DNA from: Paramesorhizobium deserti
GTDB taxonomy: Bacteria; Pseudomonadota; Alphaproteobacteria; Rhizobiales; Rhizobiaceae
Length of the DNA stretch: 64,000 bases
Direction: 5' to 3'
NCBI RefSeq assembly: GCF_001558695.1
Contig: NZ_LNTU01000012.1
Span: 124,001 to 188,000, forward strand
The notes below the pieces were generated by a model. The model worked only from the letters and a program-made list of their open reading frames with translations. It ran no database searches and was not told the DNA's origin. Made by a program: the position numbers and the translations under genes. Of the stretch, positions 1 through 64,000 are shown one piece after another. The first letter of the stretch is position 1. Each line of letters opens with the position of its first letter.

Positions 1-1
1 A

Positions 2-1045
2 AAGACGGCTGCCCTGGAAACCATCGCCGCGCGCGGCGACCGCGATGCGCTATCGCTCATCAAATCCTATGAGGCCGGCGCGCAGGGTGAGCTGAAAGAC
101 GCCGCCGCGGCCGCAATCGCCAAAATCGAGCAGACGCTGGCGCTCTGGGCTGCGGGACAGAACGTCTGGTACGGGATTTCGCTCGGCTCGGTGCTGCTTC
201 TGGCGGCAGTCGGTTTGGCGATCACCTTCGGCGTGATGGGTGTCATCAACATGGCGCATGGCGAAATGGTGATGATCGGCGCCTACACCACCTTCGTAGT
301 GCAGGACCTGATCCGCCAATACAGCCCCGATCTGTTCGACTGGTCGCTGCCCATTGCCCTGCCGCTCGCTTTCCTGGTTTCGGCAGCCGTTGGCCTCGTC
401 ATTGAGCGCGGCATCATCCGCTTCCTCTATGGGCGGCCGCTGGAAACGCTGCTGGCGACCTGGGGCGTGTCGCTGGTGCTGCAGCAGGCGGTGCGCAGCA
501 TCTTCGGCCCGACCAATCGCGAGGTAGGTAATCCGTCCTGGATGTCGGGCGCGTTCCAACTCGGCGAACTGACGATCACCTGGAACAGGCTGTGGATCGT
601 CGTTTTCGCACTGGTTGTCTTCACCCTGCTTCTTTACGCGCTGAACCGGACTTCGCTCGGCTTGCAGATGCGGGCGGTGACGCAGAACCGGCGCATGGCC
701 TCGTCTATGGGCATCCGCACGCCATGGGTGGATGCCATGACGTTCGCGCTCGGCTCCGGCATTGCCGGCGTTGCCGGCGTGGCGCTGTCGCAGATCGACA
801 ATGTGTCGCCCAATCTCGGGCAGGGCTATATCATCGACAGTTTCATGGTGGTGGTGTTCGGTGGCGTCGGCAATCTCTGGGGCACGCTGGTCGGCGCTTT
901 CACACTCGGCGTGCTCAACAAGTTCCTCGAGCCCTATGCGGGCGCGGTGCTGGGCAAGATCGCCGTCCTGATCCTCATCATCCTGTTCATCCAGAAGCGG
1001 CCGCGCGGGCTGTTCGCGCTTAGGGGAAGGGCGGTGGAAGCATGA
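2..1045 (+). CDS. urtB: Urea ABC transporter permease UrtB (5' end outside window)
   Basis: Inner-membrane permease of the high-affinity urea ABC importer (branched-chain amino acid/LivH-type family). The open frame runs in from the left edge, and 347 codons are visible. The first ~55 residues are the end of the hydrophilic N-terminal region that distinguishes UrtB from LivH. The membrane domain then begins near the motif GVMGVINMAHGEMVMIGAY, a LivH/UrtB signature. The C-terminal part contains FMVVVFGGVGNLWGTLVGA, also typical of the family. The stop overlaps the urtC start in an ATGA arrangement, so the two are translationally coupled. Identification rests on family motifs and on the urtC-D-E neighbours; urtA and the start of urtB must lie upstream. 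Confidence 0.93.
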   Translation, partial: KTAALETIAARGDRDALSLIKSYEAGAQGELKDAAAAAIAKIEQTLALWAAGQNVWYGISLGSVLLLAAVGLAITFGVMGVINMAHGEMVMIGAYTTFVVQDLIRQYSPDLFDWSLPIALPLAFLVSAAVGLVIERGIIRFLYGRPLETLLATWGVSLVLQQAVRSIFGPTNREVGNPSWMSGAFQLGELTITWNRLWIVVFALVVFTLLLYALNRTSLGLQMRAVTQNRRMASSMGIRTPWVDAMTFALGSGIAGVAGVALSQIDNVSPNLGQGYIIDSFMVVVFGGVGNLWGTLVGAFTLGVLNKFLEPYAGAVLGKIAVLILIILFIQKRPRGLFALRGRAVEA

Positions 1046-2202
1046 TCACCCATTTTCTGGCAGGCGGTCTAGAGCGCCGTATCAATATCGTGCTGGCACT
1101 TCTCATCGCCGCAGCCATAGTGGTGCCGGTGCTGCATCTTATGGTTCCGCCGTCGAGCCCGCTGCATATGCCGACCTATGCGGTGGCGCTGACGGGAAAA
1201 TATCTCACCTATGCGCTGCTGGCGCTGGCGCTCGATCTGGTGTGGGGCTTCTGCGGTATCCTCTCGCTTGGCCATGCCGCCTTCTTCGCGCTCGGCGGTT
1301 ATGCTATGGGCATGTATCTCATGCGCCAGATCGGGGCGCGCGGCGTCTATGGCAATCCGGACCTGCCGGATTTCATGGTCTTCCTCAACTGGAAGGAACT
1401 GCCGTGGTTCTGGTATGGTTTCGACCATTTCTGGTTCGCCATGCTGATGGTCATGGCGGTGCCGGGGCTGCTCGCCTTCATCTTCGGCTGGTTCGCCTTC
1501 CGCTCGCGCGTCACGGGCGTCTATCTCTCGATCATCACCCAGGCGCTGACCTATGCGCTGATGCTCGCTTTCTTCCGCAACAATATGGGCTTCGGCGGCA
1601 ATAACGGCCTCACCGACTTCAAGGATATCCTTGGCTTCAACATCCAGGCGGATACGACGCGCTCGGTGCTCTTTGCCGCAAGCGCTCTGGCGCTGGCGCT
1701 CGGCGTTCTCGTCACCTCGGCGCTGGTTCGCTCCAAATATGGCAAGCTCCTGATCGCGGCGCGCGATGCGGAAAGCCGGATGCGTTTTCTCGGCTACAGG
1801 CCGGAGAATATCAAGCTCTTCGCCTTTACGCTTTCCGCCATCATGGCCGGCATTGCAGGCGCGCTCTATGTGCCGCAGGTCGGCATCATCAATCCCGGCG
1901 AGTTCGCGCCCGCCAATTCCATCGAAGTGGTGGTGTGGACGGCCGTGGGCGGTCGCGGCACCATTATCGGCCCGATCATCGGCGCGCTTCTCGTCAATGG
2001 CGGGAAAAGCTGGTTCACCGGCGCTCTGCCGGAGCTTTGGCTCTTCGCGCTCGGAGCGCTTTTCATCGCGACGACGCTGTTCCTGCCCAAGGGAATCGTC
2101 GGCATGTGGGAGGCGTGGTGGAGGCAAAGGCGGGAGAGCCGCAGCATAGCGGCCATTCTGCCCGCCAGCACCGGCAATCCGGTCGAAAGCCCGGCGGAGT
2201 GA
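1042..2202 (+). CDS. urtC: Urea ABC transporter permease UrtC
   Basis: Second inner-membrane permease of the urea importer (LivM-type), 386 residues, with about ten hydrophobic segments. The stretch LALDLVWGFCGILSLGHAAF and the later VVWTAVGGRGTIIGPIIGAL are LivM/UrtC signatures. The length suits UrtC, which carries an extra loop (here about residues 95-135, rich in aromatic residues) compared with LivM. It overlaps urtB by 4 bases and ends 3 bases before urtD, so it belongs to one operon. It presumably pairs with UrtB to form the channel energised by UrtD and UrtE. Confidence 0.95.
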   Translation: MITHFLAGGLERRINIVLALLIAAAIVVPVLHLMVPPSSPLHMPTYAVALTGKYLTYALLALALDLVWGFCGILSLGHAAFFALGGYAMGMYLMRQIGARGVYGNPDLPDFMVFLNWKELPWFWYGFDHFWFAMLMVMAVPGLLAFIFGWFAFRSRVTGVYLSIITQALTYALMLAFFRNNMGFGGNNGLTDFKDILGFNIQADTTRSVLFAASALALALGVLVTSALVRSKYGKLLIAARDAESRMRFLGYRPENIKLFAFTLSAIMAGIAGALYVPQVGIINPGEFAPANSIEVVVWTAVGGRGTIIGPIIGALLVNGGKSWFTGALPELWLFALGALFIATTLFLPKGIVGMWEAWWRQRRESRSIAAILPASTGNPVESPAE

Positions 2203-2205
2203 CCC

Positions 2206-2964
2206 ATGACGATCGGTGAAACAACGGCAACAAGCATTCTCTATCTCGACGGCGTCTCGGTCTCCTTCGACGGTTTCCGCGCCATCAACAATCTCTCGCT
2301 GGTGCTCGAACCGGGCGAGATGCGCGCCATCATCGGCCCGAACGGGGCCGGCAAGACGACGATGATGGATATCATCACGGGCAAGACCCGGCCGGATGCG
2401 GGCGAGGTGTTCTTCGACGGCAAGGTCGACCTCACCAAGCATGACGAATCCGAAATCGCTCAGCTCGGCATCGGCCGCAAGTTCCAGAAACCGACGGTCT
2501 TCGAAAGCCACACGGTGGAGGACAATCTGGTGTTGGCGCTGGCGGGGCCGCGCAGAGCCATCCCGGCCTTGTTCCACCGCCAGACGAAAGCCGAACACGA
2601 GCGCATCGACGAGATACTCCAGACGATCAGGCTGACCGCCCGGCGCAACGAGCTGGCGGCCGCACTCAGCCATGGCCAGAAGCAATGGCTGGAAATCGGC
2701 ATGCTTCTGGCACAGGACCCGAAGCTGCTTCTGGTGGACGAGCCGGTGGCGGGCATGACCGATGCCGAGACCGAGGAGACGGCGCTGCTTTTGCGCGAGA
2801 TCGCGCAGACCCGCTCGGTCATCGTGGTCGAGCACGACATGCAGTTTGTCCGCGATCTCGGCGTGAAGGTCACCTGCCTGCATGAGGGCAGCGTGCTGGC
2901 GGAAGGTTCGCTCGATCAGGTGAGCGGCGACCAGCGCGTTATCGAAGTCTATCTGGGGCGGTGA
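2206..2964 (+). CDS. urtD: Urea ABC transporter ATP-binding protein UrtD
   Basis: Cytoplasmic ATPase of the urea importer (LivG-type), 252 residues. Walker A is GPNGAGKT near residue 45. The signature region reads LSHGQKQWLEIGMLL, a known UrtD variant of LSGGQ, followed by Walker B LLLVDEPVAGM and the switch histidine in VVEHDMQFV. The ATG at 2206 lies 3 bases after urtC. The stop overlaps a possible GTG start of urtE, but the ATG at 2979 is preferred for urtE. The GRKFQKPTVFE motif is characteristic of UrtD rather than of amino acid transporters. Confidence 0.95.
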   Translation: MTIGETTATSILYLDGVSVSFDGFRAINNLSLVLEPGEMRAIIGPNGAGKTTMMDIITGKTRPDAGEVFFDGKVDLTKHDESEIAQLGIGRKFQKPTVFESHTVEDNLVLALAGPRRAIPALFHRQTKAEHERIDEILQTIRLTARRNELAAALSHGQKQWLEIGMLLAQDPKLLLVDEPVAGMTDAETEETALLLREIAQTRSVIVVEHDMQFVRDLGVKVTCLHEGSVLAEGSLDQVSGDQRVIEVYLGR

Positions 2965-2978
2965 AGGGAAAATCGGGA

Positions 2979-3674
2979 ATGCTGAATGTCGACAACATCT
3001 CCCTTTATTACGGCGCTGCGCAGGCGCTGCGCGGTGTCTCGATCGAGGTGAAGCCGCAGGCCGTGACCTGTGTGCTCGGGCGCAACGGCGTCGGCAAGTC
3101 GAGCATGCTGCGCGCCATCGTCGGTCATCAGCCGATCGCATCGGGCTCGATCCGCTTCGAGGGAAGTGCGCTCGACCGCAAGCCTGCCTATGACAGGGCG
3201 AGGACGGGCATCGCCTATGTGCCGCAGGGGCGCGAGATCTTCCCGTTGATGTCGGTGAAGGAAAACCTGGCGACGGGCTATGCTGCCGTAAAGCCGCGCG
3301 AGCGCAACGTGCCGCCGGAGGTGTTCGAGCTCTTTCCGGTGCTGAAATCCATGCTCGGCCGTCGGGGCGGCGATCTCTCGGGCGGCCAGCAGCAACAACT
3401 CGCCATCGGGCGGGCGCTGGTGGCGAGGCCGAAGCTGCTCGTGCTCGACGAGCCGACTGAGGGTATCCAGCCCTCCATCATCAAGGATATCGGCCGGGCA
3501 ATCCGCTATTTGCGCGACCAGAGCGGTCTCGCCATCCTGCTGGTGGAGCAATATCTCGATTTCTGCCGTGAACTCGCCGATCACGTCTATATCATGGATC
3601 GCGGCGAGATCGTCCATTCGGGTGACGCGGCAAGCCTCGACAAGCCTGAGGTCCGGCGCTTCCTGACGGTTTAG
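2979..3674 (+). CDS. urtE: Urea ABC transporter ATP-binding protein UrtE
   Basis: Second ATPase of the urea importer (LivF-type), 231 residues from ATG 2979, which is preceded by a GAAGGGAAA ribosome site. A GTG at 2961 in the same frame would add six residues but overlaps urtD. The protein shows Walker A GRNGVGKS, signature LSGGQQQQLAIGRAL, Walker B LLVLDEPTEGIQP and the switch histidine replaced in the UrtE/LivF style by LLVEQYLDF. It is the last gene of the visible urt operon; the next gene is convergent. Substrate assignment depends on the full urtBCDE context, since LivF is very similar. Confidence 0.93.
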   Translation: MLNVDNISLYYGAAQALRGVSIEVKPQAVTCVLGRNGVGKSSMLRAIVGHQPIASGSIRFEGSALDRKPAYDRARTGIAYVPQGREIFPLMSVKENLATGYAAVKPRERNVPPEVFELFPVLKSMLGRRGGDLSGGQQQQLAIGRALVARPKLLVLDEPTEGIQPSIIKDIGRAIRYLRDQSGLAILLVEQYLDFCRELADHVYIMDRGEIVHSGDAASLDKPEVRRFLTV

Positions 3675-3694
3675 AGGCCGTCACAGGGTAGATC

Positions 3695-4558
3695 CTAAAT
3701 GGTCCTGCCTAGTCGCCCGGCGAGGTCCTGGATGAACTGCCAGGCGACGCGGCCGGAACGGTTGCCGCGCGTCGTCGCCCATTCCAGCGCCTCGGCATGC
3801 AGCTTCGGCTCATCATAGTTGAGGCCGAAATAGCTGGCATAACCATCGACCATCGTCAGATAATCGTCCTGGCTGCATTTGTGGAAGCCAAGCCAGAGGC
3901 CGAAACGATCCGAAAGCGAGACCTTTTCCTCCACCGCCTCCGACGGGTTGATCGCCGTCGAGCGCTCGTTCTCGATCATGTCTCGCGGCAGAAGATGGCG
4001 GCGGTTGGAGGTGGCGTAGAAGATGACATTCGCCGGCCGTCCTTCAACGCCGCCCTCCAGCGCCGCCTTCAGCGATTTGTAGGAGGTGTCGTCATGATCG
4101 AAGGAGAGATCGTCGCAGAACAGGATGAAACGGTATTCAGAATCCTTGATGCTGTTCATCAGCGTGGGAAGCGAGTTGATGTCCTCGCGGTGGATCTCGA
4201 TCAGCTTGAGCGGTGGGCGGCCGGGCTTTTCCACATTGACGGCGGCCTGGACGGCCTTCACGAGGGATGATTTGCCCATGCCGCGCGCACCCCAGAGGAG
4301 CACATTGTTGGCGGGAAGCCCGTCGGCGAAGCGGCGGGTGTTGTCGAGGAAGATATCGCGGACATTGTCGACGCCTTGGATGAGCGAGATGTCGACGCGA
4401 TTGACCCTGGCAACGGGATCGAGCGTCAGGCGGGCCGGGTCCCAGACGAAGCAATCGGCAGCCGTCAGATCGGCAGGCTTGGCTGCCGGCGGCGCCATGC
4501 GCTCCAGCACGGCGATCAACCGGTCCAGCTTTTGCGACAGCAGATCTTCAGTCGTCAT
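3695..4558 (-). CDS. DUF815 family AAA-type ATPase
   Basis: P-loop ATPase of the DUF815 family, 287 residues from ATG 4558 (an in-frame TTG at 4576 would extend it by six residues). Walker A is GARGMGKSS near residue 88. The acidic stretch FILFCDDLSFD near residue 145 serves as Walker B, and ATSNRRHLLPRDM resembles a sensor region. The C-terminal part contains the R-G-N-R-S-G-R-V-A-W-Q-F family signature. The biochemical role of DUF815 proteins is not established. The gene is convergent with urtE and divergent from yajC, so it is probably a single-gene unit. Confidence 0.85.
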   Translation of the reverse strand: MTTEDLLSQKLDRLIAVLERMAPPAAKPADLTAADCFVWDPARLTLDPVARVNRVDISLIQGVDNVRDIFLDNTRRFADGLPANNVLLWGARGMGKSSLVKAVQAAVNVEKPGRPPLKLIEIHREDINSLPTLMNSIKDSEYRFILFCDDLSFDHDDTSYKSLKAALEGGVEGRPANVIFYATSNRRHLLPRDMIENERSTAINPSEAVEEKVSLSDRFGLWLGFHKCSQDDYLTMVDGYASYFGLNYDEPKLHAEALEWATTRGNRSGRVAWQFIQDLAGRLGRTI

Positions 4559-4752
4559 CTCGATGCCCTTTATCAATGCCCCTGGTCTTATCCTCCGCCA
4601 GCCGTCCGGCCCTGCGGCGCCGATGGCTTATCATGCGGGGTGGGACGCGAAAAGTGTGAGGCAGTTTTTTGTCTGGTTGCTTTTGATGAGATAACCATTG
4701 TATTGCGCTGGGCTAACTATGTTTGAACGATGATTTCTAGAGGAGTTTTCAC

Positions 4753-5088
4753 ATGATTACCCCGGCTTTCGCTCAGGCCCCCGGCGGCGCGCCCTTCGGT
4801 CCGGATATGCTGATGAGCATCCTGCCCTTCATCCTGATCTTCGTGATCATGTATTTCCTCATCATCCGGCCGCAGCGCACGCAGATGAAGAAGCGCGAGG
4901 AGATGCTGAAGGCGATCCGCCGCGGCGACACCATCGTGGCCGGCGGTATGGTCGCCAAGGTTACGAAGGTCGTGGACGACAACGAGCTCGAGGTGGAAAT
5001 CGCCGATGGCGTGAAGGTGCGCGTGCTGCGCGGGCTGGTGACCGACGTGCGGGTGAAGGGTGAGCCCGTCGCCGACAACAAGAAGTAA
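4753..5088 (+). CDS. yajC: Preprotein translocase accessory subunit YajC
   Basis: Small single-pass inner-membrane protein (111 residues) that associates with SecDF in the Sec translocon. A membrane helix lies at about residues 19-39 (SILPFILIFVIMYFLIIRPQ), directly followed by the conserved RPQ and a basic stretch KKREEML. The C-terminal cytoplasmic domain contains the family's GGMVAKVTKV segment. A good ribosome site (AGAGGAG) precedes the ATG. It is followed after 80 bases by secDF, the standard yajC-secDF pairing. Confidence 0.96.
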   Translation: MITPAFAQAPGGAPFGPDMLMSILPFILIFVIMYFLIIRPQRTQMKKREEMLKAIRRGDTIVAGGMVAKVTKVVDDNELEVEIADGVKVRVLRGLVTDVRVKGEPVADNKK

Positions 5089-5114
5089 CGTCCCGTTCTC
5101 CTTGGATGGTCATC

Positions 5115-5144
5115 CCGCATTCAGGTGAGACTGTCTGAATGCGG
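5115..5144 (+). other. Inverted repeat between yajC and secDF
   Basis: A perfect 10-base-pair inverted repeat (5115-5124 with 5135-5144, 10-base loop) sits in the yajC-secDF intercistronic region. No T-run follows, so it is not an obvious terminator. It may stabilise or attenuate the message between the two genes. It covers an ATG at 5139 that would otherwise be the longest secDF start, which argues for the downstream start. Confidence 0.5.
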
Positions 5145-5168
5145 CATGGCCGAACTGATTGGCACCCG

Positions 5169-7424
5169 ATGCTCTATTTCTCGCGCTGGAAGTCGGTTCT
5201 CATCTGGTTGATCGTGGGGGCGGGCGTGCTTCTGGCGCTTCCCAACCTGCTGTCACAGAAGCAGCTCGCCGCTCTGCCGGACTGGCTGCCGAAGCGCCAG
5301 GTGGCGCTGGGGCTCGATCTGGCCGGCGGATCGCGCTTGCTCCTGCAATTGCCCCCGGAAGAGACTGCCAAGACCGACGCCGCCATCGCGATCATGAAGC
5401 GGCGCCTCGCCGAGCTCGGCTATGACAATCCGCTGGTCGAGAAGCAGGGCAGGAATAAGATCGAGGTCGAGGTACCGGGACTTTATGACGCCCAGCTTCT
5501 CAAGGACATCCTCAGTATTGAAGGCAATTTATCCATCAGCCTGGTGGATGAATCGATGCCTGTCGACGAGGCGATAGCCGGGACGCCACCGGAAGGCTCC
5601 AGGGTCGTCTATTCCGCCGATGATCCGCCGGTCGGATATCTCGTGCGGACGGATCCGATCGTTTCAAGCAAGAATATCATCGATGCGGGGGCAGGGGTCG
5701 TTACCGGCACACCGGACGCCAGTATCAAGCTGACGCTCGATGCCGCCGGCACACAGCGTCTGGCTGAAGCGACTGCGGCTAATGTTGGCAAGCCTCTGGC
5801 TCTGGTCATAGACGATCAGGTCATCACGGCGCCCGTCATCAGGGAGCGGATAACCGGAAGTCAACACCAGATCTCCGGTGCGTTCGACCTGCAGGGCGCG
5901 AGCAATCTTGCGGTGGTGCTGCGCGCGGGCGCGCTTCCCGCTCCCGTCACGGTTCTGGAAGAACGCACCATCGGCACCTCGCTCGGCGAGAACCAGGCCA
6001 GCACCGGCAGGATCGCCATCATCATCGCGGCGCTGCTCGTTGCCGTGTTCATGGTGCTGTCCTACGGTCTCCTTGGATTGATTGCCGATATCGCGCTTCT
6101 GGTCAATGTAGCGCTGATCGTGGCGGCGTTGTCACTCATCGGAGCGCCGCTCGGCTTGGCCGGCATTGCGGGCATCGTGCTGACCATCGGCATGGCGGTC
6201 GATTCCAGCATATTGATCTTTGAGCGCATCCGCGAGGACAGCCGCAACGGCGCTCCCGCGCTGCAGGCGATATCGTCCGGTTTTTCCCGTGCCATCGGCA
6301 CCATTGTCGATGCCAATCTCACGACGCTGATCGCCGCGCTGGTGCTCTTCATCCTCGGCAGCGGAGCCGTTCAGGGTTTCGCACTGACGGTCACCATCGG
6401 CATCGTCACGACGATTTTCACGACGTTCACCTTTACCCGCCTGATGGTTTCGGAATGGATCCGGGCGGCAAGGCCGACGCGGATACCGGGCCGGTTCCTG
6501 CGGCTGGTGCCGTCGCGCACCAGCATTCCCTTCATGCGGTTGCGTCGCGTGACGCTCGGCGTCTCGACGCTGGCATGCGCCGCCGTGATCGCGCTTTTCG
6601 CCGTGTTCGGCATGAATTACGGGATCGACTTTCGTGGCGGGACGCTGATCGAATTGCAGGCCCGGCAGGGCGATGCCGATGTCCCCGATATCGAAAGCCG
6701 GTTGGCGGAGCTCAATATCGGCGATTTCAAGGTCGAGCCGCTGAACCCCCGCTCTGTCCTGATCACCGTCGGCAGCCAGGAGGGGGGCGAGGATGCGGAG
6801 CAGACTGTCGCCGTGAAACTGCGAGGCGAACTGGAAGACGAATACAGCTTCCAGCGCGTCGACGTGGTCGGGCCGACAGTCTCATCGCAATTGTCGCGGG
6901 CGGGAACACTTGCCATCGCTCTGTCACTGCTTGCGATCTTCGCTTATGTCTGGCTGCGCTTCCAATGGCAGTTCGCGCTCGGCGCGGTGCTGGCGACGAC
7001 CCACGACGTCATTCTCCTCGCCGGCGTATTCATCCTGTTCGGGCTCGAATTCAATCTATGGAGCGTCGCGGCGATCCTGATCGTGATCGGCTATTCGCTC
7101 AACGATACGGTCGTGATTTATGACCGCGTGCGCGATAATCTGAGGCAGAACAATGCGGTGTCGCGGACGGCGCTTGTCGATGCCTCGATCAACCAGACCC
7201 TGTCGCGCACGGTTCTCACCTCGCTCGTGACGCTCCTGGCGCTTATCGCGCTCTATGTCTTCGGCAGCGCCGACATGCGATCGCTGGCATTGACGCTCGG
7301 TATCGGCATTGTCGTTGCCACCTACTCGTCTATCTTCATTGCAGGGCCGCTTCTGGTCATCCTCGGCATGAAGACGCGCAGCGGGCCGACGAGCGGTACG
7401 GCGCAACCGGTCGCGAAAGTCTGA
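5169..7424 (+). CDS. secDF: Fused protein translocase subunit SecDF
   Basis: Single-chain SecD-SecF, the membrane complex that uses the proton gradient to pull preproteins through SecYEG. Start ATG 5169 gives 751 residues beginning [12 protein letters not shown] 5139 would add ten but lies in a hairpin. The SecD half has one N-terminal helix, a periplasmic domain with [15 protein letters not shown], and helices 2-6 with [21 protein letters not shown]. The SecF half starts near residue 450 and carries [16 protein letters not shown] and [17 protein letters not shown]. Fusion is known in many alphaproteobacteria and in Bacillus. It is shorter than E. coli SecD plus SecF (615+323), mainly in the SecD periplasmic head. 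It follows yajC and is followed closely by a DUF498 gene. Confidence 0.96.
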
Positions 7425-7427
7425 TCC

Positions 7428-7817
7428 ATGGCCAAAGGCATCGAAATCCGCAATGCGCATTTTCCGGGCCGTGCGCCCATCGATGCCTATGGCAATGGTG
7501 GGTTTCGCTTTGCCGAGATGTCGCATCGCGGCTCGATCCTTTGCCTGCCGTCCGGCATCTATGGTTGGGAACCGAAGACGCCGCCCTTGCCGACGCTCGA
7601 GGATATCGGCAGGGTTATCGAAGAGGCGGACGGGATCGAAATCCTTCTGGTGGGAACGGGCACCGATCTGCGCCGGCTGCCGGAAAATCTGCGCGCGGTG
7701 CTGCGCGAGCACCGCATCTCGGCCGATCCGATGAGCACGGGCGCGGCGGTGCGCACTTATAACGTGCTTCTCGCCGAAGACCGGGCGGTCGCCGCCGCCC
7801 TGATCGCTGTCGATTAA
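7428..7817 (+). CDS. Mth938-like (DUF498) protein, NDUFAF3 homologue
   Basis: Small soluble protein (129 residues) of the Mth938/DUF498 family. The family includes the mitochondrial complex I assembly factor NDUFAF3. Features consistent with the family are the central GSILCLPSGIYGWEP stretch, the EILLVGTGTDLRRLP strand-loop and the terminal TGAAVRTYNVLLAEDRAVAAAL. It begins 3 bases after secDF and precedes a phytoene-synthase-like gene, so cotranscription is likely. The bacterial function is not proven; a role in biogenesis of membrane respiratory complexes is an inference from the mitochondrial homologue and the neighbours. Confidence 0.87.
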   Translation: MAKGIEIRNAHFPGRAPIDAYGNGGFRFAEMSHRGSILCLPSGIYGWEPKTPPLPTLEDIGRVIEEADGIEILLVGTGTDLRRLPENLRAVLREHRISADPMSTGAAVRTYNVLLAEDRAVAAALIAVD

Positions 7818-7829
7818 GACAGGCTTGCG

Positions 7830-8672
7830 ATGGATGCCAACGAAACCCATTGCATGGACTTCCTACGCGGTGCGGACCGCGACCGCTATCTCTCGGTGCT
7901 TTATGCGCCGGAGGAGAAGCGGGGCGGGCTGGCGGCGCTTTATGCCTTCAACGCCGAGGTAGCGCGCATCCGCGATCTGGTGCACGACCCGCTGCCCGGC
8001 GAGGTTCGGCTGCAATGGTGGCGCGATTTTATCAACGGCACCGAGCATGGCGCGGTGGCGGGCCATCCGGTCGCCGCGGCACTTTTGAAGACGATCGATC
8101 AGTATCACCTGCCGCGAACGGCATTGGACAATTATTGCGAGGCGCGGATATTCGATCTCTATGACGATCCGATGCCGAGCCGCAACGATCTGGAGGGCTA
8201 TTGCGGTGAGACCGCATCGGCCCTGATCCAGCTTGCAAGCCTCGTTCTCGACGGTGAGGCCGCGCCACGCTTTGCCGAGCTCGCCGGCCATGTGGGTGTA
8301 GCGCAGGGCGTGACTGGCCTCATACGGCTCCTGCCGCTGCATCGCAGGCGGGGCCAGGTCTTCGTGCCGGCGGATATCCTGAAAGCGGTCGGCGTCAGCC
8401 GGGAGGCGCTATTGGCGGGTACCGACGAGGAGGCTCTTGGTCGGGTTATCGCGGCGATGGCAGCGCTGGCGCGGGAGCATCTCGCCGCTTTCGACAAGGC
8501 GAAGAGCGTTCTGCCAGCTACGCTGAAACCCGCCTATCTGCCGATTGTGCTGGTGCCGGCCTATCTCAAGGCTGTCGCGCGCAAAGGCGGGGAGGCAGCA
8601 AGCGAAGTCGCGGAGGTTTCACCGCTGCGCCGCCAATGGATCGTGTTCCGGGCGGCACTCGGCGGATTATAG
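7830..8672 (+). CDS. Squalene/phytoene synthase family protein, NDUFAF6-like
   Basis: 280-residue member of the phytoene/squalene synthase fold. It contains FLRGADRDRYLSVLYAP near the N-terminus, a segment VRLQWWRDFI near residue 60 and DLYDDPMPSRNDLEGYC near residue 110. In true prenyl synthases two aspartate-rich DxxxD motifs bind diphosphate; only partial versions are visible here. That fits the non-catalytic branch containing mitochondrial NDUFAF6, a complex I assembly factor. There are no other carotenoid or hopanoid genes nearby. It lies 12 bases after the DUF498 (NDUFAF3-like) gene, so two assembly-factor homologues sit side by side. An enzymatic role cannot be excluded. Confidence 0.8.
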   Translation: MDANETHCMDFLRGADRDRYLSVLYAPEEKRGGLAALYAFNAEVARIRDLVHDPLPGEVRLQWWRDFINGTEHGAVAGHPVAAALLKTIDQYHLPRTALDNYCEARIFDLYDDPMPSRNDLEGYCGETASALIQLASLVLDGEAAPRFAELAGHVGVAQGVTGLIRLLPLHRRRGQVFVPADILKAVGVSREALLAGTDEEALGRVIAAMAALAREHLAAFDKAKSVLPATLKPAYLPIVLVPAYLKAVARKGGEAASEVAEVSPLRRQWIVFRAALGGL

Positions 8673-8677
8673 TTCCT

Positions 8678-10099
8678 CTACTCCGCCGCTTCCGCGACCG
8701 GTGGCAGGCCGAGCCAGGCGCGGCAGTCTGCCAGCGCGCGGGCGCTTAAGGCTCGCTTCTTGGCGTTGCTCTTTTCCTTGCCGCGCAGGCGCTTTCCCTC
8801 AATTTTCGGCGTCTCGATCGGCGGAAACAGGCCGAAATTGACGTTCATCGGCTGGAAGGAGCGCTTGCCCGGCTCGTCCTCGGAAACGATATGACCGCCG
8901 GTGATATGGCCGAGCAGCGCACCGAACGCCGTGGTTGCGGGCGGCAGCGAAGGCTGCCCGCCCAGATGCTCGGCGACGGCGAAGCGGCCAGCGAGGAGGC
9001 CGATAGCCGCCGATTCCACATAGCCTTCGCATCCCGTGATCTGCCCGGCAAAGCGCAGGCCCGGCCGCGATTTCAATTGCAGAGACCGATCAAGGAGCAC
9101 CGGCGAGTTCAGATAGGTATTGCGGTGCAGGCCGCCGAGCCTGGCGAACTCGGCATTCTCCAGGCCGGGGATGAGCCGGAAGATGGCGGTCTGCGCGCCG
9201 TATTTCAGCTTCGTCTGGAAGCCGACCATGTTATAGAGCGTGCCCAGCGCATTGTCCTGGCGCAGCTGCACCACGGCATAGGGCTTGACCGTGGGATTAT
9301 GCGCGTTGGTGAGTCCCATCGGCTTCATCGGCCCGTGACGCAGCGTCTCGGGGCCACGCTCGGCCATCACCTCGATCGGCAGGCAGCCATCGAAATAGGG
9401 CGTGCCTTCCCATTCCTTGAACTCGGTCTTTTCGCCGTCGATGAGCGCCTGGACGAAGGTTTCGTATTCATCCTTCGTCATCGGGCAGTTGATATAGTCC
9501 TTGCCGGTGCCGCCCGGCCCCACCTTGTCGTAACGCGACTGGAACCAGCAGACATTCATGTCGATGCTGTCGAAATGGACGATCGGCGCGATGGCGTCGA
9601 AGAAGGCGAGGGCGTCGGCGTCGGTCTCGGCCCGGATCGCCTCGGCCAGCGCAGGCGCAGTGAGGGGGCCGGTGGCGATGATGGTGGCGCCCCATTCGGC
9701 GGGCGGCAGGCCGGTGATTTCGCCACGCTCGATGGTGATGAGCGGATGGGCTTCGAGCCTGGCGGTGACGGCCTGTGAAAAGCCCTCGCGGTCCACCGCC
9801 AGCGCGCCGCCAGCGGGTACCTGATGCGCATCGGCGCTCGCCATGATCAGCGAGCCGGCAAGCCGCATCTCGGCGTGCAGCACGCCAACGGCATTGGTCT
9901 CCGCATCATCGGAGCGGAACGAGTTGGAGCAGACGAGCTCCGCCAGCCCGTCCGTCTTGTGCGCATCCGTTCCGCGCACGGGCCGCATCTCATGCAGGAT
10001 GACGGAAATTCCTGATTGGGCGATCTGCCAGGCAGCTTCGGAGCCGGCGAGACCACCGCCAATGATGTGGACAGGTTGTTTTGAATTTGCGTTCGACAT
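8678..10099 (-). CDS. trmFO: Methylenetetrahydrofolate-tRNA-(uracil-5-)-methyltransferase TrmFO
   Basis: FAD- and folate-dependent enzyme that makes 5-methyluridine at tRNA position 54 (473 residues from ATG 10099; a GTG at 10108 would add three). The N-terminal dinucleotide-binding motif is [18 protein letters not shown]. Family blocks include [31 protein letters not shown], the cysteine-bearing [17 protein letters not shown] and [20 protein letters not shown] near residue 330. The basic tail [20 protein letters not shown] is consistent with tRNA contact. It is convergent with the phytoene-synthase-like gene and transcribed alone. Confidence 0.96.
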
Positions 10100-10173
10100 G
10101 GGCTTCACTTAGCCTCTTATGTCTCAGGCTTCAACGGTGAACCGCTCATGCGGCTCTGGAGGGGAGGAGAACA

Positions 10174-10749
10174 CTGTCGGGACGGGCATGGATCGGGCTC
10201 TTCTTTGCCGTGGGGGCGTTCTTCACTGGCGGTGTGAATCTCGGGCAGGCGCAGAGCTTCAGGGTCTGCCATGGCTATGGCTGCTACTATCAAACCCGCG
10301 TGCTCCTTACGTCAGATGACTTGAACAGAATTGCCGCGGCGATGGCACAGGGGCAGCAATCGGCGGAAGCCGAACGCGCCGCGGTGCGCCGCGCGGTGGC
10401 GATATTCGAAGAACGCAGCACGGCCGCTATCGGAATACGCGACAAGCCGAGGATGGAATTCGGCAGGGCGCGCATCAAGGGGCAGATGGATTGCATCGAC
10501 GAATCCACCAACACCGATCACTTCCTGAAATTCCTGCAGACCAAAGGCTGGCTCAAGCATCACCGCGTGGCGCGCAGGACATCGCGAGGATTTTTCATCG
10601 ACGGACGATATCCCCATTGGACGGCAGTCCTTAGGGATGATCACGGTGTGCTGTGGGCCGTCGATTCCTGGTTTGAGCCCGGCGGCGGTTTGCCCGACGT
10701 GATGAGGCTTTCGGAGTGGAAGCGGAGAGGTGTCGGCGGCGAGCGCTGA
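10174..10749 (+). CDS. Unknown secreted protein, possible transglutaminase-like cysteine-protease fold
   Basis: I do not recognise this protein. The frame has no in-frame ATG near its start. A CTG at 10174, 6 bases after a strong GGAGGGGAGGAG ribosome site, would give 191 residues with an N-terminal hydrophobic stretch (AWIGLFFAVGAFFTGGV, cleavage probably after AQS), a good signal peptide. A GTG at 10210 would cut this signal. The mature part has a Cys in GQMDCIDESTNT (near residue 106), a His in RYPHWTAVL and an Asp in LWAVDSWF. This Cys-His-Asp order suggests a transglutaminase-like fold, as inference only. The minus-strand small-RNA terminator begins directly after its stop. Confidence 0.6.
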   Translation: MSGRAWIGLFFAVGAFFTGGVNLGQAQSFRVCHGYGCYYQTRVLLTSDDLNRIAAAMAQGQQSAEAERAAVRRAVAIFEERSTAAIGIRDKPRMEFGRARIKGQMDCIDESTNTDHFLKFLQTKGWLKHHRVARRTSRGFFIDGRYPHWTAVLRDDHGVLWAVDSWFEPGGGLPDVMRLSEWKRRGVGGER

Positions 10750-10756
10750 GCGGAGC

Positions 10757-10798
10757 TCAAAAAACAACACCCGCCGCGGGAGGAGGAGCGGCGGGTGT
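10757..10798 (-). terminator. Intrinsic terminator of the anti-SD hairpin array
   Basis: Perfect 11-base-pair stem (10767-10777 with 10788-10798) with loop UCCUCCUCCC on the minus strand, followed on that strand by UUGUUUUUU (10767-10759). It is both the last hairpin of the array and a classical Rho-independent terminator. The T-run exists only in the minus direction, which fixes the direction of transcription. Confidence 0.85.
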
Positions 10799-10880
10799 CG
10801 TTAGGTAAAGGCTGACCGGGAGGAGGAGTGTCAGCCTTTGATCGCTCAAGCCTCGGGAGGAGGAGAGGCTCTTGCGATAT
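10757..10880 (-). ncRNA. Cuckoo/CcsR-like sRNA unit 2: three hairpins with CUCCUCCC loops
   Basis: On the minus strand three consecutive stem-loops each expose CUCCUCCC in the loop. They are: 10876-10843 (6-pair stem plus outer 3 pairs), 10839-10807 (10 perfect pairs) and 10798-10767 (11 perfect pairs, also the terminator). The unit is about 127-130 bases from the equivalent hairpins of unit 1, so the two are a tandem duplication. The loop complements the Shine-Dalgarno sequence GGGAGGAG. Established knowledge: alphaproteobacterial cuckoo/CcsR RNAs carry CCUCCUCCC in hairpin loops and lie downstream of a DUF1127 gene, as here. RNA ends and processing are inferred. Confidence 0.75.
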
Positions 10881-10889
10881 TCCCAGGAG

Positions 10890-11005
10890 CTAACGGCACT
10901 CGCTGTGGGAGGAGGTACAGCGAGTGCCTTTAAGTAAGGTCGGCTTGGGAGGAGAAAGCCAACCTTCAATCGCTTGAGCTTGGGAGGAGGATAAGCTCTT
11001 GCGAC
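10890..11005 (-). ncRNA. Cuckoo/CcsR-like sRNA unit 1: three hairpins with CUCCUCCC loops
   Basis: First unit after the DUF1127 gene on the minus strand. Hairpins: 11003-10971 (outer 3 pairs, inner 6 pairs), 10966-10936 (11 positions, 10 Watson-Crick) and 10928-10895 (12 perfect pairs). In the second hairpin, position 10941 opposite 10961 is a C-A mismatch in plus-strand RNA but a G-U pair in minus-strand RNA, which supports minus transcription. Loops read UCCUCCUCCC, CUCCUCCC and ACCUCCUCCC. The order weak-medium-strong is repeated in unit 2. Maturation from a shared DUF1127 transcript is expected by analogy with Rhodobacter but not shown here. Confidence 0.75.
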
Positions 11006-11096
11006 ATTCGCTAAGACGCTTCACGCGTCCTTTGGTTCCTCAAAAGCGCGGCCCGTTTCAACGAGGTCTGACGGGCACACTGCTTTTTTTGTTCTG

Positions 11097-11131
11097 GAGC
11101 ATGATCTTATCCGAAAAGTCTGCACTTTTTG
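11097..11131. repeat. Rhizobial intergenic palindrome, family B, copy 1
   Basis: GAGCATGATCTTATCC followed by GAAAAGTCTGCACTTTTTG. It is an inverted copy of the element at 16671-16712 (CATGATC...AAAAAGT...ACTTTTT...GATAAGATCATG). Such elements are very frequent between genes in Rhizobiales. This copy lies between the DUF1127 gene and the hairpin array and would be part of the shared transcript. Confidence 0.7.
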
Positions 11132-11162
11132 CTGACGCTGACCTTCGGTTCGGGATCGTTGC

Positions 11163-11309
11163 TTAGCGAGCGCCGGACTGGCGAGCGACGTAAGGGATGT
11201 CGGCGCGGGAAATGCCGAGGTCGCTCAGCTCGCGGTTCGAAAGGCGGTTCAACTCGCCGACAGTTTCACGGTAACGGCGCCAGTTGTTGTAAGAGCGGAT
11301 CAGGTTCAT
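11163..11309 (-). CDS. DUF1127 small basic protein
   Basis: 48-residue protein, MNLIRSYNNWRRYRETVGEL then NRLSNRELSDLGISRADIPY then VARQSGAR. The LNRLSNRELSDLGISRADI core is the defining DUF1127 motif, and the net charge is strongly positive. ATG 11309 is preceded by a GAGG element. Known relatives: the Rhodobacter protein CcaF1 binds RNA and helps mature the cotranscribed CcsR RNAs; DUF1127 micro-proteins in Brucella are targets of the LysR regulator VtlR; Agrobacterium paralogues affect phosphate and carbon metabolism. Here it is followed on the same strand by six anti-SD hairpins with no terminator in between, so it likely heads that transcript. Confidence 0.9.
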   Translation of the reverse strand: MNLIRSYNNWRRYRETVGELNRLSNRELSDLGISRADIPYVARQSGAR

Positions 11310-11369
11310 CTCAGTCAACCTCTATTCGGTGTATTGTTTCGGTGATCGCTATCTCGATCGTTGACCCTG

Positions 11370-11426
11370 ATATAATCCAGGCTTTCCCGGCGTTGCAGGC
11401 CCAAGTTTGCATAGCTGATCTGCAAA
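11370..11426 (-). promoter_or_regulatory. Candidate LysR-type site and promoter for the DUF1127/sRNA operon
   Basis: TTTGCA-N9-TGCAAA at 11406-11426 is a perfect palindrome of the LysR T-N11-A type, located 97 to 117 bases upstream of the DUF1127 ATG. A TTATAT at 11375-11370 on the minus strand could be the -10, with a poor -35 (CTGCAA, 17-base spacing), as is usual for activator-dependent promoters. VtlR/LsrB control is suggested only because Brucella VtlR is known to activate DUF1127 genes. The site has not been compared with a binding matrix. Confidence 0.4.
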
Positions 11427-11572
11427 TGCTGCAATGCGTCATTAATCGATTTTATTTGCTGCGCCGCACAAATCCGCCATGGTTCCCAATGCGCTGATTC
11501 TTGGGCGTTTTTGATCCGGCAGAGTTGGGGTAGGCTGATACCATCCGTACCGCAGAGAATCAGGAGCGCAGC

Positions 11573-12688
11573 GTGGCATTTCCCATCCCGGTCCGGGCCT
11601 ATATCGCCCGCTGGCAAAAGAAGGGCCTTATCGACGACGAGACAGCGGAAGCGCTTCTCTCCGATCTCAAGAGCCAGGGCAGCGGATTCGGTCTCGGCAA
11701 TACGCTGGCCGTTCTGGGGGCGGTGCTTCTCGGCGTTGCCATCGTCACGCTCATTGCCGCCAATTGGGAGGCGATGCCACGCCTCTTACGCGTCGCGCTG
11801 ATCTTCGTGGTGATCTGGGCCGGCTATCTCGGCGGCGCATGGCGGCAGAGCCTGGGCGACAAGGCGTTTTCGCAGGCGCTCTATATCATCGCGGCGATCG
11901 CTTTCGGCGCAGGGATAGCTCTGATCGGGCAGATGTACCATCTCTCCGGCGATGCGGCGTCCGCAGCGCTTGTCTGGACGGCTGGCGTTATGGTTGCTGC
12001 CGCCTTGCTGCGCTCCGGTGCATTGGCGGCCGCAAGCATGGCGATCGCCATTTTCTACCTTTTTTCCTTTTTGAACGACGGCTTCTCCCCTGACGGCAGG
12101 CAATATCTCTGGATCGCGCCGCTGCTGGCGGTGATAGGGGCGGGGCTTGCCTGGTATACGAGAAGCCGCGCGGCGGCGCATCTCGCGGCGCTGTTCCTGA
12201 TCGCCTATTTCCTCGTCGCCTATTTCGATATCGACCGGCCGGTGGTGCTTTGGCTGGCTGCGTTTGTCGGTCTTGCCCTTTTCCTGGCCGATGGCCTTCG
12301 CCCCGATCTGTCGGGCCGCATCGGCAGCTTCGGGCCAACCCTTGCAGCCTACGGGCTGGCGGCGGGCCTGTTGGCGCTCTCCGTGATACAGTTCGAGGAT
12401 ATCATGCGGGAGACGGGCGGGCGGGTGACGTTCGGCATTGTCATTCTCGGGCTTTCGATCGGCGCGCTGGCGCTTTCGGGGCGCGGAAACCCGTCGGTGC
12501 GCTGGATCGCCTATGTCGCGTTCTCGCTGGAAGTGCTCTATCTCGCCTTCGTCACCATCGGCACGTTGATTGGAACGTCAGGCTTTTTCCTCACCGCGGG
12601 CATTCTGGTGCTGCTTTTGGCAGCCTTCGTGGCGCGCATGGAACGGCGTCTTCATGAAAAGAATCCGAAGGCGGGAGCAAGCGCATGA
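11573..12688 (+). CDS. DUF2157 domain-containing membrane protein
   Basis: 371-residue polytopic membrane protein. The N-terminal ~45 residues are soluble and amphipathic (YIARWQKKGLIDDETAEALL), the start of the DUF2157 domain, followed by about ten hydrophobic segments. The GTG start is supported by an AGGAG ribosome site 7 bases upstream. Its stop overlaps the next gene by 4 bases. DUF2157 proteins are regularly paired with a GDYXXLXY-domain protein, as here; their function is unknown. A structural or sensing role in the inner membrane is the most that can be said. Confidence 0.87.
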   Translation: MAFPIPVRAYIARWQKKGLIDDETAEALLSDLKSQGSGFGLGNTLAVLGAVLLGVAIVTLIAANWEAMPRLLRVALIFVVIWAGYLGGAWRQSLGDKAFSQALYIIAAIAFGAGIALIGQMYHLSGDAASAALVWTAGVMVAAALLRSGALAAASMAIAIFYLFSFLNDGFSPDGRQYLWIAPLLAVIGAGLAWYTRSRAAAHLAALFLIAYFLVAYFDIDRPVVLWLAAFVGLALFLADGLRPDLSGRIGSFGPTLAAYGLAAGLLALSVIQFEDIMRETGGRVTFGIVILGLSIGALALSGRGNPSVRWIAYVAFSLEVLYLAFVTIGTLIGTSGFFLTAGILVLLLAAFVARMERRLHEKNPKAGASA

Positions 12689-13260
12689 AAGATAAGGCTA
12701 TCTGGCTTTTCGCCATGGCAACGCTGGTCGCGCTGTTCCAATCAAGCATTCTCTATGCCAGCATTGAAAGGCGCGCTTCAGTGCTGCGCGACGGCAGGGA
12801 CGTGGTGTTGCTGACCCGGCCGGTGGATCCGCGCGATCTTATGCGCGGCGATTACGTCACGCTTGGCTATGCCATTTCTTCCATCAAACGTTCCGATATC
12901 ACCGGCACCCCTGACGACAAGACGGGAAATGCCGATATCTATGTGACGGTGAAAGCTGGGTCGGATGGCAATTGGCAATTTTCGCGTGCTTCGTTCCAGC
13001 CGATAGAAGATGTCGCCGCGGAGGAGGTCATGCTCAAGGGCCGGACGCGGTATAGCGTTCCGACGCAATCCGATGCGCTTGTCAGCGTTGATTACGGTAT
13101 AGAGCGCTATTATGTTCCGGAAGGTAAAGGCGGTGCCATTGACGATGCGCAACGGCAGCAGAATGTTCAGGCGGTCGTCGCAGTTTCCGCTTCCGGAGAA
13201 GCGCAGATCAAGGCGCTGAAGGAGAACGGGAAACCGCTTTACGAAGAGCCGCTGTACTGA
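12685..13260 (+). CDS. GDYXXLXY domain-containing membrane-anchored protein
   Basis: 191 residues with one N-terminal hydrophobic segment (IWLFAMATLVALFQSSILYA). This is followed by a periplasmic domain containing DLMRGDYVTLGYAIS near residue 60, which is the motif naming the family. The start ATG overlaps the DUF2157 gene stop (ATGA), so the two proteins are translationally coupled and probably form a complex. Function is unknown. A T-rich terminator follows about 60 bases after the stop. Confidence 0.85.
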   Translation: MKDKAIWLFAMATLVALFQSSILYASIERRASVLRDGRDVVLLTRPVDPRDLMRGDYVTLGYAISSIKRSDITGTPDDKTGNADIYVTVKAGSDGNWQFSRASFQPIEDVAAEEVMLKGRTRYSVPTQSDALVSVDYGIERYYVPEGKGGAIDDAQRQQNVQAVVAVSASGEAQIKALKENGKPLYEEPLY

Positions 13261-13305
13261 AACCGCGCGCATTTGACCAAAAACGGTAGGCGAGGGTTCA
13301 TTCTC

Positions 13306-13326
13306 GCCGAAATCGTCGGCTTTTTT
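13306..13326 (+). terminator. Putative terminator after the GDYXXLXY gene
   Basis: Short stem GCCGA-aatcg-TCGGC followed immediately by TTTTTT. The stem has only five pairs but the T-run is clean. It falls between the DUF2157/GDYXXLXY pair and tRNA-Leu. Confidence 0.55.
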
Positions 13327-13329
13327 CCT

Positions 13330-13357
13330 TTGAACGGCGAAAATTGGGTGATATAGA
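13330..13357 (+). promoter_or_regulatory. Candidate promoter of tRNA-Leu
   Basis: TTGAAC and TATAGA separated by 16 bases, ending 33 bases before the mature tRNA 5' end. Both boxes are close to the housekeeping consensus. Identified by eye only. Confidence 0.5.
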
Positions 13358-13390
13358 GACGCGCGCTTTCAGGGCGGTTCAGGCCCAGAA

Positions 13391-13473
13391 GCGGATGTGG
13401 CGAAATTGGTAGACGCACCAGATTTAGGTTCTGGCGGGAGACCGTGGGGGTTCGAGTCCCTCCATCCGCACCA
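13391..13473 (+). tRNA. tRNA-Leu (anticodon UAG)
   Basis: Class II tRNA. The acceptor GCGGATG pairs with CATCCGC and CCA is encoded. The anticodon stem CCAGA/TCTGG encloses TTTAGGT, giving anticodon TAG. The long variable arm CGGGAGACCG and the T-loop GTTCGAGTC are present. It reads CUA and probably the other CUN codons. Confidence 0.97.
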
Positions 13474-13567
13474 GCGAAAGGCCACGAAGGAACAGTTTCT
13501 CTCCCGCTGACCCAGGGCAGACAGGCCGGTGACGGCGGGGACAATACAACGAAGTGAAGGTTTGGAC

Positions 13568-14983
13568 ATGCAGGTTACCGAAACGCTCAATGAAGGGCTG
13601 AAGCGCGAGATCAAAGTCGTGGTTCCGGCCAAGGATCTCGAAGCGAAGCTTTCCGAGCGCCTCGAGAATGCCCGGTCGCGGGTGCGCATCAATGGCTTCC
13701 GTCCCGGCAAGGTGCCGACGGCCCATCTGCGCAAGGTCTACGGCAAGTCCTTCATGGCCGAAGTGGTCAACGAGATCCTGAGCGAAACGCCCCGTTCGGT
13801 TCTGTCGGACCGCAATGAGAAATCGGCGACGCAACCTGAAATCGTCATGACCGAGGACGAGAAAGAGGCCGAAAAAGTGCTCGAGGGCCAGGCCGATTTC
13901 GTCTTCTCGCTGAATTACGAAGTTCTGCCGAAGATCGAGGTCAAGGACGTATCGGATATCGCCGTGACCCGCGAGATCGTCGACGTTTCCGACGACGAGG
14001 TCGATGAACAGGTCAAGCGCGTTGCTTCGTCCACCCGCAGCTTCGAGCCAAAGAAGGGCAAGGCCGAGGATGGCGACCAGGTCACCATCGATTATCTCGG
14101 CAAGCTCGACGGCGTGCCTTTTGACGGCGGCGCGGACACGGATGCGCAGCTGGTGCTGGGTTCGGGCCAGTTCATCCCGGGCTTCGAGGAGCAGCTCATC
14201 GGCGTGAAGGCCGGCGACGAAAAGCAGATCACGGTGACCTTCCCTGAGAATTACGGTGCCGAGAAGCTGGCCGGCAAGGAAGCGACCTTCGACATCACCG
14301 TCAAGGAAGTGGCGAAGCCGGGCGAACTGGAACTCAATGACGAGACCGCCAAGAAGCTCGGAATCGAATCGATGGACCGCCTGCGTCAGGTGATCCGCGA
14401 GCAGATCGAGAGCCAGTACGGCTCCTTCACCCGGCAGAAGGTGAAGCGGCAGATACTCGACGCGCTGGACGGCCAGTATCAGTTCGAGGCGCCGCAGAAG
14501 CTGGTCGATGCGGAGTTCAACAACATCTGGGCGCAGATCAACAACGATCTGCAGGAAGCCGGCCGTACCTTCGAGGACGAAGAGACGACCGAGGAAGCCG
14601 CCCGCGAGGAATACCGCAAGCTCGCCGAGCGTCGCGTGCGCCTTGGCCTTGTGCTCTCCGAGATCGGCGAAAAGGCCGGTGTTGAGGTGACCGAGGACGA
14701 ACTGCAGCGTGCCCTATACGACCAGGTTCGCCGCTATCCCGGCCAGGAGCAGCAGATCTACGAATTCTTCCGCCGCACGCCGGATGCAGTCGCCAATCTG
14801 CGCGCGCCGATCTTCGAGGAGAAGGTTGTCGATCATCTGCTCGGATCGATCAAGGTTGCCGATAAGAAGGTCAGCAAGGAAGAGCTGATGGCCGAGGACG
14901 AGGCGGGCGAGACGGCGGCAAAGCCCGCCAAGAAGGCCGCGCCGAAGAAAAAGGCTGACGAAGATAAGTCCGAAGAGGCTTGA
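13568..14983 (+). CDS. tig: Trigger factor, ribosome-bound chaperone and prolyl isomerase
   Basis: 471-residue chaperone acting at the ribosomal exit tunnel. ATG 13568 follows a GAAGG site; an upstream in-frame start at 13529 would only add a weak extension. The N-terminal ribosome-binding domain has the signature NGFRPGKVP near residue 46. The FKBP-type isomerase domain spans about 165-245 ([20 protein letters not shown]). The C-terminal helical domain follows, ending in a Lys/Ala-rich tail ([14 protein letters not shown]), usual in alphaproteobacteria. It stands alone, with a terminator directly downstream, although in many bacteria it heads tig-clpP-clpX-lon. Confidence 0.97.
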
Positions 14984-15004
14984 TCGGCTCACATAAGTTA
15001 ATTG

Positions 15005-15034
15005 AAAAGGCCGTGCCTCCCGCGCGGCCTTTTT
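15005..15034 (+). terminator. Rho-independent terminator after tig
   Basis: A 12-pair stem (15005-15016 with 15022-15033, one G-T pair) with a five-base loop and a T5 run. It lies 22 bases after the tig stop. The A-rich left arm means it could act on both strands. Confidence 0.85.
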
Positions 15035-15040
15035 GCTATT

Positions 15041-15071
15041 CGTCATCCTCGGGACAAGCCCGAGGATGACG
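15041..15071. repeat. Intergenic palindrome, family A, copy 1
   Basis: 31-base perfect palindrome with arms CGTCATCCTCGGG and CCCGAGGATGACG around ACAAG. The same element occurs at 40625-40651, 43293-43323, 49232-49262 and 49301-49331. It is a dispersed extragenic repeat typical of Rhizobiales. It sits directly after the tig terminator. Confidence 0.85.
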
Positions 15072-15173
15072 CGGCAGGGCGTAAGATGAGCCCCACGACC
15101 GTTTCCGCTCTTGCCTCGCTTCGTGCTTTGCACTAGCGAATAAGGACTTGGACTCCATAAAGTGACGAGCAGC

Positions 15174-16676
15174 ATGACCATCATCGATACCCGCACGCCT
15201 GAACCCAAACGTCTCATTTCCGGCGCGACCGGCGAATGGGAGGTGATTGTCGGCATGGAGGTCCATGCCCAGGTGACGTCGAACTCGAAGCTGTTCTCCG
15301 GCGCCTCGACATCATTCGGCGCGGAGCCCAATTCCAACGTGTCGCTCGTTGACGCGGCGATGCCCGGCATGCTGCCTGTCATCAACATGGAGTGCGTCAA
15401 GCAGGCGGTCCGCACGGGAATCGGCCTCAAGGCGCAGATCAATCTGAAATCGGTCTTTGATCGGAAGAACTATTTCTATCCCGATCTGCCGCAGGGCTAT
15501 CAGATATCGCAGTTCAAGCAGCCGATCGTCGGCGAGGGCGTCGTCACGGTTTCCGTCGGGCCGGATTCGAAGGGGCAGTTCGAGGATATCGAAGTGGGCA
15601 TTGAACGGCTGCATCTGGAGCAGGATGCCGGCAAGTCGATGCATGACCAGCATCCCACCATGTCCTATGTCGATCTGAACCGTTCCGGCGTGGCGCTGAT
15701 GGAGATCGTCTCGAAGCCGGATATCCGTTCATCGGAGGAGGCGAGGGCGTATCTGACCAAGCTGCGCACCATCGTGCGCTATCTCGGCACCTGCGACGGC
15801 AATATGGACGAAGGCTCGATGCGCGCCGACGTCAACGTCTCGGTGCGCCGTCCGGGCGAACCCTTCGGTACGCGCTGCGAGATCAAGAACGTCAATTCCA
15901 TCCGCTTCGTCGGTCAGGCGATCGAATACGAGGCGCGCCGGCAGATCGCCATTCTGGAGGACGGTGGCACGATCGAGCAGGAAACCCGCCTGTTCGATCC
16001 GGTAAAGGGCGAGACGCGATCGATGCGCTCCAAGGAAGAAGCGCATGACTACCGCTATTTCCCCGATCCGGACCTGCTTCCGCTCGAATTCGACCAGGCT
16101 TTCGTCGATGCGCTCGCCGCGGAACTGCCGGAACTGCCTGACGACAAGAAGGAGCGGCTGATCAAGGCGCAGGGGCTCTCGGCCTATGACGCCTCCATCC
16201 TCGTGACCGAGAAGGCGATCGCCGATTATTATGAAGCGGTCGCCAAGGGGCGCGACGGAAAGGCTGCGGCCAATTGGGTCATCAACGATCTTCTCGGCGC
16301 GCTCAACAAGGCCGGCAAGGATATCGAGGAATCGCCCGTATCGCCGGATCAGCTCGGTGCGATCATCGACTTGATTAGGGAAGGCACCATTTCCGGCAAG
16401 ATCGCCAAGGATCTGTTCGAAATCGTCTGGAACGAGGGCGGTGATCCGAAGAAGCTCGTGGAAGAGCGCGGCATGAAGCAGGTGACCGACACCGGTGCTA
16501 TCGAGAAGGCCGTGGACGAGGTGATTGCCGCCAACCCTGACAAGGTGGAGCAGGCCAAGGCCAAGCCGACGCTCGCCGGCTGGTTCGTCGGGCAGGTGAT
16601 GAAGGCAACCGGCGGCAAGGCCAATCCGCAGGCGGTAAACGAGCTAGTGAAGGCGAAGCTGGGTATCGAAGCATGA
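15174..16676 (+). CDS. gatB: Aspartyl/glutamyl-tRNA(Asn/Gln) amidotransferase subunit B
   Basis: GatB activates the side chain of misacylated Glu-tRNA(Gln) or Asp-tRNA(Asn) and receives ammonia from GatA. It has 500 residues from ATG 15174; GTG 15162 would add four. Diagnostic segments are [40 protein letters not shown] and [19 protein letters not shown]. The C-terminal YqeY-like tail domain ends with the [11 protein letters not shown] motif. gatC and gatA are not adjacent, as is common in alphaproteobacteria. The stop codon falls inside a family B palindromic repeat, so that repeat contributes to the 3' end of the gene. Confidence 0.97.
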
Positions 16677-16712
16677 TCCCAAAAAGTTGAAGACTTTTTG
16701 GATAAGATCATG
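16671..16712. repeat. Rhizobial intergenic palindrome, family B, copy 2
   Basis: Arms GCATGATCC...CAAAAAGT and ACTTTTTG...GATAAGATCATG. Related to 11097-11131 in the opposite orientation. It overlaps the last codons of gatB and supplies its stop. Confidence 0.75.
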
Positions 16713-16735
16713 TGGCAAACAAAGAGTCTCACAAG

Positions 16736-17236
16736 ATGTGGCTGAGGACTGCTACCAAGGACGATATTCCCGCCGTTCGGGAGCTTCTGGTTGAGACCTG
16801 GCATGCGACCTTCGATGATGTTCTAGGTGTCGAGACGGTGAATGCCATTACCAATAAATGGCATTCTGTCGATGCCTTGAAGAAGCAACTGGCCAAGCCC
16901 TATTCGGAGTTCGTTCTCGCCGATGACGGGTCAGATCTCCATGGAATGGCTTTTGCGAGCCAGAACGACCAGACGCTCGCCAATCTGCACCAGCTCTATG
17001 TACGGCCGGAGAAACAGGCGCAGGGTGTGGGCACGCTGCTGCTCGTGGAAATCGAAAGCGCGTTCCCGAATGTCCGCCGGTTGCGGCTCGACGTGATCGA
17101 GAAGAATGGCAAGGCGGTGCGATTCTACGAATCCAAGGGATATGCCCGCACGGCCCGCAACGAAAACTGGGGCGAGCCCGATTCGGGTATCGCGGTGCTG
17201 ACGCTGGAAAAGGCGCTCGCCGACTGGTCGCTGTAG
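16736..17236 (+). CDS. GNAT family N-acetyltransferase
   Basis: 166-residue acetyltransferase from ATG 16736 with an AAGAG site; a GTG at 16712 would add eight residues. The acetyl-CoA binding motif A is LYVRPEKQAQGVGTLLLVEI (residues ~88-107), matching Q/RxxGxG/A as QAQGVGT. Motif B follows with NGKAVRFYESKGYARTA. The acceptor substrate cannot be told from sequence. It lies between gatB and the NDUFA12 homologue without clear functional linkage. Confidence 0.88.
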   Translation: MWLRTATKDDIPAVRELLVETWHATFDDVLGVETVNAITNKWHSVDALKKQLAKPYSEFVLADDGSDLHGMAFASQNDQTLANLHQLYVRPEKQAQGVGTLLLVEIESAFPNVRRLRLDVIEKNGKAVRFYESKGYARTARNENWGEPDSGIAVLTLEKALADWSL

Positions 17237-17366
17237 TATGTCGGTGTCAGCGTCAACTTGACCCTTGCCTTGGCCGGACGATACGGCCATAAGCAGGTAT
17301 CTATTCATCGATCTTCCGGGAATTCGCATGATTTCTCGGGAGATACGGCCGGGACCTAGGAATGCC

Positions 17367-17765
17367 ATGAAGAGTTTACTGCTTCAGATTTTCACCTGGT
17401 GGAACAGCCAGACGCTCGGGACGCGCTTTCATACATGGCGCAAGGGCCAGCGTGTGGGCGAGGACGAATTCGGCAATGTCTATTATCAGGGCGGGACCGA
17501 CTCCGAAGGCCGTACGCGCCGCTGGGTGATCTACAACGGCTATGCCGAAGCATCGGCCATTCCGGCGGGCTGGCACGGCTGGATGCACCACCGGGTCGAT
17601 ACGCCGCCGAGTGATGAGAATTATAAGCCGCGCGAGTGGCAGAAGCCGTTCCAGCCCAACCTGACCGGAACTCCTTATGCCTATCGGCCCAAGGGCTCGA
17701 TCGCCAATCTGGGCGAGCGTCCGAAGGTGACCGGTGATTACGATGCCTGGTCGCCCGGCAGCTGA
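17367..17765 (+). CDS. NDUFA12-type accessory subunit of NADH:quinone oxidoreductase
   Basis: 132-residue homologue of the eukaryotic complex I accessory subunit NDUFA12 (B17.2/17.2 kDa). This is one of the few supernumerary subunits found in alphaproteobacteria. ATG 17367 has an AGGAA site. Family blocks are GTRFHTWRKGQRVGEDEFGN, YYQ, RRWVIYNGYAEASAIPAGWH and WMHHRVDTPPSDE near residue 73. It is followed by a DUF2155 gene and the minus-strand aat gene, a familiar alphaproteobacterial order. It binds complex I on the matrix/cytoplasmic side in mitochondria; the same is inferred here. Confidence 0.94.
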   Translation: MKSLLLQIFTWWNSQTLGTRFHTWRKGQRVGEDEFGNVYYQGGTDSEGRTRRWVIYNGYAEASAIPAGWHGWMHHRVDTPPSDENYKPREWQKPFQPNLTGTPYAYRPKGSIANLGERPKVTGDYDAWSPGS

Positions 17766-17908
17766 TTTCGGCGGAGTGGCAAGATTTTGTTGGCCGGCTG
17801 CCTTGATCAACCACATTCGTCGGTTATGAATGTGGTCTGGTTCAATGAAGTGTTGCGACCGGCTTCCCAGGGCCGGCCAATCGAGATGATACGGAAGCCG
17901 ATTTGACG

Positions 17909-18346
17909 ATGATCAGCCAAGCGACGCGAAGCTTCGACCGCCGGTTTCTCGCCCGTCCCGTCGCTGCCTTGTGCATTCTGGTTTCCCTTGCTGTTCCAGC
18001 CGCCGCCGAACGCATATCGAACCCGATCGCCGAATTTTCCGGCCTCGACAAGATCACCGGACGGATAACCACCTTCGACGTCTATATCAATGAGACGGTT
18101 CAGTTCGGCGCTTTGCAGGTGACGCCGCGGGTCTGCTATTCGCGCACCGACGACGAGGCGCCGAAGACCGACAGCTTCATCGAAGTCGATGAGATCACCC
18201 TGAACAGGAAAATACAGCGAATCTTCTCGGGTTGGGTATTCGCCGACAGTCCCGGTCTCAACGCCATCGAGCACCCGGTCTATGACGTCTGGCTGAAAGA
18301 CTGCAAGCAGTCATCGAATGTGCCTGCGCCAGATGACACGAACTGA
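17909..18346 (+). CDS. DUF2155 domain-containing secreted protein
   Basis: 145 residues from ATG 17909 (a TTG at 17903 would add two). Residues 1-35 form a signal peptide (hydrophobic AALCILVSLAVPAAA). The mature region shows the DUF2155 pattern with KITGRITTFDVYINETVQFG, PRVCYSRTDDEAPKTDSFIE and IFSGWVFADSPGLNAIEHPV, and two cysteines that could form a disulfide in the periplasm. Function is unknown. It lies between the NDUFA12 homologue and aat, a conserved neighbourhood. Confidence 0.9.
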   Translation: MISQATRSFDRRFLARPVAALCILVSLAVPAAAERISNPIAEFSGLDKITGRITTFDVYINETVQFGALQVTPRVCYSRTDDEAPKTDSFIEVDEITLNRKIQRIFSGWVFADSPGLNAIEHPVYDVWLKDCKQSSNVPAPDDTN

Positions 18347-18358
18347 ACGTTAGATCAG

Positions 18359-18973
18359 TCAAAACCGCGCCAGACCGATAAGCGCTTCCTCCAGCATCCG
18401 CTCATAGCGCTTTCGTGGCACTTCGATCGCGCCGAATCGCTCGAGATGCGGCGTGGTGAACTGTGTGTCGAGCAGAATGAAGTTGCGCTCGATCAGATGC
18501 TCGATCAAATGGATCAGGCAAACTTTCGACGCGTCAGGTTCCCTGGAAAACATGCTTTCCCCGAAAAAGGCCCGGCCGAGCGTGACGCCATAGAGGCCTC
18601 CGACCAGCCGGCCCTCACGCCAGGCTTCGACGGTATGGCAGTGCCCGTGCTGGAAGAGGGTCGCATAGACCTCGCGGATCGGCTCGTTGATCCAGGTGCG
18701 GGCGCGCTTGCCCGTGCCGGTTGCACAGCCCTCGATGACGCCTTCGAAATCCGTGTCATACCTGATCTCGAAACGGTGCTGCCGAATGACCTTCTTCAGA
18801 CTGCGTGGAACGTGGTAACGGTCGAGCGGAATGACGCCACGCTTCTGCGGCCTGACCCAGAAGACCTCCGGGTCATCGGCATCCTCCGCCATGGGGAAGA
18901 CGCCTGAAGCATAGGCGCGCAAAAGAAGATCAGGCGAAATATGATGATCATCCGCCTGGCTTCCTTGCGTCAC
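18359..18973 (-). CDS. aat: Leucyl/phenylalanyl-tRNA-protein transferase
   Basis: Transfers Leu or Phe from tRNA to proteins with N-terminal Arg or Lys, marking them for ClpS/ClpAP degradation (N-end rule). It has 204 residues, the typical short alphaproteobacterial form. Signatures: [17 protein letters not shown] at the N-terminus, [60 protein letters not shown] and [16 protein letters not shown]. It is downstream of accC on the same strand (5-base gap), so it probably shares the accB-accC transcript. Confidence 0.97.
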
Positions 18974-18978
18974 CCTGC

Positions 18979-20340
18979 TCAGTCTCCCAAATTGTCCGCG
19001 GACTTGCTGGCGAGATATTTCTCCAGCCAGTGGATGTCGTAATCGCCATTGGCGATATCAGGATTGCTGATCAGATCCTGGAAGAGCGGCAGTGTCGTCT
19101 TGATTCCGTCCACCACGAACTCATCCAGCGCGCGGCGCAGCCGCATCATGCATTCGACGCGGTTGCGGCCATGCACGATCAGCTTGCCGATCAGGCTGTC
19201 GTAATAGGGCGGGATCTTGTAGCCGCTATAGACGCCTGAATCGACGCGGATACCGAGACCGCCCGGCGTATGGAAATGGGTGATGGTGCCGGGCGAGGGG
19301 GTGAAGGTGCGCGGGTCCTCGGCGTTGATGCGGCACTCGATGGCATGGCCGGAGAAACGGATATCGTCCTGCGTCACGGACAGGCCGGCGCCGGAGGCAA
19401 CGCGGATCTGCTCATGCACGAGATCGATGCCGGTGATCGCCTCGGTCACGGGATGCTCGACCTGCAGGCGCGTGTTCATTTCGATGAAATAGAACTCGCC
19501 ATTCTCGTAGAGGAACTCGATCGTGCCGGCGCCACGATATTTGAGCTTCTTCATGGCATCGGCGCAGATCTGGCCGATTTTCATGCGCTGCTCGACATTA
19601 AGGGCAGGGGAATTCGCTTCTTCCCAGACCTTCTGGTGGCGGCGCTGCAGCGAACAGTCACGCTCGCCCAGATGAACTGCATTGCCTTCGCCATCGCCGA
19701 ACACCTGGATTTCGATATGGCGCGGCTTGGCGAGATATTTTTCCATGTAGACGGCTTCGTTGCCGAAGGCCGCAGCAGCCTCCGTGCGCGCCGTCGTCCA
19801 GGCTTCGATCAGATCTTCCTCTGATTTGGCGACCTTCATGCCGCGTCCGCCGCCGCCGGCCGTCGCCTTGATCAGCACCGGGTATCCGATCGAGGCTGCC
19901 GTCTTCAGCGCCTCCGCTTCGGTTTTCACTTCGCCGTCAGAGCCGGGAACGACCGGGATGCCGAGTTCCTGCGCGGTGGTCTTGGCGGTGATCTTGTCGC
20001 CCATCAGGCGGATATGCTCCGCCGTCGGGCCGATGAAGGTGATGCCGTGCGCTTCCAGAATGTCAGCGAACTTGGCGTTCTCCGACAGGAACCCATAGCC
20101 CGGATGGACGGCGTCCGCGCCGGTGATCTCGCAGGCGGCGACGATCTGGTGGATGTTCAGATAGCTGTCGCGAGAGGGCGGGGGGCCGATGCAAACGCTT
20201 TCATCGGCAAGGCGCACATGCATCGCGTCGGCATCGGCGGTGGAATGCACGGCCACCGTCTTGATGCCCAGCTCCTTGCAAGCCCTGAGCACTCGCAGTG
20301 CGATTTCGCCGCGATTGGCGATGAGGATTTTTTGAAACAT
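18979..20340 (-). CDS. accC: Acetyl-CoA carboxylase, biotin carboxylase subunit
   Basis: ATP-grasp enzyme that carboxylates the biotin on AccB, the first step of fatty acid synthesis. It has 453 residues, the normal size. Visible motifs: [20 protein letters not shown] at the N-terminus, the glycine-rich ATP loop [20 protein letters not shown] near residue 160, [20 protein letters not shown] near 285, and [13 protein letters not shown]. It lies 18 bases after accB and 5 bases before aat on the minus strand. Confidence 0.98.
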
Positions 20341-20358
20341 CGTGCGTCCTATCCACCC

Positions 20359-20829
20359 TTATTCGATGACAACCAGCGGCTCGCCATATTCGACGGGCTG
20401 GGCGTCTTCGATAAGGATGGCCGTCACGGTGCCCGCGCGGGGCGCCGGGATCTGGTTCATCGTCTTCATCGCCTCGATGATCATCAGCGTCTGGCCTTCC
20501 TTGACCTTCTGGCCGACTTCGATGAAGGCCCGGGCGCCTGGCGCGGGGGCCAGATAGGCCGTGCCGACCATGGGCGAGGGGACGGCATTCTTCGAGACAT
20601 CGGCGGGCTTGGCTGCCTCTGCAGCGGCCGAAACCGGAGCTGCCGCAGGCGCCGGAGCGGCGGCGGCCATCGGCGCTTGCGGAACCGTTGCATGGACGGT
20701 GACCTGCCGCGAAACGCGAATGCGCAGATCGCCCTGCTCGATTTCGATGTCGGTCAGGTCTGTCTGGTTCAGTATCTCCGCAAGATCACGGATGATCTCC
20801 TTGTCGATACCTGCGTTTCTGTTTGCCAT
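20359..20829 (-). CDS. accB: Acetyl-CoA carboxylase, biotin carboxyl carrier protein
   Basis: 156-residue carrier from ATG 20829 (in-frame upstream starts lack a good site). The N-terminal domain is acidic. An Ala/Pro-rich linker spans about residues 50-75. The C-terminal biotinyl domain has the lysine acceptor in [15 protein letters not shown] and the thumb segment [18 protein letters not shown]. It precedes accC and follows aroQ on the minus strand, the usual alphaproteobacterial arrangement. Confidence 0.97.
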
Positions 20830-20857
20830 CTTGCTGGCCCCTTTACCGCTTTGCCCG

Positions 20858-21307
20858 TTACTGTTTGTCATGCCCGGTGAATGCCGCAAGCGCGCGCAGC
20901 CCCATCACATATCCGTCCGCGCCGAAGCCGCAGAGAACGCCCTTTGCGACAGGCGAGACGAACGAATGGTGACGGAAGGCTTCCCGTGCATGAATGTTTG
21001 AAAGATGAACCTCGACGACCGTGACCTTGGCGGCGCGGATCGCATCCTGAAGCGCCACCGACGTATGCGTATAGGCGGCGGGATTGATCAGGACCAGAGC
21101 GCCGCGTTCTCCGGCCTCCTGTATCCAGGTGACGAGATCGCCCTCATGGTTCGACTGCCGGAACTCTATGGCGAAGCCAAGCGTCTCCGCTTCGCGGCGG
21201 CAGGCGGCCTCGATATCGGCAAGCGTCGAAGCCCCATAGATCCCAGGCTCACGCTTTCCGAGCATGTTGAGATTGGGGCCGTTGAGGACAAAAATCGTCT
21301 GTGTCAT
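20858..21307 (-). CDS. aroQ: Type II 3-dehydroquinate dehydratase
   Basis: Shikimate pathway enzyme forming 3-dehydroshikimate, a small dodecameric type II enzyme (149 residues). Key segments: [17 protein letters not shown] with the catalytic Arg/Tyr loop, [25 protein letters not shown] with the catalytic His, and [20 protein letters not shown]. The start is 1307 in the 20 kb series (ATG complement at 21305-21307). It lies about 30 bases upstream of accB and probably heads the aroQ-accB-accC-aat unit. Confidence 0.97.
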
Positions 21308-21472
21308 TCGTGGTTACTGTACGCCTGATCTGTCCTTGAAGGATTTCCAGCATTCCGGGATGTCGAGTGAGGATGCGCATTCCATATAGAGGGGATGCAG
21401 GCAAGGTAAAAGCCTGAAAATGGCGGAGAAAGCGGGTTTCGGGCCGATTTCTCCACCGAATTTTCAGTAGCC

Positions 21473-22273
21473 TCATCCATTGGCGTCGCGTTGGGCGGCG
21501 ATTTTCTGGGCCAGGCCATCCAGCCCGATCGCGCCGGGAACGACTTCGTCGCCGACGATGTAGGACGGTGTTCCCGTGATGTTGAGCGAATTGGCGGCCT
21601 GGTAATTGTCCTGGAACGCCGTCGTTATCTCCGGCGCCTTCATCTTTTCGCGCAGCTGCGTCTCGTCAGCACCGAGCTTCACCGCCACGTCGACGGCCGA
21701 TTGTTCCGTGGCGCGGCCCTGCTGGCCGAGAAGCGCGCGATGGAACTCGAGATATTTGTCCGGCATCAGCGACTTGAAGGCTTGCGCGACGACATGGGCG
21801 CGGACCGAATCCGGACCGAGGATCGGGAATTCCTTCATGACGAAGCGGATGTTGGGATCGCTCTTCAGGAGCGCATCCATGTCGGACAGGGCATGCTTGC
21901 AGTAGCCGCAATTGTAATCGAAGAACTCGACGATGGTGATATCGCCGTTCGGATTGCCGAACACCGCATCTCCCGGCGATTTAAACAGCTTGTCGGCATT
22001 GGCGGCAATCGCCTCGCGCTGGCCGACCCGGGCGGCCGCGGCCTGCTTGGTCTCGAGCGCATTCTGCACATCGAGCATGATTTCCGGATTGCTGATCAGG
22101 TAATCCTTGACGATCGCCTCGATTGCGGAGCGGTCGGGGGCAGCGCCGGCCGTCTGCACCGGGGCGACGGAGGTCTCCGAGGAGGTGCGGGTGGTTCCCG
22201 CTTGGTAGCCCAGGAAAAGGGCGGCAAGTCCGACTGCACAGCTGGCGATGGTTATGGTGATAGCGTTTTTCAT
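21473..22273 (-). CDS. DsbA/thioredoxin-like periplasmic oxidoreductase
   Basis: 266 residues with an N-terminal signal or anchor helix (ITIASCAVGLAALFLGYQAG). A helical spacer (residues 45-100) follows. The thioredoxin-like domain has active site FFDYNCGYCKHALSDM, a CGYC pair resembling DsbA/DsbG-type proteins. The cis-proline is in NSLNITGTPSYIVGDEVVPG. Such proteins form or shuffle disulfides in envelope proteins in alphaproteobacteria. The N-terminal helical region resembles ScsC/Com1-like oligomerising proteins, which would suggest isomerase activity; this is inference. It is upstream of aroQ on the same strand, separated by about 165 bases. Confidence 0.88.
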   Translation of the reverse strand: MKNAITITIASCAVGLAALFLGYQAGTTRTSSETSVAPVQTAGAAPDRSAIEAIVKDYLISNPEIMLDVQNALETKQAAAARVGQREAIAANADKLFKSPGDAVFGNPNGDITIVEFFDYNCGYCKHALSDMDALLKSDPNIRFVMKEFPILGPDSVRAHVVAQAFKSLMPDKYLEFHRALLGQQGRATEQSAVDVAVKLGADETQLREKMKAPEITTAFQDNYQAANSLNITGTPSYIVGDEVVPGAIGLDGLAQKIAAQRDANG

Positions 22274-22356
22274 CGTCTTTCCGTTCAGGGCCGATTTCGT
22301 GGGAAATACCGCCTGTTGATTGATTGAGTGGGCGTGGTCCGATGCTTTAGTGGTCC

Positions 22357-22418
22357 GATTCCGGAATTCATATCATTCGATATCAGTCTTGTGACGAATT
22401 TCAGAATCGAAAGGACAC
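22357..22418. repeat. Dispersed inverted-repeat element, family C, copy 1
   Basis: The right end TTTCAGAATCGAAAGGACAC is identical to the one at 36927-36946. The left end GATTCCGGAATTC is an imperfect inverted match. The element is about 62 bases long and lies between the DsbA-like and M48 genes. Confidence 0.6.
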
Positions 22419-22425
22419 TAGGAAC

Positions 22426-23826
22426 TCACGAACGTGGCTTTTTGCTGTTGATGATATCCTGGGCGCGAACCCATTCCGGCGAGCCGCGCTTGAGCTTCTG
22501 TTGCGCCCTTGTGGCGAAGATTCTGGCCTCCTGTATGTTACCAGAATAATAGTGCATGTCAGCCGTAGCGAGTTCGGCCTCTCCGATGTCGCCCATCTGG
22601 CCATAAGCCTGGGCGAGATAGCCGTAACCGGCCGGGAACTCGGGATCGCGAACGATGCCGGCCTTGAGCTCGCGGATGGCGGCGGGCATATTGTCCCTGG
22701 AGCCGGTCAGCATAAGCGCGCGGCCGTAGCTCATCCGGATCAGGCTGGATTTGTTCGGATCGAGCGCGGCGGCGCGCTGAAAAGCCTTGGCTGCTCCGGC
22801 AGGATCGTTGGCTTTCAGCAGGATTTCGCCGCGGATCTCCTGAAAGTACGGATTCTTCGGCTGTTCCTTGATGAGCGCATCCATCTTGGCCAGGGCGGAT
22901 TTGGGGGAACCGTTGAGATAGGTGGAGATCGCATCGCCATAACGCGCCGCGGTGCCACGTGGGTTGTTGCGGAAGATGCGCATGGCGCCCCCGGAAGCGC
23001 CTGTATAGGCAGCAATCTTCGCCCGCATCATGTCATGACGCAGTTGCAGCGATTCCGGATCCTTCTTGTCGAAATAGGGGCTCTTGTGCGCAAGCGTTTC
23101 CAGGTTGGCGATACGCTCGCGCGGCATGGGATGGCTGATGCGATAGGGATCGACACGGGTTCCGGTGAGCGAGAGCGCATTGGCGAAGCGCTCGAATGTC
23201 GTCAGCATGCCCTTGGCCGACTGGCCGGTCCGCTCCAGATAGGTGACGGCTGAGCGGTCGGCCGTGATTTCTTCCGTGCGCTGATAGCTCAGAAGGTTGC
23301 GCATCGCCATTTCGGCACCGCCGAGCGCGAGGCCGCCGCCGGCGCCGGCAACGGAGCTGTTTCCGGATGCCGCACCCGCCGCCGTGGCGCCCATGCCCAA
23401 CAGCATGCCGATGACGGCCATGGTCTGGGCGCGCCGCAGCTGTTCGCGCAGGCGCTGCTGGTGCGCGCCGGCCAGATGACCCGATTCATGCGCGATGACG
23501 CCGATGACCTCGTTGGGTGTCTCCGCCTGCAGCAGCGTGCCGGTGTTGATGAAGATGCGCCTGCCGTCGACGAAGGCGTTGAAACTGTTGTTGTTGACAA
23601 GGACGATGCGGATACCGCGACTGCCGAGCCCCGCAGCCTTGAAGATCGGCGTCGCATAATCGGAAACGAGCGCCTCGATCTCGGCATCACGGACGATCGG
23701 CACTGATCGGGACTGTGCGGAAGCCTGCACGACCGGCGACAACCCAATGGTCACGGCGGTCACGGCGGCGACGAGCTTTCGCGGCAGTCGATGAGCGAGA
23801 CGTGGAAAAATAGCTGCAAGGCCCAT
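22426..23826 (-). CDS. M48 family metalloprotease with TPR repeats (BepA-like)
   Basis: Periplasmic zinc protease, 466 residues, likely involved in outer-membrane protein quality control like E. coli BepA/YfgC. The N-terminal ~38 residues are a signal peptide (VAAVTAVTIGLSPVVQASAQ). The zinc motif is VIGVIAHESGHLAGAH (HExxH as HESGH, residues ~122-126), and the third ligand Glu lies in YQRTEEITADRSAVTYLE. The C-terminal ~190 residues contain tetratricopeptide-like repeats (KNPYFQEIRGEILLKANDPA and following). Single gene, divergent from an aminotransferase. Confidence 0.93.
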   Translation of the reverse strand: MGLAAIFPRLAHRLPRKLVAAVTAVTIGLSPVVQASAQSRSVPIVRDAEIEALVSDYATPIFKAAGLGSRGIRIVLVNNNSFNAFVDGRRIFINTGTLLQAETPNEVIGVIAHESGHLAGAHQQRLREQLRRAQTMAVIGMLLGMGATAAGAASGNSSVAGAGGGLALGGAEMAMRNLLSYQRTEEITADRSAVTYLERTGQSAKGMLTTFERFANALSLTGTRVDPYRISHPMPRERIANLETLAHKSPYFDKKDPESLQLRHDMMRAKIAAYTGASGGAMRIFRNNPRGTAARYGDAISTYLNGSPKSALAKMDALIKEQPKNPYFQEIRGEILLKANDPAGAAKAFQRAAALDPNKSSLIRMSYGRALMLTGSRDNMPAAIRELKAGIVRDPEFPAGYGYLAQAYGQMGDIGEAELATADMHYYSGNIQEARIFATRAQQKLKRGSPEWVRAQDIINSKKPRS

Positions 23827-23963
23827 AGCGCTGATTACCAGTTCAGATCACAGAGTCGGATGGATCAACTTATAGCGTGAAATATTGTGAAGCCCAAAAT
23901 AATCAGGCAATTGTGCCGCGCAGATTGTCGGGCGAGGATTCGCCCGTTTCGGGAGGTAGGTTT

Positions 23964-25115
23964 TTGACTGTTTTCTCAGGTCGCAGCGCCGTCGAGCCGT
24001 TCCATGCAATGGATGTTCTGGCGGAAGCCAACCGCAGGCGCGCAGCCGGCCATCCCGTGATCTCGATGGCGGTGGGCCAGCCGGCCGACCCGGCGCCTCT
24101 GGCAGTGCGCGGGGCGGCCGAGCGCGCGCTGCGCGACGGGCGGATCAGCTATACGGACGCACTCGGGCTTAAAGCCTTGCGCGAGGCGATCGCCGCCCAC
24201 TATCACGATCACTATGATGTGAGCGTCGATCCCGCGCGCATTGCCGTCACGACGGGATCTTCGGCGGCCTTCAACCTGGCGTTCCTCGTATATTTCGATC
24301 CGGGAGACCGGGTGGCGATCACCCGTCCGGGCTATCCCGCCTACCGCAACATCCTGCGCGCGCTTGGCTTGGAGGTCGTGGAAATCGCCACCGGGGGCGG
24401 CGCCGAGGCTTCGCTGACGGCGGATGCGTTGCGCGCCGCGCATGCGGAAAAACCGTTGAAGGGGGTGCTCTTCGCCAGTCCTGCCAATCCGACGGGAGCA
24501 GTCATCGCGCCCGCTGCGCTGCGTGATATCATCGAAACCGCACAGGAACTCGGCATCCGGGTGATTTCCGACGAGATCTATCACCGGCTTTCCTATGAGC
24601 ATGAGGATGTCACGGCGCTTTCATTCGCCGCCGACGTCACCGTCATCAATTCCTTCTCGAAATATTATTGCATGACGGGTTGGCGCATTGGCTGGATGGT
24701 GCTGCCGAAAGAAGCGGTGCGGCCGATCGAGCGTGTCGCGCAAAGCCTCTATATCTCAGCGCCCGAGCTCTCCCAGATCGCGGCGGTTGAGGCCTTCGGG
24801 GCGACGGCGGAACTGGAGGCGGTCAAATCGCGCTATCGCCGCAGCAGGGAAATATTGATGCGGCGCCTGCCCGAGATCGGCCTGGCGCTAGCCGCGCCGA
24901 TGGACGGCGCCTTCTACGCCTATTGCGATATCTCACGCTTCACCAATGACAGCATGGATTTCGCCCATCGCATGATAGCGGAGACGAATGTCGCGGCGAC
25001 GCCCGGCCATGATTTCGATCCGATCGAAGGTCATCGCACGATGCGGTTTTCCTATGCCGGCAAGGTCGAGGACATCGAAGAGGCCGTGGAACGACTGGCC
25101 GACTGGTTGTCCTGA
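23964..25115 (+). CDS. PLP-dependent class I/II aminotransferase
   Basis: 383-residue fold-type I aminotransferase. The best start is TTG 23964, preceded by GGGAGGTAGG; a GTG at 23877 would add 29 poorly conserved residues. Landmarks: the substrate-loop region VISMAVGQPADP, the PLP pocket TGSSAAFNLAFL, ASPANPTGAVI, ISDEIYHRLSYE, and the Schiff-base lysine in NSFSKYYCMTGWRIGWM. The C-terminal arginine lies in HRTMRFSYAG. It resembles aspartate/aromatic-type aminotransferases, but the substrate cannot be fixed. A bidirectional terminator separates it from the convergent rne gene. Confidence 0.92.
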   Translation: MTVFSGRSAVEPFHAMDVLAEANRRRAAGHPVISMAVGQPADPAPLAVRGAAERALRDGRISYTDALGLKALREAIAAHYHDHYDVSVDPARIAVTTGSSAAFNLAFLVYFDPGDRVAITRPGYPAYRNILRALGLEVVEIATGGGAEASLTADALRAAHAEKPLKGVLFASPANPTGAVIAPAALRDIIETAQELGIRVISDEIYHRLSYEHEDVTALSFAADVTVINSFSKYYCMTGWRIGWMVLPKEAVRPIERVAQSLYISAPELSQIAAVEAFGATAELEAVKSRYRRSREILMRRLPEIGLALAAPMDGAFYAYCDISRFTNDSMDFAHRMIAETNVAATPGHDFDPIEGHRTMRFSYAGKVEDIEEAVERLADWLS

Positions 25116-25130
25116 GCGTAAAAACCAAAC

Positions 25131-25156
25131 AAAAACCGGCGTTTCCGCCGGTTTTT
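25131..25156. terminator. Bidirectional terminator between aminotransferase and rne
   Basis: Stem AAAAACCGGCG/CGCCGGTTTTT, eleven perfect pairs with a four-base loop. The A-run and T-run make it functional on both strands. It lies 15 bases after the aminotransferase stop and 25 bases after the end of rne. Confidence 0.9.
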
Positions 25157-25181
25157 GCATTTCCTATTTACGCAATCATTT

Positions 25182-28031
25182 TCAGAAGAAACCCTTCTTC
25201 TGCCACCAGCCGGCGCGCTTCCGCTTGGGCTGGCTGTCCTGGTCAGACGAGCTTGACGTGACGACGGGCTTGCTCGCTTCCGGCGGCACGGCGACCGATT
25301 TTTCCGAAGCCGGGGTCTCCTCCGCCTTCTCTTCGGCGGCGGGTGGCGTTTCCGCCTTCACTTCTACTTCGGCCGTCTCAGCTGCGGGGGCAACCTTCTT
25401 CCGGCTCTTGCGGGCGGGCTTGGCCGGCTTTTCCTGTGGGGCGGCTTCTTCGGCAGGCGGGGCATCGAGATCCTGGACGGCTTCGGCAACCGCTTCTTCC
25501 ACCAGCTTCGCCTTGGCCGTGCGGCGGCGCGCCGGCTTCTTCGCGGGCTTGGCTTCGACGCTTGCGGCAGCCTCGGCGTCTTCCGGGACGGGAGCAGCGG
25601 CCTCGGCCGGTATTTCCTCCGGCGTCGTGCTCAATTCCGCAACGGGAGCAGCTTCGCCTCCATCTGCATCACCGGCTACTTCTTCGCCGGAAGCGGCTTC
25701 GACGTTGCCGTTTGCCTCATCCTCGTTGCGGCGGTTCTTGCGTCCGCCCCGGCGGCCGCGGCGGCGCTTCTTCCGGCGCTCCTCCTCACTGGTCTCGGCC
25801 TCTGCCGATGCTTCGGCAAACTCGCCGTCTTCCTCGGAGGCGTCTCCGGTTTCGGCGACGAGATCATCCGACGAAACCTCGGCGGCGACTGCGGCTTCCT
25901 GGCCGTCACGGTCGCGTCCGCCACGGCGACGCCGGCGACGGCGGCGCTTGCGGCCGCCTTCATCGGAACGCTCCTCCCTGGCGGCGGAGACGCCGTCCGT
26001 CTCTGCCTCATCATCCTCTGAGGGGAATTCCACCTCGTCCGGTTCCTCCTCGATGATGAAATCGAGAGAGGGCGGCGAGACGGGGGCAGGGGTAACCGGC
26101 CCGAGCGCCGGTGTTCCCTTGTCGATGGCGAGATGCTGCGAGCCGATGCTGTCATCAGCTTCGATATCGATCGTCAGGCCGAAGCGGGCTTCGAGATCGG
26201 CGAGATTCTTGCGCTTGTGGTTGAGCACATAGAGCGCGGTCGTGACAGGCGTCCGCACGATGATATTGTGCTGCGAGTGGCGCAGCAGATATTCCTCGAT
26301 GGAGCGCATGACGTGCAGCGCCACGGAGGAAGCCGAGCGGATATAGCCAGTTCCACCGCAATGCGAGCAGACCTGCATCGTGCTTTCGAGAACCGATGCC
26401 CGGATGCGTTGACGCGACATTTCGAGCAGGCCGAAATGCGAGATGCGCCCGACCTGGATGCGTGCGCGGTCGTCCTTCAGGCAATCCTTCATCCGCTTTT
26501 CGACGGCGCGGTTGTTGCGCTTCTCCTCCATGTCGATGAAGTCGATGACGATCAGCCCGGCGAGATCGCGCAGACGCAATTGCCGTGCTACTTCCTCCGC
26601 CGCTTCGAGATTGGTCTGGAGCGCGGTGTCCTCGATGGAGTGCTCGCGGGTGGAACGGCCGGAATTGACGTCGATGGCGACCAGCGCTTCCGTCTGGTTG
26701 ATGATGATGTAGCCGCCGGATTTCAGCGTCACCTGCGGCTGCAGCATACGGTCGAGCTGCGCCTCGATGCCGTTGCGGGCGAAGATCGGCACCTGATCGC
26801 GATAGGGTTGCACCGCCTTGGCATGGCTCGGCATGAGCATGCGCATGAAATCCTTGGCCTCGCGATAGCCCTCTTCGCCGGCAACGAGGATCTCGCCGAT
26901 GTCCTTGTTGTAGAGATCGCGAATGGAGCGCTTGATCAGGCTGCCCTCCTCATAGACGAGGGCGGGGGCCGTCGATTGCAGCGTCAGCGTGCGGACATTC
27001 TCCCAAAGCCGCATGAGATATTCATAGTCGCGCTTGACCTCGGCCTTGGTGCGGTTGGCGCCGGCGGTACGCAGGATCACGCCCATGCCCTTCGGCACTT
27101 CGAGCTCCTTGACGATCTCCTTCAGGCGCTTGCGGTCGGCCGGATTGGTGATCTTGCGGGAGATGCCGCCACCGCGAGCCGTATTGGGCATCAACACCGA
27201 GTAGCGGCCTGCGAGCGAGAGATAGGTCGTCAGCGCAGCGCCTTTGTTGCCGCGCTCTTCCTTGACCACCTGAACCAGCAATATCTGGCGACGCTTGATG
27301 ACTTCCTGGATCTTGTACTGGCGGCGCTGGAAGCGCTGATGCGTCGGCACTTCCTCCAGCGCATCCTCCGCGCCGACCGATTCGACGATATCGGCTTCGT
27401 CCTGCGCGCCGTCATTATCGTCATCGGCATCCTTCCGGCGCCTTTTCGAGGACGGGCGTCTTTTCGCACCTTCATCGGCAGCATCCGCCTCTTCCTCGGC
27501 GGAATCGGCCGTCTGCGCGATATCCTCGGAAATGACGTCGCCTTCAATCGCGGCGGCCATAGCCGGGCCTTCGGAACCGCCATTCTGCTCGTCGTCGTCG
27601 GCCTGTTCGTCCGCGACGGTTTCCTCTTCACCACTTTCGGCCTTTACACTTTCGTCTTCGGGCCGAGCACGCTTGCCACGACGCGGCTTTTCGCTGCGCT
27701 CGCCGCGGCCGTTGGTTTCGTCATCCTCGTCCTCTTCGCTGGCAGCCTGCGCCTCGGCTTCGAGGAGGGCGATGCGATCGGCAACGGGTATCTGGTAATA
27801 GTCGGGATGGATTTCGCTGAAAGCGAGAAATCCGTGGCGATTGCCGCCATACTCGACGAAGGCAGCCTGCAGCGAGGGTTCGACACGCGTTACGCGCGCG
27901 AGATAGATGTTTCCCTTCAGCTGCTTCTTGTGTTCCGATTCGAAGTCGAATTCTTCAATTCGGTTGCCCCGAACCACGACGACCCGGGTCTCCTCCTGGT
28001 GGGAGGCATCGATAAGCATTTTGTTTGACAT
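25182..28031 (-). CDS. rne: Ribonuclease E/G family endoribonuclease
   Basis: 949-residue RNase E, the central endonuclease of mRNA decay and rRNA/tRNA processing. The S1 domain starts at residues 35-75 and is interrupted by a long acidic insert (about 95-235, rich in Glu/Asp/Ala), the alphaproteobacterial form. The catalytic core follows: the DNase I-like site includes ALVAIDVNSGRSTREHS and LRDLAGLIVIDFIDMEEKRN, and the zinc link is QVCSHCGGTGYI. The C-terminal ~270 residues are a disordered scaffold with an arginine-rich RNA-binding block (RRRRRRRRGGRDRD) and Ala/Pro/Lys stretches. ATG 28031 has a GGAGGG site. A long leader precedes it (see the promoter entry). Confidence 0.96.
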   Translation of the reverse strand: MSNKMLIDASHQEETRVVVVRGNRIEEFDFESEHKKQLKGNIYLARVTRVEPSLQAAFVEYGGNRHGFLAFSEIHPDYYQIPVADRIALLEAEAQAASEEDEDDETNGRGERSEKPRRGKRARPEDESVKAESGEEETVADEQADDDEQNGGSEGPAMAAAIEGDVISEDIAQTADSAEEEADAADEGAKRRPSSKRRRKDADDDNDGAQDEADIVESVGAEDALEEVPTHQRFQRRQYKIQEVIKRRQILLVQVVKEERGNKGAALTTYLSLAGRYSVLMPNTARGGGISRKITNPADRKRLKEIVKELEVPKGMGVILRTAGANRTKAEVKRDYEYLMRLWENVRTLTLQSTAPALVYEEGSLIKRSIRDLYNKDIGEILVAGEEGYREAKDFMRMLMPSHAKAVQPYRDQVPIFARNGIEAQLDRMLQPQVTLKSGGYIIINQTEALVAIDVNSGRSTREHSIEDTALQTNLEAAEEVARQLRLRDLAGLIVIDFIDMEEKRNNRAVEKRMKDCLKDDRARIQVGRISHFGLLEMSRQRIRASVLESTMQVCSHCGGTGYIRSASSVALHVMRSIEEYLLRHSQHNIIVRTPVTTALYVLNHKRKNLADLEARFGLTIDIEADDSIGSQHLAIDKGTPALGPVTPAPVSPPSLDFIIEEEPDEVEFPSEDDEAETDGVSAAREERSDEGGRKRRRRRRRRGGRDRDGQEAAVAAEVSSDDLVAETGDASEEDGEFAEASAEAETSEEERRKKRRRGRRGGRKNRRNEDEANGNVEAASGEEVAGDADGGEAAPVAELSTTPEEIPAEAAAPVPEDAEAAASVEAKPAKKPARRRTAKAKLVEEAVAEAVQDLDAPPAEEAAPQEKPAKPARKSRKKVAPAAETAEVEVKAETPPAAEEKAEETPASEKSVAVPPEASKPVVTSSSSDQDSQPKRKRAGWWQKKGFF

Positions 28032-28666
28032 TATTGTTTTTCCCTCCGGCGTCAGGGCGCATGACGAACGGTCGGGGGGACGCTTCCATAGCGTTCGACC
28101 GCGTAACTCTGCGCTTGCCGGATAATCTTGGGTTCGCTGGGACAGCTAGGTCAGCCTTCACGCGCAACTGCCTGCTGGCGATCGCGATATTCAGGCTGGT
28201 TCTGGTCAATTCTGCATGACCCATATCTGTTCCAAACGAAACGACCTCATACATGGTCCGGAAAAGCCGGACCGACCTTTGTGCTCGCATGGAGCAGATG
28301 AAGGCGTCTGATCGGCGCTCTTCATCCTTTTACTGAGCGGAAATGAAGTGATTCACCTTCCGCCAAATTCTGTGCTGGCTACCGGACGGTTTTCAGACCG
28401 TCCTTGCCGCTCCTTCGCAAAACCTCTGCAACCAGTCCCGATCCTTCGGGCGTTGCCGGAATTGATTCCGACGGCAAATTTGTAACCCGACTTTGCTTTT
28501 ATGGCCTGACTTGTGCAATGACAAGACACAATGTTGCAGAGGCGGGAACGGAGAGCCGAGCTCAATCGGTCGCGAAACGCTTCGTTAACCCTGGGTCGTT
28601 ACTTCTCGTTTACGATTGCGTAGGATGTAGGCGTTCCGGGTAGCAAAAACCATATCGGCATTTTCC
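28032..28666. other. Long divergent intergenic region (rne leader and amidase upstream region)
   Basis: About 635 bases without a gene. Read on the minus strand it would form the rne leader. It contains two perfect 7-pair hairpins: GGTCCGG/CCGGACC (28255-28261 with 28267-28273) and GGACGGT/ACCGTCC (28384-28390 with 28397-28403). No open frame of note is present. A long structured leader is expected for an RNase E that controls its own message, as in E. coli. Confidence 0.6.
28496..28524 (-). promoter_or_regulatory. Candidate rne promoter
   Basis: On the minus strand TTGTCA (28524-28519), a 17-base spacer, then TAAAAG (28501-28496). A start near 28489 would give an untranslated leader of about 458 bases before the rne ATG. 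Found by eye against the sigma-70 consensus. Confidence 0.45.
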
Positions 28667-28681
28667 ATGACATTGGAGAAA

Positions 28682-29905
28682 ATGAACATCTCTAGCCGCA
28701 TCGGGCATTTGCTGGCCTGCTTTTCCCTCTTTCTGCTTGCCCTGGCGACCGTCGCACAGGCAGGCGACGCGCTTTCCGCCCTCACATTTCGCATGGCGGG
28801 CGATGAATTGCGCACGCGCGTCGTCGTCATGTTCGACCGTGAGCCGGAACTGTCGACGCTTCTCCTGCAGCATCCGAACCGGCTGGTGATCGATCTGCCG
28901 AGGGCGAGCTTCGGCTTCGACAAGAAATCGCTGGAGCCGCGCGGGCTCGTCACCGATGTGCGCTATGGCCTGATGGGCCAGGACCGGTCGCGGATGATCC
29001 TGACGCTGCGCGGGCCTTTCAAGGTCGAGGGGCTGCGCGTCCTGAAAAACGAGAATGCACCGGGCTATCGCCTGGTGGCCGACATGGTGGCGACATCGGA
29101 TCGTGAATTTGCCGAGGCGATCAAGGCGCAGAACGCCAGCACGGGCTCGACGAAGCTGGAGCCGAAGGGCGACCGCATCGGCAAGAATGAGGATCCCGTT
29201 CCGCCGCACATCTTTACCGTGATGATCGATCCCGGCCATGGCGGCATCGATGCAGGAGCCGAGAGCTCCAGCGGCGTCAGGGAGAAGGATGTGACGCTGG
29301 CCTTCGCGCAGGCGTTGCGCGACGCTCTTGCCGGGAATGCGAACATGCGGGTGATGATGACCCGCGACGACGACACGTTCCTGCGGCTCAACGAACGGGT
29401 ACGCATCGCGCGGCAGCATGAAGCCGATCTCTTCATCTCCGTCCATGCCGACAAGATCAATCTGCGCAATATCCGCGGCGCGACCGTCTACACCATTTCC
29501 GACAAGGCCTCGGATAACATGGCCCGCGCCATGGCGGAGCGCGAGAACAAGTCGGACGCTATTGCCGGGATTGCGCATGAGGAGCCGCCGGAGGTTACCG
29601 ACATCCTCATGGATCTGACGCGCCGGGAAACCCACGCCTTCTCGCTCAATTTCGCCAGCAAGGTGGTCCAGGCGCTGGAAGGCGAGACGAATCTCATCAA
29701 CAATCCGCATCGCTACGCCGGATTCCAGGTCCTGCGGGCGCCCGATGTGCCGTCTGTGCTGGTGGAGATCGGCTATCTCTCGAATGCCGAGGATGAAAAG
29801 CTGATGACCGATCCTGCCTGGCGGGCGCGTGTCGCAGACCGGCTGGCGGAGGCGATCAAGCGATTTTCCACCTTAAAGACTGGTCGTACTTTCACCAAAG
29901 GGTGA
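28682..29905 (+). CDS. N-acetylmuramoyl-L-alanine amidase (AmiC-type)
   Basis: Periplasmic zinc amidase that splits septal peptidoglycan, about 407 residues from ATG 28682, which has a GGAG site (ATG 28667 is also possible). A signal peptide covers about residues 1-27 (ACFSLFLLALATVAQAGDA). An AMIN domain, which targets amidases to septa, covers about 35-135. The Amidase_3 domain starts at VMIDPGHGGIDAGAES; zinc ligands are that His, the Glu of GVREKDV, and the His of LFISVHADKIN. The catalytic Glu is in VLVEIGYLSNAEDE. The next gene downstream is PBP1A. Confidence 0.95.
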   Translation: MNISSRIGHLLACFSLFLLALATVAQAGDALSALTFRMAGDELRTRVVVMFDREPELSTLLLQHPNRLVIDLPRASFGFDKKSLEPRGLVTDVRYGLMGQDRSRMILTLRGPFKVEGLRVLKNENAPGYRLVADMVATSDREFAEAIKAQNASTGSTKLEPKGDRIGKNEDPVPPHIFTVMIDPGHGGIDAGAESSSGVREKDVTLAFAQALRDALAGNANMRVMMTRDDDTFLRLNERVRIARQHEADLFISVHADKINLRNIRGATVYTISDKASDNMARAMAERENKSDAIAGIAHEEPPEVTDILMDLTRRETHAFSLNFASKVVQALEGETNLINNPHRYAGFQVLRAPDVPSVLVEIGYLSNAEDEKLMTDPAWRARVADRLAEAIKRFSTLKTGRTFTKG

Positions 29906-30161
29906 GGTTACTCTGCAACACAGTTACCTATTTAGCATGGCGAATCCCTTGTTATCGTGCTTAAATCCTGAATTATGGCGAAATGACCTTGCCTTTGTCG
30001 CATTTGCTGGTCAGTAGCCTTCATGATGCGGGGGAGGCGATATGCGCGGCGGCATATGGCGTTGTTTCGTGGAAGACGCTCCTGTTTACATGCTGCAACG
30101 GTTATCGTTTCGGCGCGCGATTTGACACACGGGTAATCTGAAGGCAGGAATCCGAATACAT

Positions 30162-32627
30162 ATGGTAAGACTCATCGGATATTTCTTCGGAATCGGCGCA
30201 GTGCTGTTTCTCCTGGTCGCAGGCGGAATAGCTCTCTATGTCGGCAATCTCAGCAAGGAACTGCCGAATTATGAGGTGCTTGCGCAATATGAACCGCCGG
30301 TGACGACCCGTATTCACGCTTCCAACGGCAGCCTGATGGCCGAATTTGCCAGGGAGCGGCGCCTCTATGTGCCGATTCAGGTCATTCCGGATCGCGTCAA
30401 AGCAGCCTTCATTTCCGCTGAAGACAAGAATTTCTACGAGCATCCCGGCGTTGACGTCAGCGGGCTTGCCCGTGCGGTGGTCACCAATCTGAGGAATATG
30501 GGCACGGGCAAGCGCCCGGTCGGCGCCTCGACGATCACCCAGCAGGTGGCGAAGAACTTCCTGCTTTCATCGAAGCAGACCTACGACCGCAAGATCAAGG
30601 AAGCCATTCTGGCGCTGCGGATCGAGCAGGCCTATTCGAAAGACCGCATCCTTGAACTCTACCTCAACGAGATATTCTTCGGTCTCGGCGCCTATGGCGT
30701 GGCCGGTGCGGCGCTTACCTATTTCGACAAATCGGTGACCGAACTCAGCGTCGCCCAAGCGGCTTATCTCGCCGCCCTGCCGAAAGGGCCGTCGAACTAT
30801 CATCCCTTCCGCCAGACCGAGCGCGCCATCGAGCGCCGCAACTGGGTTATCGACCGCATGGTGGAGAACGGTTATGTGACCGAGGAGGAAGGGACCGCGG
30901 CAAAGGCGGAGCCGCTCGGCGTCACGCCGCGCGCCAATGGTAATTATCTCTTCGCTTCGGAATATTTCACCGAGGAAGTGCGTCGCCAGATCATCGCCAA
31001 ATACGGCACGGACGCGCTCTATGAGGGTGGCCTGTCAGTGCGCACGACGCTCGATCCCAAGCTCCAGGTGATGGCGCGCAGTGCGCTGCAGAAGGGCCTT
31101 ATCAAATACGACCAGGCCAAGGGATATCGTGGTCCGGTGAAGCATATCGAACCCGGCAGCGACTGGGGCGTGCCGCTGGGCGAGATCGAAGCCTTTTCCG
31201 ATGTGCCGGAATGGCAGCTCGCGGTTGTGCTCGACGTAAGCAAGGAAGGCGCGGATATCGGCCTGCAGCCGCCGCGTGAGATTTCCGGTGCGCGCAGCAA
31301 GGAGCGCAAGAAAGGCTTCATCGCCGCCGCCGACATGAAATGGGCCATGCGGCTTCTCGACAAAGATGACAATCGGACCACCGCCAAATCGCCCGAGGGC
31401 GTGCTGAATGTCGGCGACGTCGTTTATGTCGAGAAGAAGGAGGGAAGCGACAGCGCCTATGTTCTGCGCCAACCGCCGAAGGTCGAAGGTGCGATGGTGG
31501 CCATGGATCCGCATACGGGCCGTGTTCTGTCGATGGTCGGCGGCTTCTCCTATGCGGAATCGGAGTTCAATCGCGCCACGCAGGCCTATCGCCAGCCCGG
31601 TTCGTCCTTCAAGCCGTTCGTCTATGCGGCCGCGCTCGACAATGGCTATACACCCGCATCGGTGGTGCTGGACGGCCCGATAGAGGTGGACCAGGGAGGC
31701 TCGCTCGGCATATGGGCGCCGAAGAACTATTCCGGCAAGTTCGCCGGTCCGTCGACCCTGCGCTACGGCATCGAGCAGTCGCGCAACCTGATGACCGTGC
31801 GCCTTGCCAAGGACATGGGCATGAAGCTCGTGGCCGAATATGCGGAGCGGTTCGGTATCTACGACAAGATGCTGCCGGTTCTCGCCATGTCGCTCGGCTC
31901 GGGCGAGACGACGGTGCTGCGCATGGTCACGGCCTATTCGATCATCGCCAATGGCGGCCGCAGCATCGTGCCCTCGATGATCGACCGTATCCAGGACCGT
32001 TACGGCAAGACCATCTTCAAGCACGATCAGCGCAAATGCGACGGTTGCACCGCCACCGCCTGGGTCAACCAACCGGAGCCGGAGCTCATCGACGACCGCG
32101 ATCAGGTTCTCGATCCGATGACCGCCTATCAGATCACCTCGATGATGGAGGGAGTGGTCCAGCGCGGCACGGCGCAGATCTTGAAAAGCCTCGACCGGCC
32201 GCTCGCCGGCAAGACCGGCACCACCAATGACGAAAAGGACGCGTGGTTCGTCGGCTTTACGCCGGATCTGGTGGTCGGTGTCTTCATGGGATTCGATACG
32301 CCGACGCCGCTCGGCCATGGCTTTACGGGCGGCGGGCTTGCCGCGCCGGTGTTCAAGGATTTCATGGATCAGGCGCTGGTCGGCAAGCCGAAGACCGATT
32401 TCCGCGTGCCGGAGGGCATGAAGCTGATCGCCATCAACCGCCGCAGCGGCATGCGCGCCGAACCGGGCGGGCCTGATGTCATCATGGAGGCGTTCAAGCC
32501 CGGGACCGGTCCCGCCGATTCCTATTCGGTCATCGGTATGGACAGTTTCCGCGAGGGTGCTCCGATAAGGCCGCAATCGCCGCAGGCGACGCGCGCCATC
32601 ACCTCGGGTTCCGGCGGACTTTATTAG
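30162..32627 (+). CDS. mrcA: Penicillin-binding protein 1A (bifunctional transglycosylase/transpeptidase)
   Basis: 821-residue class A PBP. One N-terminal membrane helix (YFFGIGAVLFLLVAGGIALY) is followed by the glycosyltransferase domain with FISAEDKNFYEHPGVD, GASTITQQVAKN and EIFFGLGAYGVAGAA. A linker/OB-like domain spans residues ~320-440. The transpeptidase domain carries the active serine in QPGSSFKPFVYA, the SxN motif in IEQSRNLMTVRL and KTGT in LAGKTGTTNDEKDAWFVG. It makes and cross-links glycan strands in the periplasm. It lies between an amidase and prfB; the amidase-mrcA-prfB order is common in Rhizobiales. Confidence 0.96.
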   Translation: MVRLIGYFFGIGAVLFLLVAGGIALYVGNLSKELPNYEVLAQYEPPVTTRIHASNGSLMAEFARERRLYVPIQVIPDRVKAAFISAEDKNFYEHPGVDVSGLARAVVTNLRNMGTGKRPVGASTITQQVAKNFLLSSKQTYDRKIKEAILALRIEQAYSKDRILELYLNEIFFGLGAYGVAGAALTYFDKSVTELSVAQAAYLAALPKGPSNYHPFRQTERAIERRNWVIDRMVENGYVTEEEGTAAKAEPLGVTPRANGNYLFASEYFTEEVRRQIIAKYGTDALYEGGLSVRTTLDPKLQVMARSALQKGLIKYDQAKGYRGPVKHIEPGSDWGVPLGEIEAFSDVPEWQLAVVLDVSKEGADIGLQPPREISGARSKERKKGFIAAADMKWAMRLLDKDDNRTTAKSPEGVLNVGDVVYVEKKEGSDSAYVLRQPPKVEGAMVAMDPHTGRVLSMVGGFSYAESEFNRATQAYRQPGSSFKPFVYAAALDNGYTPASVVLDGPIEVDQGGSLGIWAPKNYSGKFAGPSTLRYGIEQSRNLMTVRLAKDMGMKLVAEYAERFGIYDKMLPVLAMSLGSGETTVLRMVTAYSIIANGGRSIVPSMIDRIQDRYGKTIFKHDQRKCDGCTATAWVNQPEPELIDDRDQVLDPMTAYQITSMMEGVVQRGTAQILKSLDRPLAGKTGTTNDEKDAWFVGFTPDLVVGVFMGFDTPTPLGHGFTGGGLAAPVFKDFMDQALVGKPKTDFRVPEGMKLIAINRRSGMRAEPGGPDVIMEAFKPGTGPADSYSVIGMDSFREGAPIRPQSPQATRAITSGSGGLY

Positions 32628-32715
32628 CAGGTTTCGCCTTTACACGCGGCGGGGCTGTCACTATGTTCCGCCGCACTTAAAATCCGCAAATATGACTTGA
32701 AGGAACGGATAGCGA

Positions 32716-33844
32716 ATGCGAGCCGAAATCGAGACGCTTGTCGACGAAATCAAGCAGGGCGTAGGCCTGCTGAGGAGGCATCTTTGACTGGGATCAGTCA
32801 CTGAAAAGGTTGGACTATCTCAACCAGCAAGCCGAAGACCCCAATCTGTGGAATGACGCGCAGGAAGCTCAGAAGCTGATGCGTGAGCGCCAGCAGCTCG
32901 AGGACAGCATCGCGGAAATCCGCCGTCTCTCGCAGTCGCTCGATGACAGCGTCGAACTCATCGCCCTTGGCGAGGAGGAGGGCGACAAATCCATCATCGA
33001 GGATGCCGAGGAAACCATCCGCGAGCTGAAGCGCGACATCGACAAGCGACAGATTGATACCCTGCTTTCGGGCGAGGCCGATGCCAACGACACCTATCTC
33101 GAAGTGCATGCCGGCGCTGGCGGCACCGAGAGCCAGGACTGGGCGTCGATGCTCTTGCGCATGTATACGCGCTGGGCCGAGCGCAGCGGCATGAAGGTCG
33201 AAGTGCTCGAAGTGCATGACGGCGAAGAGGCGGGCATCAAATCCGCGACCATCCTGGTCAAGGGGCACAATGCCTATGGCATGCTGAAGACCGAATCGGG
33301 CGTACACAGGCTCGTGCGCATCTCGCCCTATGATTCGAATGCGCGGCGTCACACGTCGTTCGCCAGCATCTGGATCTATCCGGTCATCGATGAAAATATC
33401 GAGGTGGCCGTAACGGAATCGGATGTGCGCATCGATACCTACCGGGCTTCCGGCGCCGGCGGCCAGCACGTCAACACGACCGATTCGGCGGTGCGCATCA
33501 CGCATATCGCGACGGGCATCGTCGTGCAGTGCCAGGCCGAGCGGTCGCAGCACAAGAACCGGGCAACGGCCTGGGCGATGCTGCGGGCGCGCCTCTATGA
33601 GGAAGAGCTGAAGAAGCGCGAGGAGGCCGCCGATGCCGTTGCCGCCTCCAAGACGGATATCGGCTGGGGACATCAGATCCGCTCTTATGTGCTGCAGCCC
33701 TATCAGTTGGTGAAGGATTTGCGCACGGGCATGGAAAGCACCAGCCCGCAGGACGTTCTCGATGGCGAGCTCGATCCGTTCATGGAGGCGGCGCTTGCGC
33801 ACCGTGTTCATGGCGGGGATGTTCAGGTCGAAGACATCGCCTGA
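32716..33844 (+). CDS. prfB: Peptide chain release factor 2 with programmed +1 frameshift
   Basis: RF2 reads UGA and UAA. ATG 32716 opens a 23-codon frame ending in CTT TGA (stop at 32785-32787). After a +1 shift at CTTTGAC, translation continues at GAC 32786 for 352 codons, giving about 375 residues. An internal Shine-Dalgarno AGGAGG (32773-32778) sits 3 bases before CTT, as in the E. coli prfB site. The downstream frame has the GGQ catalytic loop in [17 protein letters not shown]. The tripeptide recognition motif should lie in domain 2. The level of RF2 controls its own synthesis by this shift. A terminator follows. Confidence 0.97.
32773..32788 (+). promoter_or_regulatory. prfB +1 programmed frameshift site
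   Basis: AGGAGG-CAT-CTT-TGA-C: internal Shine-Dalgarno, slippery CUU, in-frame UGA stop and following C. All elements of the classical RF2 autoregulatory site are present with the correct spacing. Confidence 0.96.
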
Positions 33845-33846
33845 TA

Positions 33847-33879
33847 AAGAAAAAGCCCGGTGGAAGCCGGGCTTTTTTA
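33847..33879 (+). terminator. Rho-independent terminator after prfB
   Basis: Stem AAAAGCCCGG/CCGGGCTTTT with a six-base loop and a T6 run, beginning a few bases after the prfB stop. Confidence 0.93.
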
Positions 33880-33951
33880 TTCCGGTCTAGGCCCATTCAC
33901 GGTTTGAGAGAAACGTTTGAATCCGAATCCGGACCGTTGGGGCGATGACGA

Positions 33952-34000
33952 CGTAGAGGCCTGGATCCCAGTGACAAGCACTGGGATCCAGGCCTCTACG
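33952..34000. repeat. 22-bp perfect inverted repeat
   Basis: Arms 33952-33973 and 33979-34000 are exact reverse complements of 22 bases each around the loop ACAAG. The arms contain TAGAGGCCTGGATCCCAGTG. There is no T-run, so it is not a simple terminator. It lies between prfB and the M23 peptidase gene, which are convergent, and is a strong candidate for an extragenic palindromic repeat. Confidence 0.85.
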
Positions 34001-34060
34001 GTGGCCGTTGCCACAACGATGAAGAAGACACGACCGTTTCCGCCTAAAAGTGAAATGCTC

Positions 34061-35383
34061 TTAGAGCAGCTTTTCGATCTGGCGGCCGGTTTTCAGGAAG
34101 TTTGCGGGATTGACGGCCTTACCGTTGCGGCGAACCTCATAATGCAAATGCGGGCCGGTGGAGCGCCCGGTGCTGCCAGCCTCGCCGATAACGGCGCCGA
34201 ATGAGACTTTCTCATTTTCACTCACCAGGACACGGCTCAGATGGGCGTAGCGGCTGGTGAACCCGTTGCCATGATCGATCTCCACCATATTGCCGTACCC
34301 GCCATTACGGCCAGCTTTTGTCACGATGCCGCCGGCGGTTGCTGTCACGTTCTGTCCCCTATGGGCACGAAAATCGATGCCGGCATGAAAAGCTGGAGTG
34401 CCGAGCAGTGGATCGCGCCGCACGCCGAAAAGGCTGGTGACGGGCATTCCGGGCGCGGGATTGGCGATCGGAAGGGTGCGTACAGCCTTCTTGAGCCGGT
34501 CGAGCCGGTCGAGCGCCGTGTCGAGGTCCTGCAGCTGCATATCGAAACTGGCGACGCTTTCCGCCGGCGAATCGGTGGTGATGAGTGGACCGCCCATGCC
34601 CGTCTCGCCATCCTGGCTCTCGATCTTCAGCCCGGCTGCATTGAGCGTTTCGGAAATATTGTCGGCGGTTTCGAAGGCGCTTTCGGTCAGATCACGCACC
34701 TTGTGGAACTGCTCCGTCTCAAGCAGTTGCAGCGAATGGTTGATCGTCTGGAAGATCTCTTCGGCTTTTTCAGTCGCCGATTGGCCTGAAAGCCCCTCCG
34801 AGGGACGCAGCGCATCCCGTCCGGCCTTCTCTGGCTTGGCCTGGGCAGGAACCGGTCCAGTGATGATGGGGTCGATGCCGACAAATATCCCGTCGGCAGG
34901 ATCATCCGCCGACAAGAGCTGTGTCTGCTGCTCCAAGGTTTCCGGCCGGGCTTCCGGAATGGGAACGCCGCCAGTTGCGCGCTTCAGGAGAGGGGCGAGG
35001 CGGCCGCTGCGTCGGCTCAAGGTCTTCTGCCGTTCGATCAGCTCGGCGACCTTGTCCTCCATCACCCGCTGGTCGAGCAATTGACGGCTAGTGATTCTGT
35101 CCACTTGGGCGCGTAATGCTGATATCCGGTCTTCATAGAGCTGTTGCATCCGCGCTTGGCGGGCGATGCTCGCGCCGATCAGGTCGTCGCGCATGACAAG
35201 ATAGGATGTCGCCAGCAGGTAGCCAATTGCGGCGGCGGCGCAGACGGAGCCGCCAATGGCCAGCATCCAGGGGCGGATGGTGAAATGGCTGACCGCATCG
35301 CCGCGCGCTATGATGATCGTATGCGGCTCTTTTCGCTTTCCGAAAAGGGAAGGGCGGCTTTCATTGGTCACGGGCTTGGCCAT
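34061..35383 (-). CDS. M23 (LytM) family metallopeptidase with coiled coil
   Basis: 440-residue membrane-anchored peptidase or amidase activator. A single N-terminal helix (PWMLAIGGSVCAAAAIGYLL) is followed by a coiled coil (about 75-130, RMQQLYEDRISALRAQVDRI) and a Pro-rich linker. The C-terminal LytM domain has the zinc ligands in AFHAGIDFRAHRGQNV (H and D) and GPHLHYEVRRNG (HLH), so it looks catalytically intact. It probably cuts peptide cross-links. Single gene, convergent with prfB. Confidence 0.93.
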   Translation of the reverse strand: MAKPVTNESRPSLFGKRKEPHTIIIARGDAVSHFTIRPWMLAIGGSVCAAAAIGYLLATSYLVMRDDLIGASIARQARMQQLYEDRISALRAQVDRITSRQLLDQRVMEDKVAELIERQKTLSRRSGRLAPLLKRATGGVPIPEARPETLEQQTQLLSADDPADGIFVGIDPIITGPVPAQAKPEKAGRDALRPSEGLSGQSATEKAEEIFQTINHSLQLLETEQFHKVRDLTESAFETADNISETLNAAGLKIESQDGETGMGGPLITTDSPAESVASFDMQLQDLDTALDRLDRLKKAVRTLPIANPAPGMPVTSLFGVRRDPLLGTPAFHAGIDFRAHRGQNVTATAGGIVTKAGRNGGYGNMVEIDHGNGFTSRYAHLSRVLVSENEKVSFGAVIGEAGSTGRSTGPHLHYEVRRNGKAVNPANFLKTGRQIEKLL

Positions 35384-35480
35384 TCGACATTGGACGACAA
35401 TAATCTGTGTTTTGATTACACTCTGTTAGGGTTAACAAAGCATTGAAAAGGGGTGCGATCGCCCCCGAACACGGGCCATA

Positions 35481-36311
35481 TCAGGTGGAAAGAGGAGAAA
35501 GCGCGCGATAGAAGGAGGGCGTCAGGCCGGCTTCGGCGCGGGCGAGATCGTTGAAGGGCGGTTTCAGCTCTCCGCGGAAATTGAGGCGCACGAGTTCCTG
35601 GAATCGCGCGACGGGATCGATCCTGTTGCGCGCGCAGAAGAAGCGGAACCATTTGGCGCCGACGGCGACGTGCCGCTTCTCGTCATTGTAGATGATATCG
35701 AGAATGGCGGCGGTCTCGGTATCGCCGGTCTCCAGCATCTTCTCGATCAGCGAGGGCGTAACGTCTAGGCCGCGGGCCTCCAGAATGAGCGGCACGACGG
35801 CCAGCCGGGCCTGCAGATCATTCCTCGTCTGATGCGCCGCCTGCCACAGCCCGTCATGAGCCGGCAGGTCGCCATAATCCGCATTGAGCGCGCGCAGGCG
35901 GTTGCGCAGCAGCGTGAAATGACGGGCCTCGTCATCGGCCACCTTCATCCACCCGTCGAAGAAGCTGCGCGGCACGGGCTGCGCCGCGAAACGTGCGACG
36001 ATGTCGAGCGCCAGATCGATGGCGTTCAGCTCGATGTGGGCCAGCGCGTGCATGAGCGCGATGCGGCCGGCCTCGGTGTTGAGCGAGCGCTTCTTGAGCA
36101 TGCGCGGCGGCACGAGTTCCGGCTTCTCCGGCCGACCCGGCCGGTCTGGGATCGGCGGGTCGAGGGGGCTGCGCACCGAAAGCGTGCGCGCGAACCAGCG
36201 GGCAGCCGATTCGCGCGTCAGGCGGACCTTGAGGTCGAGATCGTCCGTGAGGATTGCCCGTATGGCGCCGCCACGCAGACTTGTCTCGCCAGTTGTTATC
36301 CCAGGCGTCAT
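35481..36311 (-). CDS. DUF455 family ferritin-like protein
   Basis: 276 residues from ATG 36311; a longer in-frame extension to 36470 only reads through bcp. It contains the Glu/His pairs expected of a ferritin-like four-helix bundle: HALAHIELNAIDLALD near residue 90, MKVADDEARHFTLL near 122 and IIYNDEKRHVAVGAKWF near 205. The DUF455 family has no settled function. A di-metal oxidase or hydroxylase is a possible inference from these residues. Its start lies just inside the tail of bcp, so the two are probably cotranscribed. Confidence 0.85.
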   Translation of the reverse strand: MTPGITTGETSLRGGAIRAILTDDLDLKVRLTRESAARWFARTLSVRSPLDPPIPDRPGRPEKPELVPPRMLKKRSLNTEAGRIALMHALAHIELNAIDLALDIVARFAAQPVPRSFFDGWMKVADDEARHFTLLRNRLRALNADYGDLPAHDGLWQAAHQTRNDLQARLAVVPLILEARGLDVTPSLIEKMLETGDTETAAILDIIYNDEKRHVAVGAKWFRFFCARNRIDPVARFQELVRLNFRGELKPPFNDLARAEAGLTPSFYRALSPLST

Positions 36312-36316
36312 AGGGA

Positions 36317-36784
36317 TCAGAGAGCCTTTGCGGCTTCCAGCACTTCGGCGGCGTGGCCGGGAACCTTGACCTTGCGCCAGACGCGGATGATCCTGCCATC
36401 CGGGCCGATCAGGAAGGTAGTGCGCTCGACGCCCATATATTTGCGCCCATACATGCTTTTCTCCACCCATACGCCATAGGCTTGAAGAACGCCCTTTTCC
36501 TCATCCGCGGCGAGCTCGACGTTCAGATCGTGCTTTGCCTTGAACTTGTCGTGCTTCTTGACGCTGTCGGGCGACATGCCGATGACGGTCGCACCGATCC
36601 TGTCGAAATCGCCTTTCAATCCAGAGAATTCTATGGCCTCCTGCGTACAACCACTGGTATCGTCCTTGGGGTAGAAATAGAGAATGACCGGCTTGCCCCG
36701 GAGCGCGGAGAGAGAAAGCGTTCCGCCGCCGTCGCGAGGGAGGGAGAAATCCGGCGCGATGTCGCCAATATCCGGAGCAGCCAT
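36317..36784 (-). CDS. bcp: Bcp/PrxQ-type thioredoxin-dependent peroxiredoxin
   Basis: 155-residue thiol peroxidase from ATG 36784. The peroxidatic cysteine is in YPKDDTSGCTQEAIEF. The family usually has a second, resolving cysteine five residues later (CTxEAC). Here that position is Ile, so it must work as a 1-Cys enzyme or use another partner. Other blocks, GKPVILYFYP and GMSPDSVKKHDKF, match the family. It is upstream of the DUF455 gene on the same strand. Confidence 0.94.
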   Translation of the reverse strand: MAAPDIGDIAPDFSLPRDGGGTLSLSALRGKPVILYFYPKDDTSGCTQEAIEFSGLKGDFDRIGATVIGMSPDSVKKHDKFKAKHDLNVELAADEEKGVLQAYGVWVEKSMYGRKYMGVERTTFLIGPDGRIIRVWRKVKVPGHAAEVLEAAKAL

Positions 36785-36881
36785 ATCAATGCCTTTCTTT
36801 TGTGGATGTGCGTGCTTGTTGGATGATGTTCCGTCGGGTGGTGGGGTGCCAGGCTCCATCTTCCGAATCCGGTGTTATTTT

Positions 36882-36946
36882 GATTCTGAAATCCGATACT
36901 ATTCGAATGTCGGCTTCATTGATGAGTTTCAGAATCGAAAGGACAC
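36882..36946. repeat. Dispersed inverted-repeat element, family C, copy 2
   Basis: Perfect 10-base inverted arms GATTCTGAAA (36882-36891) and TTTCAGAATC (36927-36936), then GAAAGGACAC. The right arm and tail match 22399-22418. It lies upstream of bcp and the AsmA-like gene. Confidence 0.65.
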
Positions 36947-37034
36947 CGGTACTTTTAGGTTCTAGTGCAATAATGATGATTACGGGAATCGTCCATGGCG
37001 TCCCGACGAGGTTCTGATCTATCGGCGTGGGAAT

Positions 37035-40000
37035 TTGACTGCGAAGCCCGAAAAAATCCGCTTCCGAAAGCGCGATATAAGAGAACTACATCTTTATCCC
37101 TCGGCTTGTGAGCAGGCAGCGCCTCCTGTTCACTGCCCGCGCAGGCGCTCGCTTGTCTGGCTGACCTGCCGCAGTCTGCTCTCCATCGGGATTCTCTTCA
37201 GCATTGTCGCGGTTGCGGCTTTTGTGGTCCTGCGCGGCGGCATAAGCGGCGAGGCGCTGACGCGAGAGGCGCGCAACGCGCTGCAGTCGGTGGCCGGCAG
37301 CGACGCGGTGACCTCGCTTTCCGGCGCCCGCGTTTCCCTTGACCAGAGATACCATATCGCGCTCGAAGCCGAGGACGTTTCCGTTTCGGATCCGAAGGAC
37401 GGCTTTTCGGTCGATGGGATTCGGTCGGTCAAGCTCGGTCTCGCGCCGCTGGCGCTTCTCGCGGGCGAGGTGCGAATCGCGCGGGTGGAGGTCGACGGCG
37501 CGGATATGAAGTTGTCCGAGACGGGGGAAACCCAGGGACTGTTGGCTTCGCTGCCGCGTGATTCCAAGGGATTGATCGATTTCGGTGCCGTTTCGCAGTT
37601 GCTGTTCGACGCGATCGCTCAGCGTGTCGCGCTTCTCGATCAGCGCTCGACCCGTTCGATCGTGGTGCTGAACACTTCGATCCGGTTCAAGCTGATGGAT
37701 GAGGAAAAAACGCTGGAGGTTCGCAAGGCGAGCCTGGCTGAGAAGAACGGCAAGATCGCGCTGGAAGGAACCTTCAACTGGGAAGGCAAGACAATCGCCA
37801 TGACCGGCGAGGTGGAGCGCGGCGGTGATGCCGGGGTGTCTGCCTTCGACATCAGCGTCGACGGTATTCCGGTCAACATCGATCCTCCGCCGGAGATCAC
37901 GGAGGAGATCGCCGATGGGCGGGTCAATCCGGCGCATTTCCGGCTTCGCGGCGATGCCAATCTGCGGCTCACCGGCAAGGCGGCTGCCGCCGAGAAGCCG
38001 GCGCAAATCACGGGGCAGCTGAGCGTCGCGGAAGGCAAGATGGATCTCGGCCGCAATGCGGATGTTCCCGCAGCGGTGGTTCTGAATTTCGAACAGGTGG
38101 TGGGCAGCGGAAAGATCGAGCTTCAACCCTCGACTTTGACGCTCGGTGGCATGGAGGCGCAGTTCGACGGCGCCATCGGGCCGGAACCCGAGGAAGACAC
38201 CGCGGATCCGGCCTATCGCTTCGAGATCGTCACCCGTTCCGCGGTTTCCGCGCCCAAAGAATCAACGGAACCGGCATTGCCTTTCGCCGTGCGCATCGCG
38301 GGGCGATATCTCAACGAAAAGGACCAGCTCGATTTCAACGACTTGAGCGTCAAGACCTCGGGCGGCGAACTCTACGGCCAGGGCAGCATGACCTTCGGCA
38401 ACGGGACGCCGGAGACGATCTTCCTCTTGCGCATTCCCGAAATGCCGGTGGCTCACGCGAAGCAGCTCTGGCCGATCGACGTGGCAGATGGCGCTCGCCT
38501 TTGGGTGCTCACCAATCTCTATGGCGGAAAGCTGGCGAACAGCCAGATCGACATCGCCTTTCCCGCCGGGCGGTTCAACGGCCCAGGGCGGCCGCCGCCG
38601 CTGACCGCGGACGAGATAAAGGCTGATTTCCAGATTTCGGATACGCGTTTCGACGTGGTCGGCGATCTGCCGCCGGTGCGTGATGCGACCGGCGCCGTGA
38701 CCGTGCGCGGAGCGCACACGACCGTGACGCTCGAGGAGGGCACGGCCTATACCCCCAGCAACCGTAGGGCGGATGTTTCCAAGGGCACGCTCATCATTCC
38801 CTGGGGGCCGCAGCGGCCGGTGCTGGCCGATCTCGACATCACCGTGAAGGGCGATGCGGCGGCGATCGCCGAGATCATCAGTTATAAGCCGATCGATGCG
38901 CTGAAGCATGCGCCATTCACGCCGGAGGAAGTGGCCGGCGATGTCTCGTCGCGCATCTTCGTGACATTTCCGGTGACCAAAGATGCGCCCAAGGGCAGCC
39001 TCAAATGGAACGCGGATCTCGATTTTTCCGACCTCGACATCTCAAAGCCGATAGATGATCAGCAGGTGACGGGGGCAACCGGCACCTTGCAAATCACGCC
39101 CGATGTCGCGCAGATCAAGGCGGATGCCAGGCTGGACGGCATTCCGGCGACACTGGACATCACCCAGCCGATCGGTGATTCCGCCGTCAAGAAGCAGCAG
39201 ACGATCAAGCTGGAGCTGGACGACAAGGTGCGGGCGAAGGTGCTTCCGGGGCTGAGCGGCATCTTTTCGGGGGCCATGATCGTCGATATGGGGATGGCCG
39301 TCGGCAATGAGCGCTCCGTCACTGCCGACCTGACCAAAACGGAAATCAACATTCCCTGGATCGGATGGAAGAAAGGCGCAGGTGTCCCGGCCAAGGCCAG
39401 GCTGACGCTTGCGTCGAACCGTCTGGACAACAGCAATTTCGAAATCAAGGATCTCGATCTCTCCGGCGATGCCTTCCGCCTGCAGGGTGATCTCACGGTT
39501 TCAAATGGCGATCTGCGCTCCGCGACGTTCAAGCAGGTCCGCTTGAACCGGACGGATGACATGACGGTCAAGTTCAGCCGCATCAGCGGCGGTTATCGCG
39601 CCGACATTACCGGTTCCTCCTTCGATGCACGCGCGCTTCTCAAGCAGATTACCGCAAGCGGAAGCACCACGGGAGGAGGCGGAAGCAGCAAGACCAGGCT
39701 TGTGGTCAATGCCGAGATCGACCAGGTCACCGGTTTCAATTCCGAGACGCTGCGGGATGTCTCGATATCCTATGAAGGCGCAGGCTCGGCTGTTTCGAGC
39801 CTTTCCATCAACGCAAAGACATCTTCTGGCAAAGCCTTCACCGCGACGACCAGCACCCAGAGCGGCGCCAAATCCGTCTCGCTCCAGTCCTCGGATGCGG
39901 GGGCGGTGCTGCGCTTCTTCGACTATTACGACAAGATGCAGGGCGGAGCGATCAGCGTGAACCTGACGGCGCAGGGTGACGGACCGCCGCGCGGACAGGT

Positions 40001-40466
40001 CGCGGCGCGGGATTTCGCCATCGTCGACGAGCCGCGCCTTTCCAAGATCGTCTCAAGTCCCCCGTCAACCGGCGGCACCAGCCTCAACGAGGCAGTTCGC
40101 AAGGACATTGACGTCTCGCGCGTCCAGTTCGACCGCGGTTTTGTGCAGATCGAAAAGGGCAATGGCTATGTCTCGTTGAAACGCGGCGTGGTTCGCGGGC
40201 CGCTGATCGGAACGACGTTTCAGGGTATGCTCTACGACCAGAACGGCAATATGTCGATTACAGGAACATTCATGCCCGCCTACGGCCTTAACCGGCTCTT
40301 CGGCGAATTGCCCATCCTGGGCGCGCTGCTTGGCAACGGGCGCGACCGTGGCCTGATCGGCATCACTTACAAGCTCACCGGCAGCGCCAAGCAGCCGCAA
40401 GTCGTCGTCAACCCGATCTCCGTCATGGCGCCGGGCATTTTCAGGTCGATTTTTGAGTTTCAGTGA
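37035..40466 (+). CDS. Large AsmA-like/DUF3971 envelope protein
   Basis: 1143 residues. The only plausible early start is TTG 37035, weakly supported by GTGGGAA. One membrane helix lies at about residues 48-68 (LLSIGILFSIVAVAAFVVLR). A very long beta-rich periplasmic region follows, with a DUF3971-like central part and an AsmA-like C-terminal domain (residues ~1000-1143, GNMSITGTFMPAYGLNRLFG). Related YhdP/TamB/AsmA proteins span the periplasm and are proposed to move lipids to the outer membrane. Assignment to that superfamily rests on overall pattern and size, not on a catalytic motif. Confidence 0.82.
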   Translation: MTAKPEKIRFRKRDIRELHLYPSACEQAAPPVHCPRRRSLVWLTCRSLLSIGILFSIVAVAAFVVLRGGISGEALTREARNALQSVAGSDAVTSLSGARVSLDQRYHIALEAEDVSVSDPKDGFSVDGIRSVKLGLAPLALLAGEVRIARVEVDGADMKLSETGETQGLLASLPRDSKGLIDFGAVSQLLFDAIAQRVALLDQRSTRSIVVLNTSIRFKLMDEEKTLEVRKASLAEKNGKIALEGTFNWEGKTIAMTGEVERGGDAGVSAFDISVDGIPVNIDPPPEITEEIADGRVNPAHFRLRGDANLRLTGKAAAAEKPAQITGQLSVAEGKMDLGRNADVPAAVVLNFEQVVGSGKIELQPSTLTLGGMEAQFDGAIGPEPEEDTADPAYRFEIVTRSAVSAPKESTEPALPFAVRIAGRYLNEKDQLDFNDLSVKTSGGELYGQGSMTFGNGTPETIFLLRIPEMPVAHAKQLWPIDVADGARLWVLTNLYGGKLANSQIDIAFPAGRFNGPGRPPPLTADEIKADFQISDTRFDVVGDLPPVRDATGAVTVRGAHTTVTLEEGTAYTPSNRRADVSKGTLIIPWGPQRPVLADLDITVKGDAAAIAEIISYKPIDALKHAPFTPEEVAGDVSSRIFVTFPVTKDAPKGSLKWNADLDFSDLDISKPIDDQQVTGATGTLQITPDVAQIKADARLDGIPATLDITQPIGDSAVKKQQTIKLELDDKVRAKVLPGLSGIFSGAMIVDMGMAVGNERSVTADLTKTEINIPWIGWKKGAGVPAKARLTLASNRLDNSNFEIKDLDLSGDAFRLQGDLTVSNGDLRSATFKQVRLNRTDDMTVKFSRISGGYRADITGSSFDARALLKQITASGSTTGGGGSSKTRLVVNAEIDQVTGFNSETLRDVSISYEGAGSAVSSLSINAKTSSGKAFTATTSTQSGAKSVSLQSSDAGAVLRFFDYYDKMQGGAISVNLTAQGDGPPRGQVAARDFAIVDEPRLSKIVSSPPSTGGTSLNEAVRKDIDVSRVQFDRGFVQIEKGNGYVSLKRGVVRGPLIGTTFQGMLYDQNGNMSITGTFMPAYGLNRLFGELPILGALLGNGRDRGLIGITYKLTGSAKQPQVVVNPISVMAPGIFRSIFEFQ

Positions 40467-40624
40467 TTTGTTGGCTGAATGGACAGGTTTGCCGGATAGC
40501 GCCCCTCTGTCCTGCCGGACATCTCCTCAGTCTCCGTCATCTGTCATCAACTCTGTTGATATTGTCCGTATCCGCTCAGTGGAATGCGTCGATACGGCGT
40601 AGCAGTCAGCGCTCCTCAGCAGTG

Positions 40625-40651
40625 GATCCTCGGGTCAAGCCCGAGGATGAC
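40625..40651. repeat. Intergenic palindrome, family A, copy 2
   Basis: GATCCTCGGG and CCCGAGGATGAC arms around TCAAG. It is slightly shorter than the other copies and lies between the AsmA-like gene and convergent tyrS. Confidence 0.75.
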
Positions 40652-40706
40652 AACTGGAGGGGATGGGCGGCAAGCCCAGAGGGGGCGCTGTCCCACCAAA
40701 AAGGTC

Positions 40707-41960
40707 TTAAATCGCCCGCACCAGAATATGCTTCTTCCTGCCCAGAGACAGCTTGATCACCCCTTCGCCGGTCAGCTTATCCGCGCCGACCGTCGCGCGT
40801 TCGTCCTTTACCGCCTCGTCGTTGATGCGGACGGCGCCGCCCTGGATGTGGCGGCGGGCTTCGCCATTCGAGTTCGCCAGGCCCGCCGTGACGAGCAGCG
40901 CCTGAACGCCCATGCCGGCCTGGAGCGTGTCGCGGGGGATTTCGACTGACGGAAGGTTTTCGGCGAGCGCGCCTTCCTCGAAGGTCTTGCGGGCCGTTTC
41001 GGCCGCTTCTTCCGCAGCCTTCCGCCCGTGCAGAAGCGCTGTCACTTCCGTGGCCAGGATCTTCTTCGTCTCGTTGATTTCCGACCCGCCGAGGCTCGCG
41101 AGCCGCGCGATCTCGTCGAGGGGCAAGGTGGTGTAGAGCTTCAGGAAGCGCTCGACATCGGCATCCTCGGTGTTGCGCCAGTACTGCCAGAAATCATAGG
41201 GGCTGAGCATATCGGCGTTGAGCCAGACCGCGCCCGACAGGGATTTACCCATCTTGGCGCCCGAGGAGGTGGTCAGCAGCGGCGAGGTCAGCGCATAGAA
41301 CTGGGTGTCGAGCATGCGGTGGCCGAGATCGACGCCGTTGATGATATTGCCCCATTGATCCGAGCCGCCCATTTGCAGCTTCACGCCGTAGCGCTTGTGG
41401 AGTTCCACGAAATCATAGGCTTGGAGGATCATGTAGTTGAATTCGAGGAAGGAAAGCGACTGCTCGCGCTCAAGCCGGAGTTTCACCGAATCAAAGGACA
41501 GCATCCGGTTGACCGAGAAATGGCGGCCGACATCGCGCAGGAATTCGAGATAGTTCAGATCGCACAACCAGTCGGCATTATTGACCATGACCGCGTCGGT
41601 CTTGCCTTCGCCGAAGGTGAGGTAATTGCTGAAGACTTGTCTGATACCTTCCATATTGCTGGCGATGGTTTCTTCCGTCATCAGCTTGCGCGCTTCATCC
41701 TTGAAGGACGGATCGCCGACCATGCCGGTGCCGCCGCCCATCAGGGCAATCGGCCGGTGTCCGGTCTGCTGCATCCAATAGAGCAGCATGATCTGGATCA
41801 GGCCGCCGGCATGGAGGCTGGAGGCCGTGGGGTCGAAGCCGATATAGCCCGTCACGATTTCCTTCTGGAACAGCGTGTCGAGGCCGGTTTCATCCGAAAT
41901 CTGATGAATGAAACCGCGCTCGGAAAGCGTGCGAAGAAAATCGGATTTGAAGCCGGACAT
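40707..41960 (-). CDS. tyrS: Tyrosyl-tRNA synthetase
   Basis: Class I synthetase, 417 residues from ATG 41960. In the HIGH position the sequence is [16 protein letters not shown], so the last His of HIGH is Gly. The KMSKS loop reads [13 protein letters not shown]. The tyrosine pocket [11 protein letters not shown] and [20 protein letters not shown] are standard for bacterial TyrRS. The C-terminal S4 domain (residues ~350-417, [20 protein letters not shown]) binds tRNA. I believe the HAGG form occurs in related Rhizobiales but could not check. Divergent from anmK. Confidence 0.97.
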
Positions 41961-42069
41961 CGTCCCTTTTTCCTGTCTTGTCTGAAATGCGCGTTTGGTT
42001 TGCGCAAGCTGTATTAATAGAGGGCGGGCTTTAACATCATTCAGGGTCGAATCACAAGAAAGCAGCGTC

Positions 42070-43194
42070 GTGACAGATATAAAACAGGCGATCGGACTGA
42101 TGAGCGGCACGTCGATGGACGGAATCGACATCGCGCTGGTCAGGACAGACGGACGCTTCTTCGTCGAAAGAGGGCCGTCGGCAAGCGTCAGCTATTCGGA
42201 CGGCTTTCGTGCTCGCTTGAAACAGGGGCTTGTCGATGCTCGCGCCATTCGTTTGCGCGACGAGCGTCCGGGCATCTTGGCGCTGCTTGAGCGGGACCTG
42301 ACGCTGCACCATGCCATCGCCGTCAATGATTTCCTGCATATGCACGGGATCGAGCGGGATGGCATCGATATCATCGGTTTTCATGGCCAGACGGTGCTGC
42401 ACCGTCCCAATGAAGGGTTGACGGTGCAGATCGGCGATGGCCGGCTTCTCGCCGCTGAAACCGGCATCCCGGTCGTCTATGATATGCGCGCCAACGACAT
42501 GGCGCATGGCGGGCAGGGGGCGCCTTTGATCCCGGCCTATCACGCGGCGCTTGCCGCCGGGCTGGCGGAGCAATGCGAGGCGCCGGTGGTTTTCGTCAAT
42601 ATCGGCGGCATTTCCAATCTTACCTATGTGGGAGCGGACGGAGCGCTTGCCGCCTTCGACAGCGGTCCCGGCAACATGTTGATCGACCAATGGGTGGAGG
42701 CGCATACGGGAGCAGCCTTCGACGCCGACGGGGAGATTGCCGCGAGCGGTGCGGTGGATGAGGCGCTTGCCGGGCGATATCTCTCGCATGCCTTCTTCAC
42801 CGGCAATATCCGCCGTTCGCTCGATCGGGGCGATTTCGTGCCGCCGGAAAAGGGGGAGGTTTCGCTCGCCGACGGGGCGCGGACGCTTGCCTTCGTTAGC
42901 GCCGCCGCAATCCTGAAATCCGCCTCGCACCTGCCGCAGAGGCCGAAGACCTATGTGGTGAGCGGCGGCGGGCGCAAGAACGCCGCCATCATGCGGGCTC
43001 TGGAGGAACTGGCCGCCGGGCAGCGCGCAAGCGTGGTGAGTGCGGATAGTCTGGGGCTCGACGGCGATTCGATGGAAGCGGAGGCCTGGGCCTATCTCGC
43101 CGTACGTTCGCTCAAAGGCTTGCCGCTCACCTGGCCCACGACGACGGGGTGTAATGTGCCTGTGAGCGGGGGTGTTCTGGCGAGGTCGGAATAA
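42070..43194 (+). CDS. anmK: Anhydro-N-acetylmuramic acid kinase
   Basis: Converts anhydroMurNAc recovered from peptidoglycan turnover to MurNAc-6-phosphate. It has 374 residues from GTG 42070; an upstream start at 41995 overlaps the tyrS promoter region and is less likely. The N-terminal phosphate loop is [17 protein letters not shown]. Other blocks: [56 protein letters not shown] and [13 protein letters not shown], all AnmK family. Cytoplasmic cell-wall recycling. Confidence 0.96.
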
Positions 43195-43292
43195 CCTGTT
43201 TGGGCTTCCCGCATCTCCATCGCCGTGGGTTTTCAGAGCTGTTCATCTCAAAGCGACCATCAATCAACAAAGGCGGATATTGCTCCTCTGTT

Positions 43293-43323
43293 GTAGATCC
43301 TCGGGACAAGCCCGAGGATGACG
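43293..43323. repeat. Intergenic palindrome, family A, copy 3
   Basis: GTAGATCCTCGGG, ACAAG, CCCGAGGATGACG. It lies between anmK and the convergent hydrolase gene. Confidence 0.8.
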
Positions 43324-43336
43324 AGTACGCTTGGGG

Positions 43337-44011
43337 TCACCGCAGCCGCTTCGGCTTCGCCTCGACCAGCTCTCCGTTCAGGCGACGGTCCAGATAATCG
43401 GCGCATTCGGTGATGAGGTCGTCGACCATGCCGGTGAAGAAATGATTGGCGCCGGGCAGAGTCTTCTGCGTGATGGTGATGCCCTTCTGGGTCTTGAGCT
43501 TGTCCACCAGCCCTTGAACATCCTTCGGCGGCGCCACCTTGTCCTGGTCGCCATGGATGATGAGGCCGGAAGACGGGCAGGGGGCGAGGAAGGAGAAATC
43601 ATAGGTGTTGGGCTGCGGCGCGACCGAGATGAAGCCCTCGATCTCCGGGCGGCGCATCAGGAGCTGCATGCCGATCCAGGCGCCGAAGGAATAGCCCGCG
43701 ACCCAGCAGGTTTTGGAATCGGGATGCAGCGACTGCACCCAGTCGAGCGCGCCCGCCGCATCCGACAATTCGCCCGAGCCATGGTCGAACTCGCCCTGGC
43801 TGCGGCCGATGCCACGGAAATTGAAGCGCAGCGTCGTGAAGCCGCGTTGCTGGAACATATAGAACAGATCGTAGACGATCTTGTTGTTCATCGTGCCGCC
43901 GAACTGCGGATGCGGATGAAGGACGATCGCGATCGGCGCATTCTTCTCTTTCGATGGCTGATAGCGGCCCTCGAGGCGTCCGGCTGGTCCGTTGAAAATG
44001 ACTTCAGGCAT
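43337..44011 (-). CDS. Alpha/beta hydrolase (dienelactone/YfhR-like)
   Basis: 224-residue soluble hydrolase from ATG 44011. The oxyanion-region motif is VLHPHPQFGGTMNNKIV. The nucleophile elbow is AGYSFGAWIGM (GxSxG with Ser), the acid Asp is in IIHGDQDKVAPP and the His in LPGANHFFTG. The HPHPxxGGTM pattern groups it with uncharacterised COG2945-type hydrolases. Substrate unknown. It is divergent from the cysteine desulfurase gene, so the ~215-base gap probably holds both promoters. Confidence 0.9.
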   Translation of the reverse strand: MPEVIFNGPAGRLEGRYQPSKEKNAPIAIVLHPHPQFGGTMNNKIVYDLFYMFQQRGFTTLRFNFRGIGRSQGEFDHGSGELSDAAGALDWVQSLHPDSKTCWVAGYSFGAWIGMQLLMRRPEIEGFISVAPQPNTYDFSFLAPCPSSGLIIHGDQDKVAPPKDVQGLVDKLKTQKGITITQKTLPGANHFFTGMVDDLITECADYLDRRLNGELVEAKPKRLR

Positions 44012-44227
44012 GTGTACTCCACTCTTCGCCGCATGGTCGGGAGATTCTGAGCATGCGGCCTTGACGGGTCGGCGCATTGCTCGTAAATCTTGACTTTAGA
44101 ACTCTTCAAAACTGGGCATGATGTCCAGTGCAGGAGCGGTTAAATAGGCTGTTCCGGGTTCGAATTTCAAGAAAATTGCGCTTATCATGGCGTGTTAACA
44201 GGGAAACGAGAGAAAGAGCTGCAGGAT

Positions 44228-45403
44228 ATGAGCGCCAGCCGCATCTATCTTGACTACAACGCCAGCGCGCCGCTGACCGAAGAGGCGCGCGATGCGATGG
44301 TGGCTGCTCTCTCCGTTACCGGGAACCCGTCCTCGGTGCACCAGGAGGGGCGGGCAGCACGGGCGCTTATCGAGGCGGCGCGCAGGGACGTCGCTGCACT
44401 GATCAATGCCCGACCGGATCATGTGTTCTTTACCTCCGGTGCCACCGAGGCGGCATCGACGCTGCTGACGCCCCATTATATGATGGGGCGGGCCGCGTTG
44501 CGGCTTTCCCGGGCTTATGTCGGGGCAACGGAACATCCCTGTGTTCTCTCGGGCGGCCAGTTCCCGGCGGAGCGTATCTCCACCGTGCCTGTCGACACCA
44601 ACGGGCTTCTGGATCTCGCAGCACTGAAGGCCCTGCTTTCGGCGCATGACAAGTCGGAAGGACTGCCGCTCGTTGCCGTGCAGGCGGCCAATAATGAAAC
44701 CGGCGTCATTCAGCCGATCGCCGAAGTGGCTGCCATCGTCAAGGAAGCGGGTGGTCTGCTCCTGGTCGACGCGGTGCAGGCAGTGGGGCGCATTCTACTC
44801 GATATTACAAATGGTTGCGGCGATTATCTCATTCTTTCATCGCACAAGATCGGCGGCCCGAAGGGCGTCGGGGCAATCATTGCCCAATCCGACCTGGTGA
44901 TGCCCCGGGCGCTGATCCGCGGCGGCGGGCAGGAGAAGGGGCATCGGGCCGGCACGGAGGCCTTGCCGCTGATCGCCGGCTTCGGCGCGGCGGCGAAGGT
45001 GGCGCGCGAACGGCTCGATGCCGGCGGCTGGCCCGCCGAGGCGAGGGACGCGATCGAGGCCGGCATCAGGGGCATCGCTCCCGATGCGATCATATACGGC
45101 GCCGATGCTGCGAGATTGCCCAATACAACCTTTTTCTCGCTAACGGGCATGAAGGCGGAGACGGTGCAGATCGCCTTCGACCTCGCGGGGATAGCCCTTT
45201 CGGCCGGCTCCGCCTGCTCCTCGGGGAAGGTGGGGGCGAGCCATGTGCTGGCCGCCATGGGACATGAGGAAAATGTCGGCGCGTTGCGGGTTTCGACGGG
45301 GCCGGAGGCGGACGCAGATGCCGTCAGCCGCTTCCTGGACGTGCTGCGCAAGATCGTCGAGCGGCGGGATCGCGCGAAAGTGAAGGCAGCCGACGCCGCA
45401 TGA
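44228..45403 (+). CDS. iscS: Cysteine desulfurase, IscS/NifS class
   Basis: PLP enzyme that removes sulfur from cysteine for Fe-S assembly. It has 391 residues from ATG 44228. The N-terminus IYLDYNASAPLTEEARDAM, the PLP lysine in LILSSHKIGGPKGVGAI, and the mobile catalytic Cys in LSAGSACSSGKVGAS identify the class I (IscS/NifS) type. It heads the suf cluster about 155 bases upstream of sufB. A second desulfurase of SufS type lies downstream, so the locus has two. No isc genes (iscU, hscBA, fdx) are nearby, so sulfur probably goes to the SUF scaffold or other pathways. Confidence 0.93.
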   Translation: MSASRIYLDYNASAPLTEEARDAMVAALSVTGNPSSVHQEGRAARALIEAARRDVAALINARPDHVFFTSGATEAASTLLTPHYMMGRAALRLSRAYVGATEHPCVLSGGQFPAERISTVPVDTNGLLDLAALKALLSAHDKSEGLPLVAVQAANNETGVIQPIAEVAAIVKEAGGLLLVDAVQAVGRILLDITNGCGDYLILSSHKIGGPKGVGAIIAQSDLVMPRALIRGGGQEKGHRAGTEALPLIAGFGAAAKVARERLDAGGWPAEARDAIEAGIRGIAPDAIIYGADAARLPNTTFFSLTGMKAETVQIAFDLAGIALSAGSACSSGKVGASHVLAAMGHEENVGALRVSTGPEADADAVSRFLDVLRKIVERRDRAKVKAADAA

Positions 45404-45558
45404 AATGAGGCATGCCGCAGGGAAAACCATGCGGCTAGCTTGAAATTCCGGTTCGTCCGGTTTTAAACGCGCAAAAGCGTACTACATATAGGCAGTAAAT
45501 TGCTGTCTTGACGTTTTGAACCGTCGGGCCTTGACCCCGACTTGGATGGAGAACGCCA

Positions 45559-47097
45559 ATGCCTGCTGTGCAGGAAACGATCGAGCAGGTCCGCAATATC
45601 GATGTGGACCAGTATAAATACGGTTTTGAAACCCTTATCGAGACCGACAAGGCTCCCAAAGGCCTCAATGAAGACATCATTCGTTTCATTTCGGCGAAGA
45701 AAAACGAGCCGGAATGGATGCTGGAGTGGCGTCTCGAAGCTTATCGCCGTTGGCTGACGCTCGAAGAGCCGACCTGGGCGCGCGTCAATTATCCGAAGAT
45801 CGACTTCCAGGATATCTACTATTACGCAGCGCCGAAGAACCAGGCAGGCCCGAAATCGCTTGATGAAGTCGATCCCGAACTGCTCAAGACCTATGAGAAG
45901 CTCGGCATCCCGCTGAAGGAGCAGGAAATCCTGGCCGGCGTGCGCAAGGCGGGCGAGCTCAGCCCGTCCGGGGACGAGGCTGTGGACGGCGAAGTTTCGG
46001 ACAGTGTCTATAATTCGGGCCGCGTCGCCGTCGATGCTGTGTTCGACAGTGTGTCCGTCGTCACGACCTTCAAGAAGGAACTGGCCAAGGCCGGCGTCAT
46101 CTTCTGCTCGATTTCCGAAGCGATCCGTGAGCATCCGGAGCTGGTGAAGAAATATCTGGGCTCGGTGGTGCCGACCTCGGACAATTTCTATGCGACGCTC
46201 AACTCCGCCGTCTTCACCGACGGTTCGTTCGTCTATGTGCCGAAGGGCGTGCGCTGCCCTATGGAGCTTTCCACCTATTTCCGCATCAACGAGAAGAACA
46301 CCGGCCAGTTCGAGCGCACGCTGATCATCGCCGAAGAGGGGGCCTATGTCTCCTATCTCGAAGGCTGCACCGCGCCGCAGCGCGACGAAAACCAACTGCA
46401 TGCCGCCGTGGTAGAGCTGGTGGCGCTCGATGATGCCGAGATCAAATATTCCACCGTCCAGAACTGGTATCCGGGCGACAAGGACGGCAAGGGCGGCATC
46501 TACAACTTCGTCACCAAGCGCGGCGATTGCCGGGGCAAGAACTCGAAGATCTCGTGGACGCAGGTGGAGACCGGCTCGGCCATCACCTGGAAATATCCGT
46601 CCTGCATCCTGCGCGGCGATAATTCGCGCGGCGAGTTCTATTCAATCGCCGTGTCGAACGGGCACCAGCAGATCGATTCCGGCACCAAGATGATTCATCT
46701 CGGCAAGAACACGTCGAGCCGCATCATCTCGAAGGGTATTTCGGCGGGTCATTCCAACAATACCTATCGCGGCCAGGTCTCGGCACACCGCAAGGCGACG
46801 AATGCGCGCAACTTCACCCAGTGCGACTCGCTTCTGATCGGCAATGATTGCGGCGCGCATACGGTGCCTTACATCGAGGCGAAGAACGCGACCGCGCAAT
46901 TCGAGCACGAGGCGACGACGTCGAAGATATCCGAGGATGCGCTGTTCTACGTGATGCAGCGCGGCATTCCGGAAGAAGAGGCGATTGCGCTGATCGTCAA
47001 CGGCTTCGTCAAGGAAGTCATTCAGGAACTGCCGATGGAATTCGCCGTCGAGGCGCAGAAGCTGATCGGCATCAGCCTTGAAGGGAGCGTCGGCTGA
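45559..47097 (+). CDS. sufB: Fe-S cluster assembly scaffold SufB
   Basis: 512-residue core of the SufBC2D scaffold on which Fe-S clusters are built. Family features: the C-terminal beta-helix block [40 protein letters not shown] containing the conserved cysteine, and [20 protein letters not shown]. The GDxCGxH pattern is as in other SufB proteins. It follows iscS after 155 bases, where no convincing iron-responsive operator (Irr or RirA box) could be identified by eye. sufC follows after about 83 bases. Confidence 0.97.
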
Positions 47098-47180
47098 TCG
47101 CCGGCGCCTCCTACCGCTGTCAGATGATTTTCCCTTTCTCGAAGCCGGTGTGCTTCGGTTCGTAAACAAGGTTGAATGAA

Positions 47181-47936
47181 ATGCTAGAAATCAAGAATCT
47201 GCACGCCCGCATCGCCGAAGACGGCACCGAGATCATCCGCGGCCTGAACCTGACCGTGAAGGCGGGCGAAGTCGCCGCGATCATGGGCCCGAACGGCTCG
47301 GGCAAATCGACCCTCTCCTATATTCTCGCCGGCCGCGAGGACTATGAGGTGACGGAGGGCGACATTCTCTATAACGGCGAGTCGATCCTCGATCTCGACC
47401 CGGCGGAGCGCGCTGCCAAGGGCATCTTCCTTGCGTTCCAGTATCCGATGGAGATACCGGGCGTCGCCACGATGGAATTCCTGAAGGTCGCCATGAATGA
47501 GCAGCGCAAGGCGCGCGGCGAAGAAGAACTCAAGATTCCGGAATTCATGAAGCGTGTGAAGGATGCCGCCGGTCTCCTGTCGATGGATATGGGCATGCTG
47601 AAGCGTCCTCTCAATGTCGGCTTCTCCGGTGGCGAGAAGAAGCGCGCCGAGATCCTGCAGATGAAGCTGCTGGAACCGAAGCTCTGCGTGCTGGACGAGA
47701 CCGATTCCGGCCTTGACATCGATGCGCTGAAGATCGTTTCGGAAGGCGTCAACGCGCTGCGATCGCCCGACCGCGCCATAGTCGTGATCACCCACTATCA
47801 GCGCCTTCTCGACTATATCGTGCCGGATAGCGTTCATGTGCTCTACAAGGGGCGTGTCATCAAGTCAGGCGACAAGACGCTGGCGCGGCAGCTGGAAGAA
47901 AACGGTTACGCCGAAATCATCGGCGAAGCGGCTTGA
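47181..47936 (+). CDS. sufC: Fe-S cluster assembly ATPase SufC
   Basis: ABC-type ATPase of the SUF complex, cytosolic and without a membrane partner, 251 residues from ATG 47181. Walker A is IMGPNGSGKSTLS, the signature VGFSGGEKKRAEIL, Walker B KLCVLDETDSGLDIDALKIV and the switch histidine in VVITHYQRLLDYI. The DETDSGLD motif is specific for SufC. It ends 11 bases before sufD. Confidence 0.98.
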   Translation: MLEIKNLHARIAEDGTEIIRGLNLTVKAGEVAAIMGPNGSGKSTLSYILAGREDYEVTEGDILYNGESILDLDPAERAAKGIFLAFQYPMEIPGVATMEFLKVAMNEQRKARGEEELKIPEFMKRVKDAAGLLSMDMGMLKRPLNVGFSGGEKKRAEILQMKLLEPKLCVLDETDSGLDIDALKIVSEGVNALRSPDRAIVVITHYQRLLDYIVPDSVHVLYKGRVIKSGDKTLARQLEENGYAEIIGEAA

Positions 47937-47947
47937 GGGGAGCGGCG

Positions 47948-49219
47948 ATGAACGTTCACACCTCACAATCCAGGACACCGGCGGAAACGGCGCTGATCGA
48001 CGCGTTCAGCGAGCGTGTCGGTGATCTGCCGGGCAATGCCGATGTCGCCGTCGCTCGCGATACCGCGCTCGAAGCGCTGAAGATCCAGGGGCTGCCGTCG
48101 CGGCGCATCGAAAGCTGGCACTACACCGATATCCGTACGCAGCTGCGGTCGGTCGCGCCTTTTGATGCAGCCGCCGGCTCGCAGCCGATTGCGCCGCTGA
48201 TTGCAGGCTCGACGGTAGCAGCGGTTTCCAACGGCGCGACCATTTCGGCCGGCCAGGTCGATGGCGTCACGTTCGAGAAGTTGAGCGAAAAGCTTGCCGA
48301 CGGTACTTTTGCGCCGGCGCTCGCAACGCGCAGCACCGACGATCTGATCGGCCAGATCAATGCGGCTTACGTGACCGATGGCTGGCATGTCGATATTGCC
48401 GAGGGCGCGGAACTCGAAACGCCTCTCGAATTGCAGAATCTGCAGAAGTCGGGCCAGAGCCATGTGCGCTTTCCCGTCCGCGTCGGCAAGGGCGCCAAGG
48501 CGACCATCATCGAGCGCCAATATGGCGGCGAGGGTGAGGCATTCTCCTCCTCCATCAGTCAGCTGACGGTGGCCGACGGCGCTGAAATCGTCTGGATCAT
48601 CCTGCGCCAGCATGGCGACACGTCGGTTCAGTTCTGCCAGTTCAACGCCTGGCTCGGCAAGGATGCGAAGCTCACGCTTTTCGTCGTCAATGCCGGCGGC
48701 AAGCTGGTGCGCCAGGAAGTGCATGTGCTGGCGAAGGGCGAGGGCTCGGATTTCCAGCTTCGCGGCATCAATTTGCTCGGCGGCGAGAGCCATACCGACG
48801 TCACCATGACCGTCGGTCATTTGGTGGAAAACACCACCTCGACCGAGATCGTGCGCAATGTCGTCACCGGCCGGGCGCGCGGCGTCTTCCAGGGTATGAT
48901 CCGCGTGGCCAAGATCGCGCAGAAGACCGATGCCCGCATGGCCTGCAACTCGCTGCTTCTCTCCGATGATGCGGAGTTCGACGCCAAGCCAGAGCTTGAG
49001 ATCTTCGCGGATGATGTGGCCTGCGGCCATGGCGCGACGGTGACGGAAATCGACCAAGACCATCTCTTCTACCTGATGGCGCGCGGCATCCCCGAAAAGG
49101 AGGCTCGCGGGCTTCTGGTGAAGGCCTTCGTGGCCGAGATCATCGAGGAGCTGGAAGACGAGCCGCTGGTCGAGGCGCTTGAAGCCATATTGGAAGATTG
49201 GCTTTCGGCGCACGGGTGA
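47948..49219 (+). CDS. sufD: Fe-S cluster assembly protein SufD
   Basis: 423-residue partner of SufB in the scaffold, from ATG 47948 with a GAGGGGAG site. The N-terminal helical part includes LPSRRIESWHYTDIR. The C-terminal beta-helix contains DDAEFDAKPELEIFADDVAC, GHGATVTEIDQDHLFYLMAR and GIPEKEARGLLVKAF. It is followed by two palindromic repeats before sufS. SufD is needed for iron entry in E. coli. Confidence 0.96.
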   Translation: MNVHTSQSRTPAETALIDAFSERVGDLPGNADVAVARDTALEALKIQGLPSRRIESWHYTDIRTQLRSVAPFDAAAGSQPIAPLIAGSTVAAVSNGATISAGQVDGVTFEKLSEKLADGTFAPALATRSTDDLIGQINAAYVTDGWHVDIAEGAELETPLELQNLQKSGQSHVRFPVRVGKGAKATIIERQYGGEGEAFSSSISQLTVADGAEIVWIILRQHGDTSVQFCQFNAWLGKDAKLTLFVVNAGGKLVRQEVHVLAKGEGSDFQLRGINLLGGESHTDVTMTVGHLVENTTSTEIVRNVVTGRARGVFQGMIRVAKIAQKTDARMACNSLLLSDDAEFDAKPELEIFADDVACGHGATVTEIDQDHLFYLMARGIPEKEARGLLVKAFVAEIIEELEDEPLVEALEAILEDWLSAHG

Positions 49220-49231
49220 CTGTCCCATCGC

Positions 49232-49262
49232 CGTCATCCTCGGGTTTGTCCCAAGGATCTAC
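49232..49262. repeat. Intergenic palindrome, family A, copy 4
   Basis: CGTCATCCTCGGG, then TTTGT, then CCCAAGGATCTAC. It is imperfect and opposite in orientation to the copy 70 bases downstream, so the two can also pair with each other. Confidence 0.75.
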
Positions 49263-49300
49263 AGCGGATGAGGTTAGGTCGGGTCAAGCGCTCCATTGCC

Positions 49301-49331
49301 GTAGATCCTCGGGACAAGCCCGAGGATGACG
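49301..49331. repeat. Intergenic palindrome, family A, copy 5
   Basis: GTAGATCCTCGGG, ACAAG, CCCGAGGATGACG. It lies 24 bases before the sufS start, inside the suf message. Reading through it in frame gives the spurious peptide VDPRDKPEDDG. Confidence 0.8.
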
Positions 49332-49354
49332 GAGTGAGGCATTGGTTGGAAAAC

Positions 49355-50599
49355 ATGGACCAGAAAACACACACGGCTCCGGCCTACGACATCGAAGCAA
49401 TTCGCAGTGACTTCCCCATTCTCTCGCGGGAAGTCCACGGCAAGCCGCTCGTCTATCTCGACAATGGTGCGTCGGCGCAGAAGCCGCAGGCCGTCATCGA
49501 TGCGGTGACCTACGCCTATTCCAACGAATATGCCAATGTCCATCGCGGTCTGCATTTTCTCTCGAATGCGACGACGGATGCCTATGAAAAAGCGCGGGGC
49601 ATCGTACGCCGGTTCTTAAATGCTGCTTCGGTGGATGAGATCGTCTTCACCAAATCGGCGACCGAGGCGATCAATACGGTCGCTTATGGCTATGGCATGC
49701 CCAATATCGGCGAGGGCGACGAGATAGTTCTTTCGATCATGGAGCACCATTCCAATATCGTGCCGTGGCATTTCATCCGCGAGCGGCAGGGGGCGAAGCT
49801 CGTCTTCTCGCCGGTAGACGACGAGGGCGTATTCCATATCGAGGAATTCGAGAAGCGGTTGACGGATCGCACGAAACTCGTCGCCATCACCCATATGTCG
49901 AACATGCTGGGCACGGTGACGCCGATCAAACGGATCGTCGAGATCGCCCATGCGCGAGGCATTCCGGTGCTGGTCGACGGCAGCCAGGGCGCGGTGCATC
50001 TGCCCGTCGATGTGCAGGAAATCGGCTGCGACTGGTATGTCTTCACCGGCCACAAAGTCTATGGGCCCTCGGGGATCGGCGTTCTCTATGGACGCGCCGA
50101 AATGCTGGAAAAGATGCGGCCGTTCCAGGGCGGCGGCGAGATGATCGAGGAGGTGACGGAGGAGAACGTCACCTACAATCACCCACCGCATCGCTTCGAG
50201 GCCGGCACGCCGCCGATCGTCCAGGCGATCGGTCTCGGCGCGGCGCTGGAATATATGGAGCACATCGGGCGGCAGGCGATCCTTACGCATGAGGAATCCC
50301 TACGCGACTATGCCCATGAGCAGCTTCGCAAGATCAATAGCCTGCGCATTTTCGGCAATGCGCCGGACAAGGGGGCGATCATCTCCTTCGAGCTGGAAGG
50401 CATCCATGCCCATGACGTGTCGATGGTGATCGACAGGGCAGGGGTGGCGGTGCGCGCCGGCACCCATTGCGCGCAGCCGCTCTTGAAACGGTTCGGCGTC
50501 ACCTCGACATGCCGCGCCTCCTTCGCCATGTATAATACGAAGGCCGAGGTGGATGCGCTTGCCGAAGCGCTGGAAAAGGCGAGGAAGTTTTTCGGATGA
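49355..50599 (+). CDS. sufS: Cysteine desulfurase SufS
   Basis: 414-residue class II cysteine desulfurase from ATG 49355. An upstream in-frame start at 49268 would include translated repeat sequence and is rejected. Blocks: the N-terminal VYLDNGASAQKPQAVIDA, the His of SIMEHHSNIVPWHF, the PLP lysine in YVFTGHKVYGPSGIG, and the catalytic Cys around SVTSTCRASFAMYNT with the upstream RAGTHCAQPLL. No sufE or sufU lies in the cluster, although SufS usually needs a sulfur acceptor. Confidence 0.96.
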   Translation: MDQKTHTAPAYDIEAIRSDFPILSREVHGKPLVYLDNGASAQKPQAVIDAVTYAYSNEYANVHRGLHFLSNATTDAYEKARGIVRRFLNAASVDEIVFTKSATEAINTVAYGYGMPNIGEGDEIVLSIMEHHSNIVPWHFIRERQGAKLVFSPVDDEGVFHIEEFEKRLTDRTKLVAITHMSNMLGTVTPIKRIVEIAHARGIPVLVDGSQGAVHLPVDVQEIGCDWYVFTGHKVYGPSGIGVLYGRAEMLEKMRPFQGGGEMIEEVTEENVTYNHPPHRFEAGTPPIVQAIGLGAALEYMEHIGRQAILTHEESLRDYAHEQLRKINSLRIFGNAPDKGAIISFELEGIHAHDVSMVIDRAGVAVRAGTHCAQPLLKRFGVTSTCRASFAMYNTKAEVDALAEALEKARKFFG

Positions 50600-51027
50600 C
50601 TGACATGGAAAACAAGCCCGTGACGACAGAGCCTGACATGGTTGCGGCCGACGCACAGGCCACGGAAGCAGCAAGCAACGTGGATTCGGTCTTTTCCGCT
50701 TCGGCCATCCCGCAGGATGAGCTGGCGCGGCTGACCGACGATATCATCGCGGCGCTGAAGACGGTGTACGACCCGGAGATTCCGGCCGATATCTATGAGC
50801 TCGGGCTCGTCTACAAGATCGACATCGAGGACGACCGGACCGTCAAGATCGACATGACGCTGACCGCGCCGGGCTGTCCGGTCGCCGGCGAAATGCCGGG
50901 ATGGGTGCAGAATGCCGTGGGCACCGTCGAGGGCGTGTCGCATGTCGAGGTCAACATGACCTTCGATCCGCCATGGACGCCGGACCGGATGTCGGAAGAG
51001 GCGCAGATCGCCGTCGGCTGGTATTGA
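50596..51027 (+). CDS. sufT: SUF-associated DUF59 protein SufT
   Basis: 143-residue MIP18/DUF59 protein overlapping the sufS stop (ATGA). The N-terminal ~45 residues are acidic and variable. The DUF59 domain has TVYDPEIPADIYELGLVYKI, the conserved Cys in MTLTAPGCPVAGEMP and VNMTFDPPWTPDRMSE. SufT/MIP18 proteins help mature Fe-S proteins in some bacteria and in eukaryotes. It is the last gene of the iscS-sufBCDS-T run on this strand before an antisense gene separates sufA. Confidence 0.93.
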   Translation: MTDMENKPVTTEPDMVAADAQATEAASNVDSVFSASAIPQDELARLTDDIIAALKTVYDPEIPADIYELGLVYKIDIEDDRTVKIDMTLTAPGCPVAGEMPGWVQNAVGTVEGVSHVEVNMTFDPPWTPDRMSEEAQIAVGWY

Positions 51028-51606
51028 TTACGGCGTGTCGCACTGTTCCGGGACGCTTTCCTCCAGCGACTTTTCCGATGGGGTCAGCGAGCCGGTCATG
51101 ATCGACATGGGCTGAAAGGGCGGGGCTTCCTGCATGGCGGGATTGGCGATCCGGATCGTGTAGCAGCCGGTGAACACCTCTTCCTTGCCATCGTTGGAAA
51201 CCGATTTCACGGCGAGCGGCAGGCTCCAGTAGATCGAGCCGGCGGCGCCTTCGGGCTCCGTCTTGCCGAGGGCGATGGTGACGGATTTGGTGTTCTCGTA
51301 GCCCTTGGCGTATTTTTCGAAGTCAGGCTCGCGGCCTTCTTCCGAATAATAGCTGTAGGCGCGGGCATATTCTTGGCGGTTGACGGCGTTGTAATAGGAG
51401 CGGATCAGCGCTTGCGGCGAGCTGCGATCATCGAGATAGCCGGCAAGCGGTCCGGCAGGCTGTTCAGGAACCGCCGTATCCTGCTTCTCAGGGCTGGGCT
51501 GCGGCGTTTCCTGCGCCAGGGCCGGGCCCTGCAGGATTATCAGCAGAATGGCGGCGGATCCCAAGGCTGGTATCCGCGAAATGCCGACATCGATGCGTTG
51601 TGCCAT
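51028..51606 (-). CDS. Unknown secreted protein, NTF2-like region
   Basis: 192 residues with a signal peptide (LGSAAILLIILQGPALAQ, cleaved after about residue 31) and a Pro/Gln-rich linker. The region from about residue 55 reads SSPQALIRSYYNAVNRQEYA then RAYSYYSEE, a helix pattern resembling an NTF2-like fold, as inference only. Two cysteines (in FTGCYTI and PEQCDTP) could form a disulfide. It begins on the base after the sufT stop, on the other strand, and interrupts the suf cluster between sufT and sufA. I do not recognise the family. Confidence 0.7.
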   Translation of the reverse strand: MAQRIDVGISRIPALGSAAILLIILQGPALAQETPQPSPEKQDTAVPEQPAGPLAGYLDDRSSPQALIRSYYNAVNRQEYARAYSYYSEEGREPDFEKYAKGYENTKSVTIALGKTEPEGAAGSIYWSLPLAVKSVSNDGKEEVFTGCYTIRIANPAMQEAPPFQPMSIMTGSLTPSEKSLEESVPEQCDTP

Positions 51607-51731
51607 TTCTTCCTCCGGAACAACCGTGTGGTTGGTCTATTGCGGGGATGGTGTTACAACACTACCTATAATTCAAGGCGAGGTGGTGGTCTTTTCGCGA
51701 TCACCGCTTCAGGACAATGGACGAGGCAGAT

Positions 51732-52112
51732 ATGGGCCGTTTTGCAGTCATCACCGTTTCCGATGCAGCCGCCGCTCGCGTGCGCGAGATCGTCGAGGGC
51801 CGCGAGGGTGCGCAGGGTATCCGCGTCGGCGTGAAAAAGGGCGGCTGCGCCGGCATGGAATATACGATCGATCTGGTGACCGAGGCCAAGCCGGGTGATG
51901 ACGTCGTCGAAAAGGATGGGGCGAGGGTGTTCGTCGCGCCGGAGGCTGCACTTTTCCTGCTTGGCACGCAAATGGATTTCGAGGTGACGACGCTGCGCAC
52001 CGGCTTCGTCTTCAACAATCCGAACCAGACGTCGGCCTGCGGCTGCGGCGAATCGGTGGAACTGAGGCCGGCATCGCCCGATGCCCTGCGGCAGGCGCAG
52101 AACGCAGCCTGA
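51732..52112 (+). CDS. sufA: A-type Fe-S carrier SufA
   Basis: 126-residue HesB/IscA-family carrier from ATG 51732 with a GAGGCAG site (ATG 51717 would add five). The three conserved cysteines are in VGVKKGGCAGMEYTID and in TSACGCGESVEL near the C-terminus. It is separated from sufT by the antisense secreted-protein gene, so it probably has its own promoter in 51607-51731. It delivers clusters made by SufBCD. Confidence 0.95.
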   Translation: MGRFAVITVSDAAAARVREIVEGREGAQGIRVGVKKGGCAGMEYTIDLVTEAKPGDDVVEKDGARVFVAPEAALFLLGTQMDFEVTTLRTGFVFNNPNQTSACGCGESVELRPASPDALRQAQNAA

Positions 52113-52137
52113 CGCTTGCCCAAGGCCCGCGTCTCCC

Positions 52138-52461
52138 ATGGACAATGACGATATCCGCGACCTCTTCTCGTCGCTTGGTCCCATTGTCATCAAGCGGCTT
52201 TTCGGCGGCAAGGGCATCTATCATGACGGCCTTATCATCGCCATCGAATACCGCGACGAGATACTCCTGAAAGCCGACGAAATCACCGCGCCCTTCTTCG
52301 AAAAGGCGGGATGCACGCAGTGGACCTATGCGGGAAAGAATCCGTCCAAGCCGGTCGCCATGCCCTATTGGAGCATCCCCGGCGACGCGCTCGACGACCC
52401 CGACATCATGGCCGAATGGGCGCGCCGCGCCTATGAGGCGGCGGTGAGAACCCGGAAATAG
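52138..52461 (+). CDS. TfoX N-terminal domain protein
   Basis: 107 residues from ATG 52138, starting MDNDDIRDLFSSLGPIVIKR, with LFGGKGIYHDGLIIAIEYRD typical of the TfoX/Sxy N-terminal domain. The C-terminal helical TfoX domain is absent. In gammaproteobacteria Sxy controls competence, but single-domain members in Rhizobiales have no known role. It lies 25 bases after sufA and convergent with the TetR gene, whose stop it abuts. Confidence 0.87.
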   Translation: MDNDDIRDLFSSLGPIVIKRLFGGKGIYHDGLIIAIEYRDEILLKADEITAPFFEKAGCTQWTYAGKNPSKPVAMPYWSIPGDALDDPDIMAEWARRAYEAAVRTRK

Positions 52462-53100
52462 TCAGCTCCGGGAGGTGGTCAGGCCCGTCCGCGCCCATTC
52501 TTCGAAGCCCCGCGCTTTCACACCTGAAACCACATCTTCCACGATTTCCTGCAGCTCCGCCCGCGTTGCGCCATCCCGCGCCTGGATCGAAATCCCCTGC
52601 ATGACCGCGGACAGATGGCGTGCGAGGCGCTGAACCTCACCTGTGCTTGCGAACGGCCGAAGCGCTTCCGCAATCCGGTCCCGCATGGCATCGCGCCGCT
52701 CGGCCGCATCGCGGGCAAGCGTCGCATGATCGGGGTTGCATTCCGTCATGCCGCTGGAGATCATGCAGCCCGGTTCACGGTCTGGGTGGGTTACGGCCCG
52801 AACCGCTCCCTCCAATAGCGCCCGTACGGCCTCGGCCAACGAAGCGGTCTTGTCGACCGAGGCAAGATCCAGCGAACCGAACTTCTCCTCATAAAGATCG
52901 AGCGCTTCCTTATAGAGGCCCGCCTTGCTGCCGAAAGCGGCGTAGAGGCTCGGCGGTGCAATGCCGATTTCCCGGGTCAGGTCGCCGACCGATACGCCTT
53001 CATAGCCGTTGCGCCAGAACAGCCGCATCGCCGTCTCGATCGCCTTCTCCCGATCGAAGGTCCAGGGCCGCCCGCCGCGTGGGTTTGTCTCTCGTTTCAT
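52462..53100 (-). CDS. TetR/AcrR family transcriptional regulator
   Basis: 212-residue repressor from ATG 53100. The N-terminal helix-turn-helix (about 20-55) is AIETAMRLFWRNGYEGVSVG then DLTREIGIAPPSLYAAFGSK, the standard TetR signature. The C-terminal domain is a generic ligand-binding bundle with CMISSGMTECNPDHATLARD (YcdC/AefR-like). It is divergent from a Tat-exported hydrolase across a 79-base gap with a clear palindrome and direct repeats, so it probably represses itself and that gene. Confidence 0.93.
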   Translation of the reverse strand: MKRETNPRGGRPWTFDREKAIETAMRLFWRNGYEGVSVGDLTREIGIAPPSLYAAFGSKAGLYKEALDLYEEKFGSLDLASVDKTASLAEAVRALLEGAVRAVTHPDREPGCMISSGMTECNPDHATLARDAAERRDAMRDRIAEALRPFASTGEVQRLARHLSAVMQGISIQARDGATRAELQEIVEDVVSGVKARGFEEWARTGLTTSRS

Positions 53101-53103
53101 AGC

Positions 53104-53166
53104 GATCACTAAACAACCCTTGACAAGCGAAGTCAAGGGAAGGTTGAATAGTGATCACTAAACAAC
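53104..53166. promoter_or_regulatory. Shared TetR operator and divergent promoters
   Basis: A perfect palindrome TAGTGATCACTA (53149-53160) and a 14-base direct repeat GATCACTAAACAAC (53104-53117 and 53153-53166) are likely TetR operators. A second inverted repeat CCTTGAC/GTCAAGG (53118-53138) contains TTGACA on the plus strand and TTGACT on the minus strand, the -35 boxes of the two divergent promoters. TTTAGT (53113-53108, minus) and TTGAAT (53144-53149, plus) are possible -10 boxes. Confidence 0.7.
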
Positions 53167-53179
53167 ATGGAGCAAGCAT

Positions 53180-54142
53180 ATGCATCACTCACGACGAACA
53201 TTCCTCTCCGGAATCGCCGGCTTTGTCGCTCTCGCTATCGGAACGGCCTCCGTAGCGCCGCAGGTCCGCGCGGCCCCGGCCGCGACTGCGGAAACAGTTT
53301 TGAAAGAGAAGGGCGTTGCCCGGGAAACATTCTCCGTCCACTCAAGCGACGGCACAATGCTGGTCGGAGAGGCACAGGGCGATCCTGCGGCTCCCGAAAT
53401 CCTGTTCATTCACGGCCTGCGCCAGAGCCGCCTGAGCTGGGAGAAGCAATTCGACGATCCTGCGCTCAAAGGCTTCCGGATCGTCAGCTTCGATCTGCGC
53501 GGCCATGGCGATTCCGACAAGCCGGCTTCGCCCGATGCCTATTCCGACGCCGATAATTGGGCGGACGACGTGGCGGCTGTGATCAGGGCGGCAAAACTTC
53601 GTCGGCCGGTGCTGGTGGGCTGGTCTCTCGGCGGTTATGTGGCGGGCGCGTATTTACGCAAATATGGCGGCTCGGATATCGCCGGCGTCAACCTGGTCGA
53701 TGCCGTTACGAAGCTCTCCGCCGATCTTCTGACCGGGGAAGCGGCAGAGTTCACCCGCACCACCACCTCGCATGATCTGGCGGAGCGTACTGCGGCCACG
53801 GCTGACTTCCTCGCCGCCTGTTTTCATCGCTTGCCGTCAGATGAGGAGATGCAGCGCATGCTGGTCGTCAACGGCATGACGGCGCGCGTGGTGAACGAGG
53901 GTTTCGTGGCGACGAAAACGACCGATCTCGAACCAGCTTTCAAGACCTATGATGGGCCGATCCTGCTGACGCATGGCGTTCATGATCGGCTCGTCCGCGT
54001 CGCGATGTCAGAGCGGATCAAGGCCATTCATCCGAACAGCCGCCTTTCGCTTTTCTCCGAGAGCGGGCATAGCCCATTTTACGAGGAGCCGGTTCGCTAT
54101 GGGCGGGAGCTTGCCGAATTCGTGACGGTTGCAAATAGGTGA
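53180..54142 (+). CDS. Tat-exported alpha/beta hydrolase
   Basis: 320-residue secreted hydrolase. The N-terminus HHSRRTFLSGIAGFVALAIG is a twin-arginine signal (SRRTFL), with cleavage near residue 34. The fold shows ILFIHGLRQSRLSW, the nucleophile elbow VLVGWSLGGYVAGA (Ser), the acid in LLTHGVHDRLVRV and the His in SESGHSPFYEEP. It acts in the periplasm as an esterase or haloperoxidase-like hydrolase; the substrate is unknown. The divergent TetR gene and shared operator suggest induction by a small molecule, perhaps its substrate. Confidence 0.92.
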   Translation: MHHSRRTFLSGIAGFVALAIGTASVAPQVRAAPAATAETVLKEKGVARETFSVHSSDGTMLVGEAQGDPAAPEILFIHGLRQSRLSWEKQFDDPALKGFRIVSFDLRGHGDSDKPASPDAYSDADNWADDVAAVIRAAKLRRPVLVGWSLGGYVAGAYLRKYGGSDIAGVNLVDAVTKLSADLLTGEAAEFTRTTTSHDLAERTAATADFLAACFHRLPSDEEMQRMLVVNGMTARVVNEGFVATKTTDLEPAFKTYDGPILLTHGVHDRLVRVAMSERIKAIHPNSRLSLFSESGHSPFYEEPVRYGRELAEFVTVANR

Positions 54143-54190
54143 TAAGAAGATTGCCGCCGTATCCCAAGGCAGGGAGATGACGGCGGGGAT

Positions 54191-54598
54191 CTACCGGATA
54201 CCGCGCTCGGACAGGAGCTTGACGGCGTGATGCGTCGGCAGCGTCAAGCGTTCCGGCAGGTCTGACAGGCTGAACCAGCCTATGCCGCCATGTTTTTGGG
54301 GTTCGAGCAATTGCGGCGTGCCGGTGAAGCGATCCGCATGGAATATGGGTGAGAACCAGTGCTGCTGCTCTTTGTGGAAGAGCTGTTCGCTCGTCCCTAT
54401 GAGGGAGAGCGAAATGGCGTCGAGGCCGGTTTCCTCCAGCGCCTCGCGACGGGCAGCCACTTCCGTTGCCTCCAGAAGATCGACCTTGCCGCCAGGGATA
54501 CCCCAGGCACCGGCCTCCGGAGATTTCTTGCGCTGGAGCAGGAGGATGCAGCCTTCCTTCAGGAAGACGACGCCGCATCCGACTCCGGGCCGCTGCAT
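54191..54598 (-). CDS. NUDIX hydrolase (ADP-ribose/8-oxo-dGTP type)
   Basis: 135 residues. A complete Nudix box is present in GGKVDLLEATEVAARREALE followed by ETGLD, matching Gx5Ex7REUxEExGU. The upstream strand GVVFLKEGCILLLQRKKSPE and GAWGIPGG match MutT-like/NudA members. The substrate is not determined. It lies 14 bases downstream of the DEAD-box helicase on the same strand, so the two may be cotranscribed. Confidence 0.94.
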   Translation of the reverse strand: MQRPGVGCGVVFLKEGCILLLQRKKSPEAGAWGIPGGKVDLLEATEVAARREALEETGLDAISLSLIGTSEQLFHKEQQHWFSPIFHADRFTGTPQLLEPQKHGGIGWFSLSDLPERLTLPTHHAVKLLSERGIR

Positions 54599-54612
54599 GG
54601 GCAGGCCGGTCC

Positions 54613-56097
54613 TTAAATCTTGGCGTCGATCAGCATGAAGGCGGGGATATCATCGCCGAAGCCGACGGGCGCCGGCTCGTCGTCGCGGTCACGATCACGC
54701 TTGCGGCGGTCCTGTTCGTGCTGCGGCTTGCCGCGGCGTTCTTCATTGCTCTTCTTGATCGCTTCGCGATGGGGCTTTTCCGTGCGGTGCGCCGGCGCCT
54801 CCTCTTCGGAGATGCTCGGGGCTTCCACTTGGGGCAGCGTCTCATCGTCCTGCTGGCTGGGCTTGCGGGCCCGACTGCTTTTTTCCTTGCGGTCGGCGCC
54901 CTTGCCGCGCGCCGTGCGGCCACGGCGCGGTGCTTCATCGGTCTCGGTCGAGGGGGCGAGGGTGGAAAGATCCCCGTCGAGCCACTCGATATCATTGCCG
55001 ATCAGCTTCTCGATCGATGCGAGATATTTGACGTCGGCGGGAGTGACGATGGTGAACGCCTTGCCGGAGCGCCCGGCGCGGCCCGTGCGACCGATCCGGT
55101 GAACATAGTCCTCCGAATGGATCGGCACGTCGAAATTGAAGACATGGCTCACATCAGGGATGTCGAGGCCGCGCGCGGCGACATCGGAGGCCACCAGCAA
55201 TCTCAGCTTGCCTTCCCGGAAGTTGGCCAGCATCGCCATGCGGGCGCGCTGATCCATGTCGCCATGCAGCGCGCCGGCATCGAACTCGTGTTTCACCAGC
55301 GAGCGGAAGAGATCCGCGACATCCTTCTTGCGGTTGCAGAAGATGATGGCGTTCTTCAACTCATCGTTCTCGGCGCGAACGAGATCGCGCAGCACTGCGC
55401 GCTTCTCCCAATCCTTCTTGCCCGATTTGACCAGGCGCTGGGTCACGGTCGTCGCCGTCGACGCTGCTTTCGCCACTTCGATGCGGACGGGCGAATGCAG
55501 GAACTGTTCCGTCAGCTTGGTGATCTCCGGCGGCATGGTGGCCGAGAAGAACAATGTCTGGCGGGTGAAGGGGATCAGCTTGCAGATGCGCTCGATGTCG
55601 GGAATGAAGCCCATGTCGAGCATGCGGTCCGCCTCATCGATGACGAGGATCTCGACACCGGTCAGAAGCAGCTTGCCGCGCTCGAAATGGTCGAGCAGGC
55701 GGCCCGGCGTGGCGATCAGCACATCGGCGCCGCGCTCCAGCTTGCGCTCCTGGTCCTCGAAGGAGACGCCGCCAATGAGGAGCGCCACGTTGAGGCGATG
55801 GTTTTTGCCGTATTTGGTGAAATTTTCCTCGACCTGCGCGGCGAGCTCGCGCGTCGGTTCAAGGATGAGCGTGCGCGGCATGCGGGCGCGGGCACGGCCC
55901 TTTTCCAGACGCGTCAGCATCGGCAGGACGAAGGAAGCGGTCTTGCCGGTTCCCGTCTGGGCGATGCCGAGGACGTCCTTGCGCTCCAGGGCGTGGGGGA
56001 TGGCGCCGGCCTGAATGGGGGTCGGTGTGGTATAGCCCGCGGCTTCGACAGCGGCGAGCACTTTCGGAGACAACCCGAGATCGGCAAAGGTGGTCAA
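54613..56097 (-). CDS. DEAD-box ATP-dependent RNA helicase
   Basis: 494-residue RhlE/DbpA-like helicase with the full set of motifs. They are the Q motif (TTPTPIQAGAIPHAL), motif I IAQTGTGKTAS, Ia PTRELAAQ, motif II VIDEADRMLDMGF, motif III FFSATMPPEI, and motif VI VHRIGRTGRAGRSG. The C-terminal ~110 residues are low-complexity and rich in Arg/Lys/Glu/Asp (RRGKPQHEQDRRKRDRDRD), typical of RNA-binding tails. It probably acts in RNA decay or ribosome assembly. A 267-base gap to the NAD kinase gene precedes it. Confidence 0.95.
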   Translation of the reverse strand: MTTFADLGLSPKVLAAVEAAGYTTPTPIQAGAIPHALERKDVLGIAQTGTGKTASFVLPMLTRLEKGRARARMPRTLILEPTRELAAQVEENFTKYGKNHRLNVALLIGGVSFEDQERKLERGADVLIATPGRLLDHFERGKLLLTGVEILVIDEADRMLDMGFIPDIERICKLIPFTRQTLFFSATMPPEITKLTEQFLHSPVRIEVAKAASTATTVTQRLVKSGKKDWEKRAVLRDLVRAENDELKNAIIFCNRKKDVADLFRSLVKHEFDAGALHGDMDQRARMAMLANFREGKLRLLVASDVAARGLDIPDVSHVFNFDVPIHSEDYVHRIGRTGRAGRSGKAFTIVTPADVKYLASIEKLIGNDIEWLDGDLSTLAPSTETDEAPRRGRTARGKGADRKEKSSRARKPSQQDDETLPQVEAPSISEEEAPAHRTEKPHREAIKKSNEERRGKPQHEQDRRKRDRDRDDEPAPVGFGDDIPAFMLIDAKI

Positions 56098-56364
56098 TGG
56101 AGGCGTAGCTCTCTCGTTGGAAGTTTTATCACGCCAATCCTGTCAAGGCGACAACGTCAAAAGCAGTGACAGAGCTGCTGCAAAGACAAGAAAAGCGCCA
56201 ATCAATACGCTCAGCGTTTACTTGCAGGAACGCGTTACGTCGCAGAGGCGCAAAAGTCAACCAAAATAGGGCAAAAATCCCGCGAAATACGGGCCGTTGG
56301 CGAACAAGTTGTAAAAGCGCGGTTCCAGTTTGGAAACATTCCATTGTCGAAATGTTTTCGCGCG

Positions 56365-57138
56365 TCAATAGAGGAATTGCTCTGTCAGAATCCGCTCGTT
56401 CCAGGAATGGTCCTTGTCGAAGAGGATCGTGGCCGTTTTATCGGGTGCCTCGCTGACGATGACGGAGGTAACGGATTTGACTTCGGTGTGGTCGGCGACG
56501 GCGTTGACCGGCCGCTTGTCACCTTCAAGAATGTCGAAGCGCACCGTCACGTCCTTCGGCAGGAGCGCGCCGCGCCAGCGTCGGGGCCGGAAGGGGCTGA
56601 CCGGCGTCAGCGCCAGAAGCGGCGAATCGAGCGGCAGGATGGGTCCCTGCGCGGAGAGGTTATAAGCCGTCGATCCGGCGGGGGTCGCCACCATCACGCC
56701 ATCGCAGATCAGTTCCTCGAGGCGGACCGTATCGTCTATGCTGATCCTTATCTTCGCTGCCTGATAGGATTGGCGCAGGAGCGACACTTCGTTGATCGCC
56801 AGGGCCATGACGGTGCCCCAAAGCTCTGATTCCGCCCGCATCATCAATGGCCGGATGGTTTCCGCATGGGCTGCTTCGATGCGCTCGCGCAGGCCTTCCT
56901 CATGGTAGGCGTTCATGAGGAAACCGACGGAGCCACGGTTCATCCCGTAGATCGGCTTTCCGGAATTCATGAAATCGTGCAGGGTCTGCAGCATGAGGCC
57001 GTCGCCGCCGAGCGCCACGATCACATCCGCATCCTCGGGACGTTCCTGGCCATAAAGCGCCGCCAACCGGTGCGCCGCCTCCACCGATTCCTCTGCATCC
57101 GACGATATGAAGGAAAAGGAATTGATCTTCCGGTTCAT
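56365..57138 (-). CDS. nadK: NAD kinase
   Basis: 257 residues from ATG 57138; upstream in-frame starts are weaker. The ATP-binding glycine motif is [19 protein letters not shown]. Others are [30 protein letters not shown] and [20 protein letters not shown]. It is the compact bacterial form that makes NADP from NAD. It is followed by the helicase gene after about 267 bases and preceded by tRNA-Ser and tRNA-Thr on the same strand. Confidence 0.96.
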
Positions 57139-57260
57139 GGTCTTCCATGGGCAGGTTGGCGGAGCCAATGGCTATCACAGAGAGCCACGATATGCGAAGT
57201 CCTTTATGCGCCTTTGGGAAAATGAGGTTTTCTAATGGCAACTTCGCAGTTTTGTGCAAA

Positions 57261-57350
57261 TGGCGGAGGGGGTGGGATTCGAACCCACGGTACGATCTCT
57301 CGCACGCCGGTTTTCAAGACCGGTGCCTTAAACCGCTCGGCCACCCCTCC
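57261..57350 (-). tRNA. tRNA-Ser (anticodon UGA)
   Basis: Class II tRNA with acceptor GGAGGGG/CCCCTCC. The anticodon stem CCGGT/ACCGG encloses CTTGAAA, giving TGA. The long variable arm GCGAGAGATCG, T-arm GGTTCGAATCCC and encoded CCA are present. It reads UCA and UCG. Confidence 0.97.
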
Positions 57351-57361
57351 AGCCAAAGAAA

Positions 57362-57437
<76 letters not shown>

Positions 57438-57544
57438 ATTGATGCCGAGTTAGCACAATCAATCGATCTGTAAAATGAAAATTCGTAAGAGAGAGGGGGA
57501 TAGCTCGACAAGGTCGAAGTTGAACTTCGGCTACAAATCATTCT

Positions 57545-58939
57545 TCAGGGCAGTTCACAGCAGATCGTGTTGCGTCCCTGCTGCTTGGAACGGTAGAGCG
57601 CCTTGTCGGCAAGTTTCAGCAGGCCGCCGGCGGATGCGAGCTTGTCTCCCGACAGAACCGAGAAGCCGATGCTGACGGATATCTTCCCGTGCGGACTGCC
57701 GGCATGATCGAGTTCGCATGAGCGGGTGGCGGTGAGAATCCGGCCGGCAAGCCGCTGCGCACCGTCATGGTCGAGATCACAGGCGATCACCGCAAATTCC
57801 TCGCCGCCATAGCGGGCGACGAATTCGTCGGAAGGCGTGAGCGTCTCCCTGATGGCCGCGGCGATCCTGCAGAGGCAAGCGTCGCCTTCGAGATGTCCAT
57901 AGAGATCGTTGAAGGCCTTGAAATGATCGACGTCGATCATCATCACAGTAAGGGGACGGCCGCTCGGCCGCGCCCGGGCAAAGGCCTGGTCCAAGAGATC
58001 ATCGAACTTCCGGCGGTTCGGCAGCCCGGTCAACGGGTCCTTTTCGGAAAGTTCGCGCAGCCGGCGATTGGATTCCAGCAATTGCCGCTCCAGCTCCGTC
58101 TGCTTGCGGATGGTGGTCAAAAGCTCGTCTTCGATCGTCTTCTGCGCGGTTATATCGACGCTTGTCGCCAAGAGGCGCAGAGGCGAGCCGTCGGCTGTGT
58201 ATTCGACGATCTTGCCACGGCTCATGATCCAGAGGTCGCTGCCATCGTCTTTAGGTACCCGGTAGACGGATTCGAACCTATCCCTGCGCCCGCTGACGAC
58301 TTCATTGAAATCGGCGATAACCCGAGCCTTGTCGTCGGGATGGACGATGTCCCAGCCCTCGCGATATCCCTGAGCTTCGTGCTCCCGCCCCACGATCCTG
58401 TAATATTGCGGCGAACGCCAGACGCGGTTCTCGACGATGTTGTAATCCCATAGCCACTGGCCGGCGTTTTCCAGGACGTAATTGGCGCGCAACTCGCTCT
58501 GGCCGAGCGTTGCGGTGACGCGTTTCTTGTCGGTTATGTCCACAAAGACGAAGGAGAGGCCGGCGATTTCGCCGAGATCATTGGTAACCGGCGCACCCGA
58601 AATGAGATGACAGCGACCGGATGTCGGACACCATATTTCCCGGTCGGGAAGGGCTTCGCCCTTGTCGGCCAGGGCGAAAAGCTCATCGAGCGGAAGAAGG
58701 TCGACGGGCAGGAGGCTGTCCATCCTGCGGCCCTCGATGCTCGCACGATCGATGCCCTTTATTTCACCGCCGAAAATCTCGCACAGGCAGTCATTGGCGT
58801 TGAGCACGATACCGCTGCGATTGACGAAGCACAGCCCGACCGGAACCCTGTCATATATCGCCTCGATCTGCAGCAGGCGCTTTTCTCCGGCTCCAGCCTG
58901 CTCCGCGAAGAGGTCATTGCGTGATGTGTGGGTAATCAT
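57545..58939 (-). CDS. PAS-PAS-GGDEF diguanylate cyclase
   Basis: 464-residue cyclic-di-GMP synthase. Two PAS domains occupy about residues 20-140 and 150-270 (for example VNRSGIVLNANDCLCEIFGG and YRIVGREHEAQGY). A short coiled linker follows, then a GGDEF domain from about 300 with DPLTGLPNRRKFDDLL and the active loop VARYGGEEFAVIA (GGEEF, active form). The inhibitory RxxD site upstream is TPSD, so product feedback through the I-site is probably weak or absent. No membrane segment; it appears cytosolic. The signal sensed by the PAS domains is unknown. Confidence 0.94.
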   Translation of the reverse strand: MITHTSRNDLFAEQAGAGEKRLLQIEAIYDRVPVGLCFVNRSGIVLNANDCLCEIFGGEIKGIDRASIEGRRMDSLLPVDLLPLDELFALADKGEALPDREIWCPTSGRCHLISGAPVTNDLGEIAGLSFVFVDITDKKRVTATLGQSELRANYVLENAGQWLWDYNIVENRVWRSPQYYRIVGREHEAQGYREGWDIVHPDDKARVIADFNEVVSGRRDRFESVYRVPKDDGSDLWIMSRGKIVEYTADGSPLRLLATSVDITAQKTIEDELLTTIRKQTELERQLLESNRRLRELSEKDPLTGLPNRRKFDDLLDQAFARARPSGRPLTVMMIDVDHFKAFNDLYGHLEGDACLCRIAAAIRETLTPSDEFVARYGGEEFAVIACDLDHDGAQRLAGRILTATRSCELDHAGSPHGKISVSIGFSVLSGDKLASAGGLLKLADKALYRSKQQGRNTICCELP

Positions 58940-59286
58940 TACCAGCCCGCCCTGTACACCTCATGCATCAATCGAAATAAAGCAGAGCGCATGCCTGTTA
59001 CACGCCTGTTAATAGAGGCCGTTTGTCACGATGAGGGGGAAGGGGTGTTCCAACCATTTCATGAAAAGTGCGGTCCGGGTCTTGCAAAGCCGCTGCTGGT
59101 CATACAAAACTGCCCGTCAGCCAGCGTCTTCTTTTTGCCGCCGGAGCGTCACATTCTTTTAATGTCGTGTCAACGAATCGATGGCAAGAGTTTTGAGTGG
59201 GCTCATTCCGTGCCACTGATTGCCGCGCTGGGCGCTGCATTGGGTGGAAAGCGGTACTGAAATGAATTTGAGACGGGGACGGCCAA
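58940..59286. other. 347-base intergenic region upstream of the cyclase and rlpA
   Basis: Divergent region between the diguanylate cyclase and rlpA. It contains a short plus-strand open frame (58928-59260) with no ribosome site, no recognised domain and a 12-base overlap with the cyclase start. I regard it as unlikely to be coding. No RNA gene or repeat was seen. Confidence 0.5.
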
Positions 59287-60585
59287 TTGGCGGCTGAAAA
59301 TTATTCGTTGGTCAGATACTGGTCGAGGCGTTTCGATCTACGCATCGCCGGTGTCGTCATCCTTGGCGCTTTGGTCGCGGCTTGCGCCTCGCCGCAACCC
59401 AAGCAGAAAGCCAAGCATCGCTCCAAGGAATATTTTGCCGAATCCGAATATGGCGTGAAGGCCAGTCCGCGGGTGATTTCCGGCAGCGTGTCGAAGATGC
59501 CGCGCGGCGGCGGGCGGGACCAGTTGGGCAAGCCCTATAAGGTGAAGGGCAAGTGGTACTATCCCAAGGAAGAGCCGGGCTATACACGGACGGGTAAGGC
59601 TTCGTGGTACGGTTCCGCCTTCCATGGGCGGCTGACGGCGAATGGCGAAGTCTATGACATGACCCATCTCTCCGCCGCCCATCCAACCATGCCGCTGCCA
59701 AGCTATGCGCGCGTCACCAATCTGGCAAACGGCAATTCCGTCATCGTCCGCGTCAATGATCGCGGCCCTTATGCGCACGACCGCGTCATCGATCTTTCGC
59801 AACGCGCCGCCAAGCTGCTCGACTATCAGCATCACGGGACCGCGGATGTGAAGGTGGAATATGTCGGCCGCGCGCCGCTGGAGGGGCGCGACGACGCCTT
59901 CCTGATGGCTTCCTTCCGCAGCGGCTCCGATCCGGTCGGTCAGCCGGCAAGCGGCGTCATGATCGCGATGAACGGGCCCACGCCCACCGCGCCGATGCCC
60001 GATGCACTTCCAATGCCCGCCATGGCGAGCGCCGCCGCGGCGCAGCCTCTGCCACCGGCGCCGATGCCGATGCCGGACATGCCTGGAGAAGGCATGCTGC
60101 AGCCGCCGTCTCCGCCCGGATCCCTGGCATCTCCGGGTGATCCGGTCCTGCCTGCCGTCGGACCGATCGTGATCGAAAAACCCGCTATCCTCATGGGCAT
60201 CGCCCATGCGCCAGGTGCAGCGGTTTCCTCCGCGCTCGCCGGATATGCGGACGAACGCGTCGCCGCGGCCAATAGCGATATCGAAGCCAGCGCCTATGCG
60301 AGCGTGCTGACATCTTCGGCCATTTCCGATGCCTGGAAGAAGATCGGTGTGGAAAAGGCGAATGGCGGGATCGGCGAATATGTCGATGCCGGCTTCTTCA
60401 GCGACAGGCAGGAAGCTGATCGCATCGCCGCCGCGCTCGCTCCTTACGGCAAGGTTCAGCGCAGCAATGTGCCGACCGAGAACGGCGAGCTCTATGGCGT
60501 CACGGTTGCCGGCAGCAGCGACGCTCTTCTGGAAGCGGCATGGGCGGCGGGCGCTACCGACGCCTTCGTGGTGCGTGCGGAATAA
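59287..60585 (+). CDS. rlpA: RlpA-type lipoprotein with SPOR domain
   Basis: 432-residue septal lytic transglycosylase-like lipoprotein. TTG 59287 is the only sensible start. The lipobox ALVAACASP near residue 33 predicts lipidation. The double-psi beta-barrel has GKASWYGSAFHGRLTANGEV, MPLPSYARVTNLANGNSVIV and VNDRGPYAHDRVIDLSQRAA, including the catalytic-type Asp. A Pro/Ala/Met-rich linker (residues ~220-290) leads to a C-terminal SPOR domain (EYVDAGFFSDRQEADRIAAA) that binds denuded glycan. It probably acts at the division site. Confidence 0.93.
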   Translation: MAAENYSLVRYWSRRFDLRIAGVVILGALVAACASPQPKQKAKHRSKEYFAESEYGVKASPRVISGSVSKMPRGGGRDQLGKPYKVKGKWYYPKEEPGYTRTGKASWYGSAFHGRLTANGEVYDMTHLSAAHPTMPLPSYARVTNLANGNSVIVRVNDRGPYAHDRVIDLSQRAAKLLDYQHHGTADVKVEYVGRAPLEGRDDAFLMASFRSGSDPVGQPASGVMIAMNGPTPTAPMPDALPMPAMASAAAAQPLPPAPMPMPDMPGEGMLQPPSPPGSLASPGDPVLPAVGPIVIEKPAILMGIAHAPGAAVSSALAGYADERVAAANSDIEASAYASVLTSSAISDAWKKIGVEKANGGIGEYVDAGFFSDRQEADRIAAALAPYGKVQRSNVPTENGELYGVTVAGSSDALLEAAWAAGATDAFVVRAE

Positions 60586-60736
60586 GATAGCTGTTTCACA
60601 ATGTGGTAACGACCGGCGCTGCTGCGCAGTGTATTGGTGGTCGATCTTATTCAGGTTAAAATTGATCCGCGGTAGCTCTATGCTGTTCAGCGATATTGGC
60701 GCATGATTCATACGTCGAACAATTGAAACCGGGATC

Positions 60737-61936
60737 ATGGGCAGGCGAGGGGCCGGGGCTGACATGCCGTCGATCAGATATACGGTGGGTATGCTATGCG
60801 GGCTGATCGGAGCGGTGATTGCCGCATCTGTTTGCCTGGCTCAGCCTTTCGAAACCAGGGCCCAGCAGGCGCTGCTGCTCGATGAGGCGACCGGCACCGT
60901 GCTTTTTGCCAAGAATGCCGACGATTTCATTCCACCCGCCTCATTGGCGAAGCTGATGACGATGGAAGTTGTTTTCGCCGCACTGTCGAAGGGCGAATTG
61001 TCGCTCGATCAGACATTTCCGGTCAGCGAATATGCCTGGCGTACGGGCGGCGCGCCGTCGGGCACCTCCACCATGTTCGCCAAGATCAAATCGACGCTGC
61101 GGGTGGAAGATCTCATACAAGGGGTGATCGTCCAGTCGGCCAATGACGGCTGCATCGTTCTTGCTGAAGGCATGGCGGGGAGCGAGGACCAGTTCGCGCG
61201 GCGCATGACGGAGCGGGCCCGAACGCTCGGTCTCGAAAAATCCGTCTTCGTCAATTCGACCGGATTGCCCGCGCCGGGCCAGAAGGTGTCGATCGCGGAA
61301 CTGGTGAGCCTTGCCCGGCACATCCACCGGGCATATCCGCAATTCTACAGATATTACGCGCAGGAGAGCTTCACCTGGAACAACATCCTGCAGCGCAACC
61401 GCAATCCGCTGCTGCGGCTCAATATCGGCGCGGATGGGCTCGGCACCGGCTATACGCAGGAATCGGGATATGCGCTGATCGCGTCGGCCGAACGCAATGG
61501 GCGCAGGTTGTTTCTCGGCATGAGCGGCCTCGCCAGCGACAAGGAGCGCGCCGAGGAAGCCCGCAGGCTTATCGAATGGGGCATGGATAATTTCGAGGAC
61601 GTGCTGCTGTTTCCCAAAAACGAGAATGTGGGCGAGGCGAGCGTCTATGGCGGCGAACAGTCCCACGTCAGACTTGTGACGGGGGAGGCGGTCGAATTGC
61701 TGCTGCCGAAGCGGGATCGCCCGCCGCTCAAGGCTCGCATCGTCTATAATGGCCCGTTGCTGGCGCCGGTCGAGGCCGGCAAGCAGGTGGGATCGCTGAG
61801 GATCTGGATGGGCGACGATCTGGTCCAGGAAAAGCCGGTCTTCACCGCCGAGACGGTCAAGGAGGGGGGGATCGGCAAGAAGGCGTTCGACGCTGCGGTC
61901 GAGCTCTCCACCGGCTGGATCAGACAATATCGCTGA
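60737..61936 (+). CDS. D-alanyl-D-alanine carboxypeptidase (PBP5/6-like)
   Basis: 399-residue low-molecular-weight PBP with a signal peptide (LCGLIGAVIAASVCLAQPFE); ATG 60764 is an alternative start with a better ribosome site. The catalytic serine is in FIPPASLAKLMTMEV (SxxK) and SxN is IVQSANDGCIVLAEG. In the third motif, usually KTG, the sequence reads GADGLGTGYTQESGY, so the lysine is replaced by Gly. The C-terminal domain (about 300-399) is the PBP5-type beta domain and ends in a basic amphipathic tail that may bind the membrane. Activity may be altered. Gene neighbours are rlpA and tmk. Confidence 0.92.
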   Translation: MGRRGAGADMPSIRYTVGMLCGLIGAVIAASVCLAQPFETRAQQALLLDEATGTVLFAKNADDFIPPASLAKLMTMEVVFAALSKGELSLDQTFPVSEYAWRTGGAPSGTSTMFAKIKSTLRVEDLIQGVIVQSANDGCIVLAEGMAGSEDQFARRMTERARTLGLEKSVFVNSTGLPAPGQKVSIAELVSLARHIHRAYPQFYRYYAQESFTWNNILQRNRNPLLRLNIGADGLGTGYTQESGYALIASAERNGRRLFLGMSGLASDKERAEEARRLIEWGMDNFEDVLLFPKNENVGEASVYGGEQSHVRLVTGEAVELLLPKRDRPPLKARIVYNGPLLAPVEAGKQVGSLRIWMGDDLVQEKPVFTAETVKEGGIGKKAFDAAVELSTGWIRQYR

Positions 61937-61940
61937 AAGA

Positions 61941-61998
61941 GTGAATGGCGAATGGTGAATAGTGAATGGAAATGCTCTATTCGCTACTCACTATTCAC
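61941..61998. repeat. GTGAATR-type repeat with inverted arms
   Basis: Short units GTGAATG/GTGAATA repeated at 61941-61969, with a perfect 11-base inverted repeat (61955-61965 with 61988-61998). It lies between the carboxypeptidase gene and tmk and has no coding potential. Confidence 0.6.
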
Positions 61999-62046
61999 TG
62001 CCGATTGTTCTAAAAGCCATGCTTCATGTAGGAGAAAGCGCGTTCC

Positions 62047-62723
62047 GTGGCAGGATTGTTCATCACGTTCGAAGGCGGTGAGGGGGCCGGCAAGTCCACC
62101 CAGATCAAGCGTCTTGCCGCGCATCTGGCGGAGGAAGGAATGGACGTGCTGGTCACCCGCGAACCGGGCGGTTCTCCGGGCGCTGAAGCGGTGCGCCATG
62201 TCATTCTGAGCGGCGCAGCCGAAGCCTATGGTCCGGCGATGGAAGCCGTGCTTTTCGCCGCCGCCCGCAATGATCATGTGGAACAGTTGATCCGGCCGGC
62301 GATCGCGGCCGGCAAGACCGTGCTCTGCGACCGTTTCATCGATTCGAGCCGGGTCTACCAGGGGGTGACCGGCGGCCTTGATCCATCCTTGATAAGCGCG
62401 CTCGAACGCGTGGCGATCGACGGGATGATGCCGGATTTGACCATCATCCTGGACCTGCCGGCGGAAAAGGGGCTGGCGCGCGCCCTGCACAGGCGAGGGG
62501 AGGAGGCCGCAGACCGATTCGAGAAGGAGACGCTTGTCGTCCACCAAGCGCGGCGCGAGGCGTTTCTCGCGATCGCCGCGGCGGAGCCTGGGCGCTGCAG
62601 GGTTGTCAATGCGGACCGGCCGATGGAAGAAGTGAGCGCGGAAATCATCGAAATCGTCGGGAAACCGATCAAAGATCAATCAAAAACTCCAGAAAAAACC
62701 GAGAAGAAATTGGCCAAACCAGC

Positions 62724-62727
<4 letters not shown>
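62047..62727 (+). CDS. tmk: Thymidylate kinase
   Basis: 226 residues from GTG 62047 (GGAG site 10 bases upstream). The P-loop is [19 protein letters not shown]. The DR(F/Y) motif is [16 protein letters not shown], and [14 protein letters not shown] is the dTMP-site loop. It makes dTDP from dTMP for DNA synthesis. The C-terminal ~20 residues ([18 protein letters not shown]) are a Lys-rich extension. The stop overlaps the holB start by 4 bases. Confidence 0.97.

Positions 62728-64000
<1,273 letters not shown>

Follow-up and report, generated by a model that had tools for sequence, protein, structure and literature searches.

A DUF1127 gene followed by an array of anti-Shine-Dalgarno hairpins

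The window analysed here is a stretch of 64,000 nucleotides from Paramesorhizobium deserti (contig NZ_LNTU01000012.1), the minus strand of which carries a gene for a 48-residue DUF1127 protein and, behind it, six stem-loops whose loops all contain CUCCUCCC (Table 1). A preliminary description made from the sequence had placed at 10757-11309 on this strand a DUF1127 gene and a duplicated weak-medium-strong triplet of anti-Shine-Dalgarno (anti-SD) hairpins, closed by a terminator that is itself the sixth hairpin; the coordinates and strand fit what we find, and the remaining elements of that picture hold up as well, the terminator as a likely one. The motif CTCCTCCC starts on the minus strand at 10989, 10954, 10914, 10862, 10825 and 10785, with equivalent loops of the first and second triplets 127, 129 and 129 nt apart, and the six stem-loops form two three-hairpin units arranged head-to-tail. 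The full CCTCCTCCC is present in five of the six loops, the second (10954) having TCTCCTCCC, and no 230-nt stretch of 100 first-order Markov random sequences of 64 kb held more than two copies of CTCCTCCC. The 259-nt array folds into six hairpins at -116.2 kcal/mol as against a mean of -71.0 for shuffled sequences (z = -9.9; none of 200 shuffles as good), with unbroken stems of 6, 11 and 12 bp in the first unit and 6, 10 and 14 bp in the second. The structure is RNA-like on the minus strand; in unit 1, hairpin 2 contains a U-G pair that on the opposite strand would be a C-A mismatch. Hairpin 6 continues into a U-rich tail; it is absent from the output of a consensus terminator scan because that scan admits only loops of 3-8 and its own loop is one of 10. 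A coding role for the array was rejected, as the RNA-strand frames of at least 40 aa vary in position and sequence across the six loci of the genus; for the 70-aa frame at 10757-10969 Pfam gave no match.

Table 1. Features of the DUF1127 locus (positions in the window) and convergent ar14 pairs of the genus (contig:position)
Feature	Position	Strand	Basis or remark
VtlR/LsrB-type box AGATCAGCTATGC	11409..11421	-	reverse complement fits GCAT-N3-TG-N3-T
-10-like hexamer TTATAT	11370..11375	-	46 nt after box start
DUF1127 gene, 48 aa + stop	11163..11309 (codons 11166-11309)	-	PF06568, 58.7 bits, E 4.7e-16
Dispersed-repeat core, between DUF1127 and array	11099..11117	-	repeat search
ar14 unit 1 (119 nt)	10891..11009	-	RF02344, 91.5 bits
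Hairpin 1 inner stem, loop CCTCCTCCC	10976..10998	-	fold
Hairpin 2, loop TCTCCTCCC	10936..10966	-	fold
Hairpin 3, long stem, no U-run after it	10895..10928	-	fold
ar14 unit 2 (121 nt)	10762..10882	-	RF02344, 106.9 bits
Hairpin 4 inner stem, loop CCTCCTCCC	10848..10871	-	fold
Hairpin 5, loop CCTCCTCCC	10807..10839	-	fold
Hairpin 6 with its U-rich tail, probable intrinsic terminator of the entire array	10757..10802	-	fold
Convergent ar14 pair, own genome	L003 C37:399016 / L005 C37:401094	+ / -	
Convergent ar14 pair, G001	C12:1322 / 1494	+ / -	
Convergent ar14 pair, G002	C10:50179 / 50353	+ / -	
Convergent ar14 pair, G003	C3:134961 / 135250	+ / -	
Convergent ar14 pair, G004	C9:112280 / 114333	+ / -	one member under Rfam cut-off
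Convergent ar14 pair, G005	C3:94494 / 94888	+ / -	

The array comprises two copies of the αr14/NfeR1 RNA

Both units span positions 1-123 of the Rfam model RF02344 (ar14) and score above its curated cut-off of 58.8 bits. Each has three predicted hairpins with CCUCCUCCC unpaired in the loops, the full 9-mer being present in five of the six loops and UCUCCUCCC in one. The array is two tandem copies of the published αr14/NfeR1 family RNA, and a new RNA class is excluded. According to the available portions of the sources, the αr14/NfeR1 RNA of Sinorhizobium meliloti (Smr14C2, SmelC397) has three hairpins with an identical CCUCCUCCC in each and variable stems, and likewise shares with the units described here a length of about 120 nt and an occurrence in several copies per genome (PMC10746234, PMC7143759). 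The earlier suggestion that the three-hairpin tandem form might be new falls away, since the scores above cut-off identify the three-hairpin form as the known αr14 and tandem arrangements are also found in other genomes. An ar14 match was recovered in 194 of 199 genomes sampled from the taxonomic family (above cut-off in 184). The P. deserti genome has eight ar14 places, six of them above cut-off; in a motif search DUF1127 was missing within 1.5 kb at three of these six, and at five of all eight.

Conservation and duplication within the genus

Six genomes of the genus were compared, G000 (P. deserti) to G005, all of which contain ar14. At the DUF1127 locus a close tandem pair is present in G000, G003, G004 and G005 and a single unit in G001 and G002; the conservation in sister genomes on which the preliminary description had staked its reading is thus found, in duplicated form in four genomes and in single form in two. 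A tandem unique to the P. deserti genome is excluded by this distribution and by multi-unit arrays elsewhere. Over 500 nt from the DUF1127 start, locus L063 (Mesorhizobium sp. RMAD-H1) is identical to G005, L064 (Phyllobacterium phragmitis) to G003 and L065 (titled Brucella endophytica) to G001, and judging from this identity they are probably those same genomes.

Structural conservation was assessed on 10 aligned units from the six genomes (35 pairs, 350 cells). Standard pairs occupy 97.4% of the cells, changes on both sides occur in 10 of the 35 pairs, and the covariation score is 0.317; shuffles give 0.211, with none of 500 reaching the observed value, and slid partners no more than 0.149. 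The paired fraction, the number of double-change cells and the covariation score are higher than in any of the 500 shuffles or the slid controls; double-change pairs were as numerous in 52 of 500 shuffles and further pair types in all 500. By the covariation score, then, the stems are retained through compensatory change, and in the window the loop 8-mer is retained in all six hairpins with varying stems. An unrooted tree of the units places the four first copies on one side of a branch (100/100) with the second copies and single units opposite; a tree restricted to hairpins 1 and 2 failed to separate the copies. This topology is most simply read as the second unit being the counterpart of the single form and the first an extra copy.

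A second ar14 pair, convergent and with members 55 to about 1960 nt apart, is found in all six genomes of the genus (Table 1); no DUF1127 motif lies within 1.5 kb of that of P. deserti.

Multi-unit arrays behind DUF1127 genes in a wider sample

A wider sample of 81 loci was assembled from the window and the best 80 of at least 165 named DUF1127 relatives (hereafter the best-80 sample). Two or more such anti-SD hairpins are present in the 600 nt that follow on the DUF1127 strand in 67 of these 81 loci, as compared with one locus for the opposite strand and five for the upstream side, and 12 loci of the best-80 sample have six or more. An Rfam search of 14 loci hand-picked from the 80 yielded at least one ar14 unit in every case. 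Eight of these loci have two to four units; Mesorhizobium soli, for instance, has three and Aurantimonas sp. VKM B-3413 four. As in the window, trmFO occurs near DUF1127 within the fetched stretch in 44 of the best 80 of at least 165 relatives; at this trmFO-linked locus the hairpins number 0 to 9, with multi-unit arrays in Mesorhizobium and Aurantimonas. A TrmFO tree was built from 44 rows, namely the window and 43 named loci, one short-piece row having been excluded; on this tree hairpin number from minimum-energy folds required at least 20 changes (shuffled mean 29.1), an exact figure that is unreliable given that the count is noisy with degenerate loops and two counts disagree at some loci. 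The safe reading is that hairpins have been gained and lost repeatedly at the trmFO-linked locus.

A family-wide pattern count, with matches in at least 134 of 394 genomes, was dropped as a tally of tandem pairs because many matches resemble within-unit spacing or unrelated sequence, and served solely to single out the genus of the window and G196. At one place in another genus of the family (G196:C54:17810-18171) six successive pattern matches with a repeat of ~129 nt resemble a three-unit anti-SD array. A DUF1127-array locus titled Bacillus subtilis SK6B4 (L088) has the loop spacing of Pseudochrobactrum (L087) and is probably from a mislabelled or contaminated assembly. Two tandem DUF1127 genes lie 5' of the array in the Mesorhizobium-like loci L080, L096, L101, L107, L133, L138 and L142.

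Evidence for a probable shared transcript

Unit 1 of each of the four tandem loci in the genus closes with a long-stemmed third hairpin that no U-run follows, whereas unit 2 ends in a U-run. Given that the first unit is devoid of a U-run, both units probably share one transcript, as far as can be read from the sequence. Comparably, of the 67 loci of the best-80 sample with at least two hairpins, 49 have a U-run behind the last one, 16 have none behind any hairpin and two have it at an inner position; it follows only two of the 175 inner hairpins, and the last counted hairpin is without one in 18 of the 67 arrays.

This bears on one alternative, namely that the units are two independent αr14 genes with promoters of their own and only incidentally close to DUF1127. 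Such an arrangement would be in line with NfeR1 of Sinorhizobium, reported as a transcript of 123 nt that has a sigma-70 promoter to itself (PMC10746234), and with other ar14 copies of the P. deserti genome that stand alone. However, the Rfam matches of the two units are only 8 bases apart (10883-10890), and a search of the 700 nt upstream of each unit found no [CT]TATAT other than that 5' of DUF1127 (366 nt upstream of unit 1 and 493 nt upstream of unit 2), so that this search detects no NfeR1-type promoter directly before either unit and none between the DUF1127 promoter and unit 2. A scan for sigma-70-type promoters also gave no match at the locus, albeit with an E. coli consensus that equally misses the DUF1127 promoter proposed here. 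Taken with the missing U-run of unit 1, these observations make independent genes unlikely.

The GAAT at the 5' end of the units, invariant in 10 of 10, is a plausible cut site in a shared transcript, a conservation that shared descent alone could also explain. Between DUF1127 and unit 1 lies a dispersed repeat, the core of which, TTTTCGGATAAGATCATGC, has 52 places in the genome including this one at no more than two mismatches (none in a reversed control), followed, on reading by eye, by a GCCCGT...ACGGGC inverted repeat and CGCGCTTTT, which contains a short T-run. The dispersed repeat and the inverted repeat with its T-run could stop or divide the transcript between DUF1127 and unit 1. Reading by eye also showed a palindromic element similar to the repeat at the equivalent place in G002, the locus of which is one of the single-unit ones.

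A VtlR/LsrB-type box at a mostly constant distance from a -10-like hexamer

In the available text of the respective papers, three Brucella DUF1127 genes are reported to be positively regulated by VtlR (PMC12595884) and NfeR1 to be activated by LsrB in Sinorhizobium (PMC10746234). The VtlR box is given as GCAT-N3-TG-N3-T (PMC7486931) or printed as CAATGCAGCCATGCA (PMC12595884), and AGATCAGCTATGC, 112 to 100 nt 5' of the DUF1127 ATG, conforms to this consensus. The box is present in the same orientation in 49 of 81 DUF1127 upstream regions (the window and 48 of the best 80 of at least 165 relatives), as compared with means of 2.0 and 2.3 and a maximum of 7 in shuffles; in the opposite orientation it is found in 16 of the 81 of the best-80 sample versus 1.3 in shuffles. 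The shuffles were mononucleotide ones. The genomes are related, such that the occurrences of the box are not independent; the 49 box-bearing loci of the best-80 sample represent 47 distinct promoter stretches. With the pattern A-N3-CAGC[CT]ATGC, a [CT]TATA[TC] hexamer begins exactly 46 nt after the box start in 43 of these 49 loci (best 80 of at least 165, plus the window), and a second DUF1127-ar14 locus of the P. deserti genome has the box and spacing in identical geometry. Within the best-80 sample the box is present in 43 of 67 loci with two or more hairpins and in 6 of 14 with fewer, and since these hairpin-poor loci also carry it, the box tracks DUF1127 about as much as the RNA.

One place in the P. 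deserti genome (L008, C23:323255) gives a weak ar14-like match (31.5 bits), and 60 nt upstream of it lies a VtlR-type box; a single clear anti-SD loop is discernible there by eye.

Relationship to known systems

In the comparisons below we take CcsR1 of Rhodobacter sphaeroides to be the RNA labelled RS0680a, and Agrobacterium atu1667 is presumably a DUF1127 gene. The kinship with cuckoo/CcsR RNAs proposed in the preliminary description is right, in that a DUF1127 gene with related RNAs is a published locus type, defined, as far as the accessible text goes, as the CIN1 locus of short DUF1127 genes with CcsR-like RNAs (PMC10253847). The window has this organization, with a short DUF1127 gene and same-strand anti-SD RNAs behind it. 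It resembles in particular ccaF1-CcsR1-4 of R. sphaeroides, where, in the same source, a small DUF1127 gene and several homologous anti-SD RNAs form one precursor with one end terminator that is cut by RNase E (PMC10253847). It differs in that the Rhodobacter RNA (RS0680a) is described with two hairpins (PMC3927594) as opposed to three per unit here, and that the promoter there is assigned to RpoHI/RpoHII (PMC10253847) as opposed to the VtlR/LsrB-type box here. Unlike NfeR1, the array is in tandem behind DUF1127, with no promoter of its own in sight and a first unit without a U-run.

The VtlR/LsrB-regulated DUF1127 genes of Brucella and atu1667 of Agrobacterium likewise are small-protein genes with the same box consensus; however, they are described as protein genes, atu1667 as a small hypothetical protein (PMC7486931), and the portions of these papers at hand do not mention an RNA array (PMC12595884, PMC7486931). 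AbcR1 and AbcR2 are also tandem sibling sRNAs with anti-SD motifs, but are reported as members of the αr15 family with two motifs per RNA and separate transcripts of 120 and 114 nt (PMC7143759); one of the pair is said in the available text to be activated by VtlR in Brucella and Agrobacterium, and neither by LsrB in S. meliloti (PMC7486931).

Thus, the three-hairpin αr14 RNA and the DUF1127 locus type with related RNAs (CIN1; Rhodobacter ccaF1-CcsR1-4) are already known. What the present comparison appears to add is the tandem pair of the genus, the missing inner U-run, the recurring multi-unit trmFO-linked arrays and the VtlR/LsrB-type box with its mostly constant spacing to a -10-like hexamer. 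A literature search, confined to papers that combine at least three of five related terms and stopping short of the original papers on the cuckoo RNAs, CcaF1, CcsR and the DUF1127 genes of Agrobacterium, found none treating both DUF1127 and NfeR1; within the same limits as to the primary cuckoo and CcsR papers, DUF1127 with anti-Shine-Dalgarno retrieved only work on GlmZ-RapZ, and in searches on αr14 tandem referred only to AbcR or to cloning.

A proposed DUF1127-αr14 operon and its alternatives

We propose that the LysR-type regulator VtlR/LsrB would activate a single promoter 5' of DUF1127, giving a transcript that spans DUF1127 and both αr14 units and ends at the sixth hairpin. Cleavage in the unstructured GAAU linker that precedes each unit, perhaps by RNase E in analogy to ccaF1-CcsR1-4, would split this transcript into the small-protein mRNA and one or two RNAs of ~120 nt. 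The three interchangeable anti-SD loops of each RNA would then pair with purine-rich Shine-Dalgarno regions and block the translation of several mRNAs, and the doubling of the unit would double the loop dose per transcript. As with NfeR1, the loops of which are reported to silence ntrB (PMC10746234), transporter and nitrogen-regulator mRNAs would be the probable targets. We consider this reading likely, taking it as a whole: it starts from the observed gene, predicted hairpins, family, box/-10 geometry and missing inner U-run, and extends to a presumed transcription, VtlR/LsrB activation, processing, target set and dose effect.

As for the targets, perfect complements of the loop 9-mer, GGGAGGAGG, located 2-9 nt before an ATG number 16 in the genome (two overlapping) versus 6 in a reversed control. 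Since such matches are few, the loops probably act via shorter ones; the search of the P. deserti genome points to few genes, and no enrichment is claimed. By eye, one of these genes resembles a periplasmic sugar-binding protein, and one of the sites is antisense to an ar14 copy.

The array could also be viewed as a cis-acting 3' UTR, the hairpins of which protect or tune the DUF1127 mRNA while the loops act at most on the ribosome-binding site of DUF1127 itself. The recurrence of at least two hairpins behind DUF1127 in most of the best-80 sample is compatible with this, but half of the above-cut-off ar14 places of the P. deserti genome have no DUF1127 motif nearby, the fixed loop 8-mer amid changing stems fits pairing in trans, and NfeR1 is reported to act in trans (PMC10746234), making a purely cis role quite improbable. 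We give very little credence to a global titration, close to the ribosome-mimicking role raised earlier, in which under stress the loops would be decoy anti-SD sequences that compete for every strong-SD mRNA with 16S rRNA: the six near-identical loops per array and the description of the family as multicopy and related to stress (PMC3927594) accord with it, but the motif is all that speaks for mimicry here, perfect complements before ATG are rare in the P. deserti genome, and the mechanism tested for NfeR1, in the text available, is pairing with the translation initiation regions of specific targets (PMC10746234).

Implications

The locus joins three published threads which, as far as the available portions of the sources go, have apparently been unlinked so far, namely the NfeR1-type anti-SD RNAs, the VtlR/LsrB-regulated DUF1127 genes and the DUF1127-CcsR locus. 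To judge by its neighbourhood, the protein and the RNAs may be switched on together by one known regulator. More broadly, it is conceivable, though we put it at somewhat short of an even chance, that in Hyphomicrobiales many of the DUF1127 genes switched by VtlR/LsrB are operons with a dual output, a small protein and an anti-SD array, that the number of modules at the trmFO-linked locus (0 to 9 hairpins), raised and lowered repeatedly through duplication of units without inner terminators, serves as an evolutionary dial of silencing strength, and that phenotypes ascribed to DUF1127 may in part be those of the RNA. If co-transcription and common control were true, deletions of DUF1127 genes would call for reinterpretation in view of effects on the downstream RNAs, and the natural arrays of 3, 6 and 9 hairpins at one locus could be used to test the relationship between loop number and silencing strength.
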